Shown here one piece after another: positions 1 to 64,000 of a stretch of DNA of 64,000 nt. The stretch spans positions 62,001-126,000 of the forward strand of contig JAFRCD010000006.1 in NCBI GenBank assembly GCA_017404555.1, read 5' to 3'. The notes beneath the pieces were generated by a model. That model worked only from the letters and a program-made list of their open reading frames with translations. It made no database searches and was not told the origin of the DNA. The number at the start of each line of letters is the position of its first letter. Within the stretch, counting starts at the first letter, position 1. Position numbers and translations under genes: made by a program. This DNA is from Bacilli bacterium. Lineage in GTDB: Bacteria > Bacillota_I > Bacilli_A > RF39 > UBA660.

Positions 1-1
1 G

Positions 2-412
2 AGCTATATGGTAGAGTATGCAGTTTGGACAAGAGAAAAAGATGAATTTGGATTAACTCATATAATTGGTAATGATGATTATTTTTCTGTTATTGGACAT
101 ACTCCAACTTTCAATAAAGAAGGATTCATTTATAACAAGGATGATAAGTATTTAAACATTGATGGTAATTGTTCATCTTATGCTTTAGGTAGCTTTATAT
201 ATGATAGAGTACCCTTATTAGAAATAAAAGAAAAAGGGGTAGAAATATTACAATTTAACCATAACAATGAAATCGTTGGCGGTTATTTTTTAGATAAAGA
301 GTTGGAACCATTAACGGACAATGATCTTTCTAAACGAAGAGTATATCTTGACCATTCACTAGATAATTGCGAGGAAAAGCAAAAACAATTAATTAAGGAA
401 TACAGAGCATAA
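2..412 (+). CDS. Metallophosphoesterase (Ser/Thr phosphatase-like), C-terminal part
   Basis: The reading frame is already open at the left window edge, so the N-terminal part lies outside. The visible residues include a GHTP motif (V-I-G-H-T-P-T), followed about 25 residues later by L-N-I-D-G-N-C. This is the arrangement at the C-terminal end of calcineurin-like and PP2A-like phosphoesterases, where the GH histidine binds metal. The first ATG at position 8 is probably internal, because Ser-Tyr codons precede it in frame. The N-terminal metal motifs cannot be seen, so the substrate is unknown. The gene ends in a hairpin shared with the convergent LCP gene. Confidence 0.65.
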   Translation, partial: SYMVEYAVWTREKDEFGLTHIIGNDDYFSVIGHTPTFNKEGFIYNKDDKYLNIDGNCSSYALGSFIYDRVPLLEIKEKGVEILQFNHNNEIVGGYFLDKELEPLTDNDLSKRRVYLDHSLDNCEEKQKQLIKEYRA

Positions 413-442
413 AAAAAGATTCTATATTTATAGAATCTTTTT
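413..442. terminator. Bidirectional intrinsic terminator
   Basis: A near-perfect inverted repeat (AGATTCTATA at 417-426 and TATAGAATCT at 429-438) is flanked by A-run and T-run. It serves both the phosphoesterase gene and the convergent LCP gene, whose stop codon it overlaps. Confidence 0.85.
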
Positions 443-2243
443 ATTTACCTAATGTTAGAGTAACAGCATTGTTAGAAGCAACTTTTCTTCCATAACCATA
501 GTTTTGAGCAGTTACAGTATTACCATTACCAACAAATTTTACAATCATACCATGAGCTTTAGCCCATTTACTAGCTTGATATTTGGTATCACCAATGAAG
601 TTGGGTACTTGAATGTATTTAATTTTGGCTGCATTATATGGTCCGTAACCAACGACTTTTTTCTCATATGGCTTATTGATAGAGAAAGAGAACTTTTTAA
701 TTGGTTTATATTTCTTTAAATCTAGATTTACTTTCATTGCTTTTTCAATATCAGCTCTAGATTGTTCAACTGGAACATAATTCCATAAATTCATACGCAT
801 TCTCTTATCAAATATGGTAGCACCATTTCCTTGTAAATACATTTGATCAATATCAACAATATCAGAATTCTTAGTAGCTAGAGAACTCTTATTAATATCA
901 CGAGCCACATTATAGAAAGAAATTATTTGTTTGTTATTTAAATTGGTATCCATATTCTCAGATACAGCATCTAACACTTCTTTAAATTGGCTCATATTAT
1001 TAATACTTTTTATTTTGTCCATTAATGCTTTAATGACTAGTTGTTGGTTTTGACCACGATCTAAGTCACCAGCAGCTAATTGTTTACGGTTACGAGCTAA
1101 TACTAGAGCTTCTTCACCGTTAAGGTGTTGTCTACCACCTTGAATACATACTTGTCCTTTACGATCGGAACTATCAGTACAAAGGTCTTTTGGAACATCA
1201 ACGTCAATACCATCAACAGCATTAACTAATTTTACTAAACCTTTGAAATTGATCTTAACATAATAATCAATTGGAATATCAAAGTAATCTTCAATAGTAT
1301 TCATCATACAATCATTACCATAAGCAGCAGCATGAGTTATTTTGTTTTCTGCTTTATCATTCCAACAAGCAATTGGTACATAAGAATCTCTAGGTATTGA
1401 TAACATAGTAGCATTTAATCGTTTAGGATTGAAAGTAATTAGGATTAACGAATCACCATTAGCAATAGCGTTTTCACCTAAGGTTTCATCAGTAGAATCT
1501 ACTCCCATCAAGAGAATAGTAAATGGTTTATCAATACTCTTACCACTAGCAGCTTTTTCTTTTTTAGAAATATCTGATTTTTTAATCCGTTCAGATTTAT
1601 GAGCAATGATTTTAGTATCATCTTTAATATTTTGGAAAGCTTCAACTGATGAATAAGTACTGACGTAATTATCACCTACAAAGATAGCATCCAAATCTTT
1701 AGAATATAGATCAGCAATCATTGAAGAATAATCATTGTATTTTTTGATTTTGTTATTAGCATCCAGGTTATATTCTCTAATCATTTTTTGAGGAATAATA
1801 TATCCTTCTGGAGAATACTTATCATCTAAAATGGCGATTGTTCCCTCATCTAAATCATCAGGAGTTTTAATTTTATCGTTTGATAGTGTAACTAAGTAAG
1901 ATGTATAAGTAGACACATCTTTAGATAGAGTACCAAGATATCCATAAACGTAGGATATAGCTCCGCCAATTAAAATATTAAGTATGATAAATAAGATTAG
2001 GGAAAATACTAAACCCTTATTCTTCTTTTTCTTTTTCCTTTTCTTTTTAAAACGGTAACGTACTTTAAATAAAAATACTAAATCTAAGAAAGCAATGACT
2101 CCAGCTATTGTATATAGATATATCCGGATATCATTCATATCTCTAATTAAATAGAGGTTATATATAGTGAAAGCACTAAAAGCCAAAGCTACAATATAAA
2201 GAAACAAGATAACGAAACGGCCATGTACTTTATTATCATTCAT
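441..2243 (-). CDS. LytR-CpsA-Psr (LCP) family wall-polymer ligase with C-terminal PASTA domain
   Basis: LCP proteins attach teichoic acids or other anionic polymers from lipid carriers to peptidoglycan on the outer face of the membrane. The N-terminal third has three hydrophobic segments (about residues 10-30, 38-60 and 77-100) with a Lys-rich loop before the third. Residues about 100-225 form an extracellular segment with a TPDDLDEGTIAIL-like stretch that resembles a solute-binding-protein fold. The LCP domain (about 240-400) shows LLMGVDS, the conserved LSIPRDSYV and a later NRKQLAAGDLDRGQNQQ stretch with its conserved Arg and Asp residues. The last 55 residues (VPNFIGDTKYQASKWAKAHG) match a PASTA repeat, which is unusual on an LCP enzyme. 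The start ATG has GGGAGA about 8 bases upstream. It is monocistronic, convergent with the gene on its left and divergent from the one on its right. Confidence 0.85.
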   Translation of the reverse strand: MNDNKVHGRFVILFLYIVALAFSAFTIYNLYLIRDMNDIRIYLYTIAGVIAFLDLVFLFKVRYRFKKKRKKKKKNKGLVFSLILFIILNILIGGAISYVYGYLGTLSKDVSTYTSYLVTLSNDKIKTPDDLDEGTIAILDDKYSPEGYIIPQKMIREYNLDANNKIKKYNDYSSMIADLYSKDLDAIFVGDNYVSTYSSVEAFQNIKDDTKIIAHKSERIKKSDISKKEKAASGKSIDKPFTILLMGVDSTDETLGENAIANGDSLILITFNPKRLNATMLSIPRDSYVPIACWNDKAENKITHAAAYGNDCMMNTIEDYFDIPIDYYVKINFKGLVKLVNAVDGIDVDVPKDLCTDSSDRKGQVCIQGGRQHLNGEEALVLARNRKQLAAGDLDRGQNQQLVIKALMDKIKSINNMSQFKEVLDAVSENMDTNLNNKQIISFYNVARDINKSSLATKNSDIVDIDQMYLQGNGATIFDKRMRMNLWNYVPVEQSRADIEKAMKVNLDLKKYKPIKKFSFSINKPYEKKVVGYGPYNAAKIKYIQVPNFIGDTKYQASKWAKAHGMIVKFVGNGNTVTAQNYGYGRKVASNNAVTLTLGK

Positions 2244-2273
2244 TTAATCATCTCCCAAGCACTATTATTATAC

Positions 2274-2302
2274 ATTATATCGGATAATAAATACTAATAC
2301 AA
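2274..2302 (-). promoter_or_regulatory. Promoter of the LCP gene
   Basis: Read on the minus strand: TTGTAT (2302-2297), 17-base spacer, TATAAT (2279-2274). It lies about 30 bases upstream of the start codon. Confidence 0.6.
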
Positions 2303-2366
2303 TAGACAAAAAAGTGTCAACTTTACAAATTATTTGCGTTATATTTTACTTTTTACTTTACATAGA

Positions 2367-2375
2367 TGTTATAAT
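2367..2375 (+). promoter_or_regulatory. Extended -10 promoter of the glucosaminidase gene
   Basis: TGtTATAAT at 2367-2375, with only a weak T-rich -35 region. It is followed by AGGAGG at 2390-2395 and the GTG start at 2404. Confidence 0.6.
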
Positions 2376-2403
2376 AAAGTTGATAAAATAGGAGGATGGT
2401 AAA

Positions 2404-5400
2404 GTGAAAAAGTATATTAGTTTGACTATTTTCAGTTTGTTTATCTTTTTAGGCTTTATACCTAATAGTTTTGCTTTGACATCTTCTGAGTATAAGAATA
2501 GAAAACAATGTAGTAATTTTGAATTAGCTAAAGCTGGAAGTAATGGAGCCGCTACTAAGGTTAATTGTTATAGTAGTTATAGTGCGGCTAAAAGTGCTAT
2601 GAATGCTAGTAGTGAGAAAAACTTGTTTATTTTTGAAGTTGGCAGTACTACTAAAATAGTAGATGCTAAATATGCCATAGTTGATTTGTCAGCTACTGGT
2701 CCTGATTTAACATACTTTTATACAAGTAAGGATTTAAAGACAGCTTATACTTATATGGATACAGGTTCACTATATGGTGGTGTGGATGGAGCATTACTAG
2801 ATGTTAATTATGGTAAATCAATTAAAGTAAAAATAGCTGGACTTATATCTTGGATACCAAATAATACTTTTGAATTAGTACCACTTCCGTGGGTAAAGAG
2901 TAGTGCTAGTTATACTATAGGGGATACTATTAAGCATAATTATGTCAATAAACCTAGTGAGACTTATTCTGGTAGTAGAGGTAGTGTAATTGGTCCTAAA
3001 CCAGATAATGTTGCTAAAGGTACTTATTATTCATATGATGGACATTATTTTTACAATGATCGTTATAAAATGATTGATGATTATAAAGCTGGTACTTATA
3101 GTAAAGCTGTTAATAGTAGTCCATACTATAATTATTATATGTATTTATCTAATCACTCAAAAACTAGTTATTCAGCAATTAATATCGATGAATATATAAG
3201 AAATAATATGGGGGTATCTAAAGCTTTATATGGAGATAAATCAGTAGATAATTCATCAAGACTTTATGGACAAGGAACTTTCTTCTATAATACTCAAGAG
3301 ATTCATGGTAATAATGCTTTACTGGCTTTTTCACATAGTCGTAACGAATCAGCTCATGGTCGCAGTTCGATTGCGATTAAGAAGAATAATGGTTTTGGTC
3401 TTAATGCCGTTGATTCTAATCCAAGTGAAGCTTCTAATTGGTATCCAACTTTTGCTTCATCAATTTATGAATTTGGTCGCGTTTGGATTACTGATGGTTA
3501 TGCCGACCCATCTGATTGGCGTTATTTTGGACCGGCTTTTGGGGATAAATTAATTGGTATGAATGTTAAGTATGCTTCTGATCCATATTGGAGTGAGAAG
3601 ATGGCCTCACTATATTATGATTTTGATAAAGCCTATGGTTTACAAGACTATAACTATTATCAGTTGGGAGTAGTTACTAAAGCTACTAATGCATATTTAA
3701 ATTCTAATGGTACAAGTGTTGCTTATAAATATCCCGAGGCAGAAGACGGAGTATTAATCTTAGGAGAAGTTGGCAATTATTATAAAGTTCAAAGCGATAA
3801 AATAATTAATGGTACCACTATAACAACAACAGGTAAATATAACTGGAATAGTGCGGTTTATGTGCCAAAGAGTGATATTAAAAAGATTAATACACCTAAA
3901 AATGGTTATAAAGCACCAAGTGCCGTAACTGCTTATAAAGATAAAGATTATACTTATGATTTATATGTAGTTAGTGCTACTTTAAAACCAAAGGTAGTTG
4001 TAACTACTAAGGATTTAAAGTATTATTATGATTCAACTCTACAAAAACCAACTGGTAAAACAGTTTTAAAAGATAAATGGTTAATGGCCTATGCTGAAGC
4101 CTTTGATAAAAATGGTAATACTGTAGCTTATCTAGTTACTAGTGACTATAAATTTGATCAAAAGCACTGGATACCAGCAGGCGGAATAAAGTTTAAAACA
4201 ACGGGTTATGGTAAAGTAACAGTTAATGTATCAGGTGCTTATACTTGGGTTAATTCAACGCCACATGAGAGTTCATCTACTATTATTGGTGGTCAATACA
4301 ATTATTCTTATGTACCATTACTTACTTCAACAACATCAGATGGTAAGACTTGGTATAAAGTACCAGTTAGTTTAACCAGCAATACTAATTCTTATGGTTG
4401 GACAATTGCTCATGATAGCGAAGTAAATATTGCTCTTACTATGTATAATGCAGATAATGATAATAAACGTTTAAATATTAATAATGCACCAGTTATAACT
4501 ACTAGTAACACGACAGTTTATCTTAATTCTACTTTTGATAAGATGAGTGGAGTAACCGCTACAGATAAAGAAGATGGAGATATTACTAATAAAGTAACAG
4601 TAACTGGTAATGTTGATACTACTAAGGAAGGAGCATATACACTTACTTATAGTGTTACTGATTCACAAGGAAGTAGTGCTACTGCTAGTAGAAAAGTAAC
4701 AGTTATTAAGAATGAAGCACCAGTTATAAATGTTAGTGATAAGGTCGTTAAACAAGGAACTTCTTTTGATAAGATGAATGGAGTAACTGCTACAGATAAA
4801 GAAGATGGTAATATTACTAATAAGATAACGGTTACTGGTGAAGTAAATACTGATGAACTAGGAAATTATACACTTACTTACCGGGTTGAAGATTCTTATC
4901 ATAATGTTACTACTAAAGAAATAACTGTCGAGGTATTAACTGAAGAAGAATATATAGAAAGACATCCTAGAGTAGAAAAAGAAGGTATTTATTACTTAGA
5001 TGCATTAAAAGAAAAGAATAATAAGGTATATATTAAAGGTTATCATGCGATTAAGGGTATTAATAACACTAAAGATGAAAACTTTACTTATAAATTAGTT
5101 TTTGTAAATCAAAATACAAGTGAAGAAATAACTAAAGATCTAAATAGAATTATGAATACTAGTGAAATGACTAGACCGGTATATCATACAGATAACTTTG
5201 ATTATACATATTCTTGGTTTGATGGTTCTATTGATATATCAAATATGCCAGAGGGTGACTATAATGTTTATATTGTTACTGAAAACGATGATTATTATGC
5301 CAGAACTGTTGTCAGTGATAAAGTATTAAAATCAAAAATAACTAACTTTGTTGACGGTAATAAGTATTTAACCACTAGAAACAATTATCTTCATGATAAT

Positions 5401-5901
5401 GTGGCTTTAGAGTTTGTTATTAGAAATGAAAAAATAGCTAATAAGAATTCTAATATCTATAATGCTTATAACCAATATCGGGAATTATCCTTTAAGAATG
5501 ATTTGTTATATATTAAAGGAACGGCTTATTCATATGGCATGAACTTAGCTTTAACCGCTAATCTTAATCGAAAAATAGTATTTGAAAATATTAATAACTT
5601 TAATAAATATACTTATGATTTAGCATCTACTAACAATGGACTTTATCAAGTAGGAACGACTTTAGGTGATAACTTCTCTAAAGATAAAGCTTGGTTTGAT
5701 AAAAGTATAGATATTACTAATATTCCAAAAGGTAAATACGCTATTTATATAGTAAATAAAGCTAATATTGAAGACTATGGTGAACTTACTGAAGTATTGC
5801 TAAGAAGTTTAAATGATATAGTCTTAAATAAAGACGGTAAGAAGTATTCATTTAAAGTTAATAATAAGCTTAGATATAGAATAGAATTGTATGTTGAATA
5901 A
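2404..5901 (+). CDS. Secreted N-acetylglucosaminidase-type autolysin with two Ig-like DUF5011 repeats
   Basis: The protein starts at GTG with AGGAGG 8 bases upstream and carries a signal peptide (residues 1-25, ending near SFALT). A region around 295-420 contains LLAFSHSRNESAHGRSS, then NNGFGLNAVDSNP and WYPTFASSI. This matches the GH73/glucosaminidase pattern with a catalytic Glu in the first motif (E315), which cleaves the glycan strand of peptidoglycan. Two tandem Ig-like repeats follow (about 698-845), each with a TATDKEDG..ITNK..VTG core and a YTLTY end. The C-terminal 300 residues contain two related beta-rich units ending in Y-N-V-Y-I-V or Y-A-I-Y-I-V. There is no C-terminal membrane anchor or sorting signal, so it is probably released or wall-bound without covalent attachment. 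The gene is monocistronic. Confidence 0.75.
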   Translation: MKKYISLTIFSLFIFLGFIPNSFALTSSEYKNRKQCSNFELAKAGSNGAATKVNCYSSYSAAKSAMNASSEKNLFIFEVGSTTKIVDAKYAIVDLSATGPDLTYFYTSKDLKTAYTYMDTGSLYGGVDGALLDVNYGKSIKVKIAGLISWIPNNTFELVPLPWVKSSASYTIGDTIKHNYVNKPSETYSGSRGSVIGPKPDNVAKGTYYSYDGHYFYNDRYKMIDDYKAGTYSKAVNSSPYYNYYMYLSNHSKTSYSAINIDEYIRNNMGVSKALYGDKSVDNSSRLYGQGTFFYNTQEIHGNNALLAFSHSRNESAHGRSSIAIKKNNGFGLNAVDSNPSEASNWYPTFASSIYEFGRVWITDGYADPSDWRYFGPAFGDKLIGMNVKYASDPYWSEKMASLYYDFDKAYGLQDYNYYQLGVVTKATNAYLNSNGTSVAYKYPEAEDGVLILGEVGNYYKVQSDKIINGTTITTTGKYNWNSAVYVPKSDIKKINTPKNGYKAPSAVTAYKDKDYTYDLYVVSATLKPKVVVTTKDLKYYYDSTLQKPTGKTVLKDKWLMAYAEAFDKNGNTVAYLVTSDYKFDQKHWIPAGGIKFKTTGYGKVTVNVSGAYTWVNSTPHESSSTIIGGQYNYSYVPLLTSTTSDGKTWYKVPVSLTSNTNSYGWTIAHDSEVNIALTMYNADNDNKRLNINNAPVITTSNTTVYLNSTFDKMSGVTATDKEDGDITNKVTVTGNVDTTKEGAYTLTYSVTDSQGSSATASRKVTVIKNEAPVINVSDKVVKQGTSFDKMNGVTATDKEDGNITNKITVTGEVNTDELGNYTLTYRVEDSYHNVTTKEITVEVLTEEEYIERHPRVEKEGIYYLDALKEKNNKVYIKGYHAIKGINNTKDENFTYKLVFVNQNTSEEITKDLNRIMNTSEMTRPVYHTDNFDYTYSWFDGSIDISNMPEGDYNVYIVTENDDYYARTVVSDKVLKSKITNFVDGNKYLTTRNNYLHDNVALEFVIRNEKIANKNSNIYNAYNQYRELSFKNDLLYIKGTAYSYGMNLALTANLNRKIVFENINNFNKYTYDLASTNNGLYQVGTTLGDNFSKDKAWFDKSIDITNIPKGKYAIYIVNKANIEDYGELTEVLLRSLNDIVLNKDGKKYSFKVNNKLRYRIELYVE

Positions 5902-5926
5902 AGAGACTAGAAGTAGTCTCTTTATT
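5897..5926 (+). terminator. Intrinsic terminator
   Basis: Perfect 13-bp stem (AATAAAGAGACTA / TAGTCTCTTTATT) with a GAAG loop, overlapping the stop codon of the autolysin gene. Confidence 0.85.
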
Positions 5927-5959
5927 GCGTAAATATTTGTAAAGCGGATATAAAGTTTA

Positions 5960-5989
5960 TTGAATTGATGCTAAAGATATTGATATAAT
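5960..5989 (+). promoter_or_regulatory. Promoter of the first SPVTG surface protein
   Basis: TTGAAT (5960-5965), 18-base spacer, TATAAT (5984-5989). The in-frame ATG at 5988 lies inside this -10 element, so translation must start further downstream. Confidence 0.65.
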
Positions 5990-6017
5990 GATTATAAGTA
6001 ATAATAGGAGAATGTTT

Positions 6018-7337
6018 ATGAAAAAAATAATGAATTTAAAAAACATAGGATTAATACTAACAATAGTATTAGTATCAATCCTAACTTTAAATACAAAGAA
6101 TGTAAAAGCTACAGGAACAGTAACTTGGAGTGGACCAAGTTCAATTACTATTAGAGAGACTATTAGTAATATGACAAATCCTATAGTGGCTAGTAGGGCG
6201 TATGGGCTTTTTGTTCAAGGAAATGATATAACGCCAGTTACAACAGCAACAATCAATTTTACAGCCAGTGATACTCCAACAAACTATCAAATAACGAAAT
6301 CTACAACAATGAACTTGACAAGTTTAGCATTCTCAAAACCAGGAGATTATGAATATTCTATCTATCCCGACTGGTTATTAGATAATGCAGGGCATTTCTT
6401 GGATAATTACTCTACTGGTAGTCATCACTATAATGTTACCTACAGATATAAGGTGATTGTCTCAGTACGAAATGTTGTTGATGCTAACAATACACCGACA
6501 GGGGACTTTACGGCAACAACAATACTAGAATCATGCGAGTATAATGAGCAAACGAACAACTATGAAAATTGTACGAAAATATCCCCAGTCAGCGGAGTTC
6601 TATATGCTGACTATGATTATGAAACTAATCCTGAAAGCTTTGCTCATATAGAAATATCAAAAACTGTTAAAGGTATTGGAGCTGATACTACTAAATACTT
6701 CCCCATAACACTTACTATATATAATGAAGGAGCAATCTTCGATGATTGGGAGTATCCGATAACAGGAATAGATAGTACTATAACTTATAATGGTCAATCA
6801 GTAACCCAACCTACAACAATTGGTAATGGAACTCCAGTTATAATATATATAAAGCATGGACAAACTGCGATTATAGGTCAGGCTACAAGTGGTGGCAGTA
6901 GTTTTGACCTTATACCAACCAAAGCAACTGTTGGTTATAGCGGAGGTGGTGGTGGTTCATATGCCAATTCACAACTAAAAGAATATCGGGTGCAAAAACT
7001 CGCTGGAGAGCAAATATTTTATGGTAGCTTTTTTACCGTAGCAGAAGATCCTAAGGATTATTCTCCTTCGATATCACCTGATAATGAGAACTTTTTTAAC
7101 GTTTCTTCTGTTTCAGATATAGCTGGTATTCCTTCAATAGAAATTGGTGGAGAACAAAAAAAAGTCTTACCTATTATGGAGGGAGGGACTTATCCAATTT
7201 ATTTTATTAACACCAAAGAAATGTCACCAGTGACAGGACTAATCTTTACAATACTTCCTTATGTGATATTAGTAGGTATTGGAGTAGGTGGAGTATTACT
7301 ATTTAGATATTCAAAAACTAAGAAATCAAAAAGTTAA
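6018..7337 (+). CDS. Pilin-like cell-wall surface protein with SPVTG sorting signal
   Basis: I chose ATG 6018 because TAGGAG (6005-6010) sits 7 bases upstream and the longer frame starts inside the promoter. The 439-residue protein has a signal peptide (about 1-32, ending VKATG). It then has beta-rich modules of the Gram-positive pilin isopeptide-linkage type (Y-E-Y-S-I near residue 115, and I-S-K-T-V-K-G in a second module). The C-terminus is a complete sorting signal: SPVTG at 403-407, a hydrophobic stretch, and a Lys-rich tail. Its second module and C-terminus closely resemble those of the protein at 55156-57207 (H-G-Q-T-A-I-I-G-Q versus H-G-Q-T-A-T-I-G-Q). It is probably anchored by the class-B-like sortase at 16002-16811. 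The role is likely adhesion or structure, which is inference. Confidence 0.7.
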   Translation: MKKIMNLKNIGLILTIVLVSILTLNTKNVKATGTVTWSGPSSITIRETISNMTNPIVASRAYGLFVQGNDITPVTTATINFTASDTPTNYQITKSTTMNLTSLAFSKPGDYEYSIYPDWLLDNAGHFLDNYSTGSHHYNVTYRYKVIVSVRNVVDANNTPTGDFTATTILESCEYNEQTNNYENCTKISPVSGVLYADYDYETNPESFAHIEISKTVKGIGADTTKYFPITLTIYNEGAIFDDWEYPITGIDSTITYNGQSVTQPTTIGNGTPVIIYIKHGQTAIIGQATSGGSSFDLIPTKATVGYSGGGGGSYANSQLKEYRVQKLAGEQIFYGSFFTVAEDPKDYSPSISPDNENFFNVSSVSDIAGIPSIEIGGEQKKVLPIMEGGTYPIYFINTKEMSPVTGLIFTILPYVILVGIGVGGVLLFRYSKTKKSKS

Positions 7338-7354
7338 GGCTTTTTGATTTTTTT
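7323..7354 (+). terminator. Intrinsic terminator
   Basis: 11-bp stem AAATCAAAAAG / CTTTTTGATTT (7323-7333 and 7340-7350) followed by T residues, overlapping the end of the surface protein gene. Confidence 0.8.
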
Positions 7355-7368
7355 GTTTTAAAAACTTT

Positions 7369-7395
7369 TTAGCACTTTAACTTGACAAGTGCTAA
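7369..7395 (+). promoter_or_regulatory. CIRCE-type HrcA operator
   Basis: TTAGCACTT - 9 bases - AAGTGCTAA, a perfect inverted repeat with CIRCE geometry (consensus TTAGCACTC-N9-GAGTGCTAA, one symmetric change). It covers the -35 of the hsp20 promoter, as expected for HrcA repression. A further half-site GAGTGCTA begins at 7399. Confidence 0.85.
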
Positions 7396-7410
7396 AAAGA
7401 GTGCTATAAC
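7382..7410 (+). promoter_or_regulatory. Promoter of hsp20
   Basis: TTGACA (7382-7387), 17-base spacer, TATAAC (7405-7410). The -35 overlaps the right side of the CIRCE operator. Confidence 0.8.
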
Positions 7411-7432
7411 ATAGATGAAAGGAAGGATGAAT

Positions 7433-7822
7433 ATGGATTTAATGCCAAGAAAATTCTATTTAGATGACATGTTTGATGACTTTTTATCTACTAAAAGTAC
7501 AGGAATGAAATGTGATATCTATGAAAAGGATGGATGCTATCATGTAGAGATGGATACACCAGGATTTAGTAAAGATGATTTAAGTATTTCAATGGATAAT
7601 GGTTATTTAACTATTACTGCTGAAAAATCTCATGAAGATAATGATGATAGTAAAAACTATATTCGCCGCGAAAGAAGCTACGGTAAATATGAAAGAAGCT
7701 TTTATCTTGGAGAAGTAGATGAAGAAAATATTGATGCTACTTTTAAAGATGGAGTATTAAAACTTTCAATTCCTAAAGCAGATGAAAACAAATCAAAAAG
7801 AGTTATCGAAATTAAGGACTAA
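7433..7822 (+). CDS. Small heat-shock protein, Hsp20/alpha-crystallin family
   Basis: ATP-independent cytosolic chaperone that holds unfolding proteins. I chose ATG 7433 (MDLMPRKFY, 129 residues) because GGAAGG (7421-7426) sits 6 bases upstream. The upstream in-frame ATG at 7415 is too close to the -10 to be translated. The alpha-crystallin domain runs from about residue 25 to 120. It includes the V-E-M-D-T-P-G-F stretch, the L-T-I-T-A-E-K strand and the diagnostic G-V-L-K-L-S-I-P-K (A-x-x-x-G-V-L-like) near the C-terminus. It is a single-gene unit under a CIRCE operator, so heat and misfolding stress through HrcA is the expected control. Confidence 0.92.
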   Translation: MDLMPRKFYLDDMFDDFLSTKSTGMKCDIYEKDGCYHVEMDTPGFSKDDLSISMDNGYLTITAEKSHEDNDDSKNYIRRERSYGKYERSFYLGEVDEENIDATFKDGVLKLSIPKADENKSKRVIEIKD

Positions 7823-7835
7823 TAAGTCCTTTTTC
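7814..7835 (+). terminator. Intrinsic terminator
   Basis: AAGGACT / AGTCCTT stem (7814-7820 and 7825-7831) with AATA loop and T-run, overlapping the hsp20 stop. Confidence 0.8.
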
Positions 7836-7837
7836 TT

Positions 7838-7866
7838 TTGTAATTTTATTCTATTTATTATATAAT
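7838..7866 (+). promoter_or_regulatory. Promoter of the PFOR gene
   Basis: TTGTAA (7838-7843), 17-base spacer, TATAAT (7861-7866), 20 bases before the start codon. Confidence 0.7.
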
Positions 7867-7886
7867 GATTATGAGAGGATGATAGT

Positions 7887-10800
7887 ATGAAAAAGATAAT
7901 GGATGGTAATGAAGCTTGTGCTTATTCTGCTTATAATTTTACAGAAGTAGCAGGAATATATCCAATTACTCCAGCTAGTCCCATGTCAGAAGTTACTGAT
8001 AAATGGGCTGGTGAAGATAAGAAAAACTTCTTTGGTATGCCAGTTAAAATAGTAGAGATGCAGAGTGAAGCAGGAGCTATTGGAATGGTACATGGTAGCT
8101 TACTTGCGGGTTGTTTATCTTCTACTTATACATCTAGTCAAGGACTTCTTTTAATGATACCAAATATGTATAAGATAGCAGGTGAGGGACTTCCTTGTGT
8201 TATCAATGTAGCGGCTCGTTCACTGTCTACTCATGCTTTATCAATTTTTGGTGATCATCAAGATATATATGCGGTTAGATCAACTGGTTTTGCGATGATG
8301 GCAATGTCTTCACCACAACAGTGTATGGATCTTACTAATGTATCTTATTTATCAGCTATTAAAGGACGAGTTCCTTTTGTAAACTTTTTTGATGGTTTTA
8401 GAACTAGTCATGAACTATCTAAAATAGATGTTATTGATAGTAACGAGGTAAAATCTCTTATTGATCAGAAGGCACTTAAAGAATTCCGTGATGAGGCAAT
8501 GAATCCTGATAAACCTTACACTAGAGGTACAGCTCAAAATGAAGATATTTATTTTCAAATTACTGAAGCTCGTAATAAATACTATGATAAATTACCAGAC
8601 ATAGTAGCTGATTACATGAAAGAGATTAATTTAATTGCGGGTACTAAATATGCTCCATTTAATTATTATGGTTCACCTCGAGCTACTAAATTAATTGTGG
8701 CGATGGGTTCTGTTTGTGAAACAATTAAAGAAGTGGTTAAACACCTTAATAAAAAGAAAAATGAATATGGTTTAGTAGAAGTTCATCTTTATAGACCATT
8801 TTCTACTAAATATTTCTTAAAAGCTATTCCGAAGACAGTTAAGAAAATTGCTGTTTTGGATCGGACTAAAGAAGCAGGAAGTAGTGGAGAGCCATTATAT
8901 TTAGATGTGGTTAAGACAATTAAAGATATTGAAAGTAAAGTATTGGTTGTTGGGGGTCGTTATGGCCTTTCATCTAAGAATACAACACCAGCTATGATTA
9001 AAGGTGTATTTGACTTTTTGGATAGCAAAGATGTTCATAGTAACTTTACAGTAGGAATTGAAGATGATGTGACTAATTTAAGTATTAAATATGATCCTAG
9101 TTTTGTTTTGCCAAATAATCATACTGATTTCTTGATTTATGGTTATGGCAGTGATGGAATGGTTAGTGCTTCTAAAGATATTTTGAAAATTACTGGTAAT
9201 CATTCTAATGCTTATGTACAGGGATATTTTAGATATGATTCTAAAAAATCTGGGGGTATTACTATTTCTAATTTACGGTTTGCTAAAGATAGAATAACTT
9301 CGCCTTATTATATTGAAGAAGCGAAGATGGTTGTCTGTACAAAGGACGCTTATTTAGGAAAACTTTCAATGTTAGAGAATATTAAAAAGGATGGTATTTT
9401 CTTACTTAATACTGATGAAGATGAGATAACTGTTCTAGATAAGATGAGTGTTAAAGATAAGAAAATATTACAAGATAAAAATATTAAATTCTATATAGTT
9501 AATGCTTCTAAAATAGCTTTTGATAATGGTCTTCGTGGTAAGATAAGTGCCATTATGGAAGTTTTAATCTTTAAACTAGGAAAAGTCATTGATTTTGATT
9601 TTGCTTGTAAAAAGATTAAAGATAGTATAAATGTCCGTTTTTCTCATAAGGGGAATGATATTGCGAAAAAAAATATCGAGGCTATTGATGAAGCAGTTAA
9701 TGCTTTAAAAAGGGTTAAAGTTCCTAATGTAACTTTTGATGAAATTGTTGAAGAAAAGAAAGACATGTTTGATTTAATAGGTGCTATGGAAGGAGATGTT
9801 CTTCCGGTTAGTAGTTTTATTACTAATGCTCATGGTGCTCATGATGCAGCAACCTCTAGATTTGATAAAAGAAAGATTTCCAATATAGTACCAAAGTATT
9901 GTAGTGAAAACTGTTCTACTTGTGGTTTGTGTTCACTAGTTTGTCCGCATGCAGTTATTAGGCCTTATCTTTTAGACGAGAAGGAAGTAGAGGAAGCACC
10001 AGAAAGTTTAAAAGGAAAGCTTATTGATGCTAATATCAAAGATGCTAATTTGAAGTTTACTATTGGTATCAGTATTGATGATTGTACTGGTTGTGGACTT
10101 TGTGCTGGTATTTGTCCGGGTCTTAAAGATAAAAAGGCTTTAAAGATGACAGATAAAAACAAATTAAAAGAAGAAGTAGAAGAAAATGAATATTTAATTA
10201 ATGAAGTGAGTGAGAAAAAAGATGTCTTAAATCGCTTTACAATTAAAGGTAGTCAATTAGTAGAACCTAAATTTGAATTTAGTGGAGCTTGTTCAGGATG
10301 TGGAGAGACACCATATATAAAACTTTTGACTCAGTTATTTGGTGATAATATGATTATTGCTAACGCAACGGGTTGTTCCTCTATTTATGGAGCTTCAACT
10401 CCTTCGATGCCATATAGTGTTCCGTGGGCCAATTCTTTATTTGAAGATAATGCTGAATTTGGTTATGGAATGAAATATGCTGATGAGGCTATGAAAGATA
10501 GAATTAAGAAAGTGATTAGTGAAAATCTTTCTAAAGTAAAAAAAGAAGAGGAAAAGATTTATAAAGATTATTTAGAAAACATTAATAGTGATACTGCCGA
10601 TAAACTTTTAGAAATTGTTGATAAAAGTAAAATCTCTGAATTGAAGAAGTTAAAAGACTTTATTAAACCAAAATCAGTTTGGATGATTGGTGGCGATGGA
10701 TGGGCTTATGATATTGGATTCTCTGGTATTGATCATGTTTTGTCTAATAAAGAAAATGTTAATATCTTAGTTCTTGATACAGAGTGTTATTCAAATACTG

Positions 10801-11315
10801 GTGGTCAGCAATCAAAATCTACTAGAGAAGGAGCAGTTGTTAAATTTGCTTCTACTGGTAAAGAAACACCAAAGAAAGATTTAGCTGCAATAGCTCTTAC
10901 ATATCCAAATGCTTATGTAGGAACAATTTCTTTAGGCGCTAATCCAATGCAAGCTATTAACACTATGAAGGAAGCTGAAAACTATAATGGACCATCAATT
11001 ATTATTGCCTATGCTCCTTGTATAGCCCATGGTATTTTAAAAGGTATTCAAGATAGTATTAATACAGAAAAGAAAGCTACAGAATCTGGTTATTTTCCAT
11101 TATTTAGATATAATCCAGAGACTGATGAATTTAAAATTGATTCCAAAGCTGATTTTTCTAAGTATTATGAATTTATTGCTTCTGAAGACCGCTATCGCTC
11201 TTTGAAGAAATTAAATAAGAATTATCGAGAAATGTTAGAAGATAATAAGAATAATGCGGAAAAACGCTTTGATCATTTAGAAGATATTTTAAACAACAAA
11301 AAAGAAGAGAAATAA
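7887..11315 (+). CDS. nifJ: Pyruvate:ferredoxin (flavodoxin) oxidoreductase
   Basis: Oxidises pyruvate with CoA to acetyl-CoA and CO2, passing electrons to ferredoxin or flavodoxin. This is the central oxygen-sensitive step of anaerobic fermentation. At 1142 residues it is the full-length single-chain type. The order is an N-terminal pyruvate/thiamine domain (G-N-E-A-C-A-Y, Y-P-I-T-P-A-S-P), the gamma-like domain, and two ferredoxin cassettes at about 675-740 (C-S-x-x-C-S-T-C-G-L-C-S-L-V-C-P and C-T-G-C-G-L-C-A-G-I-C-P). The thiamine-diphosphate domain follows (C-S-G-C-G-E-T-P near 806 and G-G-D-G-W-A-Y-D-I-G near 935). AGAGGATGA precedes the ATG. It is transcribed alone. The small ferredoxin at 40302-40496 is a plausible electron acceptor. 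Confidence 0.97.
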   Translation: MKKIMDGNEACAYSAYNFTEVAGIYPITPASPMSEVTDKWAGEDKKNFFGMPVKIVEMQSEAGAIGMVHGSLLAGCLSSTYTSSQGLLLMIPNMYKIAGEGLPCVINVAARSLSTHALSIFGDHQDIYAVRSTGFAMMAMSSPQQCMDLTNVSYLSAIKGRVPFVNFFDGFRTSHELSKIDVIDSNEVKSLIDQKALKEFRDEAMNPDKPYTRGTAQNEDIYFQITEARNKYYDKLPDIVADYMKEINLIAGTKYAPFNYYGSPRATKLIVAMGSVCETIKEVVKHLNKKKNEYGLVEVHLYRPFSTKYFLKAIPKTVKKIAVLDRTKEAGSSGEPLYLDVVKTIKDIESKVLVVGGRYGLSSKNTTPAMIKGVFDFLDSKDVHSNFTVGIEDDVTNLSIKYDPSFVLPNNHTDFLIYGYGSDGMVSASKDILKITGNHSNAYVQGYFRYDSKKSGGITISNLRFAKDRITSPYYIEEAKMVVCTKDAYLGKLSMLENIKKDGIFLLNTDEDEITVLDKMSVKDKKILQDKNIKFYIVNASKIAFDNGLRGKISAIMEVLIFKLGKVIDFDFACKKIKDSINVRFSHKGNDIAKKNIEAIDEAVNALKRVKVPNVTFDEIVEEKKDMFDLIGAMEGDVLPVSSFITNAHGAHDAATSRFDKRKISNIVPKYCSENCSTCGLCSLVCPHAVIRPYLLDEKEVEEAPESLKGKLIDANIKDANLKFTIGISIDDCTGCGLCAGICPGLKDKKALKMTDKNKLKEEVEENEYLINEVSEKKDVLNRFTIKGSQLVEPKFEFSGACSGCGETPYIKLLTQLFGDNMIIANATGCSSIYGASTPSMPYSVPWANSLFEDNAEFGYGMKYADEAMKDRIKKVISENLSKVKKEEEKIYKDYLENINSDTADKLLEIVDKSKISELKKLKDFIKPKSVWMIGGDGWAYDIGFSGIDHVLSNKENVNILVLDTECYSNTGGQQSKSTREGAVVKFASTGKETPKKDLAAIALTYPNAYVGTISLGANPMQAINTMKEAENYNGPSIIIAYAPCIAHGILKGIQDSINTEKKATESGYFPLFRYNPETDEFKIDSKADFSKYYEFIASEDRYRSLKKLNKNYREMLEDNKNNAEKRFDHLEDILNNKKEEK

Positions 11316-11328
11316 ATCTCTTCTTTTT
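11298..11328. terminator. Bidirectional terminator between PFOR and the minus-strand small RNA
   Basis: Stem of at least 12 bp (A-run plus GAAGAGA / TCTCTTC plus T-run) with AATAAA loop. It has T-runs on both strands, so it can stop transcription from either side. Confidence 0.8.
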
Positions 11329-11435
11329 GTTTTATCTAGGAAGTTGCACCCCCTGAGGGCAACTTCCAAAAAGAATAAAAAGGGGTTGGCTAGTGTGATA
11401 CTAGCGACCGATTCGCCTAATAACCGAATCGGTAT
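11298..11435 (-). ncRNA. Putative small structured RNA, family unknown
   Basis: A 240-base gap between PFOR and the next gene holds no protein but strong secondary structure. On the minus strand a promoter (TTGACA-17-TAGTAT at 11469-11441) would start an RNA near 11434, and the bidirectional terminator at 11298-11328 would end it, giving about 135 nt. Reading 5' to 3' on the minus strand, there are three hairpins. The first is a 9-bp hairpin (ACCGATTCG / CGAATCGGT), the second a 6-bp hairpin (GCTAGT / ACTAGC), and the third a 9-bp hairpin (GGAAGTTGC / GCAACTTCC) whose loop holds AGGGGGT. That loop could pair with an upstream ACCCCT linker as a pseudoknot. I do not recognise it as 6S, SRP, RNase P or tmRNA. 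Confidence 0.5.
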
Positions 11436-11440
11436 GGTTT

Positions 11441-11469
11441 ATACTAATCGAAATGGTCCCTTTTGTCAA
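11441..11469 (-). promoter_or_regulatory. Minus-strand promoter of the putative small RNA
   Basis: On the minus strand: consensus TTGACA (11469-11464), 17-base spacer, TAGTAT (11446-11441). No gene is correctly placed for it other than the structured RNA. Confidence 0.6.
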
Positions 11470-11555
11470 CAAAAAATGTGAAAAAAATTAAATTTTTAAA
11501 AAAGAGTACTAATAAGCTTGAAAATATGATAAACTATTTATATAAGAGGTGTAAT

Positions 11556-12080
11556 ATGTTTAAAAAGAGTAAAGAAATACCTAAGACAAATTATATACTT
11601 TTTGCCATTATGATTTTGGCGGTTATTCTAGTGTTATTCTTCATAACTAGCTTTTATAGAAACAGAGTAAATGAGATGAAGGAAATACCAGTTATTAGAG
11701 ACTATTTATTGGAGATTAATCCAGTAGAGGTAGATAACTATATAATTGAACATCCGGGAGCTGTTTTATATATTTGTCAACCTAGTGATGATGTATGTCG
11801 TAATTTTGAGAAAAAGTTTAAGAAATTTGCTGAAAAGAACAATTTATATAATTATGTGACTTTCGTTAATTTAAATCATACTGATGTTTATGAATTCTTT
11901 GATAAGTTTAATATTAACTATGTTACTAAGAAAGAAATAACTACTAATTATCCAGTAGTAGTTCTATTTGAGGACGGTAAAGTAAAGAGTTTTGTTCAAG
12001 GAAAGAAAGATAAACCATTGACTGTTGATGATGTTAAATACTTTTTAAAGATTAATGAAATAGGAGAAAACTTTGAATAA
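11556..12080 (+). CDS. Membrane-anchored thioredoxin-fold-like protein of unknown function
   Basis: I chose ATG 11556 (MFKKSKEI), preceded by AGAGGTG; the longer frame reaches back toward the small-RNA promoter region. The 174-residue product has one membrane segment (about 15-37) and an outward-facing domain. The stretch V-L-Y-I-C-Q-P-S-D-D-V-C-R-N-F and the later YPVVVLFEDGKVKSF with its Pro look like a thioredoxin fold. However, the two cysteines are seven apart rather than in a CxxC, so it may not be a classical redox enzyme. It overlaps trmL by 8 bases, so the two are probably cotranscribed. Compare the CEYC-bearing protein at 48319-48879. Confidence 0.55.
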   Translation: MFKKSKEIPKTNYILFAIMILAVILVLFFITSFYRNRVNEMKEIPVIRDYLLEINPVEVDNYIIEHPGAVLYICQPSDDVCRNFEKKFKKFAEKNNLYNYVTFVNLNHTDVYEFFDKFNINYVTKKEITTNYPVVVLFEDGKVKSFVQGKKDKPLTVDDVKYFLKINEIGENFE

Positions 12081-12576
12081 TATAGTTTTATATGAACCAG
12101 AAATACCTCAAAATACTGGCAATATTATGCGAACTTGTGTAGCGACTAATACCAAGCTTCATTTAATTAAACCGCTTGGTTTTTCTTTGGAAGATAAGTA
12201 TTTAAAGAGAAGTGGTCTTGATTATATACCTAAACTCGATTATGAAGTTTATGAAAATTTTGAGGAGTTTAAGAAAAAGAACAAGGGAAAGTATTATTTC
12301 TTTACTCGTTATGGTAAAAAGCCACATACTAGTTTTGATTATACTGAAGGTGATAACTTATATTTTATCTTTGGTAAAGAATCTACTGGTATTCCTAAGG
12401 AAATATTACAAGAAGATTTAGATCATTGTATGAGAATACCAATGAGTGCCAATGTTAGAGCTTTAAATCTATCTAATAGTGTTGCGATTGTTTTATATGA
12501 AGCTCTTCGGCAACAAGATTTTAATGATCTTTTAAGATATGAACCACATAAAGGACAAGATTATTTATGGAAGTAA
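12073..12576 (+). CDS. trmL: tRNA (cytidine/uridine-34 2'-O)-methyltransferase TrmL
   Basis: SPOUT-class enzyme that methylates the ribose at the wobble position of tRNA-Leu isoacceptors, using S-adenosylmethionine. The 167-residue length is typical. Conserved blocks are visible in order: Y-E-P-E-I-P-Q-N-T-G-N-I-M-R-T-C near the N-terminus, the F-G-K-E-S-T-G-I-P knot motif near 100, and R-I-P-M...N-V-R-A-L-N-L-S-N-S-V-A near 125. Translation starts at TTG 12073, with GGAGA upstream inside the preceding gene, which it overlaps by 8 bases. Confidence 0.93.
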   Translation: MNNIVLYEPEIPQNTGNIMRTCVATNTKLHLIKPLGFSLEDKYLKRSGLDYIPKLDYEVYENFEEFKKKNKGKYYFFTRYGKKPHTSFDYTEGDNLYFIFGKESTGIPKEILQEDLDHCMRIPMSANVRALNLSNSVAIVLYEALRQQDFNDLLRYEPHKGQDYLWK

Positions 12577-12588
12577 TCTTGTTTTTTT
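12557..12588 (+). terminator. Intrinsic terminator
   Basis: AAGATTA / TAATCTT stem (12557-12563 and 12574-12580) followed by G and a T-run, overlapping the end of trmL. Confidence 0.75.
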
Positions 12589-12607
12589 GTTTTTCTTTTG
12601 ATATACT
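12579..12607 (+). promoter_or_regulatory. Promoter at the head of the composite secretion locus
   Basis: TTGTTT (12579-12584), 17-base spacer, TATACT (12602-12607) preceded by TGa, so an extended -10. It partly overlaps the trmL terminator. The next good candidate promoter downstream is near 24127. Confidence 0.6.
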
Positions 12608-12632
12608 AATAGAAGAATAGGAGGGTGGGTCT

Positions 12633-14189
12633 ATGGTATTTAGAAAACCTTATGCTTTTTTAATTAAAAACTTTAGAAAAATTCATATTCTCATGCTTCT
12701 TTTGGTTATATATGTTTATGTTAAAAACATAAGACTTTTAGCATTTGTTAGAAATTATGTTGCTTTACAATCATATAATTCTGCTTTAGAGTCGATTGAT
12801 AAATATATCGGCTTTTTACCATATTTGGCAATTCTTTTGATTTTGGTAATAACGGGATTATTGATTTATTTGTTCTTATATAAAAAGAAGCCTTGGAAAT
12901 TATACTTAATAATTATTTTGGCATATGTTTTGATGTTTATTGGTTTTAATATGGCTGGTAGTTATTTTCATAATTATGATGCCAATTCAACTATCGCTGG
13001 AGCTATGGCGGTTAGAGATGTTTTATTTATTGCCTCTCTTTTACAATATCCGGTTTTGGTAATATTAATAATTAGAATTACGGGTATTGACATGAGTAGA
13101 TTTGATTTTGCTCATGATGAAGAGTTTATGTCTTTATCCGCTGAAGATCGCGAAGAGTTTGAAATAAATATTGATATCGATAAGGAAAGTTTTAAGCGAG
13201 GGTTTAAAAGAGTTTTTCGTAATCTTAATTATTTCTATCAAGAGCACAAGTATATTGTGCGGCTTTTAAGTGTTGTTATAGTAGGAATAATTGGTTTTGT
13301 TGCTTATTATAATATTTTTATTGTCAACAAGGTTTATAAAGAGGGAACTGTTTTAAAAACGTTGGATTATGCTATTAAGATAAACAAGTCTTATTTTACA
13401 AATACTAATTATCAAGGAAAAAAGATTTCTAAGAATAATTTTGTAATTTTAGATTTAACAGTTAAGAATAATGGTGCTTCTAGAACAATGAATGTTGAGC
13501 GGTTTCATATTGTTAATAAGAATAGCGATCAAACCAATACATACTACTATAATAAAGAATTTAGAGATTTGGGAACTCCTTATGAGTCATTCGAATTAAA
13601 AAGAGATAAAGAAAAAAGATTTTTACTTATTTATAAAGTTGATAAGACTTTGGAAAAAGATAATTTTAGTTTGTATTATCAGACAGTAGTGGATGGTACT
13701 GATTCCAAATTAATTAAAATGAAACTTAATTTAGAAGATGTTAGCAATGTAAAAACGATGGCCAAAGTCAAATTGGGTGAAGAGCAAAAACTTGAAGAAT
13801 TGAAAGGAACGACCGAAGAAATAACGATTAGTGATTGCTTAATTGATGATAGTTTTTCATATAATTATTATTCGCGTTTTAGTGATGATACAAGTGGATT
13901 AGAGAGCGAAGATGTAACAGCCAAAACAGGACAAAAAATTATGAAATTAGAAATGATAACTTCTTCTTTAGACAATCAAGATTTGGTTGACTTTTCTCTA
14001 ATGTATGGTAAAATAAAATATGAGGATAGTAAAGGTAAGAAGAAAGATGTCGCTTTGAAAAACGCTATAGAAAGAGAATACTTTGGCAACAATCTTTATT
14101 TGATCGTCCCTGACGATATTACAAAAGCTACAAAAATAGATTTTATCTTTACCCTTAGAAATAGAAGATACATTTATAATTTAAAATAG
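12633..14189 (+). CDS. Polytopic membrane protein with extracellular Ig-like (DUF4352-type) domain
   Basis: Function not recognised. The 518-residue product has membrane segments at about 15-35, 65-90, 93-112 and 125-148, then a charged cytosolic stretch (about 155-195), a fifth segment near 210-232, and an external C-terminal half. Around 270-350 the pattern FVILDLTVKNNG...YKVDK is that of DUF4352/telokin-like Ig folds that bind other surface proteins. GGAGGG precedes the ATG. It is the first gene of the long co-directional run, 15 bases ahead of the next gene. A scaffold role in the envelope machine encoded behind it is inference. Confidence 0.5.
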   Translation: MVFRKPYAFLIKNFRKIHILMLLLVIYVYVKNIRLLAFVRNYVALQSYNSALESIDKYIGFLPYLAILLILVITGLLIYLFLYKKKPWKLYLIIILAYVLMFIGFNMAGSYFHNYDANSTIAGAMAVRDVLFIASLLQYPVLVILIIRITGIDMSRFDFAHDEEFMSLSAEDREEFEINIDIDKESFKRGFKRVFRNLNYFYQEHKYIVRLLSVVIVGIIGFVAYYNIFIVNKVYKEGTVLKTLDYAIKINKSYFTNTNYQGKKISKNNFVILDLTVKNNGASRTMNVERFHIVNKNSDQTNTYYYNKEFRDLGTPYESFELKRDKEKRFLLIYKVDKTLEKDNFSLYYQTVVDGTDSKLIKMKLNLEDVSNVKTMAKVKLGEEQKLEELKGTTEEITISDCLIDDSFSYNYYSRFSDDTSGLESEDVTAKTGQKIMKLEMITSSLDNQDLVDFSLMYGKIKYEDSKGKKKDVALKNAIEREYFGNNLYLIVPDDITKATKIDFIFTLRNRRYIYNLK

Positions 14190-14204
14190 AGTAAGGAGAT
14201 AAAT

Positions 14205-15989
14205 ATGGAAAGGGAGCAGCTAATAAAGGCAGTAAAAATAGCAGTTACGTGTTTAATAGTGTTTTTGTTTTTATGGTTTTTATTAATTTATCCTTTAGGA
14301 AGTTTTAATAAAAGCGAGAATAAAATGCAAAGCGCTGCAAAACGCTATTTTGAACTTAATCCTTCTAAATTGCCTAGAGAAGGAATGATGGCTACAGTTG
14401 GATTAGCAAAACTTTATAGTAAAAATTATTTAGATGCTCTTTACATTCCTTATACCAAGAAAATGTGTTCGGTGGAGGATTCTTGGGTTAAGGTAAAAAA
14501 AGAAAAGGGTGATTATAAATACTACACTTATTTAAAGTGTGGGATTTTATCGTCTAATGTAGATCATAACGGACCAAATATAGTTTTAAATGGTGATGAG
14601 ACTATTAAATTAGATTTGGACAGTGATTATAAAGAATTGGGAGTTAAAAGCGTAGTTGATAATACTGATGGTAAAATAGATGTCAATAAGGTGAAGATTA
14701 ACAGCTCAACAGTAAACACTTCTAAAGTAGGTACTTATAAAGTTAAATACACAGTAAGTGATAGTTTTAAAAACCAAACAGTAAAGATTAGAACTGTCAT
14801 TGTTCAAAAGACTTTGGCTTCCGCGGTTAAAAAAGCAACTAATAATACAGGGGTTTATAAAGGAGATATAGATAACAATTATATTAGATTTGCTAATACT
14901 TTGTTTAGAATTGTTAAACTAAATAAAGAAGGAACAATTACTCTAGTCAGTGATAATTCCTTGGCCTTTGTTGATTATAATAACCTAGATAATTGGTTAA
15001 ATAAGTATTATTATGATTTATTACCATCTTCATCAAAAAAGTATTTAGTTGATAGTAAATGGTGTGATGAGGAAGTAAAAGATTCTAAGAACTATAAGCA
15101 ATGCCAAAATTCTACTGCGAAGAAGATAAGCGTCTTATCTGTGGCTGATTATAGCAATTCTATTTCTGACGGTGAATCATATTTGTCTAATTATAATAGT
15201 TCTTGGACAAATAACGCTAAAGATGACAATACAGCCTATACTGTTTCAACAGTTTATGGAACTGGTGATTTTAAAGCTAATAATAAAAACGATAATTTGG
15301 GAGTAAGAGTTGCAGTAACAATTAAGAAAGGAACAACTCTTACTAGAGGAGATGGAACTGAGACTAATCCTTATACTTTAGGAGACGTTAAAAGAGGTAA
15401 ATCAAGCTCTAAATTAAATACTAGATTTGTTGGTGAATATATAACTTATGGGGGAATGATTTATCGTATAATAAACACTTCGGAAGACGGTCCTACTAAA
15501 GTTTTGGGAGAATTTGAAGTTGTTGATGAAGAAAGTAGTCCAATAGAAATTGGTTATGAAAAAGAACCTTATATTTATAATCCTCGGCAAAGTGGTAATA
15601 TAGGATATAAGATAAATAATGAACTAAAGGCTTATTTCAAGACAAATTATTTTGTTAATCATGAAATAGAGGTGCCAATTTATAATGATAAAGCTACTTA
15701 TCAAAAAGAAAACAGTACTAAAAAATATAAAGTTAAGTTTTCGGCCCCTAATATGTATGAAATATACAGTTTCCCAGATGATCGTTCTGGAGCAACTGGT
15801 TATTGGATGATAAATTCATCTCAAAGTAAAGATTACCAATACTATACTAATCCATCAGGATTTTTGAAGAACGGAAAAACTGAGTCTTCAGCGGTTACTG
15901 GTGTTAGAATAGTAGGTTATTTAGATCCTAAGTGTAGTATTCTATCTGGGGATGGAACATACGAGGATCCGTATGAGATAGCTAAATAA
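14205..15989 (+). CDS. Membrane-anchored surface protein with Ig-like DUF5011 domain, paralogue of the 37705 protein
   Basis: The protein has one N-terminal membrane segment (about 10-31) and an external remainder of some 560 residues. Near residues 42-70 it has an M-Q-S-A-A-K-R-Y-F and LP segment. An Ig-like domain at about 125-200 starts G-P-N-I-V-L-N-G and resembles the repeats of the autolysin at 2404-5901. A module at about 215-260 has V-Y-K-G-D-I-D-N-N-Y and L-F-R-I-V-K-L. The motif GDGTxxxPY occurs twice (near 385 and at the C-terminus). The first block and the YKG/LFRIVK module recur in the protein at 37705-38916, so the two are paralogues. Biochemical function is unknown. AAGGAG precedes the ATG. 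Confidence 0.55.
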   Translation: MEREQLIKAVKIAVTCLIVFLFLWFLLIYPLGSFNKSENKMQSAAKRYFELNPSKLPREGMMATVGLAKLYSKNYLDALYIPYTKKMCSVEDSWVKVKKEKGDYKYYTYLKCGILSSNVDHNGPNIVLNGDETIKLDLDSDYKELGVKSVVDNTDGKIDVNKVKINSSTVNTSKVGTYKVKYTVSDSFKNQTVKIRTVIVQKTLASAVKKATNNTGVYKGDIDNNYIRFANTLFRIVKLNKEGTITLVSDNSLAFVDYNNLDNWLNKYYYDLLPSSSKKYLVDSKWCDEEVKDSKNYKQCQNSTAKKISVLSVADYSNSISDGESYLSNYNSSWTNNAKDDNTAYTVSTVYGTGDFKANNKNDNLGVRVAVTIKKGTTLTRGDGTETNPYTLGDVKRGKSSSKLNTRFVGEYITYGGMIYRIINTSEDGPTKVLGEFEVVDEESSPIEIGYEKEPYIYNPRQSGNIGYKINNELKAYFKTNYFVNHEIEVPIYNDKATYQKENSTKKYKVKFSAPNMYEIYSFPDDRSGATGYWMINSSQSKDYQYYTNPSGFLKNGKTESSAVTGVRIVGYLDPKCSILSGDGTYEDPYEIAK

Positions 15990-16001
15990 AGGAGGTGTTT
16001 T

Positions 16002-16811
16002 GTGGCTAAAAGCAAAGCCAAGCAGGAAAAGAAACTTCTTATGATTATATCTGTTCTTCTGTTTTGCAGTGTATTTGTTGTTCTATTATCAATGCTTATT
16101 AGAAGTTTTAAACCTTTCTATAAAGTAGAAGATCGAGTAGAACAAGTGCAAAGGGAAGCTAAGAAGAGAAGTGATCTGGTAGAAGGCTGGATTAAAGTAC
16201 AGGGCACTAATATAGATTATCCAATCATCTATAATGATTATTACAAGGGAACAGATTTAAACAATATAAAATATGATTTTGCTTGGAGTAATGAAAAAGT
16301 AGATAAACTTACAAATAGACCTTTGATTGTAGGACACAATTTGCTTAATGTTTCCAAAACACCATTGATAGCTGATCCTAATCATTCTAGATTTGAGCAA
16401 TTGATGAGTTTTGTATATATAGATTTTGTTAAAGATAATAAATATATACAATATACAATTGATGGTAAAAACTATTTGTATAAAATCTTTTCAATATCAT
16501 TTGTAAATGATTCTACTATTGATTATGAAACTGTTTCTATGACTGAAGAAGAATTAGAAAAGTACATAGATAGTAGTATTAAAGACAGTATGTTTGATTT
16601 TGATATTGATGTTTCAAAAGAGGATAAGATAATTACCTTAGTAACTTGTACAAGGATGTTTGGTTATGATAGTGGCAAAACATTTAAAATAGATGCTAGG
16701 ATGGTAAGAGATAAAGAAAGTATCCGAAATTATAAAGTAAAAGAAAAGAAAAAATATAAAAGAATCAAAAAAGTAATGGAAGGAGATAGCGAAGATGAGC
16801 AAGATATTTAA
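16002..16811 (+). CDS. Sortase, class B-like
   Basis: Membrane transpeptidase that cuts a C-terminal sorting motif and links the protein to peptidoglycan or to another pilin. The 269-residue protein has one N-terminal membrane anchor (about 12-33). It carries the class-B signature W-I-K-V-Q-G-T-N-I-D-Y-P-I near 65, catalytic His in V-G-H-N (H112), catalytic Cys in T-L-V-T-C-T-R (C216), and a candidate active-site Arg at 233. Start is GTG 16002 after GGAGGTG. It overlaps the next gene by 17 bases. Class-B-like sortases of Clostridioides difficile are known to accept (S/P)PxTG motifs, matching the two SPVTG proteins in this window. No substrate with such a motif is encoded in the same operon. 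Confidence 0.9.
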   Translation: MAKSKAKQEKKLLMIISVLLFCSVFVVLLSMLIRSFKPFYKVEDRVEQVQREAKKRSDLVEGWIKVQGTNIDYPIIYNDYYKGTDLNNIKYDFAWSNEKVDKLTNRPLIVGHNLLNVSKTPLIADPNHSRFEQLMSFVYIDFVKDNKYIQYTIDGKNYLYKIFSISFVNDSTIDYETVSMTEEELEKYIDSSIKDSMFDFDIDVSKEDKIITLVTCTRMFGYDSGKTFKIDARMVRDKESIRNYKVKEKKKYKRIKKVMEGDSEDEQDI

Positions 16812-19785
16812 GAAGTATAAAATAGGGGTCGGATTGAGTGTTGCTTTAGTATTATTGGTAGCATTACTTTTGAGTTTTGTCAATGTTAAAGCAGAGCCAA
16901 TAACTGATCAAGGTGCTGATATTGGCGACGAAATAAAAAAATCTGTTGACGTTAAAGAAGGAGAAGCCGATAAGGACAAAAGTGATGACGGTAAGAGTTA
17001 CGAAGATAAGATAGCTGATTTTTCAAAGGCTGTTGTAAAAGTAGATTCTAGTTGTGCTAACGATAAGAAGGACAGACCAAATTGTACTGTTACTAAAGCA
17101 AGAGAAAGATATGATGTAAAAGCTGTTTTCTCTGATAAAGATAGAACAGCTACGTTATCAGCAGCAAAAGGCAAATATAAAGTTGTTGCCATGATTGGTG
17201 ATACTAATAACAAAACAAATTATACTTTAAATGCTGGAACGAAATTAAAAATTCAAGTACCAGAATCTGGTAATCTTGAGGTTTTAATTACAGTAAAACT
17301 ATCTGAAGATGATTCTAATAGCTCTTATTGTCGTGCCGGCTGTTATGTTGAGAACTTTACTCATAGCTTTAATGAGCAAGTGGGTAGTGTTGAAAACGTT
17401 CATTATGATGGTGTTTGTAAATCGTTTAGAGAAAGTTATACACCTTCGCGTTCGGCAGAGGAGCAAGCAAAATTAAAGGAATTGGTTCCTTACTGTTTTA
17501 ATACAAGTGTAGACTCGGTGTGGCCAGAAGCAACAATAAAACAAGTTATTGAATCAGCTAAGGTTGTTGCAAAACTTAATTATATAGGGGGAGGCAAAAT
17601 ACCTGATGCTACAGGATATACTTATGTAGATCCTGATAAAACTAATCTTGCTAAATTAACTTGTGATGCGTGGAGTCCAAACATAAATGAGAAGAAATAC
17701 TACACTAAAAAAGTAATAAAGGACAATAGTGTATGTAGTGTTACTTGTCAAGAAAAATTCAAAGTAAAATATGATGCTCCTACTTCAGTAGTAGGTGGAC
17801 AATGTTTTACTTATTCAGTTCAAGTAGAAAGTAAAGTTGATTGTGAATCTAAAATTAAAAAATCAGCACCAGAAAAACCAAAGATTTGTAACCCATATCC
17901 AATTTGTAATGGTTATGCTGGTTATGCTCACCAGGGTGGACCAAAGGAAGAGTTTGATGCTTGTGTAAGTTCTTGTGATAATGGTAGTTATTCACAAAAA
18001 TGTATTAATAAATGTTATAAGAAAGTATACGGAACATCAAATAAGGTTAAAACAACCGCTATGGATATTGGTGAATATGTTGCTGACAAAACTGCATCAA
18101 CATGTGGAAAAGTAAACAAGAACAGTATTAAATCAGTGATGAAATATAAAGCTGAATATCCAGGAGGATATTATTACTGGAGTGGAAACACAATAAAATG
18201 GAAATATGATTCATCATATGGAAGTCTTTGTGGATTACCAGGTGCTAAATTCTATTATCAAAGTTATTATTATACAAGAAGAATGTTAACTGGTACTGAT
18301 TATCCTAATAGATATGCAGGACCTTATATTGTAGATAGTAATGGTTTTAGACGAGCAACTTATTGTCATGAACACTGTAGATATGTGGGATGTAGTAAAA
18401 AGACTAAAGATGGTAAAACGGTAGCTCTAAATGCAAAAGAAGCAGCAGAACAATATCGGACGGCTTTAGCGGCTTATACTAGAAAGATAGAAGCATGTAG
18501 TAGTGTGGCTAAATGTGAGTCTAAAACAGCTACATACCATATGGAAGTAGATGTATATCAAAATGGTCAAAAGAATACCATAATATACAATGCATCAAAC
18601 AAACCAAATAATGATGGAAAATCAGCGGGTACTCAAACTAATACTGATGGTATTATTAGAGATTATGGTGGACCATGTTATGGTAAATCTAGTTCTGAAT
18701 ATGATTATATGACTAAAATAAACTTCCCAGGAACCTGGAAGAATCTTAAAACTGGCAAAATAGTTTGGAAAAATCCAAATAATGTTAAATATGCAAAAAT
18801 AGGAAAAGATCATTCATTCTGTGTACCTGAAAACGTAGATGATATGAATTCACTATGGTGGGTTTGGGATGTTAAATCAAGAATAGATAATGGCGGTAAC
18901 CGTATTAAAGCTACTGATGCTGTCAAGAATAGCATTGGTAAACTAAAACAAAATATTCATGCTAAAATTACAAAATTCGGATTATTCGGTTGGGGTGTAA
19001 ATATTGATTGTTTCTATGCTACTTACCGTGAAAATGAAGGTGATGATCCTAAGTGTACAGAATCTGATGGTTGTACAACCTGTAAAAAAGGTAATTGCCC
19101 TAATACTTGTACCAACAACAATGGACTTTATAAATGTACATGTGTTAGAGATTGTACTGAAACTAAAACAGATTCTACAAATGTAGCTGTTAGAACAGTT
19201 GATAATAGTAATTTATTCCCTAATAGTACTGCTTCTGATCCAAATACAAATATCAATATTAAAAAGTTGAGTTATGAAAACAAAGAAGAAGGATTGTTGA
19301 AATTATCTGATAGTAGAGAAATTGGATTTAACTGGAACTGTAATGCTACAAATCTTAATAATAGTAACTATCCAATAGCTCCTACTATACTAAAAGGATT
19401 TATTGAAGAAACTAACCAAAACAAAGTAATTGTTGGTGGAAAAACAAGTGAAGGAATATATAATAGTGATTACCTTGATTATGAATTCCATTTAACTAAA
19501 CAACAATTAAGAGATATAAGAGAAGGCTACAGCGATGATAAATTTGGTGAATTTCGTGTTAATGATAAGAGTGTTAAAAATGGGGTATATACTTATACAA
19601 GCGCTTTAATTGATAGATATGCTGGACGGAGAAATGCTGTAATTGGTGAGAACAATTCATATATAAAGTGTACTGATAGTAGTTGTTCTAATTTGAATGA
19701 TGCGTGCATTACTGCAAAACGTGCAGAGTGGACAGCTGCTAAACAAGTGAAACAGTTGATTGATCAACACGAGAAAAGGTTATAG
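16795..19785 (+). CDS. Large cysteine-rich secreted protein of unknown function
   Basis: No family recognised. The 996-residue product has a signal peptide or N-terminal anchor (about 8-31) and is otherwise hydrophilic, with no C-terminal membrane segment or sorting motif. I count about 39 cysteines. The densest cluster (about residues 750-785) alternates Cys with Gly, Thr and Asn in an EGF-like manner (C-x2-C-K-K-G-N-C-P-N-T-C). Others occur as C-H-E-H-C and C-V-S-S-C pairs, so many disulfides are likely. AAGGAGA precedes the ATG. The gene overlaps the sortase gene and is followed 13 bases later by the next Tad-region gene. It may be an exported structural component or adhesin; this is inference from context only. 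Confidence 0.5.
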   Translation: MSKIFKKYKIGVGLSVALVLLVALLLSFVNVKAEPITDQGADIGDEIKKSVDVKEGEADKDKSDDGKSYEDKIADFSKAVVKVDSSCANDKKDRPNCTVTKARERYDVKAVFSDKDRTATLSAAKGKYKVVAMIGDTNNKTNYTLNAGTKLKIQVPESGNLEVLITVKLSEDDSNSSYCRAGCYVENFTHSFNEQVGSVENVHYDGVCKSFRESYTPSRSAEEQAKLKELVPYCFNTSVDSVWPEATIKQVIESAKVVAKLNYIGGGKIPDATGYTYVDPDKTNLAKLTCDAWSPNINEKKYYTKKVIKDNSVCSVTCQEKFKVKYDAPTSVVGGQCFTYSVQVESKVDCESKIKKSAPEKPKICNPYPICNGYAGYAHQGGPKEEFDACVSSCDNGSYSQKCINKCYKKVYGTSNKVKTTAMDIGEYVADKTASTCGKVNKNSIKSVMKYKAEYPGGYYYWSGNTIKWKYDSSYGSLCGLPGAKFYYQSYYYTRRMLTGTDYPNRYAGPYIVDSNGFRRATYCHEHCRYVGCSKKTKDGKTVALNAKEAAEQYRTALAAYTRKIEACSSVAKCESKTATYHMEVDVYQNGQKNTIIYNASNKPNNDGKSAGTQTNTDGIIRDYGGPCYGKSSSEYDYMTKINFPGTWKNLKTGKIVWKNPNNVKYAKIGKDHSFCVPENVDDMNSLWWVWDVKSRIDNGGNRIKATDAVKNSIGKLKQNIHAKITKFGLFGWGVNIDCFYATYRENEGDDPKCTESDGCTTCKKGNCPNTCTNNNGLYKCTCVRDCTETKTDSTNVAVRTVDNSNLFPNSTASDPNTNINIKKLSYENKEEGLLKLSDSREIGFNWNCNATNLNNSNYPIAPTILKGFIEETNQNKVIVGGKTSEGIYNSDYLDYEFHLTKQQLRDIREGYSDDKFGEFRVNDKSVKNGVYTYTSALIDRYAGRRNAVIGENNSYIKCTDSSCSNLNDACITAKRAEWTAAKQVKQLIDQHEKRL

Positions 19786-19798
19786 GAGGTGAGAAATA

Positions 19799-20284
19799 AT
19801 GAATAAAGCGATGTTAGCTGTAGGAATTATCTTTTTAGCACTACTTGCCTTTGCAACTATTAATTTAATCCAAGATTTTTCTACGGGACAAGAACTTGAT
19901 TATTATTTATTAAAAGAGACTACTGATGCTGCAATGGTTGATGCCCTTGATTTTGACTTTTATGCTGAATCAGGATCAATTAGAATGGACAAAGAGAAGT
20001 TTGTTGAAAGTTTCTTAAGAAGATTTGCTAAATCAGCATCAGCTAAAGATTATGATATTTATTTCTACGCTCTTAATGAAACACCACCTAAAGCTAGTGT
20101 TAAAGTTGAAACCAAGACTATTGCCACAGCACAAAGTACACCTACTGGAAAAGATGAAAATAATGGTAAAATAGATATAACGACAACATATAACAGTATT
20201 TTAGAGACAAAGTATTTACAAGATACAATGTCTAAGTGGAAGATTGCAACTGGTGAACTAGATGCTAATGTAACTACTAGATAA
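19799..20284 (+). CDS. Small pseudopilin-like membrane protein
   Basis: A 161-residue protein with an N-terminal hydrophobic helix (about 3-23) followed by an acidic, mixed region (T-T-D-A-A-M-V-D-A-L-D near 40) and a soluble C-terminus. This plan, with the helix at the extreme N-terminus and a short pilus-like body, resembles TadE/TadF minor pilins, but no diagnostic motif is present. AGGAGGTGAG precedes the ATG. It lies between the cysteine-rich protein and CpaB, 23 bases before the latter. Confidence 0.4.
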   Translation: MNKAMLAVGIIFLALLAFATINLIQDFSTGQELDYYLLKETTDAAMVDALDFDFYAESGSIRMDKEKFVESFLRRFAKSASAKDYDIYFYALNETPPKASVKVETKTIATAQSTPTGKDENNGKIDITTTYNSILETKYLQDTMSKWKIATGELDANVTTR

Positions 20285-20307
20285 AGAAAAAGAAAGGGAT
20301 TGAGAAA

Positions 20308-21111
20308 ATGGCTAATTTAACTAATGGTATAAAAAAATTCTTAAGCAATAAAAATACAGTTACTATCTTGGGTGTGGTAATAGCAGTTTTAATCTTATAT
20401 TTTGGTTATAATTATCGGGTACGTCAAGCTACTAATCCGGTTGATGTACCCTATGCTAAAGTTACCATTGAACCCGGAACAAAGATAACTGAGGATATGG
20501 TAGGAACAATGAAAGTTCCACCTGCTATGCTTACTGATGGGGTTATAAGAGAAGTAGCAGCCGTTGTTGGTAAATATCCTAATGTGGATAGTATTATCCC
20601 TGAAGGAAGTTTATTCTATTCAAGAAGTGTTGTTGAAAAGGAACAACTTCCTGATAACATAATACTTGACTATCCTAAAGGATATACTTTATATAACTTG
20701 GCGGTTGACTCTAGAAGTACATATGGTAACTCTATATATCCAGGTAATTATATTGATATTTATTTAAGAATTACAAAGAAAGTAGCTGAGAACAGTACTA
20801 ATAAAGATGATAATAAGCTTATGTATGCTAAGTTTATTGAGAATGTAAAAGTACTTGCAGTTAGAGATTCATCTGGTAAAAATGTTTTTGCTAATACTGA
20901 TGAAGAAGTAACACCAGCAATGATTATCTTTGCTTTACCAGAAGATGATTACATACTTCTTAAAAAAGCAGAGGAACTAGCTACTTATAATAGTGAGATA
21001 ATTCCTGTTCCAACAGCTGAATCTTTAGAAGATGATCCGGCTGATGTTAAGGTTAGTTCAAAAGCTTTAAAAGATTATATAAATGAAATAACTGTTTGGG
21101 ACGGAAAATAA
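20308..21111 (+). CDS. CpaB/RcpC-like Flp pilus assembly protein (SAF domain)
   Basis: Tad pili use CpaB/RcpC outside the membrane for pilus assembly or stability. The 267-residue protein has one membrane segment (about 18-36). An SAF domain follows directly (V-P-Y-A-K-V-T-I-E-P-G-T-K-I-T-E-D-M-V, about 48-70; then S-I-I-P-E-G-S-L-F-Y near 100). The RcpC-type region has Y-T-L-Y-N-L-A-V-D near 130 and Y-P-G-N-Y-I-D-I-Y-L near 150. Neighbours on both sides are Tad-type genes. Secretin partners are not expected in a single-membrane organism. Confidence 0.8.
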   Translation: MANLTNGIKKFLSNKNTVTILGVVIAVLILYFGYNYRVRQATNPVDVPYAKVTIEPGTKITEDMVGTMKVPPAMLTDGVIREVAAVVGKYPNVDSIIPEGSLFYSRSVVEKEQLPDNIILDYPKGYTLYNLAVDSRSTYGNSIYPGNYIDIYLRITKKVAENSTNKDDNKLMYAKFIENVKVLAVRDSSGKNVFANTDEEVTPAMIIFALPEDDYILLKKAEELATYNSEIIPVPTAESLEDDPADVKVSSKALKDYINEITVWDGK

Positions 21112-21141
21112 AAGAAAAAAAGAATAGAAAGTTGTGGTTTG

Positions 21142-22383
21142 ATGAACGAGAATATATTTGATCAATTAGATTTTGGACCATTGAGAAGTCTTTTAGAAAA
21201 TGATGATATCACTGATATCTCATTTTGTAATGGAGGTCAAATCTGGATTCGTTCGCTTACCCAAGGGTCAATACGAGTAGAAGTTGAAGGATGCACACCA
21301 GATTTTATGGAAAAACTGGCTTTTCAGTGTTCAAATGTTATGGGAACAACCTTTAATAATGCCAAACCATTTTTGGATGCTGAATCAGCTGAACTTCGTC
21401 TTAACTTTGTTCATCAGTCCATTGCTACTAACGGAATTGCTTGTGTTATTCGTAAAACACCAGCTAAAATCCGATTAGAAAAAGAAAAATTATTAAAAGA
21501 AGATTATTTTACAAATGATATTCATGATATTCTAATTAAGTGTGTTGAGGGTCATTGTAATATATTGGTTTCTGGAGAAACTGGTTCTGGTAAAACAGAG
21601 TTTGTAAAATATTTGGCTTCGCATACTAAAACCGATGAAAAAATAATAACCATTGAGGATACATTGGAATTGCATTTGGATAAAATATTCCCTCAAAGGG
21701 ATATCGTGGCCATGAAAACAAATAATGTGGCCTCATATACTGATGTGTTAGTTACCTGTATGCGACAGAACCCAAAATGGATATTGCTTTCTGAAGTGCG
21801 TAGTGCTGAAGCGGTAACAGCAGTTCGAAATTCAATTTCATCTGGACATAACATTTTATCAACAATTCATGCTGATAAAGCCAGTGCTATACCATACCGT
21901 CTATATTCATTAATGGAGACAGATTTAGATGTGCATCAGTTTTTAACTACGATTTATCGTTATGTACAATTAGGTGTTCACATTAAGGCATATTATTCAA
22001 AAGAAAAGGGAAAGTTCCATCGAGAAGTGGATGAGGTTGTAGAATTTTATGTTGATGAGAACAACGAACCACAGACTCATATTATTTATCAAAAAGGGTT
22101 TGGTAAGGAACCGGTTTTAAACATGCCTAGTCCACATTTAATAGAGTACTTAGAAAATCAAAATATTCATTTAGATAGTAATATGAAAGTTACTAATGCT
22201 GATCAGCCTTTTGGGGATGACGAAAAGAAATCAACTGCACAAGTTGAAGCAGTAGTTCCACAGAACGAAGTAACTGTACCTCAAAATGAGGTACCAGCAT
22301 CAAAGGAGGAAAAAGAGGCACCTAGCGTTGTTCAACCAGTGAGTCAGGTAAGCAGTATTCCTCAAAGTACAGTAACATCATAA
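21142..22383 (+). CDS. CpaF/TadA-type secretion ATPase (VirB11/GspE superfamily)
   Basis: Hexameric cytosolic ATPase powering pilus or secretion assembly. The 413-residue protein has an N-terminal domain (D-D-I-T-D-I-S-F-C-N-G-G), Walker A G-E-T-G-S-G-K-T at 145-152, an Asp box (T-I-E-D-T-L-E-L) and a Walker-B-like W-I-L-L-S-E-V-R. It also has the His box S-S-G-H-N-I-L-S-T-I-H-A, all in the CpaF order. The C-terminal 60 residues are a Gln/Val/Pro-rich tail. ATG 21142 is preferred to the TTG immediately before it; the ribosome-binding site is weak. In type IV systems VirB11 belongs to the same superfamily, so this one ATPase might also serve the VirB genes downstream. Confidence 0.88.
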   Translation: MNENIFDQLDFGPLRSLLENDDITDISFCNGGQIWIRSLTQGSIRVEVEGCTPDFMEKLAFQCSNVMGTTFNNAKPFLDAESAELRLNFVHQSIATNGIACVIRKTPAKIRLEKEKLLKEDYFTNDIHDILIKCVEGHCNILVSGETGSGKTEFVKYLASHTKTDEKIITIEDTLELHLDKIFPQRDIVAMKTNNVASYTDVLVTCMRQNPKWILLSEVRSAEAVTAVRNSISSGHNILSTIHADKASAIPYRLYSLMETDLDVHQFLTTIYRYVQLGVHIKAYYSKEKGKFHREVDEVVEFYVDENNEPQTHIIYQKGFGKEPVLNMPSPHLIEYLENQNIHLDSNMKVTNADQPFGDDEKKSTAQVEAVVPQNEVTVPQNEVPASKEEKEAPSVVQPVSQVSSIPQSTVTS

Positions 22384-22403
22384 TAAAGAAAGGGGAGATA
22401 AAT

Positions 22404-23297
22404 ATGGAATTGTTTTTACTACTAGCAGTAGCTATTTTAGTGCTGTTATATAGAAATTATCGTGGTCAGAACATTTCTAAATTCTTTAGTGATAATTTTA
22501 AAACCATATACGATAAATTTGCTCCATATTCATATAAAGTAGTACGTGAAAAGACTAAAGAATTAGGGCAAGAGTATACGATTAAAGATTATGCTATGCA
22601 AATAGCTTTCTTTGGATTGTTTGCTGCTGTTGTAAGCTACTTATACTTTTATAACATATTAATATCTGTTTTCTATGTTTTTGCAGCTATAATGGTTGTT
22701 CCATATTTATCATATTTAAGATGTAAAAGAGTATATAGTGAGTTCTTGTTTGAACAAATTCAAGTGTATACTTCTAATACTATAATGGAGTTTGCAACTA
22801 CCCAGTCTTTTGTAAAAGCAATTGAAGGAGTTAAGCAATCAGGTATTTTAGATGATCCTGTAGCTCGTGATGTTGATCATATGATAGAACTTGCTTATCG
22901 TGATGGTAGTATTGATAATGCTCTTAAGTATTTTAGTGATCTATATCCATATTATATTGTTAAGAATATGCATCAATTGTTTTTACAAATTACTAAAGAA
23001 GGAGCTCAAAACTCGGCTGATTCATTAGATAATATGCAACTTGATATCGATATGCTTGTAGAGTCAGTTTATCGAGATCGAATTGATAGAAAAAGTTTCC
23101 ATAGATCATTTTTACAATTTGGACTTATGCTTTATGTAATGGCTATGCTTGTCCAATATTTAGTTGGAAGGGAAAGTTATATAAAAATGTTAGATTCATG
23201 GTATGTACAATTATTGTTGCATGCTATATTGATTATAAATAGTTATTTTCTTCTTAAGGGAGAAAAATATTATAACGAGAATGTAGGTGCAGAATAG
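22404..23297 (+). CDS. TadB-like inner-membrane platform protein
   Basis: Tad/type II F-domain platform protein on which the CpaF ATPase acts. The 297-residue protein has membrane segments near 2-16, 70-90, 92-108 and, at the C-terminus, 235-255 and 262-280. A cytosolic helical block at about 115-225 contains E-F-A-T-T-Q-S-F-V-K-A-I-E-G and a later Q-I-T-K-E-G-A-Q. AGGGGAGA precedes the ATG. The stop codon is immediately followed by the ATG of the TadC-like gene, which indicates translational coupling. Confidence 0.75.
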   Translation: MELFLLLAVAILVLLYRNYRGQNISKFFSDNFKTIYDKFAPYSYKVVREKTKELGQEYTIKDYAMQIAFFGLFAAVVSYLYFYNILISVFYVFAAIMVVPYLSYLRCKRVYSEFLFEQIQVYTSNTIMEFATTQSFVKAIEGVKQSGILDDPVARDVDHMIELAYRDGSIDNALKYFSDLYPYYIVKNMHQLFLQITKEGAQNSADSLDNMQLDIDMLVESVYRDRIDRKSFHRSFLQFGLMLYVMAMLVQYLVGRESYIKMLDSWYVQLLLHAILIINSYFLLKGEKYYNENVGAE

Positions 23298-24083
23298 ATG
23301 GAAATACTAGCAATTGGTGTTATAATTATATTTATTCTTTTCTACAATAAAACTGTTGATAAAAACAAGTTTATTGCTGATAATGAAAAGTATTTTGAAA
23401 TCTTACGAGAAGATGATTATAACTTCTTATTATACGCTAAATATGGTGATGATGTTGATGTTGATGTTTTGTTTAGGAAAAGATTAATGTTAGGTTTGAT
23501 AGTAGGATTAATCTTTATGTCTCTTTCATTAACTGGAGGATTTTCTGCTTTGAATTTCATTGTTGGAATTGTCGTAGGGGTAGTAGCATTCAAATATCCG
23601 TATTTTGGACTTAAAAAATACTATAAAGCACATTTACATGATATTGATATAATGCTTCCATATTTCTTAAAGAGTTTGGAGGTTTTAGTACAGCATTATA
23701 CAGTACCAGTAGCCCTTGGTAAATCTATTGATGATGCACCTGAAATATTTAGACCAGGATTAAGAGTTTTAGTTGATCGTATTAATGCTGGTGATTCTAG
23801 TATTGATCCTTATATGGAGTTTTCCAATACTTATCCAGTTAGAGATTCAATGAGAATGATGAGGTTACTTTATAGATTAGGACTTGGTTCTCAAGAAAAG
23901 AAGCAGGAACGTCTGATGATGTTTTCTAGAACAGTATCATCTTTACAGAATAAAGCTCGTGAAACTAAGTATAAAGAACGTTTGGGTCATATGGAAAGCC
24001 AAACTATGATAATGTTAGTTGTTACTGGTTTAGGGGTTATGTTAATTTTATTAATTGCAATGTTTATGATGTTTACTGGATAA
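23298..24083 (+). CDS. TadC-like inner-membrane platform protein
   Basis: Second F-domain platform protein of the Tad pair. The 261-residue protein has membrane segments at about 2-15, 60-78, 80-97 and 236-260. The helical cytosolic block between them (I-D-I-M-L-P-Y-F-L-K-S-L-E-V-L, then G-D-S-S-I-D-P-Y-M-E-F) carries the usual TadC spacing. No Shine-Dalgarno spacing is available because the ATG directly follows the preceding stop, so it must be coupled to the TadB-like gene. It is the last gene before a small gap with a new promoter. Confidence 0.75.
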   Translation: MEILAIGVIIIFILFYNKTVDKNKFIADNEKYFEILREDDYNFLLYAKYGDDVDVDVLFRKRLMLGLIVGLIFMSLSLTGGFSALNFIVGIVVGVVAFKYPYFGLKKYYKAHLHDIDIMLPYFLKSLEVLVQHYTVPVALGKSIDDAPEIFRPGLRVLVDRINAGDSSIDPYMEFSNTYPVRDSMRMMRLLYRLGLGSQEKKQERLMMFSRTVSSLQNKARETKYKERLGHMESQTMIMLVVTGLGVMLILLIAMFMMFTG

Positions 24084-24126
24084 AGTGTAAAGTAGAATAA
24101 AAAAACTAGTAAAAATGCGTTTGCTT

Positions 24127-24135
24127 TGGTATACT
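24127..24135 (+). promoter_or_regulatory. Extended -10 promoter upstream of the pilin-like gene
   Basis: TGgTATACT at 24127-24135. It lies in an 88-base gap that also holds two copies of the palindrome ACTAGT, at about 24106 and 24132. Confidence 0.45.
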
Positions 24136-24171
24136 AGTATTATGATATGATTGGAAGGAGATGTTAAATAT

Positions 24172-24351
24172 ATGAAAGCAGCTACAGGAGAATTAAATCT
24201 AACAATTATTACAGTTTTGGCTATTTCGGCAGTTATTGCCTTTTTCTGGTTCTTATGGCCAACTATAAAAGATACTGTTAGTGATAATGTGAATAATATT
24301 ACCGATGGTGGAAGCGATCCTACTGGTACTAGTTTTATTGTGGTAAAATAG
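24172..24351 (+). CDS. Small Flp-pilin-like membrane protein
   Basis: A 59-residue protein: a short head MKAATGELN, one hydrophobic helix (about 10-31) and a short hydrophilic tail ending in S-F-I-V-V-K. Size and position (directly after TadB/TadC-like genes) fit a Flp major pilin. There is a Gly-Glu just before the helix where a prepilin peptidase could cut, but the usual Glu at +5 is missing. I chose ATG 24172, with GGAAGGAG at 24153-24160; a four-codon frame starts at 24161 between them. It sits 11 bases ahead of the next pilin-like gene. Confidence 0.55.
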   Translation: MKAATGELNLTIITVLAISAVIAFFWFLWPTIKDTVSDNVNNITDGGSDPTGTSFIVVK

Positions 24352-24362
24352 AGGTGTAGTAT

Positions 24363-24806
24363 ATGCGAGATGCAATTGGCGGAATAGTTAATATTCAGAT
24401 TATTCTAGTTTTTATAGTGTTGGTAAGTGGTTATTTAGCTTTTTCTGTTAATTATACAAAAGCATTTCGGGCTAAGAATAAAATAATTAATGCTATAGAA
24501 CAATATGAGGGTATGACTGATAATGCTTCTTTAGCAGAAGATGGTGATACAGCTACCTATCTTAAGCAAATTGGTTATAGTGGTCGAAGTAATTGTCCGA
24601 CAGGATATAATGCTGACCCTTATCAATTAGGTTTTTGTTGGCGTGAGACACAAGTTGATACAACTAATACTGCCTTGGATAAACGGTATTTTAGTGTTAT
24701 GACATTTATCAATATTGATATACCAATAATAGAAAAAATATTGGATAGAATTGAACCGTTCAAAATAAAAGGTGACACTAAATTGATAATTACACATAAA
24801 AAATAA
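24363..24806 (+). CDS. TadE-like minor pilin or pseudopilin
   Basis: A 147-residue protein with head MRDAIGGIVN, an N-terminal hydrophobic helix (about 9-30), then a soluble domain with two cysteines (S-N-C-P and G-F-C-W). This is the layout of TadE-type pseudopilins, though no diagnostic motif is present. GAGGTG precedes the ATG. A hairpin terminator follows immediately. I cannot exclude an unrelated membrane protein. Confidence 0.45.
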   Translation: MRDAIGGIVNIQIILVFIVLVSGYLAFSVNYTKAFRAKNKIINAIEQYEGMTDNASLAEDGDTATYLKQIGYSGRSNCPTGYNADPYQLGFCWRETQVDTTNTALDKRYFSVMTFINIDIPIIEKILDRIEPFKIKGDTKLIITHKK

Positions 24807-24828
24807 AACTATTTTATATAGTTTTTTT
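24806..24828 (+). terminator. Intrinsic terminator inside the secretion locus
   Basis: AAACTAT / ATAGTTT stem (24806-24812 and 24818-24824) followed by T residues, between the TadE-like and CpaE-like genes. It may attenuate rather than fully stop transcription. Confidence 0.65.
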
Positions 24829-24853
24829 AGTAAAGGATAAGAAGGTGAAATAG

Positions 24854-25840
24854 ATGAATGTATTGATCGGTAATAAATATAGCGATGTTTTAGCTATGTT
24901 AGATATTGATGTTATTAAAAGTATTACTGGTGAATATGATGCTGATGAAATAGTATCAATGTTCAAGAATTTTTACTGTAATCGAATAATTATCGATTTA
25001 ACAGCAATCAAAGACTATGCTAATATATCTAATGTGCAAAAAATATCAATTGGTTTAGAGACCGATAAATTAATATTTTTATTACCACCAACACCAGAAT
25101 CATCGTCTTCAGCATTCTTATCAAAACTTATTTCAATGGGTATTTACAACTTTACCACTGATGGAGATGGTATTAAATATCTTTTAGATCATCCTAATGC
25201 TTATAAGGATGTTGCTCATTATCAACAATTAAACGACATGTCCACAACGGTTAATAATGTCGTTATTAGTGGTGTTAAAGTACTTGGCATTGAAAATGTT
25301 ACCGAGTCAGCTGGTGCTACGTCGCTTATTTATATGATTAAGAAGCATTTGGAAGATAAATATGGAATTAAGGTTGCTGTTTTGGAAGTAAATAAACGGG
25401 ACTTTAGTTATTTTGAAGTAAAGGACTATTATCCCACAACCAAAGAAAATCTATCTGGTGATATTGCTAAATATAAGAGTTATGATGTACTTTTAGTTGA
25501 TTTAAATAATACTCCGGATACAGGAGTATGTGGGGATGTTCTATATTTAGTAGAACCATCAACAATTAAGTTAAATAAATTAATGCGAACCAATCCTAAA
25601 ATACTAAAAGATCTACAGAATAAGAAGGTTATTCTTAATAAAAGTCTATTAAATAGTAAAGATGTTGCTGAATTTGAAAGAGAAGCTAATCTAAAAGTTT
25701 ACTTTAATTTAAAGCCACTTGATGAGCGAGTTGAAAATTCTGATATCGATGATCTTTTAGCAAAACTAGGAATGATACAAAGAACAGAAGAAGAACCAAA
25801 AGAAGAAAGTGGGGGATTTTTAGGACTCTTTAGAAAATAA
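24854..25840 (+). CDS. CpaE/TadZ-like localisation protein with degenerate nucleotide-binding loop
   Basis: TadZ/CpaE proteins are ParA-like ATPases with an N-terminal receiver-like domain that position Tad machines at the cell pole. The 328-residue protein has a receiver-like first part (I-I-I-D-L-T near 48, L-I-F-L-L-P-P-T near 77) and a MinD/ParA-like second part from about 135. Where the P-loop is expected it reads N-V-T-E-S-A-G-A-T-S-L, without the Gly-Lys of an active Walker A. The Y-D-V-L-L-V-D-L strand is retained. The C-terminus is Glu-rich and ends in G-F-L-G-L-F-R-K, possibly a membrane-contacting tail. It may bind nucleotide weakly or not at all. Confidence 0.6.
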   Translation: MNVLIGNKYSDVLAMLDIDVIKSITGEYDADEIVSMFKNFYCNRIIIDLTAIKDYANISNVQKISIGLETDKLIFLLPPTPESSSSAFLSKLISMGIYNFTTDGDGIKYLLDHPNAYKDVAHYQQLNDMSTTVNNVVISGVKVLGIENVTESAGATSLIYMIKKHLEDKYGIKVAVLEVNKRDFSYFEVKDYYPTTKENLSGDIAKYKSYDVLLVDLNNTPDTGVCGDVLYLVEPSTIKLNKLMRTNPKILKDLQNKKVILNKSLLNSKDVAEFEREANLKVYFNLKPLDERVENSDIDDLLAKLGMIQRTEEEPKEESGGFLGLFRK

Positions 25841-25863
25841 TTACACTAATTTGTTCTTTAGAC

Positions 25864-25893
25864 TTGACGATTTATAAAAAAATAATATATAAT
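25864..25893 (+). promoter_or_regulatory. Promoter of the first VirB2-like gene
   Basis: TTGACG (25864-25869), 18-base spacer, TATAAT (25888-25893). It restarts transcription inside the locus. Confidence 0.75.
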
Positions 25894-25918
25894 ATTGATA
25901 GTAAAGGAGATAGAGATT

Positions 25919-26251
25919 ATGAAGTTATTTCAAATAGGTGCTGATTTTGATCCATGTAGTAATGGGTTGTTGCCATTCGTTAAGATTATCAGAAGAGGAA
26001 TATTACCGTTTATTCAAATTGGTATCCCTATTATTTTAATAGTTCTAGGTACAATTGATTTGGGAAAAGCTGTTGTATCAAGTGATGATGCAGAAGTTAA
26101 GAAATCTCAAGGAAGACTTATTAGACGTTGTGTTTATGCGGTGGCAGTATTCTTTGTTACTACATTAGTTACATTATTATTTAGCTTAGTTGCTGATTCT
26201 TCAGGTGAAAAAACAGCTAGTACATGGACTAGTTGCTGGAAGCAAGCTTAA
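25919..26251 (+). CDS. VirB2/TrbC-like type IV secretion pilin subunit
   Basis: A 110-residue protein with two hydrophobic helices (about 32-50 and 71-92) separated by a short charged loop (S-S-D-D-A-E-V-K-K-S-Q-G-R), and one Cys near each end. Two helices with a cytosolic loop is the VirB2 plan. AAGGAGAT supports ATG 25919 rather than the TTG at 25895, which lies at the -10. The same loop-and-helix pattern recurs at the C-terminus of the next gene product, so the two are related. It is flanked by its own promoter and terminator. Confidence 0.65.
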   Translation: MKLFQIGADFDPCSNGLLPFVKIIRRGILPFIQIGIPIILIVLGTIDLGKAVVSSDDAEVKKSQGRLIRRCVYAVAVFFVTTLVTLLFSLVADSSGEKTASTWTSCWKQA

Positions 26252-26267
26252 TTTGATATGTAAAGTG

Positions 26268-26300
26268 CTATACAAATTATTTGTATAGTTTCTTTTTTTT
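26268..26300 (+). terminator. Intrinsic terminator
   Basis: CTATACAA / TTGTATAG stem (26268-26275 and 26281-26288) followed by a long T-run. Confidence 0.8.
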
Positions 26301-26337
26301 TGGTAAAATATTATTAGATATGATGGGAGTTTTTAAT

Positions 26338-27189
26338 ATGAAAAAGATAAGATTTTTAATTCTTTTAATTTTAATTGGGATAATGATATTACCAACGAGT
26401 GTTTGGGCACTTCCAGCAAACAATAATAGTGATGGAACTGATCCGCGTGCAGAGTGTAGTGTAAAGGTTGGCGATGCTACAGTACTAGTAAGAATATGGG
26501 GTAAAGATCAAATATCAGCTGAGTGTAAAGGAACAGTTAAAAGCAGCAAGCCGTGTTCTGAAGCAAATTTAAGCGGAATAAAGCACGATGATTTTGTTAC
26601 TAGTGATAAGAAGCATGCCCAATGTCCAACAAATACAACTTATTATGCATTGGCTAAGTTGAAAACAGGAGGAAGAACATATAAAATAACTTTATCCAAA
26701 AAGAAGCCAAGCTTAACAAAATCTGAGAAAATGAAGCAAAGTATCGTTCTTGAAGAAGTAAAATTTAACAAGGAGTTTACTAATGACACAATGTCTAAAA
26801 ACAAGGAAAAAAGGGAACAAGAGAAAGGAAAATACAATAAAGAAGCTATTAGTAAACTTGAACAAAAGGAAACTACTAGTTGTAGTGGAATCTTTGGTTC
26901 AGTTACTGATAAGGGAAAGAACGGCTCTCCAGCGTCATTAGCTTATATTTTCCAACAATTATTTAATTATTTAAAAATATTAGGTCCTTTATTAGTAATT
27001 ATATTAAGTGGTCTTGATTTTACAAAGACAGTATTATCAGGTGATGACGAGGGTATGCAGAAAGCTACTAAAAAGCTAGGAATTAGATTGGTTTTAGTAG
27101 TATTGTTATACTTTATACCTGATTTAGCTAAGTTTATTCTAAGTATTTTAAATGGTGGTTTAAAGGATCCTACTTGTGGTATAAAATAA
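26338..27189 (+). CDS. Secreted/membrane protein with C-terminal VirB2-like two-helix domain
   Basis: I chose ATG 26338 (MKKIRFLIL) with GGGAG upstream, giving 283 residues with a signal peptide (about 1-26, ending VWA). The middle is an external domain with four to five cysteines, then a Lys/Glu-rich helical stretch (about 150-180). The last 80 residues hold two hydrophobic helices around S-G-D-D-E-G-M-Q-K-A-T-K-K, matching the S-S-D-D...K-K-S-Q loop of the preceding VirB2-like protein. This fusion of an exported domain with a pilin-type membrane domain is uncommon. It has its own terminator. Confidence 0.55.
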   Translation: MKKIRFLILLILIGIMILPTSVWALPANNNSDGTDPRAECSVKVGDATVLVRIWGKDQISAECKGTVKSSKPCSEANLSGIKHDDFVTSDKKHAQCPTNTTYYALAKLKTGGRTYKITLSKKKPSLTKSEKMKQSIVLEEVKFNKEFTNDTMSKNKEKREQEKGKYNKEAISKLEQKETTSCSGIFGSVTDKGKNGSPASLAYIFQQLFNYLKILGPLLVIILSGLDFTKTVLSGDDEGMQKATKKLGIRLVLVVLLYFIPDLAKFILSILNGGLKDPTCGIK

Positions 27190-27223
27190 ATTGTATAAAA
27201 CATTGTACAATTTATTTTTTTTT
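27188..27223 (+). terminator. Intrinsic terminator
   Basis: AAATTGTA / TACAATTT stem (27188-27195 and 27206-27213) followed by a T-run. Confidence 0.8.
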
Positions 27224-27231
27224 GATATAAT
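27203..27231 (+). promoter_or_regulatory. Promoter of the VirB6-like gene
   Basis: TTGTAC (27203-27208), 17-base spacer, TGaTATAAT with -10 at 27226-27231. The -35 lies within the preceding terminator hairpin. Confidence 0.65.
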
Positions 27232-27273
27232 TATGATAGTATATAATATGTAGAATAGTAAGGTGGTGGAATA

Positions 27274-29421
27274 ATGACACAAGGTACACCAGCAACGTGG
27301 TTAACAAGAGCTTTAAGAACTATTTGTGCTTTTATAGATAGAATAGTGTATTTTTTAATTGCTTTCGTTTATCAGTTGTTTATTCAAGTAGCTAATGCTA
27401 CTTTGTTGCGTGGTTCCACTGTTAGAACTTTAACTGCTAGAGTCCAACTTATATTTGGACTTTTACTAGTATTTAGATTAGCTGTTTCGGTTATTAATGG
27501 GATTATTAATCCTGATACTTTGACTGATCGGGAAAAAGGTTTTTCTGAGGTTATTAAAAGAACAATAATCGTTTTAATTATGTTTACTTTGATAGTACCA
27601 GTAAATGTTAGTAATCCTACTAGTCATTATCAAAAGAATATTGCTAATCATGGACTTCTTTTTGGTACTTTGTATGAAATTCAAAATAGTGTTTTATCTA
27701 GAAACGTAATGTTTAGATTGGTTTTTGGTGGAGATGAAGGGGAAGATTCGGATTTAAATAATATGTCATCGTTATCGGGTCAAGCGAATGCTATGGCGGG
27801 AAGTATATACAAATCATTTATGTCAATTAATTTAGCTGATGAGTCCAAAGGGGAAGATGATCCTAGTAATTGGATATGTGAAGACGATATAACTGATTCA
27901 GAGATTAATTATTATACTAAAGCTGATGCTTCTGTTTCTGATGTAGTATCACTTACTGAAGAATGGTGCCAACCTCCTGATGATAAGAAATTCTCGAATA
28001 TTTTTAAGCCTAAGGCTTTAGAAAAAGGTGTATTTAAGTTTGCTTTTCAACCTTTGATTTCAACAGTTTGTGGTGTGTTCGTTTTGATAATGTTTATTGG
28101 CTTTACTCTAGATATAGCTATCAGGGCTATTAAATTAGCAATTCTACGTTTAATTGCACCAATACCAATAGGTAGTTATATTGATCCTAAGTCACAAAGG
28201 GATGGCGCTTTTGCTTCTTGGATTAGAATAACTATGTCTACATATATTGATTTATTTATTCGTTTATTAATCGTTTATTTTGCGATTTTCTTGGTTCAAG
28301 AAATATCTACTAAGGGACTTGTAATTGAGAAAGTTAGCGATAATATTCTTTTGAATAGTTTAACTAATGTTGTTATGTATATAGCTATCTTCTTCTTTGC
28401 TAAGCAAGCACCAAAATTTATAATGGATGCTTTAGGAATAAAAGGTGGCGGTATGAGCAACCTTGGTCTTTCTGGGTTACTTGGAGGCTCTGCTATGCTT
28501 ATGGGTGGTGGAGGCCTACGAGGAGCAGCTTTAGGAATGATGCAAGGATTAGATGCTGCATCTGATTCTGCTAGAGAAGGTAAAGGTTATTCACCAATGT
28601 CGTCTTGGGCTCAAAATCGTGATCAAATGGCGAAGATTAGAACTGGTAATAGAGAAGCCCAAGGTGGGCTTATGGGTCAAGCAAAGGATTATTTAAACTG
28701 GAGTACTCGTGAGAGAAAGGCTAGACAGTTAGGAATTGGAAAAAAGGATTTGGCAGATCAAAGTGCCAGAGCTAAAGCACTTAAAGAACAATATGGTAAG
28801 GCTGCTGCTGAAAAAGCTTTGGCTGATAAGAATTTACAAGCATCAGCTCACTTGAATCATGGGCTTAATTTGGCAAGGTATGTTAATTCAGATGGTTCTT
28901 GGAAAAGTGATGATGCTAGACAAATTGCTTATAAAAAACTTGGTGGCGAGCAGCGGGTATCTGAACAATTGGCGTATAATAAAGCTTTGAGTGCATCAAG
29001 AGCTGCTGATGAAAGATTTGGTAAATACGAGAAATTATATAACGATGCTAATAAACGTGCTGATGCTATGGAGAAACGTGCAGATCAAATGGGTATTGGT
29101 CCAAACGTTCGTTCTATGGAAAAAGCTCCGGGTCGTATAGCAACTGCTGTTAACGAGAGTGCTTTAGGACAGGCATATAATGCAAATCGTGGTCATGATG
29201 TATTCCAAGGTGGAGATTATCGTTCTGATCTTAAAACTGAAGCAGAATTTGCTAAAGATCATAAGGGTGATATTATCCTTGATAAAGATGGTAACCCAGT
29301 ACACGAACACCTTACTGGTCAATACAAGCGTGATATTGATAGCTCTGAAGGAATTGCTGACAGTTCTACTATTGGTAGTATTGGAACTGGTGCCACTGGT
29401 GGTGGACCTCCGCGTCCATAA
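27274..29421 (+). CDS. VirB6/TrbL-like polytopic type IV secretion membrane protein
   Basis: Inner-membrane channel component. The 715-residue protein has hydrophobic segments near 22-45, 58-80, 95-112, 265-290 (V-C-G-V-F-V-L-I-M-F), 325-350 and 362-378, with a large external loop at about 115-260 containing three cysteines. A Gly-rich patch (about 390-430) leads to a soluble, Ala/Lys-rich, mostly helical C-terminal half with likely coiled coils. Long hydrophilic tails are common on Gram-positive VirB6-like proteins. GGTGG precedes the ATG. The next gene is the VirB3-like one, as in conjugation modules. Confidence 0.72.
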   Translation: MTQGTPATWLTRALRTICAFIDRIVYFLIAFVYQLFIQVANATLLRGSTVRTLTARVQLIFGLLLVFRLAVSVINGIINPDTLTDREKGFSEVIKRTIIVLIMFTLIVPVNVSNPTSHYQKNIANHGLLFGTLYEIQNSVLSRNVMFRLVFGGDEGEDSDLNNMSSLSGQANAMAGSIYKSFMSINLADESKGEDDPSNWICEDDITDSEINYYTKADASVSDVVSLTEEWCQPPDDKKFSNIFKPKALEKGVFKFAFQPLISTVCGVFVLIMFIGFTLDIAIRAIKLAILRLIAPIPIGSYIDPKSQRDGAFASWIRITMSTYIDLFIRLLIVYFAIFLVQEISTKGLVIEKVSDNILLNSLTNVVMYIAIFFFAKQAPKFIMDALGIKGGGMSNLGLSGLLGGSAMLMGGGGLRGAALGMMQGLDAASDSAREGKGYSPMSSWAQNRDQMAKIRTGNREAQGGLMGQAKDYLNWSTRERKARQLGIGKKDLADQSARAKALKEQYGKAAAEKALADKNLQASAHLNHGLNLARYVNSDGSWKSDDARQIAYKKLGGEQRVSEQLAYNKALSASRAADERFGKYEKLYNDANKRADAMEKRADQMGIGPNVRSMEKAPGRIATAVNESALGQAYNANRGHDVFQGGDYRSDLKTEAEFAKDHKGDIILDKDGNPVHEHLTGQYKRDIDSSEGIADSSTIGSIGTGATGGGPPRP

Positions 29422-29444
29422 TAAGAAAGTGAGTGTGATACTTT

Positions 29445-29771
29445 GTGAACAGTTATTTAATACCTTCTAATACTAAGAAGGGCAGTTTGATATTAGGTAT
29501 ATTTAGACCCGTTGATTTGATTATCTTTGGGACAGGTGTTATGGTTACAGTTATTTTACTAGCTACAGTAACCCCATCGTCATTACTAAAGACAATAATT
29601 GTATTGGCACCTGCGCTGGTTACAGGATTCCTAGTAGTGCCAATACCTTATTATCATAATATGCTTAATGTTATATCTGAATTAATTGCATTTTTAACAA
29701 ATAGACAAAGATTTTATTGGAAAGGTTGGTGTGTGATGGATGAAAAAGAAGACAAAGCAAGTGAGCGTTAG
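29445..29771 (+). CDS. VirB3/PrgI-like type IV secretion membrane protein
   Basis: A 108-residue protein with two hydrophobic helices (about 25-43 and 48-66), a F-R-P-V-D-L start before the first, and R-F-Y-W-K-G-W near the C-terminus. These are hallmarks of PrgI/VirB3 proteins, which sit next to VirB4 and help recruit it to the membrane. Start is GTG 29445. The C-terminus overlaps the next gene by 32 bases, which suggests translational coupling with the VirB4 pair. Confidence 0.75.
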   Translation: MNSYLIPSNTKKGSLILGIFRPVDLIIFGTGVMVTVILLATVTPSSLLKTIIVLAPALVTGFLVVPIPYYHNMLNVISELIAFLTNRQRFYWKGWCVMDEKEDKASER

Positions 29772-30300
29772 TCCTTATACTGAGGATTGGACTCCTGTTG
29801 AATCAATTCAAAATGGTATGATTATTACCAGTGATAAAATGAAAGTAACAGGTGTTAAGGTAACGCCTCGTAATATCTTTATCTTATCACCAGACAATCA
29901 AGCTAATGTCTTGATTGCACTTAAAAACTTTTATAATAGTATTGATTTTGAGTTTTGGTTGGTGGTTGCTGATAGACCAGTGGATATATCAGTTTATATG
30001 TCACAATTACAACTTCTATATAATGAAGCATCATCACCAGCAGTTCGTAAATTAATTAATCAAGATATGGAAAAAGGGCAAACATTTATTAATAACAACA
30101 TTGTTGATACAGAGTATTACATTATGTTTAAAGAAAAGAATGAAGATGCCGCTCAAAAGAAGATTAGACAATTAATTAATGGTTTAGCTTCATGTGGACT
30201 TAATGCTTCTCAAACTTCCAATGATGATTTACGCATAGTACTAGACAACTTCTTAAATGGAGGTCAGAGAACTGAATTTGGGACGGTGATGCCAGTATGA
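29740..30300 (+). CDS. VirB4 N-terminal domain encoded as a separate gene
   Basis: A 186-residue soluble protein matching the N-terminal, non-ATPase part of VirB4/TrbE/TraC proteins. It begins V-S-P-Y-T-E-D-W-T-P-V-E-S-I-Q-N-G and continues with the mixed alpha/beta block Y-N-S-I-D-F-E-F-W-L-V-V-A-D-R-P-V-D. Its stop codon overlaps the ATG of the ATPase gene (ATGA at 30297-30300). Together the two gene products make about 782 residues, the usual length of one VirB4. The break falls between domains, not inside one, and both frames are clean, so this looks like a true gene split rather than a sequencing slip. Confidence 0.7.
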   Translation: MKKKTKQVSVSPYTEDWTPVESIQNGMIITSDKMKVTGVKVTPRNIFILSPDNQANVLIALKNFYNSIDFEFWLVVADRPVDISVYMSQLQLLYNEASSPAVRKLINQDMEKGQTFINNNIVDTEYYIMFKEKNEDAAQKKIRQLINGLASCGLNASQTSNDDLRIVLDNFLNGGQRTEFGTVMPV

Positions 30301-32087
30301 GTATAAGTTTAAAGACTCAAGTAGCACCTAAAGGATTACATTTTGGAGCAAGTGACTTTATGATTAGTGATAAATATGCCACTATTTTATCAGTGGTATC
30401 TTATCCAAAATATATCAATCCAGGATATTTAGCTACTCTTACTAGTATGTCTGGTATTAAAGTTGTTATTAAACATATACCAATACCTTTTTCGCAAATG
30501 TCAAAAATGCTTAATCGTCAGATTGCTGATTTGAGGGAAAAGTATAATCAAGAAAAAGACCAAACAGCTAAAGAGAGAATTAGGCAAGATGCTGAAAGTT
30601 TGGAATACTTTACTTCGATGTTAGCTGCTAGTCAATCAAGAATATTTGATTTTCAAATGCACATTATGATTACAGCTGATACTAAAGAAGAATTAGAATT
30701 AAAGAAAGTTAATGTTAAAAACTATTTGGATGCGATGGAACTTAGAGCTATCTCTCTTCGCTTTGAACAAGAAAAAGTTTTGAAATCAATATTACCAATT
30801 TTTGGTAAGCAAGATATTGAAGAGAGAATTGGTACGCCAATACCATCAGTTACAGTAGCAGCCATGTATCCATTTATCTTTGATAGTATTAAAGATCCAG
30901 GATTATCATGTCTTTTAGGAGTAGATTTTTCTGGAGGAGTTATCTTATTTAATCAATTCTTATATAAGATACGTAAGGAAAGCAATCGTAATAATGCTAA
31001 TATGCTTATTTTAGGTACATCTGGTTCTGGTAAATCAACTGCGGCTAAGTTGCTTCTACGTACTCATATTAGAAATGGATGTCAGATAGTAGCTATTGAT
31101 CCTGAAGATGAGTTACATGAAATTACTCAGACTTTCGGTGGAGATACTATTGATATTGGTAAGGGTGGAGAATTTGGCCTTATTAACCCATTAGAGGTAA
31201 TAATTGATGCTGATGAGGAAGAAATTAAACAAGGACTTGGATATACAGTTCTTACTAGAACACTTCAGTTTTTAAAGGCTTTTATGAAGTATTATGATCC
31301 ATCTATTACTGAAGATGTACTTACTATGTTTTCTGAGATAGTTCAAGATACTTATCGTCGTTTTGGAATAGATTTTAATACTGATTTTTCTAACTTCACA
31401 TCAGCTGATTATCCAACTTTTACTGATGTTTATGCAACTATTAAAGGAAGACTTATGTCTATGACTGAACAAACTCAAGAAAGAGATATTTTAGAGCGTT
31501 TGGAGTTAAAAGTTAGACCAATTACAAAAGAATTGCGTTTCTATTTTGATGGTCATACGACAATTACTAAGAATAGTGATTTTATGGTTTTCAACATTAA
31601 AGAGTTAATGAACAGTGATTCTAATGTTCGAAATGCTTTATTCTTCAATATTTTAAAATATGCTTGGGGACTATGCTTAGACTTTAATGTTGATACTATT
31701 ATGATGGTAGATGAAGCGCATGTTTTATTGGGTGATAATAATGCTTTAGGTGCTGACTTCTTAGCTCAAGTACAAAGACGTGCGCGTAAGTATAATACAG
31801 GAACTATTGTAATTACTCAACAACCAAGTGACTTTGCTGATCCTTCAGTTATTACTCAAGGAAAGGCTATCTTTGACAACGCCTCTTATTATTTAGTTAT
31901 GGGATTAAAGAAACAAGCAGTAGAAGATTTAGGACTTTTAATTGATCTTAATGATAATGAGAAAGATGCTATTAAGAGATTCTCGCAAGGTGAAGCCTTG
32001 TTTGTATGTGGTAATAGGAGAATGAGAATAAATGTTGCTGTTACTCAAGATGAATTAGATTCATTTGGTAGTGGCGGTGGATTCTAA
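30297..32087 (+). CDS. VirB4-type ATPase of type IV secretion
   Basis: AAA+-like motor of the type IV channel. The 596-residue protein has the C-terminal half of the VirB4 N-domain (about 1-200, with a charged helix near 75-110), then Walker A G-T-S-G-S-G-K-S-T at 240-248. Walker B M-M-V-D-E-A-H-V-L-L has its Asp at 472. The sensor region I-V-I-T-Q-Q-P-S-D-F and a C-terminal R-F-S-Q-G-E-A-L-F complete the VirB4 set. Translation is coupled to the preceding gene by the ATGA overlap. The RecA-like ATPase core appears complete. Confidence 0.9.
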   Translation: MSISLKTQVAPKGLHFGASDFMISDKYATILSVVSYPKYINPGYLATLTSMSGIKVVIKHIPIPFSQMSKMLNRQIADLREKYNQEKDQTAKERIRQDAESLEYFTSMLAASQSRIFDFQMHIMITADTKEELELKKVNVKNYLDAMELRAISLRFEQEKVLKSILPIFGKQDIEERIGTPIPSVTVAAMYPFIFDSIKDPGLSCLLGVDFSGGVILFNQFLYKIRKESNRNNANMLILGTSGSGKSTAAKLLLRTHIRNGCQIVAIDPEDELHEITQTFGGDTIDIGKGGEFGLINPLEVIIDADEEEIKQGLGYTVLTRTLQFLKAFMKYYDPSITEDVLTMFSEIVQDTYRRFGIDFNTDFSNFTSADYPTFTDVYATIKGRLMSMTEQTQERDILERLELKVRPITKELRFYFDGHTTITKNSDFMVFNIKELMNSDSNVRNALFFNILKYAWGLCLDFNVDTIMMVDEAHVLLGDNNALGADFLAQVQRRARKYNTGTIVITQQPSDFADPSVITQGKAIFDNASYYLVMGLKKQAVEDLGLLIDLNDNEKDAIKRFSQGEALFVCGNRRMRINVAVTQDELDSFGSGGGF

Positions 32088-32112
32088 GATATAGATGAAG
32101 TAGGTGAGGATT

Positions 32113-34986
32113 ATGCCCGATGAAAACAAGAATCAACAAAATTTAAATGAGTTGAATCCTCAAGGAAACCAAATAGATGGGCAAATAAGTTCTAAACCCA
32201 GTTTTATTGATAAAGATTCTACTTTGGCTTCCAATCGCAATAAAAAAAGACAACAAGAAAATGATTCATCACAAAAATTAGCAAAAACAGCTGCGAAGGG
32301 CGCAGCTGCTTATTTGGGTGGTCCAATAGGTGCTAAAGCGGTTGATGCTTTATCAAAGACTAAGGCAGGCCAACAGATGTTAAATAAAGGCGGACAAGCT
32401 TTAAGCAGAATGCCTGGTATGAAAAAAGGAGCTCAAATTCTTGATAAAACAGGAGCAACTGATAAAGCTGATAAGGCTATTGATGTGGCTAGTGGTGGTA
32501 AACCAGACTTAAGTTCTGGTAGTAAAGCTGCTGATGCTACTAAAACAAAGGATAATAATAGTGGAGGAGAATCTAATGCTGATACTTCTTCAAGCAACTT
32601 TGGTAAATTAAATCCTTTTTCACGTAAGAAAAAAACCAAATCAGCTGAAGCTGATAGTGATGATACACAAAAATCCAAATTATCTTTACCTTTTATAGGT
32701 AATATGAGTTTGGCTACTAAAGTTATTGCTATTGGATCAATAATAGGTGTTTTCCTTTTGTTCTTCCTTATTTTAGCCCTTTTTGGTATAAAAAGATTTG
32801 ATCCGATGTTTGCTAATGATGATGTGAAGTATTCAGCAACAGGTTATACTAAAGATGGAAAAGATGGCGAAGAAGACGGTAAAACAGGAGCATACTTTGT
32901 TGGTGAAGATGAAATAACCTCTGAGATATATGAAAAAATTAATAAAGTATCAGAAAAATATGATAGTAATTCCAAGACTATTAGAAGAGGATTGGCCTCT
33001 ATTTATACAGTCATTAGAGATTATGATGATTGCTTTTCTGATAAATCAGAAGAAGAATTTGAGGAAAAGCTTAAAAAAATGGCTAAAATGATTAATCAAA
33101 GTATTTCGGATGAAGTCGATGGAAACACATCTTCAGGAACCGATACGACTACTGATACCGATAGTAGTGATACTGATACAACAACTACCGATACTGATGA
33201 TAGTACGGATTCTGACGATAGTACAGACTCTGATACTTCTGATTCAACATCTGATAGTAATACCTCTGGTCGTTTTTTTTGGATAGGTGATTCAAGAACA
33301 AACGGAATATGCTGTCATGTTAATAATATATTGACTACTTCTGAATGTAATGCAAAATGTAGGTATTCCGTTCATGGGCCAATTACATTTGGTAATGATA
33401 TTTATTTTGCCCAGGGAGGGTCATTATTCTATTCCGACATTGGTGGTAGACAATGGATGCCTGATATTGTTCCTAAAGAAGTTAGTGCGCGACTAAAGGA
33501 AGGCGACACCATTATTATGTTGATGGGGGTAAATGATGTTCTTAGTTTTGGTGCTAGCAGACCAATTGATTATTATTCGAAGAAGATGAATGAACTAGCA
33601 AAGGGCGATTGGTCTAAAGCTAATATAATATTCATGTCACTTAATCCGGTTGATGAAACTAAAACTCACTGGCGAAATGCTCCAATAATTGAATTTAATA
33701 AAGCTATGAAGGCAAAGTTAGATTCAAGAATAAAATTTGTTGATTCTTATTCAATAATGATGCAAAAAATTCATGACTATACTTGGCCTGATGGTCTTCA
33801 CTATAATATAGAAGGTAACAAGAAAGTATATTCTATTGCCAAACAAGCTGCTGGAGGTGATTTTCCTAGCAGTAGTGGTAATAGTTGTGATTTGGGTATA
33901 GATGAAGACTGGTTAAAAGAAAAACTTATTGATTATTTCAAAGATGTTGCTGATAAAGAACCAACTGATACGCAAGCCGAAGCAATGGCTGATGAGGTTA
34001 TCCAAAATATTAAAGATTATCAAACTATCATCGGTGAGGAATGTGATGAAGGAGATGGTGATTCTAGCGGATGTGGAGATGCATCTGAAGTGGTTAGAGT
34101 TGCTCAAGAACAATTAGATTCAAAAAAGAATTCTTCCTTTATAGGCGGTAAAAAATATAAAGATTATATGGGATTGGCTTTTTCACAACCATGGTGTGCA
34201 GCTTTTGTAGCATGGGTTGCTAATGAAGCTGGTGTATCTCATGATGTTGTAGTTAAAAGTGCAGCTGTTTCTGGACATTTGGGTTATGGTCAAAAACAAG
34301 GGAATTATCATTCTAGTAGTTCAGGCTATAAACCGAAACCTGGTGATTTAGTTATCCATAAGGGTAGTAGTTTTGCCGCTTCACATATACAAATTGTAGA
34401 AACAGTAAAAGATGACAAGACATTTACATATATTGGTGGTAATGAAGGTGGATCAAATACTAGTAGTAGAGTTACAAGAGGAACTCTATCTGTTTCTAGC
34501 ACTACAGGATTTGTATCACCTAATTATAGTACGGCAGCTTGTTCAATAACTTTAAAAGGTAGTAGTAATGAGGCAAAATGTTGGAACTTCTTTATTGATA
34601 AAGGCTTTTCTAAGCAGGCAACTGCTGGTATAATGGGTAATTTATATGTTGAATCGGCTGGTACTTTTGATCCGGGCATTCATGAATTTGGTGGTGGTCC
34701 TGGTATCGGTATTGCTCAATGGACATATCCAACCAGAAAGAACAATTTGTATAATTTTGCCAAAAAACAAAACAAAAAATGGAATAATTTGGATGTTCAG
34801 TTGAATTTCATTATATGGGAATTAGATAATGGTTCATATTTTGATGTCAAGAAGTTTAAAAAGCTTACAAGTATTGATCGGGCTACTTATTTGTTCTCTC
34901 ATAATTATGAAAACCCAGCCCAACCAGATAATCCGGCTAGATGGACTGCAGCTAAAAAGCTTTATAAAAAATATGGAGGGAAATAA
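32113..34986 (+). CDS. VirB1-like wall hydrolase with SGNH esterase, CHAP and lysozyme-like domains
   Basis: Opens the cell wall for the secretion channel. I chose ATG 32113 (TAGGTGAGG upstream), giving 957 residues. An Ala/Gly/Lys-rich cytosolic head (1-195) precedes a membrane segment (about 199-230), a coiled stretch, and an Asp/Ser/Thr linker (about 340-390). An SGNH/GDSL hydrolase domain follows (about 390-585: I-G-D-S-R-T-N-G, G-V-N-D and D-G-L-H-Y blocks). Next is a CHAP/NlpC-type amidase domain (about 655-810) with Cys in Q-P-W-C-A-A-F-V-A-W and His in A-S-H-I-Q-I. Last is a phage-type lysozyme domain (about 825-955) with G-I-M-G-N-L-Y-V-E-S-A-G and G-I-A-Q-W. CHAP plus lysozyme is usual for Gram-positive VirB1; the esterase is an unusual addition. 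Confidence 0.82.
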   Translation: MPDENKNQQNLNELNPQGNQIDGQISSKPSFIDKDSTLASNRNKKRQQENDSSQKLAKTAAKGAAAYLGGPIGAKAVDALSKTKAGQQMLNKGGQALSRMPGMKKGAQILDKTGATDKADKAIDVASGGKPDLSSGSKAADATKTKDNNSGGESNADTSSSNFGKLNPFSRKKKTKSAEADSDDTQKSKLSLPFIGNMSLATKVIAIGSIIGVFLLFFLILALFGIKRFDPMFANDDVKYSATGYTKDGKDGEEDGKTGAYFVGEDEITSEIYEKINKVSEKYDSNSKTIRRGLASIYTVIRDYDDCFSDKSEEEFEEKLKKMAKMINQSISDEVDGNTSSGTDTTTDTDSSDTDTTTTDTDDSTDSDDSTDSDTSDSTSDSNTSGRFFWIGDSRTNGICCHVNNILTTSECNAKCRYSVHGPITFGNDIYFAQGGSLFYSDIGGRQWMPDIVPKEVSARLKEGDTIIMLMGVNDVLSFGASRPIDYYSKKMNELAKGDWSKANIIFMSLNPVDETKTHWRNAPIIEFNKAMKAKLDSRIKFVDSYSIMMQKIHDYTWPDGLHYNIEGNKKVYSIAKQAAGGDFPSSSGNSCDLGIDEDWLKEKLIDYFKDVADKEPTDTQAEAMADEVIQNIKDYQTIIGEECDEGDGDSSGCGDASEVVRVAQEQLDSKKNSSFIGGKKYKDYMGLAFSQPWCAAFVAWVANEAGVSHDVVVKSAAVSGHLGYGQKQGNYHSSSSGYKPKPGDLVIHKGSSFAASHIQIVETVKDDKTFTYIGGNEGGSNTSSRVTRGTLSVSSTTGFVSPNYSTAACSITLKGSSNEAKCWNFFIDKGFSKQATAGIMGNLYVESAGTFDPGIHEFGGGPGIGIAQWTYPTRKNNLYNFAKKQNKKWNNLDVQLNFIIWELDNGSYFDVKKFKKLTSIDRATYLFSHNYENPAQPDNPARWTAAKKLYKKYGGK

Positions 34987-35567
34987 TGAAAAAAAGTGAT
35001 ATTAGAGCCCTAATAATTATAGGAATAATTTTAGTTATAATATGTGTAGTTGCCTATGTATTAAATATTAAAGAAAACCAAATTTTTACAAAAACCAAAA
35101 TGAAAGATATTGAATTTCAAAACATGGAAATATTAACTGAATTAACAAAAAATGAGAAGGAACACTTTAAAGTAAAAATTTTAAATTATTTAAACAAAAA
35201 GCATTATTCATACTATACGAAAGTTATATTTAAAGAAGTAGAAACTGAAGAGGAAAAGACTTATATTTACTTCTATCTTAATAATGATTTTAAAACTTTA
35301 TTTGAATGTCTTTATAACAGTGGTAATCCTAAAATTTACTATTTGGGTGATGAACTTGTTCCTCATTATGAATCAAAGAATACCTCTAAAATGTATATGG
35401 CTATTATGAATCCAGAAGAGTATAAAGAATATATAGCTCAAGAAAAAATTAATGAGGAAGAAAATAAGCAATTAGAAGAGAATAATGCTGATGTTGAAAA
35501 GGATTTAGAAGAAACGAGAAAGGAAGCAGAAAAATTACCACCAGATGATGATAATCCGTGGTCATGA
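34986..35567 (+). CDS. Single-pass membrane protein of unknown function in the type IV locus
   Basis: Not recognised. The 193-residue product has one N-terminal membrane segment (about 9-27), an external domain with a Y-I-Y-F-Y-L-N-N-D-F strand, and a Glu-rich, probably helical C-terminus ending D-D-N-P-W-S. The TAATG overlap (the A of the stop codon is the A of the start codon) couples it to the hydrolase gene. Size and topology are those of small VirB8-like or TcpC-like accessory proteins, but I see no specific motif to support either. Confidence 0.45.
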   Translation: MKKSDIRALIIIGIILVIICVVAYVLNIKENQIFTKTKMKDIEFQNMEILTELTKNEKEHFKVKILNYLNKKHYSYYTKVIFKEVETEEEKTYIYFYLNNDFKTLFECLYNSGNPKIYYLGDELVPHYESKNTSKMYMAIMNPEEYKEYIAQEKINEEENKQLEENNADVEKDLEETRKEAEKLPPDDDNPWS

Positions 35568-35570
35568 TGG

Positions 35571-35599
35571 TTGTTAATTATGGTAATTTGTGCTAATAT
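35571..35599 (+). promoter_or_regulatory. Candidate promoter of the VirD4 gene
   Basis: TTGTTA (35571-35576), 17-base spacer, TAATAT (35594-35599) preceded by TGc. It is in the 56-base gap before the VirD4 gene. Confidence 0.5.
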
Positions 35600-35623
35600 T
35601 ATATATATAGATGGAGGAATACT

Positions 35624-37681
35624 ATGAAGCTAAAAGTACGTGCTGAAGCTGAAGATTGGTTTATGTTTATTGTTTTTGCAATATTTCTATTTTATGTTGT
35701 TTGTCTAATAGTATCAAATATTGCTTCTTTTTCAGCTGATGGTTTATTTTCAGGACTTAATCCCTTACCAGCTTTAATGCCTGGAAGAATTTTAACGACT
35801 CTTATTTTCTATTTTGTTATTTTAATAGGAATTTTTGTTAGTGTTTCTTCTAGATTTTTCGAATTTGATGAAGGTATTGGTATTGAAACCAGTAAAAAAA
35901 TGAAAGGTTATTCTAGATGGGCTAAAGAAAGTGAAATTCAAAAATATAAAGGAACAGAAATGGTTAATGTCCGCGATGATAATATTAAAACAGCGGGTGT
36001 TCCTATTATGTATAAAGGTAATAATATTTGGGTTGATAATGGTGAAAACCATACCTTAGTAATTGGTGCTACGGGTTCTGGTAAAACACAATCAATAGTT
36101 TTGCCAACTGTAAAACTATTATCTAAAGCGCGTGAGTCAATGGTTATTACTGACCCTAAAGGTGAAATATATGAAAAAACAGCGGAAATGTTAAAAGAAA
36201 AAGGTTATCAAATATTACTTCTTAATTTCCGTAATCCGCAAAATGGTAATTCTTGGAATCCAATGGATTTACCATATAAAATGTATAAAGAAGGAAACCA
36301 TGACAAAGCAATTGAGCTTTTAGATGATCTTGCTCAAAATATTTTGTATGATGAATCTAATAAAGATGATCCATTCTGGGAGCAAACTTCTGCTGATTAT
36401 TTTTCCGGTGTCGCTTTGGGGCTTTTTGAAGATGCGCGGGAAGACCAAATAAATATTAATAGTATTTCGTTAATGACAACAACTGGAGAAGAGAAATTTG
36501 GTGGTTCTAACTATATAAAGGAATACTTTAATATGAAAGATCAAACTAGTCCAGCGGTTATTAATGCTTCTGCTACTGTTAATGCACCAACAGAAACTAA
36601 AGGTTCAATTCTTTCGGTATTTAGACAAAAAATAAAGATGTTTGCATCTCGGGAGAATTTGTCAGAAATGTTATCATATTCTGATATTGATTTAAAAACT
36701 ATTGGTGAAAAACCAACTGCAGTATTTATTGTAATCCAAGATGAAAAGAAGACATATCATGCTTTAGCTACCATCTTAGTTAAACAAATATATGAAACAC
36801 TTATTTCAGTTGCTCAAGAACACGGTGGGAAGTTACCAGTGAGAACTAATTTTATCTTAGATGAGTTTGCTAATATGCCACCTCTAAAAGATATTACAAC
36901 AATGATTACCGCAGCTCGTTCTAGATTAATTAGATTTACAATGATTATTCAGAACTTTGCCCAACTTGATCAAGTATATGGTAAAGAGAATGCCGAAACA
37001 ATTAGAGGTAACTGTGGTAATTTAATTTATTTGATAACTACTGAGCTTAAAGCTTTGGAAGAAATATCAAAGATGGCTGGTGAAGTTAAATCTAAAAAGG
37101 ATGATAAAACAGCTTCAACCCCATTAGTAACCGTTACTGATTTACAGAAGATGAAAGAAAATGATGTCATTATAATGCGACTTCGTCTTTCACCATTTAA
37201 AACACATTTTACTCCTGATTGGCAAATTAATTGGGGTAAAGAATATCCTAAGGCTGAATATCCATCTCGAACAAAAAGAGAATTACATATCTTTGATATT
37301 AAGGAATTTGTAAAACAAAAGAAAAAGGAAAAGATTATTGAGATGATGAATGCAGCTGAGAAGGAAGAAAAAGAAATGACTCCAGCTTTAGAAGTTAATG
37401 CACCAACAATGACTCCAAAACCAATTCCAAGTGCAGTTCCTCCAAGGGCAAATGATGATTTAGGACTTGATGTTGATGAATTGGTTAGAAAAATAGATAA
37501 GAAGATTGCAGAGCTTGAAAAAGAAGAGGAAGAAGAGAAAAAGAAACAAGGAGTAAAAGGAGTTGCAGAGGTTAATCCAGTTAATGAGACTAACAGAGTT
37601 GTTGAGGAAAAGAAACCAGTTAATTTGGAATTAAAGGATGAAGAAGAAGAGAATTATTTCGATGATTTCTTTGATGAATAA
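35624..37681 (+). CDS. VirD4/TraG-type coupling protein ATPase
   Basis: Delivers substrate (DNA or protein) to the type IV channel. The 685-residue protein has two N-terminal membrane segments (about 13-35 and 55-75), Walker A G-A-T-G-S-G-K-T at 148-155, and D-P-K-G-E-I-Y-E shortly after. The TraG signature L-D-E-F-A-N-M-P-P-L lies near 415, and I-I-Q-N-F-A-Q-L near 445. The C-terminal 130 residues are Glu/Lys/Pro-rich and hydrophilic. ATG has GGAGG upstream. A coupling protein usually accompanies a relaxase, but none is seen here. A protein-substrate role, or relaxases encoded elsewhere, are both possible. Confidence 0.9.
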   Translation: MKLKVRAEAEDWFMFIVFAIFLFYVVCLIVSNIASFSADGLFSGLNPLPALMPGRILTTLIFYFVILIGIFVSVSSRFFEFDEGIGIETSKKMKGYSRWAKESEIQKYKGTEMVNVRDDNIKTAGVPIMYKGNNIWVDNGENHTLVIGATGSGKTQSIVLPTVKLLSKARESMVITDPKGEIYEKTAEMLKEKGYQILLLNFRNPQNGNSWNPMDLPYKMYKEGNHDKAIELLDDLAQNILYDESNKDDPFWEQTSADYFSGVALGLFEDAREDQININSISLMTTTGEEKFGGSNYIKEYFNMKDQTSPAVINASATVNAPTETKGSILSVFRQKIKMFASRENLSEMLSYSDIDLKTIGEKPTAVFIVIQDEKKTYHALATILVKQIYETLISVAQEHGGKLPVRTNFILDEFANMPPLKDITTMITAARSRLIRFTMIIQNFAQLDQVYGKENAETIRGNCGNLIYLITTELKALEEISKMAGEVKSKKDDKTASTPLVTVTDLQKMKENDVIIMRLRLSPFKTHFTPDWQINWGKEYPKAEYPSRTKRELHIFDIKEFVKQKKKEKIIEMMNAAEKEEKEMTPALEVNAPTMTPKPIPSAVPPRANDDLGLDVDELVRKIDKKIAELEKEEEEEKKKQGVKGVAEVNPVNETNRVVEEKKPVNLELKDEEEENYFDDFFDE

Positions 37682-37704
37682 TAAATTCAAGGGCGGTGAA
37701 GAAA

Positions 37705-38916
37705 ATGAAAGATGATTTAAAAACAGAAGTAGTTAATCCAAAAATTGACGAGGAAAAGAATAATAGTAGTAATAGTAATAACAGTAATAAAAGATTAGGA
37801 GATATTTTTAGAAAACTATTGCAAAATAAAATGATGAAATATATGGCTATGTTAGTGGGATTGTTAGTTATATTTCTATTAGTAATGTTCATAGTATCAG
37901 TGTTATTTCCAGGAAAACCATCTTATGCTAAAGTAGAAGCAACAATGGAAAATGCGGCTAGAGCTTATTTCCATGATAGGAGTGATAAACTTCCACAGGA
38001 AGAGCTTTCTTCAGTTAGTATTTCAGCTGAAAGATTAGCAGAATTAAAATATATGAAGACTTTGGATAAATATTTTAAGGATGATACTGAATGCTCTGGT
38101 AATGTAACTGTTACTAAGAATTCTGCTGATACTTATAATTATGTAGGATATTTAGATTGTGGTAAGGATTATGTTACTAAGGAATTTTATAAAGAAATAA
38201 TTGCCTCTAAGAATATAGTTAATAATGGTTATGGTATTTATAACATCAATAACGAATTTGTTTATAAAGGTGAAATTAAGAATAACTACGTTATGGTAGA
38301 TAAATTACTATTTAGAATAGTTAAAGTTAATTCTAATAATGAAGTAGTTTTAATTTTAAATGAGCCAACTACAGTAAGAGAAGTTTGGGATGATAGATTT
38401 AATAAGTCTCAAGACTGGGAATCTGGTATTAATGATTATGCTGTTAGTAGAGCTAGAGACTACTTAAAGAATATGTATAATGTTGGTGATGATGAAACCA
38501 TTAAACTAAGTGCAAATACTAAAGAAAAACTAGTTAAGTTTAATGCTTGTATTGGTAAGAGAAAAGAAGATGAGACAGCAAAAGATAATTCAGTTGAATG
38601 TAGTAGAATGCTTAGTAATCAAATTATTTCTCTATTAACAGCAGCTGATTATATGAATGCTAGTGCTGATGTTAATTGTCGTAAAACATTAGATAAATCA
38701 TGTAAAAACTATAATTATTTAGCTGATGATGAAAACTGGTGGCTTTTAACTGCTGATGCTAAAAATGATTTTGAAGTATATCAAGTTGATAATGGTATTA
38801 TTGATATATTTAAGGCATCACAAACAGCTAAGTTTAAACCAATTATTCATTTAGGACCAACTACTAAATATGATAGTGGTAAAGGTACTGAAAAAGATCC
38901 ATATGTGTTTAGATAG
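37705..38916 (+). CDS. Membrane-anchored surface protein, paralogue of the 14205 protein
   Basis: I chose ATG 37705 (GGCGGTG 6 bases upstream), giving 403 residues. There is a cytosolic Asn/Lys-rich head, one membrane segment (about 45-66) and an external remainder. After the membrane it has M-E-N-A-A-R-A-Y-F, then L-P. Later comes the module F-V-Y-K-G-E-I-K-N-N-Y and L-L-F-R-I-V-K-V (about 185-215), and the C-terminus is G-K-G-T-E-K-D-P-Y. All three blocks align with the protein at 14205-15989, but the Ig-like domain is absent here. Function unknown. It closes the locus: a terminator follows, then unrelated housekeeping genes. Confidence 0.55.
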   Translation: MKDDLKTEVVNPKIDEEKNNSSNSNNSNKRLGDIFRKLLQNKMMKYMAMLVGLLVIFLLVMFIVSVLFPGKPSYAKVEATMENAARAYFHDRSDKLPQEELSSVSISAERLAELKYMKTLDKYFKDDTECSGNVTVTKNSADTYNYVGYLDCGKDYVTKEFYKEIIASKNIVNNGYGIYNINNEFVYKGEIKNNYVMVDKLLFRIVKVNSNNEVVLILNEPTTVREVWDDRFNKSQDWESGINDYAVSRARDYLKNMYNVGDDETIKLSANTKEKLVKFNACIGKRKEDETAKDNSVECSRMLSNQIISLLTAADYMNASADVNCRKTLDKSCKNYNYLADDENWWLLTADAKNDFEVYQVDNGIIDIFKASQTAKFKPIIHLGPTTKYDSGKGTEKDPYVFR

Positions 38917-38936
38917 ACCATAATGGTCTTTTTTTC
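38915..38936 (+). terminator. Terminator at the end of the secretion locus
   Basis: AGACCAT / ATGGTCT short stem (38915-38921 and 38923-38929) followed by seven T residues, overlapping the stop codon. Confidence 0.75.
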
Positions 38937-38979
38937 TACACCGAAAATCTCCTTTTTATATAATATATTAGGAGGTTAT

Positions 38980-39270
38980 ATGAATATTTCAATTGATATT
39001 TTAAAAAGATTAATGGAGAAGGAAGAACTCCATTTAATTGATATTAGGTCTTCATCTCAATATGGAAAAGGTAGTATTGAAGGAGCAGTTAATATACCAG
39101 CTGATCAACTTATTAATGCTCCTAGTAAATATTTAAATTTGTTCGAAGAATATTACTTTTTTTGTGAACACGGTTATACTAGTAGGAGAGTAGTGTCTTT
39201 TCTAAATAAACTAGGTTATCATGTATTTAATATTGAAGGTGGTTTTTCTTTATATAATAAAAAAAGATAG
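38980..39270 (+). CDS. Rhodanese-like sulfurtransferase domain protein
   Basis: A single rhodanese domain of 96 residues: L-I-D-I-R-S-S-S-Q-Y-x-x-G-x-I-x-G-A-V-N-I-P, then the active-site loop F-F-C-E-H-G-Y-T-S with its catalytic Cys. Such proteins carry sulfur as a persulfide. I chose ATG 38980 because TAGGAGG sits 6 bases upstream; the longer frame would begin inside the preceding terminator. A TATAAT is present at 38959-38964. Substrate unknown. It is transcribed alone. Confidence 0.88.
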   Translation: MNISIDILKRLMEKEELHLIDIRSSSQYGKGSIEGAVNIPADQLINAPSKYLNLFEEYYFFCEHGYTSRRVVSFLNKLGYHVFNIEGGFSLYNKKR

Positions 39271-39285
39271 TTACTATCTTTTTTT
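39259..39285. terminator. Bidirectional terminator
   Basis: AAAAAGATAGT / ACTATCTTTTT stem (39261-39271 and 39273-39283), shared by the rhodanese gene and the convergent small gene. Confidence 0.8.
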
Positions 39286-39492
39286 GCGGTAATAATAATT
39301 ATTAGTATAAACTGGATATGGCGGATTATAATACATTGGGCAACATCCTTGATTATAATTACCATAGAAATGAGATTGATTGTTATTAGCAATACCATAT
39401 CCTAAAGCAGTGCCGGCAAGACCACCAACTACAAAGGGTGCCCAAAAAAACCGATCACCATTACTGTTTCTAAAAACTTGATTTTGATACAT
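39274..39492 (-). CDS. Small Gly/Tyr/Asn-rich protein of unknown function
   Basis: A 72-residue product with a short hydrophobic, Gly-rich helix (F-V-V-G-G-L-A-G-T-A-L-G-Y-G-I-A, about 20-35), then an Asn/Tyr/Pro-rich tail with a C-C pair, ending Y-Y-R-K-K-R. AGGAG sits upstream of the ATG, and a shared terminator lies downstream, so it is probably a real gene. The composition recalls small surface or spore-coat-like proteins of Bacilli, but I cannot assign it. Confidence 0.6.
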   Translation of the reverse strand: MYQNQVFRNSNGDRFFWAPFVVGGLAGTALGYGIANNNQSHFYGNYNQGCCPMYYNPPYPVYTNNYYYRKKR

Positions 39493-39545
39493 AATAACAC
39501 TCCTTTATAATAGCATATGTTTTATTTATAAATTGGTTAATGATA

Positions 39546-39554
39546 TGATATAAT
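39546..39554 (+). promoter_or_regulatory. Extended -10 promoter of the pseudouridine synthase gene
   Basis: TGaTATAAT, 18 bases before the ATG at 39572. Confidence 0.6.
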
Positions 39555-39571
39555 TTTATTAGGTGATTAAT

Positions 39572-40291
39572 ATGAAAAGACTTCAAAAAGTTATTAGTGA
39601 AGCAGGTATTGCTTCTAGAAGAAAAGCTGAAGATTTAATAGTAGCAGGAAAGGTCTCTGTAAATGGAAAAATAATAACTGAATTAGGATATAAAGTAAGT
39701 GGTAATGATATTGTTTCGGTGGATGGTAAAGAGCTAAAAAAAGAAGATAAAGTATATTTTTTACTTAATAAACCAAGAGGTGTAGTATCAACAACTAGTG
39801 ATGAAGTAGATAGAAAAACTGTCGTGGAATTAATTGATACTGATAAAGCTATTTTTCCAGTTGGTAGACTTGATTATGATACTACAGGACTTATTTTGCT
39901 TACTAATGATGGTGATTTTGCTAATATTATTACTCATCCTAGTTATGGTTTAAAAAAGACTTATATTGCTAAAATAAGTGGCATTTTAAATAAAGAAAAG
40001 GTAACTTTATTAAAAGATGGTATTCTAGTTGATGGTAAGAAGAGTAAAGCTTTAAGAGTTAAAACTCGTCGTATTGATAAAAATAAAAATACTTCTATTG
40101 TAGAAATAGAAGTAGCTGAAGGTAGAAATCATATAATTAAAAAGATGTTTAATGAAATAGGTTATGATGTTTTGAAATTAAAAAGAGAGAAAATAGATAT
40201 TTTCACGATTCAAGGGTTAAAATCAGGTGAATATCGCAAATTAACAGTTAAAGAAGTAAAAACGATTTATAGTTATAAAAAGAATCCTTAA
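39572..40291 (+). CDS. rluB: 23S rRNA pseudouridine synthase, RsuA/RluB family
   Basis: Converts a uridine in rRNA to pseudouridine. The 239-residue protein starts at ATG 39572 (AGGTGAT upstream). An N-terminal S4 RNA-binding domain (R-L-Q-K-V-I-S-E-A-G-I-A-S-R-R-K-A-E-D) is followed by the catalytic domain with G-R-L-D-Y-D-T-T-G-L, whose catalytic Asp is residue 101. A C-terminal G-R-N-H-I-I-K-K-M-F block is also present. The length fits RluB-type enzymes; RsuA or RluE/F cannot be strictly excluded. It is a single-gene unit. Confidence 0.88.
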   Translation: MKRLQKVISEAGIASRRKAEDLIVAGKVSVNGKIITELGYKVSGNDIVSVDGKELKKEDKVYFLLNKPRGVVSTTSDEVDRKTVVELIDTDKAIFPVGRLDYDTTGLILLTNDGDFANIITHPSYGLKKTYIAKISGILNKEKVTLLKDGILVDGKKSKALRVKTRRIDKNKNTSIVEIEVAEGRNHIIKKMFNEIGYDVLKLKREKIDIFTIQGLKSGEYRKLTVKEVKTIYSYKKNP

Positions 40292-40303
40292 TAAGGATTC
40301 TTT
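40279..40303. terminator. Bidirectional terminator
   Basis: AAAGAATCCTTA / TAAGGATTCTTT (40279-40290 and 40292-40303) between the convergent pseudouridine synthase and ferredoxin genes. Confidence 0.8.
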
Positions 40304-40496
40304 ATTCTTCTTCTGTAGAAATAGCACCAGTAGGACAAGATTCTACAGCGCTAGCAACTTCATCTTTTTGATCTTCATCTATTTCTTTCATAATTACTTC
40401 ACTTACACCATCATCATTAATTTCAAATACTTCTGGGGCAATCATTTGACATGCTCCACAACCAATACAAGCATCTTTATTTACTTTTGCTTTCAT
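40302..40496 (-). CDS. Ferredoxin, single [4Fe-4S] cluster
   Basis: A small electron carrier of 64 residues. Cluster ligands are C-I-G-C-G-A-C near the N-terminus and S-C-P-T-G-A-I near the C-terminus, giving four Cys for one [4Fe-4S] cluster. The middle is acidic. ATG 40496 (MKAKVNKDAC) is chosen with AAGGAG 9 bases upstream; a TTG three codons earlier is less likely. It is a plausible partner of the PFOR at 7887-11315. Confidence 0.92.
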   Translation of the reverse strand: MKAKVNKDACIGCGACQMIAPEVFEINDDGVSEVIMKEIDEDQKDEVASAVESCPTGAISTEEE

Positions 40497-40518
40497 TATT
40501 ATCAACTCCTTAAGTTTA

Positions 40519-40547
40519 AGTATACTAGAAAAATCTCTTTACGTAAA
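40519..40547 (-). promoter_or_regulatory. Promoter of the ferredoxin gene
   Basis: On the minus strand: TTTACG (40547-40542), 17-base spacer, TATACT (40524-40519). Confidence 0.6.
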
Positions 40548-40612
40548 GGACTAATTAATTTTATTTAATTGTAGATAATATTATGTTATATTTATTATAA
40601 GAGGGTGATACT

Positions 40613-41554
40613 ATGCCTAGTAGAATGGATCGCTATAAAACTAGTGTTGATAGTAATGATAATACTTTGAGCCGTAGTAGAAAGAATAAAGACTTGTATG
40701 ATGAGTTAGCAAATAACACTAAATATACTAATTTATCTGATGTTTCTAAGTTGACAGCAGTTGACGTTAATAAGGCTAAAAATTCAAAGACACGTGAAAG
40801 CTATCAACAGCTTAAAGAATATAATTTAAATGCTAGTAAACCAAAAGTAAAAAAAGAATTAGAAGAGTTTAATTATATTTATCAAGATCATGAGAATAGA
40901 ATTTATGATATTAATAGTATTTTAAAAGAAGCGAAGAAGAATAGAGAAAAAGTAGATGAATTAGAGAAGAAAAGGAATTTAAAGAATGATGAGTTTAATG
41001 CTACTAAAGGGGAACATAAAGAACTAAAAGAAGAGAATAAAAAGATTAAGAGCTTAATTGATACAATTGCGACTAAAACTTTAAATGGCGAATTAGATGT
41101 AAAGACTTCTACTGATCTTTTAAGCGATATTATGGCTAATGATGAAAACGATAAAGTAGAAGCTATGGAAGATAAAGAGAAAAAGGAAAAGTTGCCGGAT
41201 ATCAAAGAAACAACTGAAGATTTAAGTATTAGTAGAAAAATAATTGATAAAGATGCTATTAATCTAGCTGATACTGCTAAAGCCTTAAGTCAAGAAGAGA
41301 AGAAACCTAAGAAAAAAGCTTTGGAAAAGACAATTGATGATTTGTTTAAAGATATGGATAAGTCTTTTTATACCAAGAGTATGGACTTATCAGATAAAGA
41401 CTTTGTAAGAGACTTACAGACTGAAAAAGAAAGTAAACATATCTTTATTAAAATCTTATTAGTTTTAATGGTTTTAATTATAGCTTTAACAGTAGTATAT
41501 TTCGTTGTCTTTAATGGGGATATTGATAACGTAATGAAGTTAATTAAGAAATAA
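40613..41554 (+). CDS. Coiled-coil protein with C-terminal membrane anchor, unknown function
   Basis: Not recognised. The 313-residue product is hydrophilic and highly charged, with predicted coiled coil at about 85-150 (E-E-F-N-Y-I-Y-Q-D-H-E and repeated Lys/Glu heptads). A lysine/glutamate-rich linker follows, and a single membrane segment near the C-terminus (about 281-303). The bulk is therefore probably cytosolic and tail-anchored. GAGGGTGAT precedes the ATG. It has a terminator of its own and lies upstream of a second unknown gene and polC. Confidence 0.5.
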   Translation: MPSRMDRYKTSVDSNDNTLSRSRKNKDLYDELANNTKYTNLSDVSKLTAVDVNKAKNSKTRESYQQLKEYNLNASKPKVKKELEEFNYIYQDHENRIYDINSILKEAKKNREKVDELEKKRNLKNDEFNATKGEHKELKEENKKIKSLIDTIATKTLNGELDVKTSTDLLSDIMANDENDKVEAMEDKEKKEKLPDIKETTEDLSISRKIIDKDAINLADTAKALSQEEKKPKKKALEKTIDDLFKDMDKSFYTKSMDLSDKDFVRDLQTEKESKHIFIKILLVLMVLIIALTVVYFVVFNGDIDNVMKLIKK

Positions 41555-41582
41555 GAAATATTTTAAATATTTCTTTTTTTTA
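41553..41582 (+). terminator. Intrinsic terminator
   Basis: AAGAAATATT / AATATTTCTT stem (41553-41562 and 41566-41575) followed by T residues. Confidence 0.75.
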
Positions 41583-41638
41583 TTTAAAAAAGTATTCTAA
41601 CATGATATGATAGATATAGTTAAGGAGTAGTAGGCAGT

Positions 41639-42472
41639 ATGAAAATAAACTTTTTAATTAATGATTACAATTTAATCTGGAATGTGTTATTTCAAGCATC
41701 AATTACTGAAAGAGTACATGCTTTAAAACAGAAATTATGGAATAATTATAAAGATGCTTATAGTAAAGCTTATGGTGATAATAAGGAAATAATTGCGGAT
41801 TATAAAAACTTTATTCCTAATGACGATACTATTTATAATATGGTAGTAGGAAATGAAGTCTATTTAAATGTAAAAAGACAGACGGAGAAGTACCGGATAG
41901 AACTTTTAAATCTTTGGGATGAAAATAAAAAAGAGATAAATAAATTTGTGAAAGAAGTACTTAGAGTTGATATTGCTCCTGTTGATATTTTAGTAGTAAA
42001 TCCCCATGTTGATAATATGGATTTATCAGGGTTAGAAAAGGGTAACACTATTGTTTGGAGTAAGAAAATAGATAAAAGTGATAGAGCTAAAAGTCTAGCT
42101 ATTTTAATCTATTCAATTGCTTCTAAACTTACGCTTAAATATAAAGGTGATGATCTTTTAATAGCGCGTTCTGTTTTAGAATTGGCTTTATTAAATGAAT
42201 TGCCTACTAGACTAGGAAAAAGAAGTTATTATTTGATGGGTAGTACTAACCTACAGCCAATTAAAAGGCAAATATATCCTTATTTTCTTATGTATTTAGG
42301 AGTAACTAAGGAAGATATGACTAAATATATGGAAAGGGATAAAATAGCGTTTGACACTTTTAAATATACTTCAGAAAGACAATTAAAGAATGTTGATATT
42401 AATAGATTTATTAAGTTTTGTATAAATAATAAAAAGTATATTATGAGGATGAAATTATTGGATACAGTTTAG
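41639..42472 (+). CDS. Soluble protein of unknown function upstream of polC
   Basis: A 277-residue protein without signal peptide or membrane segment. It is mostly helical with a central Asp/Val-rich stretch (V-D-I-L-V-V-N-P-H-V-D). I do not recognise a family or catalytic motif. AAGGAG precedes the ATG with about 10 bases spacing. It is separated from polC by only 18 bases, so cotranscription is likely. This is context, not evidence of function. Confidence 0.45.
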   Translation: MKINFLINDYNLIWNVLFQASITERVHALKQKLWNNYKDAYSKAYGDNKEIIADYKNFIPNDDTIYNMVVGNEVYLNVKRQTEKYRIELLNLWDENKKEINKFVKEVLRVDIAPVDILVVNPHVDNMDLSGLEKGNTIVWSKKIDKSDRAKSLAILIYSIASKLTLKYKGDDLLIARSVLELALLNELPTRLGKRSYYLMGSTNLQPIKRQIYPYFLMYLGVTKEDMTKYMERDKIAFDTFKYTSERQLKNVDINRFIKFCINNKKYIMRMKLLDTV

Positions 42473-42490
42473 AAAAAGAGGTGATGCATC

Positions 42491-45400
42491 TTGGAAGAAA
42501 AATTAAAGATATTTTTAGATAAAATAGAATTAGATAAAGATTTATATAATTCTTTTTTAGACAGCAAATTAACCAAGATTAAAATCAGTAGCGATAAGAA
42601 AAGATGGACTTTGTTTATAGATGTGCCCAAACCTCTTGATTTAGATATTATTAAGGAAATAGATTCTAAAAAGAATACTTTAGATAAAAATGCTGAAGAA
42701 ATAAATATTGTGTATAATCTTGATAACTTAGATAAAGAAGTACTTTTAACTTATTATCCATACGTATTGGAACAATTAAAGACGAAAGTAAAGATTGTTG
42801 AAAAATATAGCGATTTACTAAAATTAGAAAGTGACAAGCTAGTTTTAGTTGTGCCTACCAAAATAGAGATGCGCACTTTGGAAAAACTCTTACCAGATAT
42901 TAATAAATTATATAAGATGTATGGTTATGATGTTGATATTGATATTGTTTTGCGTAAAGAAGAAAGAACAGCTATGGAAATTGCTAAATCTTTAGAAGTC
43001 GATTATGAAAAATATGCTAAACTCAAGAATAAGAAATTAGCTATTGCGAATAAAAAGAAAGTACCTGCTAATGATAATTGCATTTTAGGTAGAACTATTA
43101 GAGGAGAGTCCCTACCAATAAAAGCCTTATTAGGTGAAGATAATGATGTTGTTGTTACAGCTAAGATATTTGATACTGATTTTTTTGAATCAGCAAAATC
43201 AGAATTTAAGATTATTACTCTAAAAATTACTGATTACACTGATAGTATTTATTGTAAAATCTTTACTCGTGATCGTAACGAATTTAATCGTTTAAAAGAA
43301 GATTTAAAGAAGAATCAATGGTATAAGATTCGTGGTTATACTAAGAATGATGCTTTTGCCAAAGAACTTGTTTTAAATGCCCGTGATGTAGAAGTAATAG
43401 AGTCTTTAGATGAAGAAATTGTTGATAATGCTAAAGAAAAAAGAATAGAACTACATGCTCATACTAAGATGAGTCAAATGGATGGACTTTGTGATGAGAA
43501 AGAGTTAGTTAAACAAGCTATCGCTTGGGGGCATAAAGCTATTGCGATAACTGATCATAATAGTGTACAAGCCTTCCCAAATATTTATAAATTTGTGACT
43601 AATCATAATAAGAATTTAAAAGAAGGGGAAGAACCATTTAAAGTAATATATGGTACAGAGCTAACTATTATTGATGATAATGTAGATATTGCTCTTAGAC
43701 CTAATAAGAATAATTTACTTGCTGAAACTTATGTGGTTTTTGACTTTGAAACTACTGGTTTTAATGCTGGTGGCAATGATTCTATTATTGAAATTGGTGC
43801 AGTTAAGATAAAAAATGGTGAAATAATTGATAAATTTGATGAACTTATTAATCCTGGAGTAAAACTAGCTAAGAAGATAACAGAATTAACAGGTATTACT
43901 GATAAAATGTTAAAAGATAAAGATAATGAAGAGACGGTCGTAAAGAGATTTATGAAGTTTTATGGTGATTTGCCTCTTGTTGCTCATAATGCTAAGTTTG
44001 ATGTATCTTTCTTAGAGATGGCTCTTAAAAAGTATGATTTAGGGGAATTAACTAATCCAGTTATTGATACTTTGGAACTATCTAGAAGTATTGATAGTAA
44101 TTATGGAAGACATTCTTTATCTGCTATTGTTAAGAGATATGATGTTGAGTTTGATGAAGAATCTCATCACCGAGCTGATTATGATGCTTTAGGGACAGCA
44201 CTAGTCTTTCATAAGATGTTAAAGAAATTATCCAATCGTAATATTGAAACAATGGACCAATTAGAAACTATTGTTTCCAAAGAAGAAATTCATAAGTATG
44301 GACGTAGTTATCATGTTAATTTATTAGTAAAGAATAAAACGGGGTTAAAGAATTTGTTTAAGCTTGTTTCTTTAGCTAATACTAAATATTTATATAAAAC
44401 TCCTAGAATATTGCGTAGTGAAATTGAAAAGTATAGGGAAGGTTTATTAGTTGGTTCCGGTTGTTATGAAAGTGAAGTTTTTGTTAATGCTAGGAGTAAA
44501 ACAGAAGAAGAATTAGCTGATATTGTTCGTTTTTATGACTATGTTGAAGTGCAACCAATAGAGTGCTATTCTCATTTAGTAGAAAGTAGTGAATTTGCTA
44601 ATGAATTGGAACTTTCTGAGCATTTAAAGAAGATTATTAGAGTTTCTGAAGATGGTGGCAAACTAATTTGTGCTACTGGTGACGTTCATCATCTTAAAAG
44701 AGCGGATCGGATTTTTAGAGAGATTATTGTTAATCAAAAGGTACCTGGTGGTGGTAGACATCCTTTAGCGCGATATAAAATAGATAAAATACCTTCTAAT
44801 CATTTCCGGACTACAGAAGAAATGTTTAAGGATTTTGGTTTCTTAGATGAAAAAACTAGAAATAGGATTATTGTTGATAATCCTAATAAACTTGCGGATA
44901 TGGTAGAAATGGTTGAAGTTATTATTGATACCCATGGGGTTCCTTTTGCTCCTAGAATTGCCAATTCTGAGAAAATAGTAACCGATATGGTCTTTGAACG
45001 AGCTACTTTCTTATATGGAGATCCTCTTCCTCATAATATTTTACTTAGAATTAGTAATGAATTATATGGAGAGTATATTGCCAAAGTATTAGAAGAGAAA
45101 TACTCAAATAAAGAGTTTGATAAACAGCTTTATAAAGTTTTGACTGCTGGTAGTAAAAAAGTAAAAGAAGTAATTAAAAAAGAGCTAGCACAAGATGAAA
45201 ATATTAAAAATATTGATAGTGAACTAAATAAAAAACTAGGAGGAGTTATTGGTGGTAATTTTGATGTTATTTATTTAATAGCACAAAAGTTAGTAAAACA
45301 TTCTAATGACGAGGGATATTTAGTTGGTTCTCGTGGTTCGGTAGGATCTTCTTTTGTCGCAACAATGATGAATATTACGGAAGTAAATCCATTACCTGCT

Positions 45401-47041
45401 CATTATTTATGTCGTAATGAGGAATGTAAATATTCAGAATTTGTTGATGAAGAAGGAAATCCTTATGGATTAACATATTCATCGGGTTACGATTTACCAA
45501 ATAAAAAATGTCCTAAATGTGGCAAAAAAATGGGTAAAGAAGGACAAGATATGCCTTTTGCGACTTTCTTAGGATTTAATGCTGATAAAGTACCAGATAT
45601 TGATCTTAACTTCTCAGGAGAGAATCAAGCTAGTGCTCATGCTTATACCAAAGAATTATTTGGAGTTGATAATGTTTATCGAGCAGGTACTATTGGTACA
45701 GTAGCTGATAAAACGGCTTTTGGATTTGTTAAAGGCTATTTAGAAGAACATGGTATTAATGATATGCGAAGTGCGGAAATTGAAAGGCTTGCTTTAGGTT
45801 GTACAGGTGTTAAAAGAACAACTGGACAACATCCAGGAGGTATAGTTGTTATACCAGATTATATGGATGTCTTTGATTTTACTCCTTATCAGTATCCAGC
45901 TGATGATATAGAAGCTGAATGGCGGACAACGCATTTTGATTATCATGCTATTGATGAAGATGTTTTAAAACTAGATATACTAGGGCATGATGATCCAACT
46001 GTTTTAAGAATGCTACAAGATTTATCGGGACTTGATGTTACTAAAGTACCAATGGATGATAAAAAAGTCTTTTCACTACTTTCATCACCAAAAGAATTGG
46101 GAGTAAGTAGCGAAGAGATATTATGCCCAACAGGTACTTTAGGTCTACCAGAAATGGGTACTAAATTTGTTATTAATATGCTAGAACAGACTAAACCATC
46201 TACTTTTGCTGAAGTAGTTAAAATATCTGGTCTTTCACATGGTACCGATGTCTGGGCTGGTAATGCTTCTGAATTAATTGATAAGAAAATAGTACCATTT
46301 AAGGATGTTATTGGTTGTCGTGATGATATTATGGTTTCCCTAATGAACTGGGGAGTAGAACCATTAACGGCCTTTAAAATCATGGAGTTTGTTAGAAAAG
46401 GTAAAGCTTCTAAGGACAAGAAAAAATGGAGTGAATATAGTAAGATAATGCGTGATGCGAATATTCCTGACTGGTATATTGATTCTTGTTACAAGATAAA
46501 ATACATGTTCCCAAAAGCTCATGCCGTTGCTTATGTTATGAATGCTATAAGAATAGCTTGGTTTAAAGTATATCATCCACTATATTATTATGCTGCTTAT
46601 TTTTCAATTAGAGTAGATGACTTTGATATTGAAACTATGATTAAAGGTAAAGATGCTATTAGGCAAAAACTAATTGATTTACAAAATAAAGGGTATGAAG
46701 CTACTAATAAAGAACTTAATATTATTGAAACTTTAAAGATTGCTTTAGAGGCTGCTTGTCGAGGTATTAAGTTTAAAAATATTGATTTAAAGAAAAGTGA
46801 AGCTTCTAGATTTATTATTGATGAAGAGGAAGAAAATACCCTTATTCCTTCATTTAATACCCTTGATGGATTAGGAGGTTCAGTAGCTAATAGTATTGTT
46901 GAAGAACGGTCTAAAAAAGAGTTCTTAAGTATCGAAGATGTACAGTTTAGAGGTAAGGTTTCAAAGACTTTAATTGAGAAAATGGTAGACATGAAAATCC
47001 TTGATGATTTACCAGAATCTAATCAATTATCACTGTTTTAG
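42491..47041 (+). CDS. polC: DNA polymerase III alpha subunit, PolC type
   Basis: Replicative polymerase of low-GC Gram-positive bacteria with built-in proofreading. The 1516-residue protein has the PolC order. An N-terminal region and OB domain come first, then a PHP domain (H-A-H-T-K-M-S from H322) split by a DEDD exonuclease. The exonuclease begins V-F-D-F-E-T-T-G, with D418 and E420. The polymerase core carries P-D-I-D-L-N-F-S-G (D1036 and D1038), preceded by a Cys4 zinc-binding segment. The last five residues QLSLF are a beta-clamp binding motif. Start is TTG 42491 with AGAGGTGAT upstream; no in-frame ATG fits better. It is followed directly by rpoD, which has its own promoter. Confidence 0.97.
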
Positions 47042-47070
47042 TAGACAAATCCCCCAAAATGTGGTATAAT
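47042..47070 (+). promoter_or_regulatory. Promoter of rpoD
   Basis: TAGACA (47042-47047), 17-base spacer, TGgTATAAT with -10 at 47065-47070, beginning at the last base of the polC stop. Confidence 0.75.
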
Positions 47071-47100
47071 ACAGGCACTTATTTGAGGGGGGTGGAAGAA

Positions 47101-48273
47101 ATGACAGATTTAGAAAAACTAGAAATGATTGTTAGTGAGATTAGCGGTCAAAATTTAGATATCGATAAATCATTGCAGTTGTTAGAAAAAGATGAGAAGC
47201 TTTATAAGCTTGTAGAATCAGTAGCAACAGATAATCTAGAATCTATTAAGAAAAATGGTTTTATGGATAATCTAAAGAGTGAGCAATTAAAGAGTCTATT
47301 TTCTTCTTATTGTATCTTAAATAACATAACTATGGAAAATCCCGGAGAAAAGGAAGAATACGAAGGTAAAAAATATGACATTAATGCTCTTTCAGCTGAT
47401 GATGATGTCAAAATGTATTTAACTAGTATTTATAAGCATGCTTTATTTACACCAGAAGAAGAAAAAATGTATGCTTATAGAATACTTGCTGGAGACGAAG
47501 AAGCTAAAGAAAAATTTATTAATGCCAATCTAAGATTAGTTGTTTCAATTGCTAAAAGATATTTAGGTCGTGGTGTTGATTTCTTAGATTTAATTCAAGA
47601 AGGTAACATAGGTCTTATGAAGGCTGTTGATAAATTTGATCCAACTAAAGGTTACAAGTTTTCAACATATGCTACTTGGTGGGTGAGACAAGCAGTTACA
47701 AGAGCTATTGCTGACCAAGGTAAAACAATTAGGGTACCTGTTCATAAAATAGAAAAAATCAACAAAATGAGAAGAGCTAAAAGGCTATTGACTGAAGAAT
47801 TAGGGTATGAACCTAGTAAAAGAGAATTAGCTGAGGCTATGAATGTTTCTCTTGAATATATTTATCAACTAGAGCGTGAAGCACAAGATCCAGTTAGCCT
47901 AGATACTCCTGTTGGTGATGATTTTGAAGATAGTACTTTAGGTGACTTTATTCCTAGTGATACAGATGTTGAAGAGGAGTATTTAAAAACTGATCTTCAT
48001 GATCGTATTTTTGAAATGCTAGATAATTGTGATTTTAAGAAAAGAGAAAGAGAAGTTCTTATCAAGAGATTTGGTCTTGATGGCGAATCACCAAAAACAT
48101 TGGCAGAACTTGGCGATGAGATGGGAGTTACTAGAGAGCGTATTCGTCAAATAGAAGCTAGAGCTTTAAGACGTCTTCGTCATCGTAAAAGTAGTCTACA
48201 TAAGATAGGTGATTATTCAACTAATAATGACTATCTTAATGTTTGGAACAAAATGATGGTGAAGAAAAAATAA
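47101..48273 (+). CDS. rpoD: Primary sigma factor RpoD/SigA
   Basis: Directs RNA polymerase to housekeeping promoters. I chose ATG 47101 (GAGGGGGGTGG upstream), giving 390 residues, a normal length for Firmicutes SigA. Regions in order are: a short 1.1-like head (1-80) and region 1.2 (D-D-D-V-K-M-Y-L). Region 2 follows with [12 protein letters not shown] and [14 protein letters not shown]. Region 3 has [10 protein letters not shown], and region 4.2 [18 protein letters not shown]. The Bacilli-typical dnaG is not adjacent; polC takes its place upstream. The extended -10 motifs of this window are its expected targets. Confidence 0.95.
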
Positions 48274-48292
48274 TATTATAATTTAATAAATG

Positions 48293-48301
48293 TGCTATAA
48301 T
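48293..48301 (+). promoter_or_regulatory. Extended -10 promoter of the thioredoxin-like gene
   Basis: TGcTATAAT at 48293-48301, followed by AGAGGTG and ATG 48319. No clear -35. Confidence 0.55.
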
Positions 48302-48318
48302 AAGGTAGAGGTGAAATT

Positions 48319-48879
48319 ATGAAAAAAGCTTTATCTAAAAGAGAAAAAGTTTTAATTGCAATCATTATTATCTTATCAATAGCACTTTTAGTTTGTCTAA
48401 GTGAACTTATGAGTAAGAACACTTCTTCTAAAAGTACAAAGACTGATACTGATACTGTAGAGACAACTGGTGATGAAAGTTCTTCAACACAAGCTATTAA
48501 AGATAGTGAGAGTATTAAAGACGAAGAAAAAGGAGATTTTAATAATATTTCAATTGATGATTATTTAGAATTGAAAAAAGGTAGTGAAAAGAGTATTATT
48601 TTTATTGCTCGTCCTACTTGTGAGTATTGTGCTATTCAAGAACCAATTACTAGATATTTAGTATATAAATATGGTCTTGAAATTAATTATCTTAATACTG
48701 ATGAAATGGAAGCTGATGCCCAAAATAAACTAACTAAATCTAGTGATATCTTTAAAGATGGTGTCAGTACACCAACAACATTAATAGTTCAAAATGATGA
48801 AGTGGTAGATGCTGTTATTGGATTAATGGATCTTGAACATTATACGAAGTTCTTTAAAGATTATGGTTTAATTGATTAG
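48319..48879 (+). CDS. Membrane-anchored thioredoxin-fold protein with CxxC
   Basis: A 186-residue protein with an N-terminal membrane segment (about 11-29), a Ser/Thr/Asp linker (about 33-70) and an external thioredoxin domain. The redox motif is C-E-Y-C (C101 and C104) after I-I-F-I-A-R-P-T, and the cis-proline stretch S-T-P-T-T-L-I-V is intact. It likely makes or reduces disulfides outside the membrane. The Cys-rich secreted protein at 16795 could be a client, which is speculation. Two bases after its stop codon begins AGGAGG for the next gene, so the two are an operon. Confidence 0.8.
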   Translation: MKKALSKREKVLIAIIIILSIALLVCLSELMSKNTSSKSTKTDTDTVETTGDESSSTQAIKDSESIKDEEKGDFNNISIDDYLELKKGSEKSIIFIARPTCEYCAIQEPITRYLVYKYGLEINYLNTDEMEADAQNKLTKSSDIFKDGVSTPTTLIVQNDEVVDAVIGLMDLEHYTKFFKDYGLID

Positions 48880-48888
48880 GAGGAAAAT

Positions 48889-49326
48889 ATGAGTGTATAT
48901 GAGAAAGTTTTAGAGTTTAAAAAGAAATATCCGGGAACTGTTGCTTGGCGACTTAAGAAAAATGCTAATATAGTTGAGAAGCACTTAAATTCTGATGAAA
49001 AGCTTTTATATGTTTTTGCTGGCCAAAAGAACGATAACCCTTTCAATATAGTTTCTTCTGCTGTTATTGCTTTAACTAACAAAAGGATTCTAATTGGTCG
49101 TGATCGAGTAATAGTTGGTTATTTCCTAGATTCAATAACTCCTGATATGTTCAATGATATTAAGGTTCGCAGTAATATTATTTGGGGAAGCGTTGATATT
49201 GATACAATTAAGGAGTTCTTTACTATTTCTAATATTTCCAAAAGAGCTTTAGTAGAAATTGAAACTAATATTTCGGAATATATGATGGAAATGAAAAAAG
49301 AATACGGTTCAGCTAATAGAAAATAA
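48889..49326 (+). CDS. PH-like domain protein of unknown function
   Basis: A 145-residue soluble protein. The central part resembles bacterial PH-like domains: Y-V-F-A-G-Q-K, A-V-I-A-L-T-N-K-R-I-L-I-G (a typical T-N-x-R-I-L strand) and later I-W-G-S-V-D-I-D-T-I-K-E-F. These folds usually bind other proteins or membranes. The start ATG follows AGGAGG by 7 bases. It is downstream of, and cotranscribed with, the thioredoxin gene, with a hairpin terminator behind it. The actual role is not known. Confidence 0.6.
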   Translation: MSVYEKVLEFKKKYPGTVAWRLKKNANIVEKHLNSDEKLLYVFAGQKNDNPFNIVSSAVIALTNKRILIGRDRVIVGYFLDSITPDMFNDIKVRSNIIWGSVDIDTIKEFFTISNISKRALVEIETNISEYMMEMKKEYGSANRK

Positions 49327-49328
49327 AA

Positions 49329-49356
49329 AAAGGAGCATTTGCTCCTTTATTTTTTA
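49329..49356 (+). terminator. Intrinsic terminator
   Basis: AAAGGAGC / GCTCCTTT stem (49329-49336 and 49341-49348) with a T-rich tail; it also sits just beyond the 3' end of tRNA-Cys on the other strand. Confidence 0.75.
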
Positions 49357-49430
49357 TGGAGGGCCTAGTCGGATTTGAACCAACGATCAGGGAGTTGCAG
49401 TCCCACGCCTTACCACTTGGCTATAGACCC
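49357..49430 (-). tRNA. tRNA-Cys (GCA)
   Basis: On the minus strand the cloverleaf is complete. The 5' acceptor strand GGGTCTA pairs with TAGGCCC, followed by U73 and an encoded CCA. The anticodon loop CTGCAAC has anticodon GCA between GGGA and TCCC arms, and the T arm has GGTTCGAATCC. U73 is the known identity base of tRNA-Cys. Confidence 0.95.
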
Positions 49431-49515
49431 ATGACACTGATAATTTTACACTATTTGAAGTAACTTTGTCAATGTTAATGCAAACTATTATAGTTTATGA
49501 CTAAATAGGAAATGG

Positions 49516-49544
49516 TTGAAAATATTTAATTTTTTTGGTATAAT
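49516..49544 (+). promoter_or_regulatory. Promoter of the TPR-like gene
   Basis: TTGAAA (49516-49521), 17-base spacer, TGgTATAAT with -10 at 49539-49544. Confidence 0.75.
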
Positions 49545-49569
49545 AGCACGGCAAAGAGGGGGTGTAGGC

Positions 49570-50406
49570 ATGATTTATGAACATCATGATAACTGGAAGC
49601 TCGGTAGAATTGTTGACCTTGCTACTGTTAATCCTGAAGAAGCACTTCTTAAATACGAAGAATATTTAGAAAAATATCCTAAAGATTATAGTGCATATAC
49701 TGATTATGCTTATACACTATTAGTATTAGGAAGAGTAGAAGAAGCAGAAAAATTGATGGAATTTACCGAAAGGCAAATAGAAAAAAGAAGTGATAACCAT
49801 TTTAATTATGTCATTAAGAATAAGATTAGATTATTTATCCTTCAAGAACGCTATGAAGAATTATATGATTTATGTCTTGAATATCCTGATATAGACGATA
49901 ATATTAATCCTATTATTGTTTATTGTAAAGAGAAATTAGGTATTTTGAAATCAGATGATGTTTCTAATACAGGTTACTTATGTCATCAAATAAGTAATTA
50001 TCAAGAAGAAGAGTTTTTAAATCATATTGAAAGACATTTAGATAGTGATAATTTAGATCAAGATGAAAGAAGTGCAGCATACTTTAGTTATGATTTCCCA
50101 TTAGAAAAAATTCTTAAAGAATCTAGAAAGTATATTCCTTCTTCATTAAGAGTTTTACAGTATTATATTTCTAATACTTATTTCTTTAAATACGATGCTT
50201 GTGGTAAAGTAGAAAATCAGACAGCTGATTATTTTCGATTAGTTACTATTCATGATACTGATAAATATATTACTATGTTCCCTTCAATTGAAGGAGAAGG
50301 TTTTCCATATGTTAATTTAAACTATTTAAGAGAAAAAGAAGAAAAACCTAAAGTAAAAGTGAAAAGCCAAGTGGAAAAATTTAATCAAAGATATTCAAAA
50401 AAATAA
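49570..50406 (+). CDS. TPR-like helical repeat protein, unknown function
   Basis: I chose ATG 49570 (MIYEHHDNW) because AGAGGGGGTG lies just upstream and the longer frame starts inside the promoter. The 278-residue product is soluble and mostly helical. Its first third has tetratricopeptide-like spacing (P-E-E-A-L-L-K-Y-E-E-Y-L-E-K-Y-P, then A-Y-T-L-L-V-L-G-R-V-E-E-A-E-K). The remainder is acidic and unrecognised. TPR folds usually hold protein partners; I see no catalytic residues. Single-gene unit with its own terminator. Confidence 0.5.
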   Translation: MIYEHHDNWKLGRIVDLATVNPEEALLKYEEYLEKYPKDYSAYTDYAYTLLVLGRVEEAEKLMEFTERQIEKRSDNHFNYVIKNKIRLFILQERYEELYDLCLEYPDIDDNINPIIVYCKEKLGILKSDDVSNTGYLCHQISNYQEEEFLNHIERHLDSDNLDQDERSAAYFSYDFPLEKILKESRKYIPSSLRVLQYYISNTYFFKYDACGKVENQTADYFRLVTIHDTDKYITMFPSIEGEGFPYVNLNYLREKEEKPKVKVKSQVEKFNQRYSKK

Positions 50407-50433
50407 GCGTACTTATATAAGTACGCTTTATTA
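50405..50433 (+). terminator. Intrinsic terminator
   Basis: AAGCGTACTTA / TAAGTACGCTT stem (50405-50415 and 50418-50428) with T-rich tail on the plus strand. Confidence 0.8.
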
Positions 50434-50439
50434 TTCAAA

Positions 50440-50514
50440 TGGAGCGGATGAGGGAAATCGAATCCCCGTCACAACCTTGGCAAGGTCGTATTCTAACCAC
50501 TAAACTACATCCGC
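50440..50514 (-). tRNA. tRNA-Gly (GCC)
   Basis: On the minus strand: acceptor GCGGATG pairs with CATCCGC, then U73 and an encoded CCA. The anticodon arm CGACC / GGTTG encloses loop TTGCCAA with anticodon GCC, and the T arm contains GGGGATTCGATTCCC. The length of 75 bases is normal. Confidence 0.94.
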
Positions 50515-50560
50515 ATGTACTTATATTCTATCATAAAATTATTCTTTTGCAAGGTTTTTG

Positions 50561-50589
50561 ATGACAAAAAGAGGAAAATATGGTATAAT
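50561..50589 (+). promoter_or_regulatory. Promoter of the kinase-like gene
   Basis: ATGACA (50561-50566), 17-base spacer, TGgTATAAT with -10 at 50584-50589. Confidence 0.6.
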
Positions 50590-50617
50590 ATCAGGCATTA
50601 AATGGGGTGGTGGTTAG

Positions 50618-51517
50618 ATGGAGACTATCAGCTTAAAAACAAGAGATATTAAAAACTTAGATATCTATAATCCGGGTAATGAAGTGTTTAATACAGAATC
50701 TAAGCTTTTTGTATTGGAACCAAAGACTTGGAGTAAAGAGGGGACTTTATTTAAGTATTTATTTATCAGAAGACAATCTAGTTTAGCTAATAAACTTTTT
50801 ACAGTAACAATGTTAAATGATAATAAAAAGTATTTTGATGACAAGACTTTCATTGTTCCTAATAAATTAGTCAGTGTTGATAATGAAATATCTGGTTTTA
50901 CAATTCCTTTTCTTTCTAATAATACTAACTTAGGCGTTCTTTTAAATGATCTTGCGGTTGATGATAAGACTAAAATAAAATATTTAAAAGAATTAGGTAG
51001 TATTTTGAAAAGAACTGAGGAATTAAATAAAGAAGGATTTGATTTTGCTTTTAACGATTTACATGAGAATAACTTCATTATTAACCATGATGATAATGAT
51101 AGATTATGTGCTGTTGATTTAGATAGTTCTTATATGAAAACTAATTATCCCCAAGCATCACATTATTTATTTAGTAATATGTATATTAATAAAATATCTG
51201 AGAAGTACCCAGTTAATAAGTTTGGGATTAATATACCTGATTTAAACAGTGATTTATTCTGTTATAACATGATTATTCTAAATACTATTGCTCATGGCAA
51301 AGTATCAAAACTAAATATTAATGATTATTATATGTATATTAATTATTTAAGTGATTTGGGTTTTGGTGATAACTTATTAGCATCTTTTAGAGCGGTATAT
51401 AGTAGTGGTAATAACATGAACCCAGTTAATCATTTAGATGAGATAAACAGAGAAAAATTAGGTGCAGCTAATTTAAATGTATTTCGTTATAAAGTTAAGA
51501 CAAAGCAATTATTTTAA
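50618..51517 (+). CDS. Protein-kinase-like fold protein
   Basis: A 299-residue soluble protein. Its centre reads F-N-D-L-H-E-N-N-F-I-I (D147, N152) followed by A-V-D-L-D-S-S-Y (D167, D169). This is the spacing of a kinase catalytic loop (D-x4-N) and the metal-binding Asp of eukaryotic-like and aminoglycoside/choline kinases. The N-terminal lobe is short, and I do not see a clear Gly-rich loop or an obvious beta-3 Lys, so activity is uncertain. It could phosphorylate a small molecule or a protein. GGGGTGG precedes the ATG. Single gene ahead of the T-box leader. Confidence 0.55.
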   Translation: METISLKTRDIKNLDIYNPGNEVFNTESKLFVLEPKTWSKEGTLFKYLFIRRQSSLANKLFTVTMLNDNKKYFDDKTFIVPNKLVSVDNEISGFTIPFLSNNTNLGVLLNDLAVDDKTKIKYLKELGSILKRTEELNKEGFDFAFNDLHENNFIINHDDNDRLCAVDLDSSYMKTNYPQASHYLFSNMYINKISEKYPVNKFGINIPDLNSDLFCYNMIILNTIAHGKVSKLNINDYYMYINYLSDLGFGDNLLASFRAVYSSGNNMNPVNHLDEINREKLGAANLNVFRYKVKTKQLF

Positions 51518-51518
51518 C

Positions 51519-51547
51519 TTGAAAAAGAATAGTTTTTATTATATAAT
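51519..51547 (+). promoter_or_regulatory. Promoter of the T-box / HD / valS operon
   Basis: TTGAAA (51519-51524), 17-base spacer, TATAAT (51542-51547). Transcription would begin near 51554. Confidence 0.75.
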
Positions 51548-51553
51548 TATCTA

Positions 51554-51775
51554 GAAATACGATGAACTTGAGGAGTAAGTATTTAATTCTTAAAGAGAGA
51601 CTATGGTTGGTGAGAATAGTTAGATGATGATACTGAAGGTAGCAAGGGAGTAGGTTTTCTGAAAAGAGTAAGTTAATTCCGGAGATGTTTCCGTTATCAA
51701 ATAAGAGGTATTTATTAATATAAAATAAGGTGGTACCACGAGAACTTCGTCCTTAAGCGTAGTTCTTTTTTTATT
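51554..51775 (+). promoter_or_regulatory. T-box riboswitch, probably valine-responsive
   Basis: The leader senses uncharged tRNA and allows read-through. Stem I has the AGTA-type loop-E strand and the GGTTGGTGAGAA distal motif (51605-51616). The antiterminator T-box AAGGTGGTACCACGAG lies at 51728-51743, and a competing terminator (AGAACT / AGTTCT at 51741-51746 and 51761-51766, then T-run) follows. Pairing CTTG with CAAG and AGTAT with ATACT leaves GAAG-GTA-G in the specifier loop. GTA (51639-51641) is therefore the likely valine codon, agreeing with the downstream valS. Confidence 0.9.
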
Positions 51776-51792
51776 ATTAGAAGGTGATATTT

Positions 51793-52551
51793 ATGAATTT
51801 GGACCAAGCAATTGAAGAATTTAAAAATTATACTAAAGACTATATTAATCTAAGTGATAAATGTGTCTTAAAGATAAATCACACCCTACGAGTAGTCAAA
51901 AGATGCGAAGAAATAGCTGAGTCATTAGATTTATCAAAACACGATATTGAGCTTGCCAAACTTTGTGGTCTTCTTCATGATATTGGTAGATTTGAACAGT
52001 GGAAAAGGTATGAAACATATTATGATGAAAAAAGTGTTAATCATGCTTTATTAGGAGTAGAGGTCTTAACTACTGATAACTATATTAAGAAGTATGTTGA
52101 TAATGAAGAAGATGAAGAAGTAATTCTTAATAGTATTAAATACCATAGTCGGTATCAAATACCTCAATATTTAAATGAGCGAGATAAAATGTTTTGTAAT
52201 ATCGTAAGGGATGCCGATAAATTAGATATTTTATATTTATATACTATAGGGCAATTAGGAAGTAAGAAAGTAGAAGAGCCTTTTAGTGAAAAAGTTTATC
52301 AAAAATTATTAAATAAAGAAGAAATAAAAAGTACTGATAAAAAAACTAAGGGTGATATTATATCGATTTCTTTAGGATTTGTCTTTGATATTAATTTTAA
52401 TAAAAGTTTGGAAATATTATCAGAGGAAAAATATCTTGATAAAGTAATAGATCTTTATCAAGAACGAACTACTAATGAGGAGTTTAAGAGTCAACTAGAA
52501 GAAGTTCGCAAAGTAATAAATAAATATATAAAGGAGCGGATAGGATGTTAG
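51793..52551 (+). CDS. HD-domain metal-dependent phosphohydrolase
   Basis: A 252-residue soluble protein. I chose ATG 51793 (AAGGTGAT upstream). The HD domain shows H-T-L-R-V-V-K-R-C, then L-C-G-L-L-H-D-I-G-R-F-E (H62 and D63), H-x-x-L-L-G near 87, and R-D-A-D-K-L-D near 145. Such enzymes hydrolyse nucleotides or other phosphate esters; the substrate is not evident. It lies between the T-box leader and valS and overlaps the valS start by 7 bases, so it is translated with valS and shares its control by tRNA charging. Confidence 0.85.
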   Translation: MNLDQAIEEFKNYTKDYINLSDKCVLKINHTLRVVKRCEEIAESLDLSKHDIELAKLCGLLHDIGRFEQWKRYETYYDEKSVNHALLGVEVLTTDNYIKKYVDNEEDEEVILNSIKYHSRYQIPQYLNERDKMFCNIVRDADKLDILYLYTIGQLGSKKVEEPFSEKVYQKLLNKEEIKSTDKKTKGDIISISLGFVFDINFNKSLEILSEEKYLDKVIDLYQERTTNEEFKSQLEEVRKVINKYIKERIGC

Positions 52552-55063
52552 CTAAAAAATATGATCATGAACAAGTAGAAAAGAATAAATATGAAAATGG
52601 TTAAAGAAAGATTATTTTAAATGTGATGAGAAAAGTGATAAAGAACCATATGCAATTGTGTTGCCACCTCCTAATGTTACAGGAGTACTTCATTTAGGAC
52701 ATGCATGGGATGTAGCTCTTCAAGATGTTATCATTCGGTATAAAAAAATGAATGGCTATGATGTTTTATGGTTACCAGGAATGGATCATGCTGCTATTGC
52801 GACAGAAGCTAAAGTAGTAAATCGTTTAAAAGAAAAGAAGATAGAAAAATATAGTTACGGAAGAGAAAAATTCTTAGAAGCTTGTTGGGATTGGACTCAT
52901 GAACATGCTGATATCATTAGGAAACAATGGGCTAAACTAGGTATTAGTTTAGACTATTCTAAAGAACGCTTTACTCTAGATGATGGTATGGCTAAAGCCG
53001 TAAGAAAAGTATTTATTGATTACTATAATAAAGGATTAATCTATCGAGGAGAAAAGATAATTAACTGGGACCCTGTTGCTTGTACAGCTTTATCTAATGA
53101 AGAAGTTATCTATAAAGAAGAAAAATCTGCCTTTTATCATATTAAGTATTTTTTAGAAGATAGTGAAGAATTTATAGATATTGCAACAACTCGTCCAGAG
53201 ACTTTATTTGGTGATACAGCAGTAGCGGTTAACGAAAAAGATAAGCGATATAAGAAATATGTTGGTAAGAATGTTATTTTACCACTTATGGATAAAAAAA
53301 TTCCGGTTATTACTGATGAACACGCTGATATGGAGAAAGGAACTGGTGCGGTTAAAATAACACCTGCTCATGATCCTAATGACTTTGAAGTTGGAAATAG
53401 ACATAATCTAGAACGAGTAGTTATTATGAATGATGATGCTACTATGAATGAGAATGTTCCTAAGAAGTATCAAGGTATGTCTAGAGAAAAAGCCAGAGAA
53501 GAAGTCCTAAAAGATTTAGAGAAACTAGATTTACTTATTAAGATAGAACCATTAACTCATGAAGTTGGTCATAGCGAGAGAACTGGTGTTATGATTGAAC
53601 CAATGATTAAAAAACAATGGTTTGTTAAGATGAGACCACTTGCTGATCAAGTTCTAAAGAATCAAAAAGATAAGGACACAAAAGTTCATTTTGTACCAAC
53701 TCGTTATGAAAAAATAATGAACCATTGGATGGAGATTACATATGACTGGTGTATATCAAGACAACTATGGTGGGGACATAGAATACCTGCTTATTATAAA
53801 GGTGATGAAATCTGTGTTTCGGAAAAATCACCAGGAAAAGGTTGGGTTCAAGATGAAGATGTACTTGATACTTGGTTTTCTTCAGCTCTTTGGCCTTTCG
53901 CTACTCTAGGATGGCCAGAAGAAACAGATCTTTTAAAGAGATATTATCCAAACTCAGTATTGGTAACTGGTTATGATATTATACCTTTCTGGGTTAATAG
54001 AATGACTTTCCAAGGAGAAGAACTATTAGGTAAAAGACCTTTTGAACATTGTCTAATTCATGGACTTATTAGGGATAAACAAGGAAGAAAGTTCTCTAAG
54101 AGTTTAGGTAATGGAATAGATCCATTTGATATGATTGAAAAGTATGGAGCTGATGCTTTGAGATACTATCTTACAACTGATGTATCACCAGGAACTGATA
54201 TGAAGTTTGATGAAGACAAAATAAAAGCATCATGGAACTATATTAATAAAATATGGAATGCTTCTAGATTTGTACTTTCTAATATTGAAGAATTAGACGA
54301 GATAGACTTAGATAACTTGAAACCAGAAGATAAGTGGATTTTAACTAAACTACAAAAAACTATTAAAGAAGCAACTAAGTTTATGGAAAAGTTTGAATTT
54401 AATAATGCTGCTAGTACTATTTATGAATTTACTTGGAATTATTTCTGTGATTACTATATTGAAATGGCTAAATATACCATGGATGAAGATTCTACTAAAT
54501 CAACCTTAGTATATGTTTTAACGGATATCTTAAAACTACTACAACCATTTATGCCATATGTAACTGATGAAATATATGGAATGCTACCAATTAAAGAAAG
54601 TGAAGATATAATGATTGCTGATTATCCTAAATATAATAAGAAGTATATCTTTGCTGAGGAAGAGGTAGTAGTAGATGATTCAATTGAGTTCATTAAGTCA
54701 TTTAGAAATGTTAAGAAAGAGAATAATATTACTAAAGATATGAAAGTGTTATTTGATACAACTGATAGTAATGATTTAATTGTAAAAATGTTAAAACTAG
54801 ATGAAAAGATTGTTAAGAAACCACTCGGTATTAATGCTTATAAAGTATTCTCTAATCGTATTAAGGCAACTATATTCTTTGAAAAAGAGGAAGATGATAG
54901 TAGAAATGATGATATTATTAAAGAATTAAAAGAATCAATTGAAAGAAGAGAAAAATTACTTGCTAATGAAAACTATGTCACAAAAGCACCAAAGAATGTA
55001 GTTGATATGGATAGAAAGAAGTTAAAGGAAGAAAAAGAGAAATTAAAAGTTTTACTTAAATAA
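52545..55063 (+). CDS. valS: Valine--tRNA ligase, reading frame broken by a one-base frameshift near the 5' end
   Basis: Charges tRNA-Val with valine. The natural start is ATG 52545 (AAGGAGCGGATAGG upstream): MLAKKYDHEQVEKNKYEN, then Gly and a stop at 52602. In the other frame W-L-K-K-D-Y-F-K-C-D-E-K continues from 52598 without a gap into A-I-V-L-P-P-P-N-V-T-G. One T appears to be missing near 52597, since Asn-Trp would be expected. With one base restored the product has 839 residues. Class I signatures are intact: G-V-L-H-L-G-H-A (HIGH) and G-R-K-F-S-K-S-L-G (KMSKS), plus the D-x2-F-E-V-G-N editing region and a C-terminal coiled coil. A sequencing or assembly error is the simplest cause, as valS is essential. 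The intact remainder begins at GTG 52658. Confidence 0.93.
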
Positions 55064-55080
55064 TATTGTAAACATATGTA

Positions 55081-55108
55081 AACAAGGATCTATATCCTTG
55101 TTTTTATA
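55081..55108 (+). terminator. Intrinsic terminator
   Basis: AACAAGGAT / ATCCTTGTT stem (55081-55089 and 55094-55102) plus T-run, after valS. Confidence 0.8.
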
Positions 55109-55126
55109 TAGAAAAGAAAGTATAAT
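55098..55126 (+). promoter_or_regulatory. Promoter of the second SPVTG surface protein
   Basis: TTGTTT (55098-55103), 17-base spacer, TATAAT (55121-55126). The -35 overlaps the valS terminator. Confidence 0.6.
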
Positions 55127-55155
55127 GTATATATAAGATAAAATAGGTGAATTGT

Positions 55156-57207
55156 ATGAAAAGAGTATTTAGTTTATATAATATATGTTTAGTATTAATA
55201 CTTGGATTAATATCAGTACTAACTCTAACGACAACAGAAGTAAAAGCTGTTGGTAATGTAATTTGGCCTAATGGACAAACAGCTCCTATTGAACGAACAG
55301 TCCAAAATGTTTATAATGCACCAGAAGTTACGTTTTATTATGATATTATTGATCCTAATGGTACCTCAGCTGCTATGTTTGATGAAGGACCTATTGTCAA
55401 TTCCAAAATTAAGAGTTTAGCTAATAATACTAGTTGTAGTGTATCGTATCATGATTATACAGTTACTCAATTTTCAAGAGCAAATCATTTGCCGGATGGA
55501 TTTGTTCCTACTGAGGCTAATACAATTTCTGCAGATGGTTATGTACCAATATATATCTTTTCTGAAGCAAGTGGGACAGTGTCATATTATACCGAGGCGG
55601 AAACAATTTATTTAAATGCGCAAGCACAATCTATGTTTTCTGAATTTGTTGTTCTGCAATACATAACAGGTGGTCAAGAATGGGACGCTTCATTGGTATA
55701 TGATATTGGAGGTTTCTTTAGTCATTGTCAAGCTTTAATGGATATATCTTTTGTTACGAATTGGGATGTCAGCAATGTTCACAGTATGAATTATACCTTT
55801 TGTGCTCTAACTTCAATTGCTGATAATAGATATTCCGCTTTATCTAATTGGGATACTTCAAATGTAGTTAGTATGGAATATACTTTCTATGCCAGCAATA
55901 TATATAGTAATGAAAGCATTGCTAATTGGAACACTTGTAATGTTATTTCGATGAAGGGAATGTTTAGAGAGTGTACCAACTTACAAGGATTTACAGCTGC
56001 CAGTTCTTGGGATACTAGAAATGTAACGGATATTAGTTATATGCTTTATGGATGTGTACGTTGTGGTGGTGTTTTTCAAATATTGGGACGACCAACGAGT
56101 TATGATGGTGCTTTTTATAACACGGATATAACGAATAATGTATATGGTAATTCTTGGTTGACAATCAACTATAATTGTAGTGTGACCAATAATATAAATG
56201 CTATTATGGCTACGAAGTCTGGTAATTCTAGAATCCAACTTGGCAGTTGTGTACAACCAAGTGGCACTTGTCCTAATCCGGCATATATTGATCATGATAC
56301 AAGAGATGGTGCTTCAATAGCAGAGGTCCCTCTTACATTTGATGGTTCAGATACAGTAAGTAATACATATACAGTTAGCGGTCTATTTAATCTAGATTTG
56401 AATAGCCTGACCAGGTTAAAGATGCCTATTACTGATGTAGGAACATATACTCTTAAAGTAAAAGAAGTGGGAACTGCTACTGATCTTTATCCTGTTGATG
56501 AAGATAATGAATATACAATAGTTATTCAAGCGGAGAATATCCTTGATAACAATGATAGGCCTACTGGTGACTATAATGCTACATTTGTAATTATGGATGA
56601 TAACGATACAAAGAAGCAAAAGATGGCTTTTGCCGAACCTAAAGATGAGAGTAGATTTGGGCATATTGAATTGACTAAAACTATTAAGGGTATTATGTCT
56701 GATCCTACTAAATATTTTGATTTTTCTATTCAAGTAGATGATCGACCAACCTATACTTGTACTGACTATAGCGGAAGTGAAAAGTATCCTATATCTGGAG
56801 TAGATTCAGGTCATTATAGTGCCGCTGAAGTTACTAAATGTAAGAGTGGTACTAAAGATACTATATCTTTAAAACATGGACAAACAGCTACTATAGGACA
56901 ATTCACTTATAACAATAATAATTATGATGCTATTTCAACAGATGATTACTATAAAATAATAGAAGGTACGGAAAGTGATTATACGACTACTTTTAAAATA
57001 AATAATGGTAGTGCTACTAGTGGAAGTGATACAGGACTTAATTCTATTAGTAATAGTGGTAATGTGGTTACTTTCTATAATCAGAAAGAAGGTTCTCCAG
57101 TTACGGGAATAATCTTAACAATTCTACCTTATCTAATATTAATAGGTATAGGTATTGGAGGAGTACTCTTATATAGAAAAATAGGGGCCAATAAAAGAAC
57201 TGTTTAA
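55156..57207 (+). CDS. BspA-type repeat surface protein with pilin-like domain and SPVTG sorting signal
   Basis: I chose ATG 55156 (TAGGTG upstream), giving 683 residues. A signal peptide (about 1-31) is followed by BspA/DUF285-type repeats (about 165-300), with successive N-W-D-V-S-N-V, N-W-D-T-S-N-V, N-W-N-T-C-N-V and S-W-D-T-R-N-V units each followed by an M-x-x-x-F or M-L stretch. The C-terminal half has the two isopeptide-pilin-like modules shared with the protein at 6018-7337 (I-E-L-T-K-T-I-K-G, H-G-Q-T-A-T-I-G-Q). The C-terminus has SPVTG (647-651), a hydrophobic helix and a basic tail. DUF285 repeats occur in surface adhesins. It is probably anchored by the sortase at 16002-16811. Confidence 0.78.
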   Translation: MKRVFSLYNICLVLILGLISVLTLTTTEVKAVGNVIWPNGQTAPIERTVQNVYNAPEVTFYYDIIDPNGTSAAMFDEGPIVNSKIKSLANNTSCSVSYHDYTVTQFSRANHLPDGFVPTEANTISADGYVPIYIFSEASGTVSYYTEAETIYLNAQAQSMFSEFVVLQYITGGQEWDASLVYDIGGFFSHCQALMDISFVTNWDVSNVHSMNYTFCALTSIADNRYSALSNWDTSNVVSMEYTFYASNIYSNESIANWNTCNVISMKGMFRECTNLQGFTAASSWDTRNVTDISYMLYGCVRCGGVFQILGRPTSYDGAFYNTDITNNVYGNSWLTINYNCSVTNNINAIMATKSGNSRIQLGSCVQPSGTCPNPAYIDHDTRDGASIAEVPLTFDGSDTVSNTYTVSGLFNLDLNSLTRLKMPITDVGTYTLKVKEVGTATDLYPVDEDNEYTIVIQAENILDNNDRPTGDYNATFVIMDDNDTKKQKMAFAEPKDESRFGHIELTKTIKGIMSDPTKYFDFSIQVDDRPTYTCTDYSGSEKYPISGVDSGHYSAAEVTKCKSGTKDTISLKHGQTATIGQFTYNNNNYDAISTDDYYKIIEGTESDYTTTFKINNGSATSGSDTGLNSISNSGNVVTFYNQKEGSPVTGIILTILPYLILIGIGIGGVLLYRKIGANKRTV

Positions 57208-57212
57208 TAATT

Positions 57213-57246
57213 AACTGCGATAATTTTGTATTATTCGCAGTTTTTT
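57213..57246 (+). terminator. Intrinsic terminator
   Basis: AACTGCGA / TCGCAGTT stem with an AT-rich loop and T-run, after the surface protein gene. Confidence 0.8.
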
Positions 57247-57254
57247 GTTATAAT
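57226..57254 (+). promoter_or_regulatory. Promoter of the macro-domain gene
   Basis: TTGTAT (57226-57231), 17-base spacer, TATAAT (57249-57254) preceded by TGt. The -35 lies in the terminator loop. Confidence 0.55.
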
Positions 57255-57273
57255 AACTTGCGAGGTGGGTTTT

Positions 57274-57795
57274 ATGAAAAAAATTATATTTTATGACAGA
57301 GCTAAGGAAATGTGTGAAGCTTGGGAAAAAGAGTTTAAAGATATTGATGAAGTAGAAGTACAAAATGTTGGCTTTAGTGATGTTAAAGCAAAATATGTAG
57401 TAACTGATGGTAATTCATACGGAATAATGAATGAAGGTACTGGTCGTGAGGTTAGAGATTATTTCGGTGTGGAAATACAAGATTCTATTCAAGAAACTAT
57501 TTTTCTTAAAAGAATGAAACCATTGGATGTTGGTAAATGTTTAATGTTTGGAACTACTGATTTAGAAAAGAGTTTACTAGTTTATGCACCAACAGTAGAT
57601 ACTCCGGGTCGTATTAATAAACTTAATGTTTATGAAGCAATGCGTGGTGTTATGAATATGTGTTATGCTACTAAAGGTGATATAGCTATTTGTAGTTTAG
57701 GTACTAATGATGGTATTAGTTATGAAGATTCAGCAAAGATGTGTCATAAAGCTTATACAAAATATTTAAAACATATGGTAAAAAGAGAAGATTAA
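57274..57795 (+). CDS. Macro-domain (ADP-ribose-binding) family protein
   Basis: I chose ATG 57274 (GAGGTGGG upstream), giving 173 residues of a single compact domain. The macro-domain pattern is visible: A-K-Y-V-V-T-D-G-N-S-Y-G-I-M-N-E-G-T-G (ligand loop 1), then L-D-V-G-K-C-L-M-F-G and V-Y-A-P-T, ending with C-S-L-G-T-N-D-G-I-S-Y. Macro domains bind or hydrolyse ADP-ribose and related metabolites; the target here is not known. It is located upstream of rnhB with its own promoter. Confidence 0.7.
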   Translation: MKKIIFYDRAKEMCEAWEKEFKDIDEVEVQNVGFSDVKAKYVVTDGNSYGIMNEGTGREVRDYFGVEIQDSIQETIFLKRMKPLDVGKCLMFGTTDLEKSLLVYAPTVDTPGRINKLNVYEAMRGVMNMCYATKGDIAICSLGTNDGISYEDSAKMCHKAYTKYLKHMVKRED

Positions 57796-57857
57796 TTCTT
57801 TTTTTTCTTTACTTGCGAAAAACTTCTTTTTTTATTAAACTTTATTTAGGTGGTATC

Positions 57858-58481
57858 ATGATTGATAACTATAAATATGAAAAAGAATTAATTAAAGATG
57901 GTATTAAATATATTGCTGGTGTAGATGAAGTTGGTCGTGGTCCTTTAGTAGGTCCAGTAGTTGCAGCCTGTGTAGTATTACCTCTTAATTTTAAATTAGA
58001 GGGACTTACTGATTCTAAAAAACTAAGTGAAAAGAAAAGAGAATTCTTTTTTGATATTATTATGGATAAGGCTTTAGGAGTAGGTATAGGTATTATTGAT
58101 CATAAGAAGATTGATGAAGTTAACATTTATGAAGCTACTAAACTAGCAATGAAAGAAGCTATTCTGGAATGTGAAAAGAAATGTAAGATAGAGCATGTTT
58201 TAATTGATGCGATGCCTCTTGATATTAATCTTCCAACTACATCAATTATTAAAGGTGATTTAAAAAGTCTTACTATTAGTGCTGCTTCAGTTATAGCTAA
58301 AGTTACTAGGGATCGAATGCTTTTAGAATTAGATAAAAAATATCCCATGTATGATTTTATCCACAATAAAGGTTATCCAACTAAGAAACATTTAGAAGCT
58401 ATTAATAAATATGGTATTATTTTAGAACATAGAAAAAGTTATGGACCAGTAGCTAAATATCTTAAAGAACATAGTAAATAA
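57858..58481 (+). CDS. rnhB: Ribonuclease HII
   Basis: Removes RNA from RNA-DNA hybrids and single ribonucleotides from DNA. I chose ATG 57858 (AGGTGG upstream), giving 207 residues, the usual length. The active-site motif is G-V-D-E-V-G-R-G-P-L-V-G-P-V-V (D23, E24), followed by L-T-D-S-K-K-L, L-I-D-A-M near 115 and the S-A-A-S-V-I-A-K-V-T-R-D-R block. The expected four carboxylates are present. A hairpin terminator follows. Confidence 0.95.
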   Translation: MIDNYKYEKELIKDGIKYIAGVDEVGRGPLVGPVVAACVVLPLNFKLEGLTDSKKLSEKKREFFFDIIMDKALGVGIGIIDHKKIDEVNIYEATKLAMKEAILECEKKCKIEHVLIDAMPLDINLPTTSIIKGDLKSLTISAASVIAKVTRDRMLLELDKKYPMYDFIHNKGYPTKKHLEAINKYGIILEHRKSYGPVAKYLKEHSK

Positions 58482-58506
58482 AACGACAATAGTCGTTTTT
58501 TTATAA
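58481..58506 (+). terminator. Intrinsic terminator
   Basis: AAACGAC / GTCGTTT stem (58481-58487 and 58492-58498), AATA loop, T-run. Confidence 0.8.
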
Positions 58507-58518
58507 AAGTATAATTTA

Positions 58519-58549
58519 TTGACTGTTTTTTTAAAATAATTTCTATAAT
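58519..58549 (+). promoter_or_regulatory. Possible distal topA promoter
   Basis: TTGACT (58519-58524) and TATAAT (58544-58549) with 19-base spacing, longer than ideal. It lies in the 161-base gap before topA, which has no protein-coding content. Confidence 0.4.
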
Positions 58550-58590
58550 ATAAATAAAGAGTTAAATATGTAAAGCTATGCATTAAATAT

Positions 58591-58619
58591 TTGACAAAAG
58601 AATAATTAATTAGTATAAA
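58591..58619 (+). promoter_or_regulatory. Main topA promoter
   Basis: Consensus TTGACA (58591-58596), 17-base spacer, TATAAA (58614-58619), 24 bases before the ATG. Confidence 0.75.
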
Positions 58620-58642
58620 TAATAAAGAAAAGGAGAAAGCTT

Positions 58643-60670
58643 ATGGGTAAAAACTTAGTTATCGTAGAAAGTCCTAGTAAAAGTAAGACAATTGAAAAGT
58701 ATCTAGGAAAAGATTTTAAAGTAGTATCCAGTAAAGGTCATATCAGAGATTTAGCAACTTCTGGTAGATTTGGATTAGGTGTTGATGTTGATAAAGATTT
58801 TAAACCTAATTATGTAGCTATTAAGGGTAAGAGCAATGTCATTATTGGTTTAAAAAGAGATGTTAAAAATAGTAATATGGTTTATTTAGCATCCGATCCT
58901 GATCGTGAGGGAGAAGCTTTTGCTTGGCATTTAAAAGTGGCTTTAGGAATAGAAGATGATAAATATAAAAGAGTATTATTCAATGAAATCACTAAAGATA
59001 AAGTGCTAGAAGCTATTGATAAACCTACTGTTATTGATGATGATTTGGTTAAGAGTCAAGAGACAAGAAGAATTCTTGATCGAATTATTGGTTTTCGTTT
59101 GTCTAAACTTTTACAAAGTAAAGTAGGAGCTAAATCAGCTGGAAGAGTTCAAAGTGTAGCTTTGAAATTAATTGTTGATAGAGAACGAGAGATTGAAGCT
59201 TTTGTTCCCGAAGAATACTGGAAGATTACAGCTATTTTTGATAAACCAGAATTAGAAGCTGAACTATTTAAATATAAAAAGGATGATATTGAATTAAAAA
59301 ATGAAGCTGATACTAAGAAGGTTTTAGATAGTCTTGGTGAAGAGTACACAGTTGAAAGTATTTCTCAAAAAGAAAAGAAAAAGAAGAGTAAGTATCCTTT
59401 TATTACTAGTACTTTACAACAAGAAGCTTCTAATAAACTAGGTTTTAGTGCGAAAAAGACAATGAGTGTTGCTCAAAAGCTTTATGAAGGAATTGATTTA
59501 GAAGATGAAACAGTGGGTCTTATTACTTATATGAGAACTGATTCTATTCGGCTTTCTGATGAGTTTAGTAAAGCTACTTACAAGTATATTTATGATAATT
59601 ATGGTAAAGAATATGCTGGTTATGTTAAGAAGAGTAAGAAGACTGAAAATGTGCAGGATGCCCATGAAGCAATTCGTCCAACTAGTATTTTTAGAGAACC
59701 TCTTAAGGTTAAAAAGTACTTATCAAGTGATGAATTTAAACTATACTCTTTGATTTATAAAAGAGCTTTAGCATCTTTAATGGCTGATGCTAAAGTAAAG
59801 GGTACAACTATTGTTCTTGATAATAATGATTACAAGTTTAAAGCAACAGGTAGTGTGTTGGTTTTTGATGGTTATTTAAAAGTCTATGCTGATTATGAGG
59901 ATCAAGATGATAAAATATTACCAGAAGTTAAAGAAAATGATGTTCTTGCAACTAACAAGGTGGAACCAGCCCAGCACTTTACAAAACCACCAGCACGTTA
60001 TACTGAAGCTAGACTAATTAAAGAAATGGAAGAGTTAGGTATTGGTCGCCCTTCTACTTATGCGAAGATTATGGACACAATTAGAAGTCGTGATTATGTT
60101 ACGATGGAAGATAAAAAGTTTGTACCAACAGAAGTTGGGTTTGAAACAACGGATAAGCTACAGGAATTCTTTAGTGATTTAATTAATGTTGAATATACGA
60201 AAGAAATGGAAGAAGATTTAGATGAAATAGCGGAAGGAAAACTTGTTTGGAACAAAGTATTAGATAAGTTTTGGCAAGTATTCGAACCTAGAGTAGAAAA
60301 AGCTTTTGAAGATATGGATAAGAAAGCTCCTGAAGAAACAGGGGAGACTTGTCCTAATTGTGGTCATCCTTTAGTAGTTCGTAAAGGAAGATATGGAGAG
60401 TTTGTAGCCTGCAGTAATTATCCAGAGTGTAAATATATTAAAAAAGAAGAGAAAAAAGAAGTAGTTATTATGGATTGTCCAAAATGTGATGGTAAGATTA
60501 TTGAAAAGACTACTAGACGGGGTAAAACCTTCTATGGATGTAATAACTATCCAAAATGTGACTTTGCTTCTTGGGATAAACCGATAGGTAAGAATTGTCC
60601 TTTGTGTGGAGAATACTTAGTCGAAAAACAAGATAAAGTAAAATGTTCAAGTTGTGATTATGAAGAATAA
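58643..60670 (+). CDS. topA: DNA topoisomerase I
   Basis: Relaxes negative supercoils by single-strand passage. The 675-residue protein has the TOPRIM domain at the N-terminus (V-I-V-E-S-P-S-K, then Y-L-A-S-D-P-D-R-E-G-E) and the catalytic tyrosine in L-I-T-Y-M-R-T-D-S (Y296). Three C-terminal zinc-binding repeats each start C-P-x-C (about 570-675), the usual bacterial set. Length is normal for Firmicutes TopA. AAAGGAG precedes the ATG. topA followed by xerC is the arrangement known in Bacilli, although the intervening trmFO found there is missing here. Confidence 0.97.
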   Translation: MGKNLVIVESPSKSKTIEKYLGKDFKVVSSKGHIRDLATSGRFGLGVDVDKDFKPNYVAIKGKSNVIIGLKRDVKNSNMVYLASDPDREGEAFAWHLKVALGIEDDKYKRVLFNEITKDKVLEAIDKPTVIDDDLVKSQETRRILDRIIGFRLSKLLQSKVGAKSAGRVQSVALKLIVDREREIEAFVPEEYWKITAIFDKPELEAELFKYKKDDIELKNEADTKKVLDSLGEEYTVESISQKEKKKKSKYPFITSTLQQEASNKLGFSAKKTMSVAQKLYEGIDLEDETVGLITYMRTDSIRLSDEFSKATYKYIYDNYGKEYAGYVKKSKKTENVQDAHEAIRPTSIFREPLKVKKYLSSDEFKLYSLIYKRALASLMADAKVKGTTIVLDNNDYKFKATGSVLVFDGYLKVYADYEDQDDKILPEVKENDVLATNKVEPAQHFTKPPARYTEARLIKEMEELGIGRPSTYAKIMDTIRSRDYVTMEDKKFVPTEVGFETTDKLQEFFSDLINVEYTKEMEEDLDEIAEGKLVWNKVLDKFWQVFEPRVEKAFEDMDKKAPEETGETCPNCGHPLVVRKGRYGEFVACSNYPECKYIKKEEKKEVVIMDCPKCDGKIIEKTTRRGKTFYGCNNYPKCDFASWDKPIGKNCPLCGEYLVEKQDKVKCSSCDYEE

Positions 60671-60677
60671 TTAAGAA

Positions 60678-60704
60678 AACCAGTATATTATTACTGGTTT
60701 TTTT
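60678..60704 (+). terminator. Intrinsic terminator
   Basis: AACCAGTA / TACTGGTT stem (60678-60685 and 60692-60699) followed by T residues, after topA. Confidence 0.8.
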
Positions 60705-60712
60705 GGTATAAT
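60704..60712 (+). promoter_or_regulatory. Extended -10 promoter of xerC
   Basis: TGgTATAAT at 60704-60712, immediately after the topA terminator T-run. Confidence 0.6.
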
Positions 60713-60727
60713 TAATTAGGTGGTATC

Positions 60728-61612
60728 ATGAAAGAAAGAGATGAGTTTTTAGAGTATTTAAAATATCAACGAGCATATTCAGACTATACAATTAAAAACT
60801 ATGAACATGATATTTCAGAATTTTTAAAATACTTAGAAAAAGAAGGAATTGACTTTAAAAAAGTAGAGTATAGTGATTGTCGTTTCTATTTAATATATTT
60901 GAATAGTCTTGATACTAAGAAGACTACTATTAATAGAAAACTATCTTCATTACGAAGCTTTTATAAGTATTTAGCTAATAAAAAGATAGTTGAGAGTAAT
61001 GTCTTTGCTTTGGTACAATCTCCTAAAAAAGAGAAAAAACTACCTCGTTATTTTGAATACAATGAATTAGAAGAATTATTTCATACACCTAATTCTAATA
61101 CTCCTCTAGGACAAAGGGATTTATTAATATTAGAACTTTTATATGCGACAGGTATTCGAGTAGGAGAAGCTGTTAATATTAAAGTTAAAGATATTAAGAC
61201 TGGTCAAAGAAAAATATTGATTTTGGGTAAAGGCAATAAAGAAAGATATGTCTTTTATGGAGCTTATTGTGAGGATATTTTAAATTTATATTTAGCTGAA
61301 GGACGAAGAACTCTTCTAAAAAGTGATTCCCCATATTTACTTTTAAATAATAATGGTAAAAAGTTAACGGAACGAGGAGTACGTTATATTTTAGATCGAA
61401 TAATTAAGAAGACTTCTTTAAATAAAAAGATATCTCCGCATATGATTAGACATTCTTTTGCGACACATCTTCTTAATGAAGGTTGTGATCTATTAAGTGT
61501 TCAAAAATTATTAGGACATGAAAGTATTAAGGCTACTCAAATCTATACCCATGTTTCTACTGATCGATTAAAGGAAGTTTATTATCAGAATTTTCCTCGA
61601 GCTAAAAAATAA
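60728..61612 (+). CDS. xerC: Tyrosine recombinase, XerC-type
   Basis: Resolves chromosome dimers at the dif site together with a partner recombinase. The 294-residue protein has an N-terminal SAM-like DNA-binding domain (about 1-90) and a catalytic domain with all expected residues. These are R144 in G-I-R-V-G-E, Lys in G-K-G-N-K-E-R, H238 and R241 in H-M-I-R-H-S-F, H264 in L-L-G-H-E-S and the nucleophile Y273. The position after topA favours XerC over XerD or a phage integrase. AGGTGG precedes the ATG. No mobile element flanks it. Confidence 0.88.
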   Translation: MKERDEFLEYLKYQRAYSDYTIKNYEHDISEFLKYLEKEGIDFKKVEYSDCRFYLIYLNSLDTKKTTINRKLSSLRSFYKYLANKKIVESNVFALVQSPKKEKKLPRYFEYNELEELFHTPNSNTPLGQRDLLILELLYATGIRVGEAVNIKVKDIKTGQRKILILGKGNKERYVFYGAYCEDILNLYLAEGRRTLLKSDSPYLLLNNNGKKLTERGVRYILDRIIKKTSLNKKISPHMIRHSFATHLLNEGCDLLSVQKLLGHESIKATQIYTHVSTDRLKEVYYQNFPRAKK

Positions 61613-61636
61613 TAGCTTTAAATAGGGACATTTATT

Positions 61637-61645
61637 TGATATAAT
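61637..61645 (+). promoter_or_regulatory. Extended -10 promoter of the comN-secDF unit
   Basis: TGaTATAAT with a weak TTTAAA -35 at 61617-61622 (17-base spacing), 23 bases before ATG 61669. Confidence 0.55.
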
Positions 61646-61668
61646 AAAGTTAATAAGGAAGTGAATAC

Positions 61669-61935
61669 ATGCAGTTTAATAGTAAAGAGGAACTCTATAA
61701 AAGAGTATTACCAGCGCTTAGAACTAAAAAAGATGAATTCTCTAGACTGGGGTACTCTTATATTAAAGAGGAAGATATTTGGAATTATTTAGTTATCTCT
61801 TCTTTTCAAGATGCACATGAGTTGATGTTATCAGATATTGTAAGTGATATTATGCATGTTCCACTTAAGGAAGTAGATGCTTATTTAAAAGAGACTATTA
61901 AAAGACAAAAAAGGGAAGCAAAATTAGATAGTTAG
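61669..61935 (+). CDS. comN: ComN-like post-transcriptional regulator
   Basis: An 88-residue soluble protein matching the small ComN/YrzD family, which in Bacillus subtilis controls comE mRNA and is encoded near secDF. The fold is helical: F-N-S-K-E-E-L-Y-K-R-V-L-P-A-L, then Y-I-K-E-E-D-I-W-N-Y-L and I-M-H-V-P-L-K-E-V-D-A-Y-L. Here it lies 11 bases ahead of secDF with AAGGAAG upstream. The neighbourhood is the main support for the name; the effect on translation in this organism is not shown. Confidence 0.75.
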   Translation: MQFNSKEELYKRVLPALRTKKDEFSRLGYSYIKEEDIWNYLVISSFQDAHELMLSDIVSDIMHVPLKEVDAYLKETIKRQKREAKLDS

Positions 61936-61946
61936 AGGTGAACAGA

Positions 61947-64000
61947 ATGAAAAAGAAAGAAAAGAAAGTAAAAGAGAAAAAGATTAAAAAGGATAAAAAG
62001 ATTAGTGAAAAGAAAATGCAGATGATTAGTACTACTATATCTTTTGTTTTAATGTGTGTAATCATTGGCTTCTTATTTGTGCCACTTTTTAAAGGTTTGA
62101 AATTTGGTTTGGATTTACAAGGTGGTTTTGAGGTTTTATATCGAGTAGATTCTATTGATGGATCTAAAATGACTGGTGAGAAGATGACAGCTACTTATAA
62201 GACTTTACAAAAGAGAATTGACTCTTTAGGAGTAAATGAACCAGAAATTATTTTGGAAGGTAAAAATAATATTCGGGTTAAATTAGCAGGTATTACTAAT
62301 CAAGCAGAAGCTCGTGAACAATTATCTACTGTCGCAACTTTGTCATTTAGAGATGTAGAAGATAATTTACTTATGAATAGTGATGTTTTAAAGGCAGGAG
62401 GTGCCAAGATAGGACAAGATTCTTCTGGTAATCCAGCTGTATCTCTACAAGTTGCTGATAAAGATAAATTCTATAGTGTTACTAATAAAGTAAAAGATAT
62501 GGAAAAGAACTATATCGTTATTTGGTTAGATTTTGAAGAGGGAAAAGATTCTTTTGCTGCAGAAAGTAATTTATGTGGTACTAATGCATCTAACTGTTTA
62601 AGTGCTGCTACTGTATCCCAAGCTTTCGCAAGTGATGTTATTATCCAAGGTAACTTTACAGAAGATGAAGTGTCTAATCTAGTTGATTTAATTAATTCAG
62701 GATCATTACCATCTAAGCTTACTGAAATATCATCTAAAACAGTAGGAGCTTCTTTTGGTGAGGGAACTTTATCTAAGACCTTTATGGCAGGTTTAATTGG
62801 TATTTGTTTAATATCACTATTATTAATATTTGTTTATCATTTCTCTGGCTTTATATCAACAGTATCAATTATTTTCTATACATTCTTAGTATTCTTAGTA
62901 TTCTGGTTAGTAGGAGGAGTATTAACTCTACCAGGTATTGCAGCTTTAGTATTAGGTATTGGTATGGCTGTAGATGCTAATGTTATTACATATTCTAGAA
63001 TTCAGGATGAATTACGACAGGGTAAATCCCTACCATTTGCTTTTAAAACAGGTAGTAGAACATCTTTAAGAACAATTCTAGATTCTAACTTAACAACTCT
63101 TTTAGTAGCTATTATTATGTTTGTATTTGGTGAATCTAGCGTTAAAGGTTTCGCGACCGTCTTAATTATTACTATTGCTGTAACAATGGTTACAATGGTT
63201 GCATTAACTAGACTTATTCTATCTAGGTTTATTAAGAGTGGTTACTTTGATGATAAGACTAATTTATTTATTAATATTAAAGATAAAGATAAAATTGATG
63301 TTACGAAGGAAAATAAAGAGGATATCAAGAAACCATTTGCTAAAGTCAACTTCTTTAAACATGTTAAAGCTTTTGTTATTACATCAGTAGTAATTATTGC
63401 TTTGGGATTAGCTGTTGCTGGATTTAAAGGACTAAATCTAGGAATAGATTATCAAGCTGGTAGTGATATTTCAGTTGAGACTAAAGAAAAACTAAATAAA
63501 AAAGATATTCAGGCTGATATGAAGAACTTCGATGTTAGTTTAAGAGATATTGAAGTGTCAGGTAAGAATGTTAATATTCGTGTTAAAGATGTCTTAAAGA
63601 AAAAACAAATTGCAGAAATTAGTAAATATTTTGAAGATAAATATAAAGCTAGTGTGGAAATCGGAGTTGTATCTAATGTTGTTAAGAAAGAATTAACGAA
63701 AAATGCTATTTTCTCAATTCTTATTTCAATGATTGGTATTATTCTATATATTTCAATTAGATTTAAATTCTCATATGCTATTTCATCTGTAGTAGCATTA
63801 TTCCACGATGTCTTTATGATGATAGCGGTATTTGCTATTTGTCGATTTGAAGTATCGGTTATGTTTATTGCCGCAGTACTGGCTATTATTGGATATTCAA
63901 TCAACGATACGATTGTTTGTTTTGACCGTATTAGAGAAAACATTGATAATTACTTGAAAAAGAATAAGAAACTCTCTAAAGAGGAATTGAAGAATCAAGC
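61947..64000 (+). CDS. secDF: SecDF protein-export membrane protein (3' end beyond window)
   Basis: Uses the proton gradient to pull secreted proteins outward after Sec translocation. The frame starts at ATG 61947 (AGAGGTGAA upstream) and stays open to the window edge, about 684 residues. A Lys-rich head precedes the first membrane segment. The SecD motif F-G-L-D-L-Q-G-G is followed by the P1 periplasmic-type domain, then six-segment SecD core blocks (M-A-V-D-A-N-V-I-T-Y-S). The SecF part begins after about residue 470, with L-G-I-D-Y-Q-A-G-S and I-G-Y-S-I-N-D-T-I-V near the end. SecD and SecF are thus fused, as in Bacilli. It is cotranscribed with comN. Confidence 0.95.
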   Translation, partial: MKKKEKKVKEKKIKKDKKISEKKMQMISTTISFVLMCVIIGFLFVPLFKGLKFGLDLQGGFEVLYRVDSIDGSKMTGEKMTATYKTLQKRIDSLGVNEPEIILEGKNNIRVKLAGITNQAEAREQLSTVATLSFRDVEDNLLMNSDVLKAGGAKIGQDSSGNPAVSLQVADKDKFYSVTNKVKDMEKNYIVIWLDFEEGKDSFAAESNLCGTNASNCLSAATVSQAFASDVIIQGNFTEDEVSNLVDLINSGSLPSKLTEISSKTVGASFGEGTLSKTFMAGLIGICLISLLLIFVYHFSGFISTVSIIFYTFLVFLVFWLVGGVLTLPGIAALVLGIGMAVDANVITYSRIQDELRQGKSLPFAFKTGSRTSLRTILDSNLTTLLVAIIMFVFGESSVKGFATVLIITIAVTMVTMVALTRLILSRFIKSGYFDDKTNLFINIKDKDKIDVTKENKEDIKKPFAKVNFFKHVKAFVITSVVIIALGLAVAGFKGLNLGIDYQAGSDISVETKEKLNKKDIQADMKNFDVSLRDIEVSGKNVNIRVKDVLKKKQIAEISKYFEDKYKASVEIGVVSNVVKKELTKNAIFSILISMIGIILYISIRFKFSYAISSVVALFHDVFMMIAVFAICRFEVSVMFIAAVLAIIGYSINDTIVCFDRIRENIDNYLKKNKKLSKEELKNQ

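Follow-up and report, generated by a model that had tools for sequence, protein, structure and literature searches.

A family-wide small-RNA gene of uncultured gut Bacilli with a conserved linker complementary to pilB start regions

A gene for a structured RNA on the minus strand

Does the intergenic region between the PFOR gene and the thioredoxin-like gene of this 64,000-nt stretch of DNA (hereafter the window) encode an RNA in its own right, and what could such an RNA act on? The sequence-only reading had described three hairpins, a minus-strand promoter and a bidirectional terminator at this locus, and had proposed a structured RNA gene. We found the promoter and the terminator in place:

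11441..11469, minus strand: sigma-A-type promoter TTGACA-17-TAGTAT of the small RNA (promoter scan, and conservation in 157 distinct relatives)
11300..11434, minus strand: small-RNA gene (covariance-model match; ends inferred from sequence)
11299..11328, either strand: bidirectional terminator, common to the convergent PFOR gene (terminator scan)

The promoter scored 10/12 matches in the scan, the best of seven promoter-like sites nearby, and is kept in relatives, where the -35 box TTGACA is present in 142 of the 157 distinct records and the 17-nt spacer in 150. Around the element, two terminator-like sites were found against 0.3 expected. The covariance-model match (G000:C2:73332-73434) corresponds to window positions 11332-11434. 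Judging from the sequence, the RNA would start at about 11434, 7 nt past the -10 box, and would be ~103 nt long if it ended at the foot of hairpin 3, or ~135 nt long if it ran on to the terminator; across the family, the size of the gene is roughly 105-135 nt. The window's own hairpin 3 has no U-tract after it, and termination here is likely at 11299-11328.

Folding alone did not decide the strand, because both strands fold better than their shuffles (by 4.4 sd, z -4.4, on the minus strand, on which the three hairpins are present; z -5.1 on the plus strand). We assigned the minus strand because the promoter, the U-tails and the conservation in relatives favour it, and the order there is promoter, hairpin 1, hairpin 2, single-stranded linker and terminator hairpin. 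As had been stated before, the element contains no independent gene frame; the one listed frame that overlaps it belongs to the downstream gene, as an upstream extension that starts with TTG at 11463.

Distribution and genomic context

The covariance model matched 340/386 genomes and 144/150 genera of the window's own family, in these 144 genera as a rule in single copy, and of 37 family genomes searched with blastn, most gave a match. Among 247 genomes of the class searched with the same model, matches outside the family were at chance level. Some matchless family genomes have a congener with a match (G014/G180, G023/G184), which suggests assembly gaps; the pilB site described below is kept in G014 and G016, both of which have no RNA match. 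At L159 and G346:C1:117053-117307, the RNA is present in two tandem copies ~155 nt apart.

In the 71 contexts that we examined, the flanking genes formed 56 clusters. The intergenic gaps are short, and a recG-like gene upstream and a PFOR-like gene downstream (both named from sequence) recur, as could be expected if the element belonged to the leader or 3'-UTR of an adjacent gene, or were a riboswitch, instead of being an independent RNA. We regard this as very improbable, considering that the element has its own promoter and terminator and that its neighbours belong to many different families and mostly lie on the opposite strand (upstream 60/67, downstream 57/70). Since the neighbours vary and are mostly encoded on the other strand, we treat the element as an independent gene; a free-standing gene with its own promoter and terminator is also what a trans-acting antisense small RNA would have.

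Structure and conservation

Four parts of the RNA were delineated within the window:

11407..11433, minus strand: hairpin 1, ACCGAUUCG...CGAAUCGGU (covariation)
11389..11405, minus strand: hairpin 2, GCUAGUAUCACACUAGC (alignment of relatives)
11368..11388, minus strand: linker CAACCCCUUUUUAUUCUUUUU, single-stranded, proposed seed (conservation and complementarity to pilB starts)
11339..11367, minus strand: hairpin 3, loop region UCAGGGGG (terminator hairpin in most relatives)

Compensatory changes, which had been named as the check on the proposed structure, were found in the stems of relatives and, together with the distribution, bear out a structured RNA gene. Hairpin 1 has both-sided changes in 5/7 pairs, with about 97-98% of cells paired. 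In hairpin 3, no fewer than 8 pairs form in 157/157 records, the 88 different stem sequences all pair, and a U-tract follows in 127/157. The stem of hairpin 2 is nearly constant, and its loop differs in divergent members. The linker, with a single-stranded core of 20 nt (CAACCCCUUUUUAUUCUUUU), varies least: (C)(A)ACCCCUUUUUAUUCUUU is hardly altered even in the weakest members, one extra U in the G036 linker being an observed change, and it stays nearly invariant while hairpin 1, the hairpin 2 loop and hairpin 3 vary. Because some of the aligned relatives were retrieved by searching for a portion of the linker itself, the unbiased evidence for this conservation is that of the blastn and model sets. 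The linker is likely the functional part of the RNA.

The earlier suggestion that the loop AGGGGGT pairs with the ACCCCT of the linker holds as regards complementarity. An obligatory loop-linker pseudoknot was rejected, given that the loop G-run (GGGG) is found in 125/157 records (~80%) and the linker is intact where the G-run is missing; such pairing would be optional at most.

Rfam covariance models gave nothing at gathering threshold for the element (SRP RNA, RNase P RNA, tmRNA and others), with weak matches far below the cut-offs, in agreement with the earlier failure to recognise a known RNA. For 6S RNA (RF00013) there was no match in the window; a 6S-like match lies elsewhere in the genome (G000:C1:123787-123971; 44.1 bits, just under the cut-off of 46.4), and a 6S identity of the element was rejected, most family genomes carrying 6S at another locus.

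Complementarity of the linker to pilB start regions

Beyond the sequence-only reading, we find that the linker is the conserved part of the RNA and that it is complementary to the starts of pilB, a gene for a GspE/PilB/ComGA-type assembly ATPase, the motor of a type IV (competence-like) pilus, elsewhere in the genome. Exact 11-mers AAAAAGGGGTT, found blind, sit at pilB starts in G006, G017 and G031, with no genome-wide enrichment of this 11-mer versus its reversed control. A search for AAAAGGGG before ATG led in two genomes to one and the same gene, for a T2SSE ATPase. We predicted a pilB signal for unselected genomes and recorded the prediction beforehand. In the 29 unselected genomes of the sample, pilB starts had a mean z of -3.07 against the linker (25/29 with z < -2; p 6e-15), compared with a background of 510 start regions of which 2.2% fall below z -2; these values come from duplex energies computed without accessibility, from start codons picked automatically by a script, and from pilB orthologues of related genomes that are not fully independent.

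With the reversed linker the mean z at pilB was -0.18, and with a linker whose C-run had been moved it was -0.08. Both controls also fall slightly below background (p 8e-4 and 8e-7), so part of the pilB signal is leader composition. There was no complementarity at PFOR start regions (mean z +0.85, n 31), at rsmH start regions (+0.47, n 20) or at the divergent pseudopilin start that lies in the same intergenic region ~95 nt away (-0.13). The linker-pilB duplexes amount to -11 to -24 kcal/mol and cover the Shine-Dalgarno sequence. The paired sites follow the pattern AAGAAUA..AAAAGGGGUUG, include that sequence and in most cases stop 0-11 nt short of the start codon; the duplex itself mostly stops 0-8 nt short of it.

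In the genome of the window, pilB (G000:C1:103777-105180) adjoins two pseudopilin genes. Its NCBIfam scores (GspE 467 bits, PilB 441, ComGA 270) are all below cut-offs, as are those of the ComGD/ComGE-like pseudopilins next to it, and "competence-like" is therefore used here for resemblance only.

A conserved single-stranded seed that is complementary to an unlinked mRNA start is characteristic of antisense small RNAs, and small RNAs that mask the Shine-Dalgarno sequence generally repress translation. We think it probable that the element is a trans-acting antisense small RNA whose linker pairs with the pilB leader and blocks translation, a repression that we propose because the conserved seed masks the Shine-Dalgarno sequence. 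Hairpins 1 and 2 and the terminator hairpin would present CAACCCCUUUUUAUUCUUUU as a single strand, the linker would base-pair with the leader of the pilB mRNA, and the duplex over the Shine-Dalgarno sequence would keep ribosomes from binding, with repression of the pilus motor as the predicted outcome. Expression of the RNA, its direct pairing with pilB mRNA inside cells and the direction of the effect are inferred from sequence.

Complementary RNA stretches are inherently the same DNA sequence, and the pairing described here could also reflect a double-stranded DNA operator, with a protein binding the sequence shared by the RNA gene, the pilB site and the phages discussed below. Changes at the pilB site do not favour G-U wobble (13 vs 32, p 0.94), as an operator would allow; linker-target covariation is impossible because the linker is invariant. 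Still, we hold an operator to be unlikely: the orientation is fixed, with the pyrimidine strand sense in the RNA gene and the purine strand sense at pilB, the pilB site is placed on the Shine-Dalgarno sequence, AAGAATA and the G-run are variably spaced among pilB sites, unlike the parts of a rigid operator, and the linker is located between conserved RNA hairpins.

If pilB is the target of an antisense RNA, regulation of pili, and perhaps of DNA uptake, becomes testable in a surrogate host without culturing these bacteria.

Copies of the linker in phages

In IMG/VR, 30 stretches contain the linker as an exact 18-mer, versus 8 for the reversed pattern; a hairpin is present on both sides in 13/30 versus 1/8. 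Several phage copies are mini-RNAs of ~70 nt, in which TATAAT is followed by a 5' hairpin unrelated in sequence, then by ACCCCUUUUUAUUCUU and a terminator, and are located just upstream of terminase or portal genes; one lies in a contig binned with the family genome G025, ahead of a gene that resembles a terminase gene in sequence. Other copies are found beside phage tRNA genes, and one near a ROOL RNA. A scan of phages for the pattern with a promoter in front returned mostly chance matches and a few real ones, and the cultured-phage and plasmid collections gave no match.

As for individual contigs, the linker module of L311 (6781-6798) lies ~370 nt upstream of a ROOL RNA (7168-7759) in a phage contig, and the similar contigs L255, L258, L291, L292 and L303 have the same module and hairpin. 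In L256, L257 and L031 (G004:C1:75205), hairpin 2 and the linker are identical to those of the host RNA and lie directly 3' of a phage-like tRNA end.

The use of the same linker with unrelated hairpins in phage RNAs, and its near-absolute conservation over 144 genera, would also suit a protein-binding site, that is, a chaperone, sponge or housekeeping RNA in which the complementarity to pilB is incidental. We give this reading slightly less credence than the DNA operator, considering that the pilB complementarity is specific, was predicted, and is absent for reversed or rearranged linkers and for control genes.

With the antisense small RNA as the preferred reading, the phage mini-RNAs suggest mimicry of the host RNA. 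It is conceivable, although we would stop short of calling it probable, that the family-wide RNA silences a competence-like pilus motor and that phage mini-RNAs of ~70 nt, with nothing but the 16-18-nt seed in common with it, silence that motor too during infection or lysogeny. If true, phage silencing would act against DNA uptake or pilus-dependent competitors, and phages would have taken over no more of a host regulatory RNA than its seed.

Comparison with described small RNAs

RsaE/RoxS-type C-rich small RNAs of Firmicutes target Shine-Dalgarno regions by a single-stranded C-rich stretch, and RocR acts at the ribosome-binding sites of competence genes. Our RNA is similar to RsaE/RoxS in its C-rich single-stranded stretch and Shine-Dalgarno target, but sequence, structure and targets differ, and the conserved seed of 18-20 nt contrasts with the short UCCC motif, with which RsaE occurs together (PMC9217828). 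Its likeness to RocR/RocRp of Legionella is that of a small RNA linked to natural transformation with variants on mobile elements, RocRp being a RocR variant on such elements that inhibits transformation (PMC11472951). Here, in contrast, the host is unrelated, the target is a pilus ATPase, no known family is matched in Rfam, phages instead of conjugative elements carry the copies, and an effect on transformation would be expected by analogy.

The pneumococcal csRNAs of Streptococcus pneumoniae are likewise Gram-positive small RNAs that repress a competence gene and are altered or carried by phages: they target comC, and prophage integration in the host gene alters csRNA3L (PMC9764711), whereas the phage RNAs described here are separate genes adjoining the packaging module. 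Interference of mobile elements with transformation via small RNAs is thus known (PMC11472951, PMC9764711). Phage action from a late-leader position also has a precedent, because StxS of Shiga-toxin phages, a small RNA from the late-promoter leader that shuts off a gene via the ribosome-binding site, sits there (PMC7873438). StxS is a precedent for the phage copies only; its sequence is unrelated, and the late promoter is a feature of StxS, the phage copies here being known by position.

Our literature search turned up neither a small RNA known from this lineage nor one acting on pilB, and homology to RocR or csRNAs, examined via the Rfam family search alone, gave no family at threshold. The element would represent an RNA family not described before, spread across a large lineage of uncultured gut bacteria, for which a concrete target can be predicted.

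Other candidate targets

Because Tad genes are present in the window, we examined pilus genes as further targets, among them one start region in the window:

21107..21147, plus strand: start region of a cpaF/TadA-like pilus ATPase gene, candidate for a secondary target (z about -4 for the genome of the window)

The starts of cpaF and tadB were more complementary to the linker than the 510 background starts (p 2e-5 and 3e-6), the cpaF test being partly post hoc, since cpaF was chosen after inspecting this genome. These Tad-type pilus genes may be secondary targets. The TadE-like gene of the cluster (window 24363) was rejected (p 0.11).

A 19-20-nt complement of the linker lies in the rsmH coding region in four of the genomes inspected, G004, G005, G031 and G027, where it encodes LKRIK(R/K)G or similar; rsmH was rejected as a target, the complement tracking this protein motif and not being conserved across the family. 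At L043 (G000:C4:86262), a near-copy of the linker, CACCTTTTTATTCTTTTT, lies upstream of a gene resembling tmcAL by sequence.

The Tad/Flp-type pilus cluster of the window (19799-24803) encodes RcpC/CpaB, a CpaF-like ATPase, TadB/TadC-like proteins and DUF5411. The window also contains a T-box leader (RF00230) at 51553-51757, with 122.8 bits.
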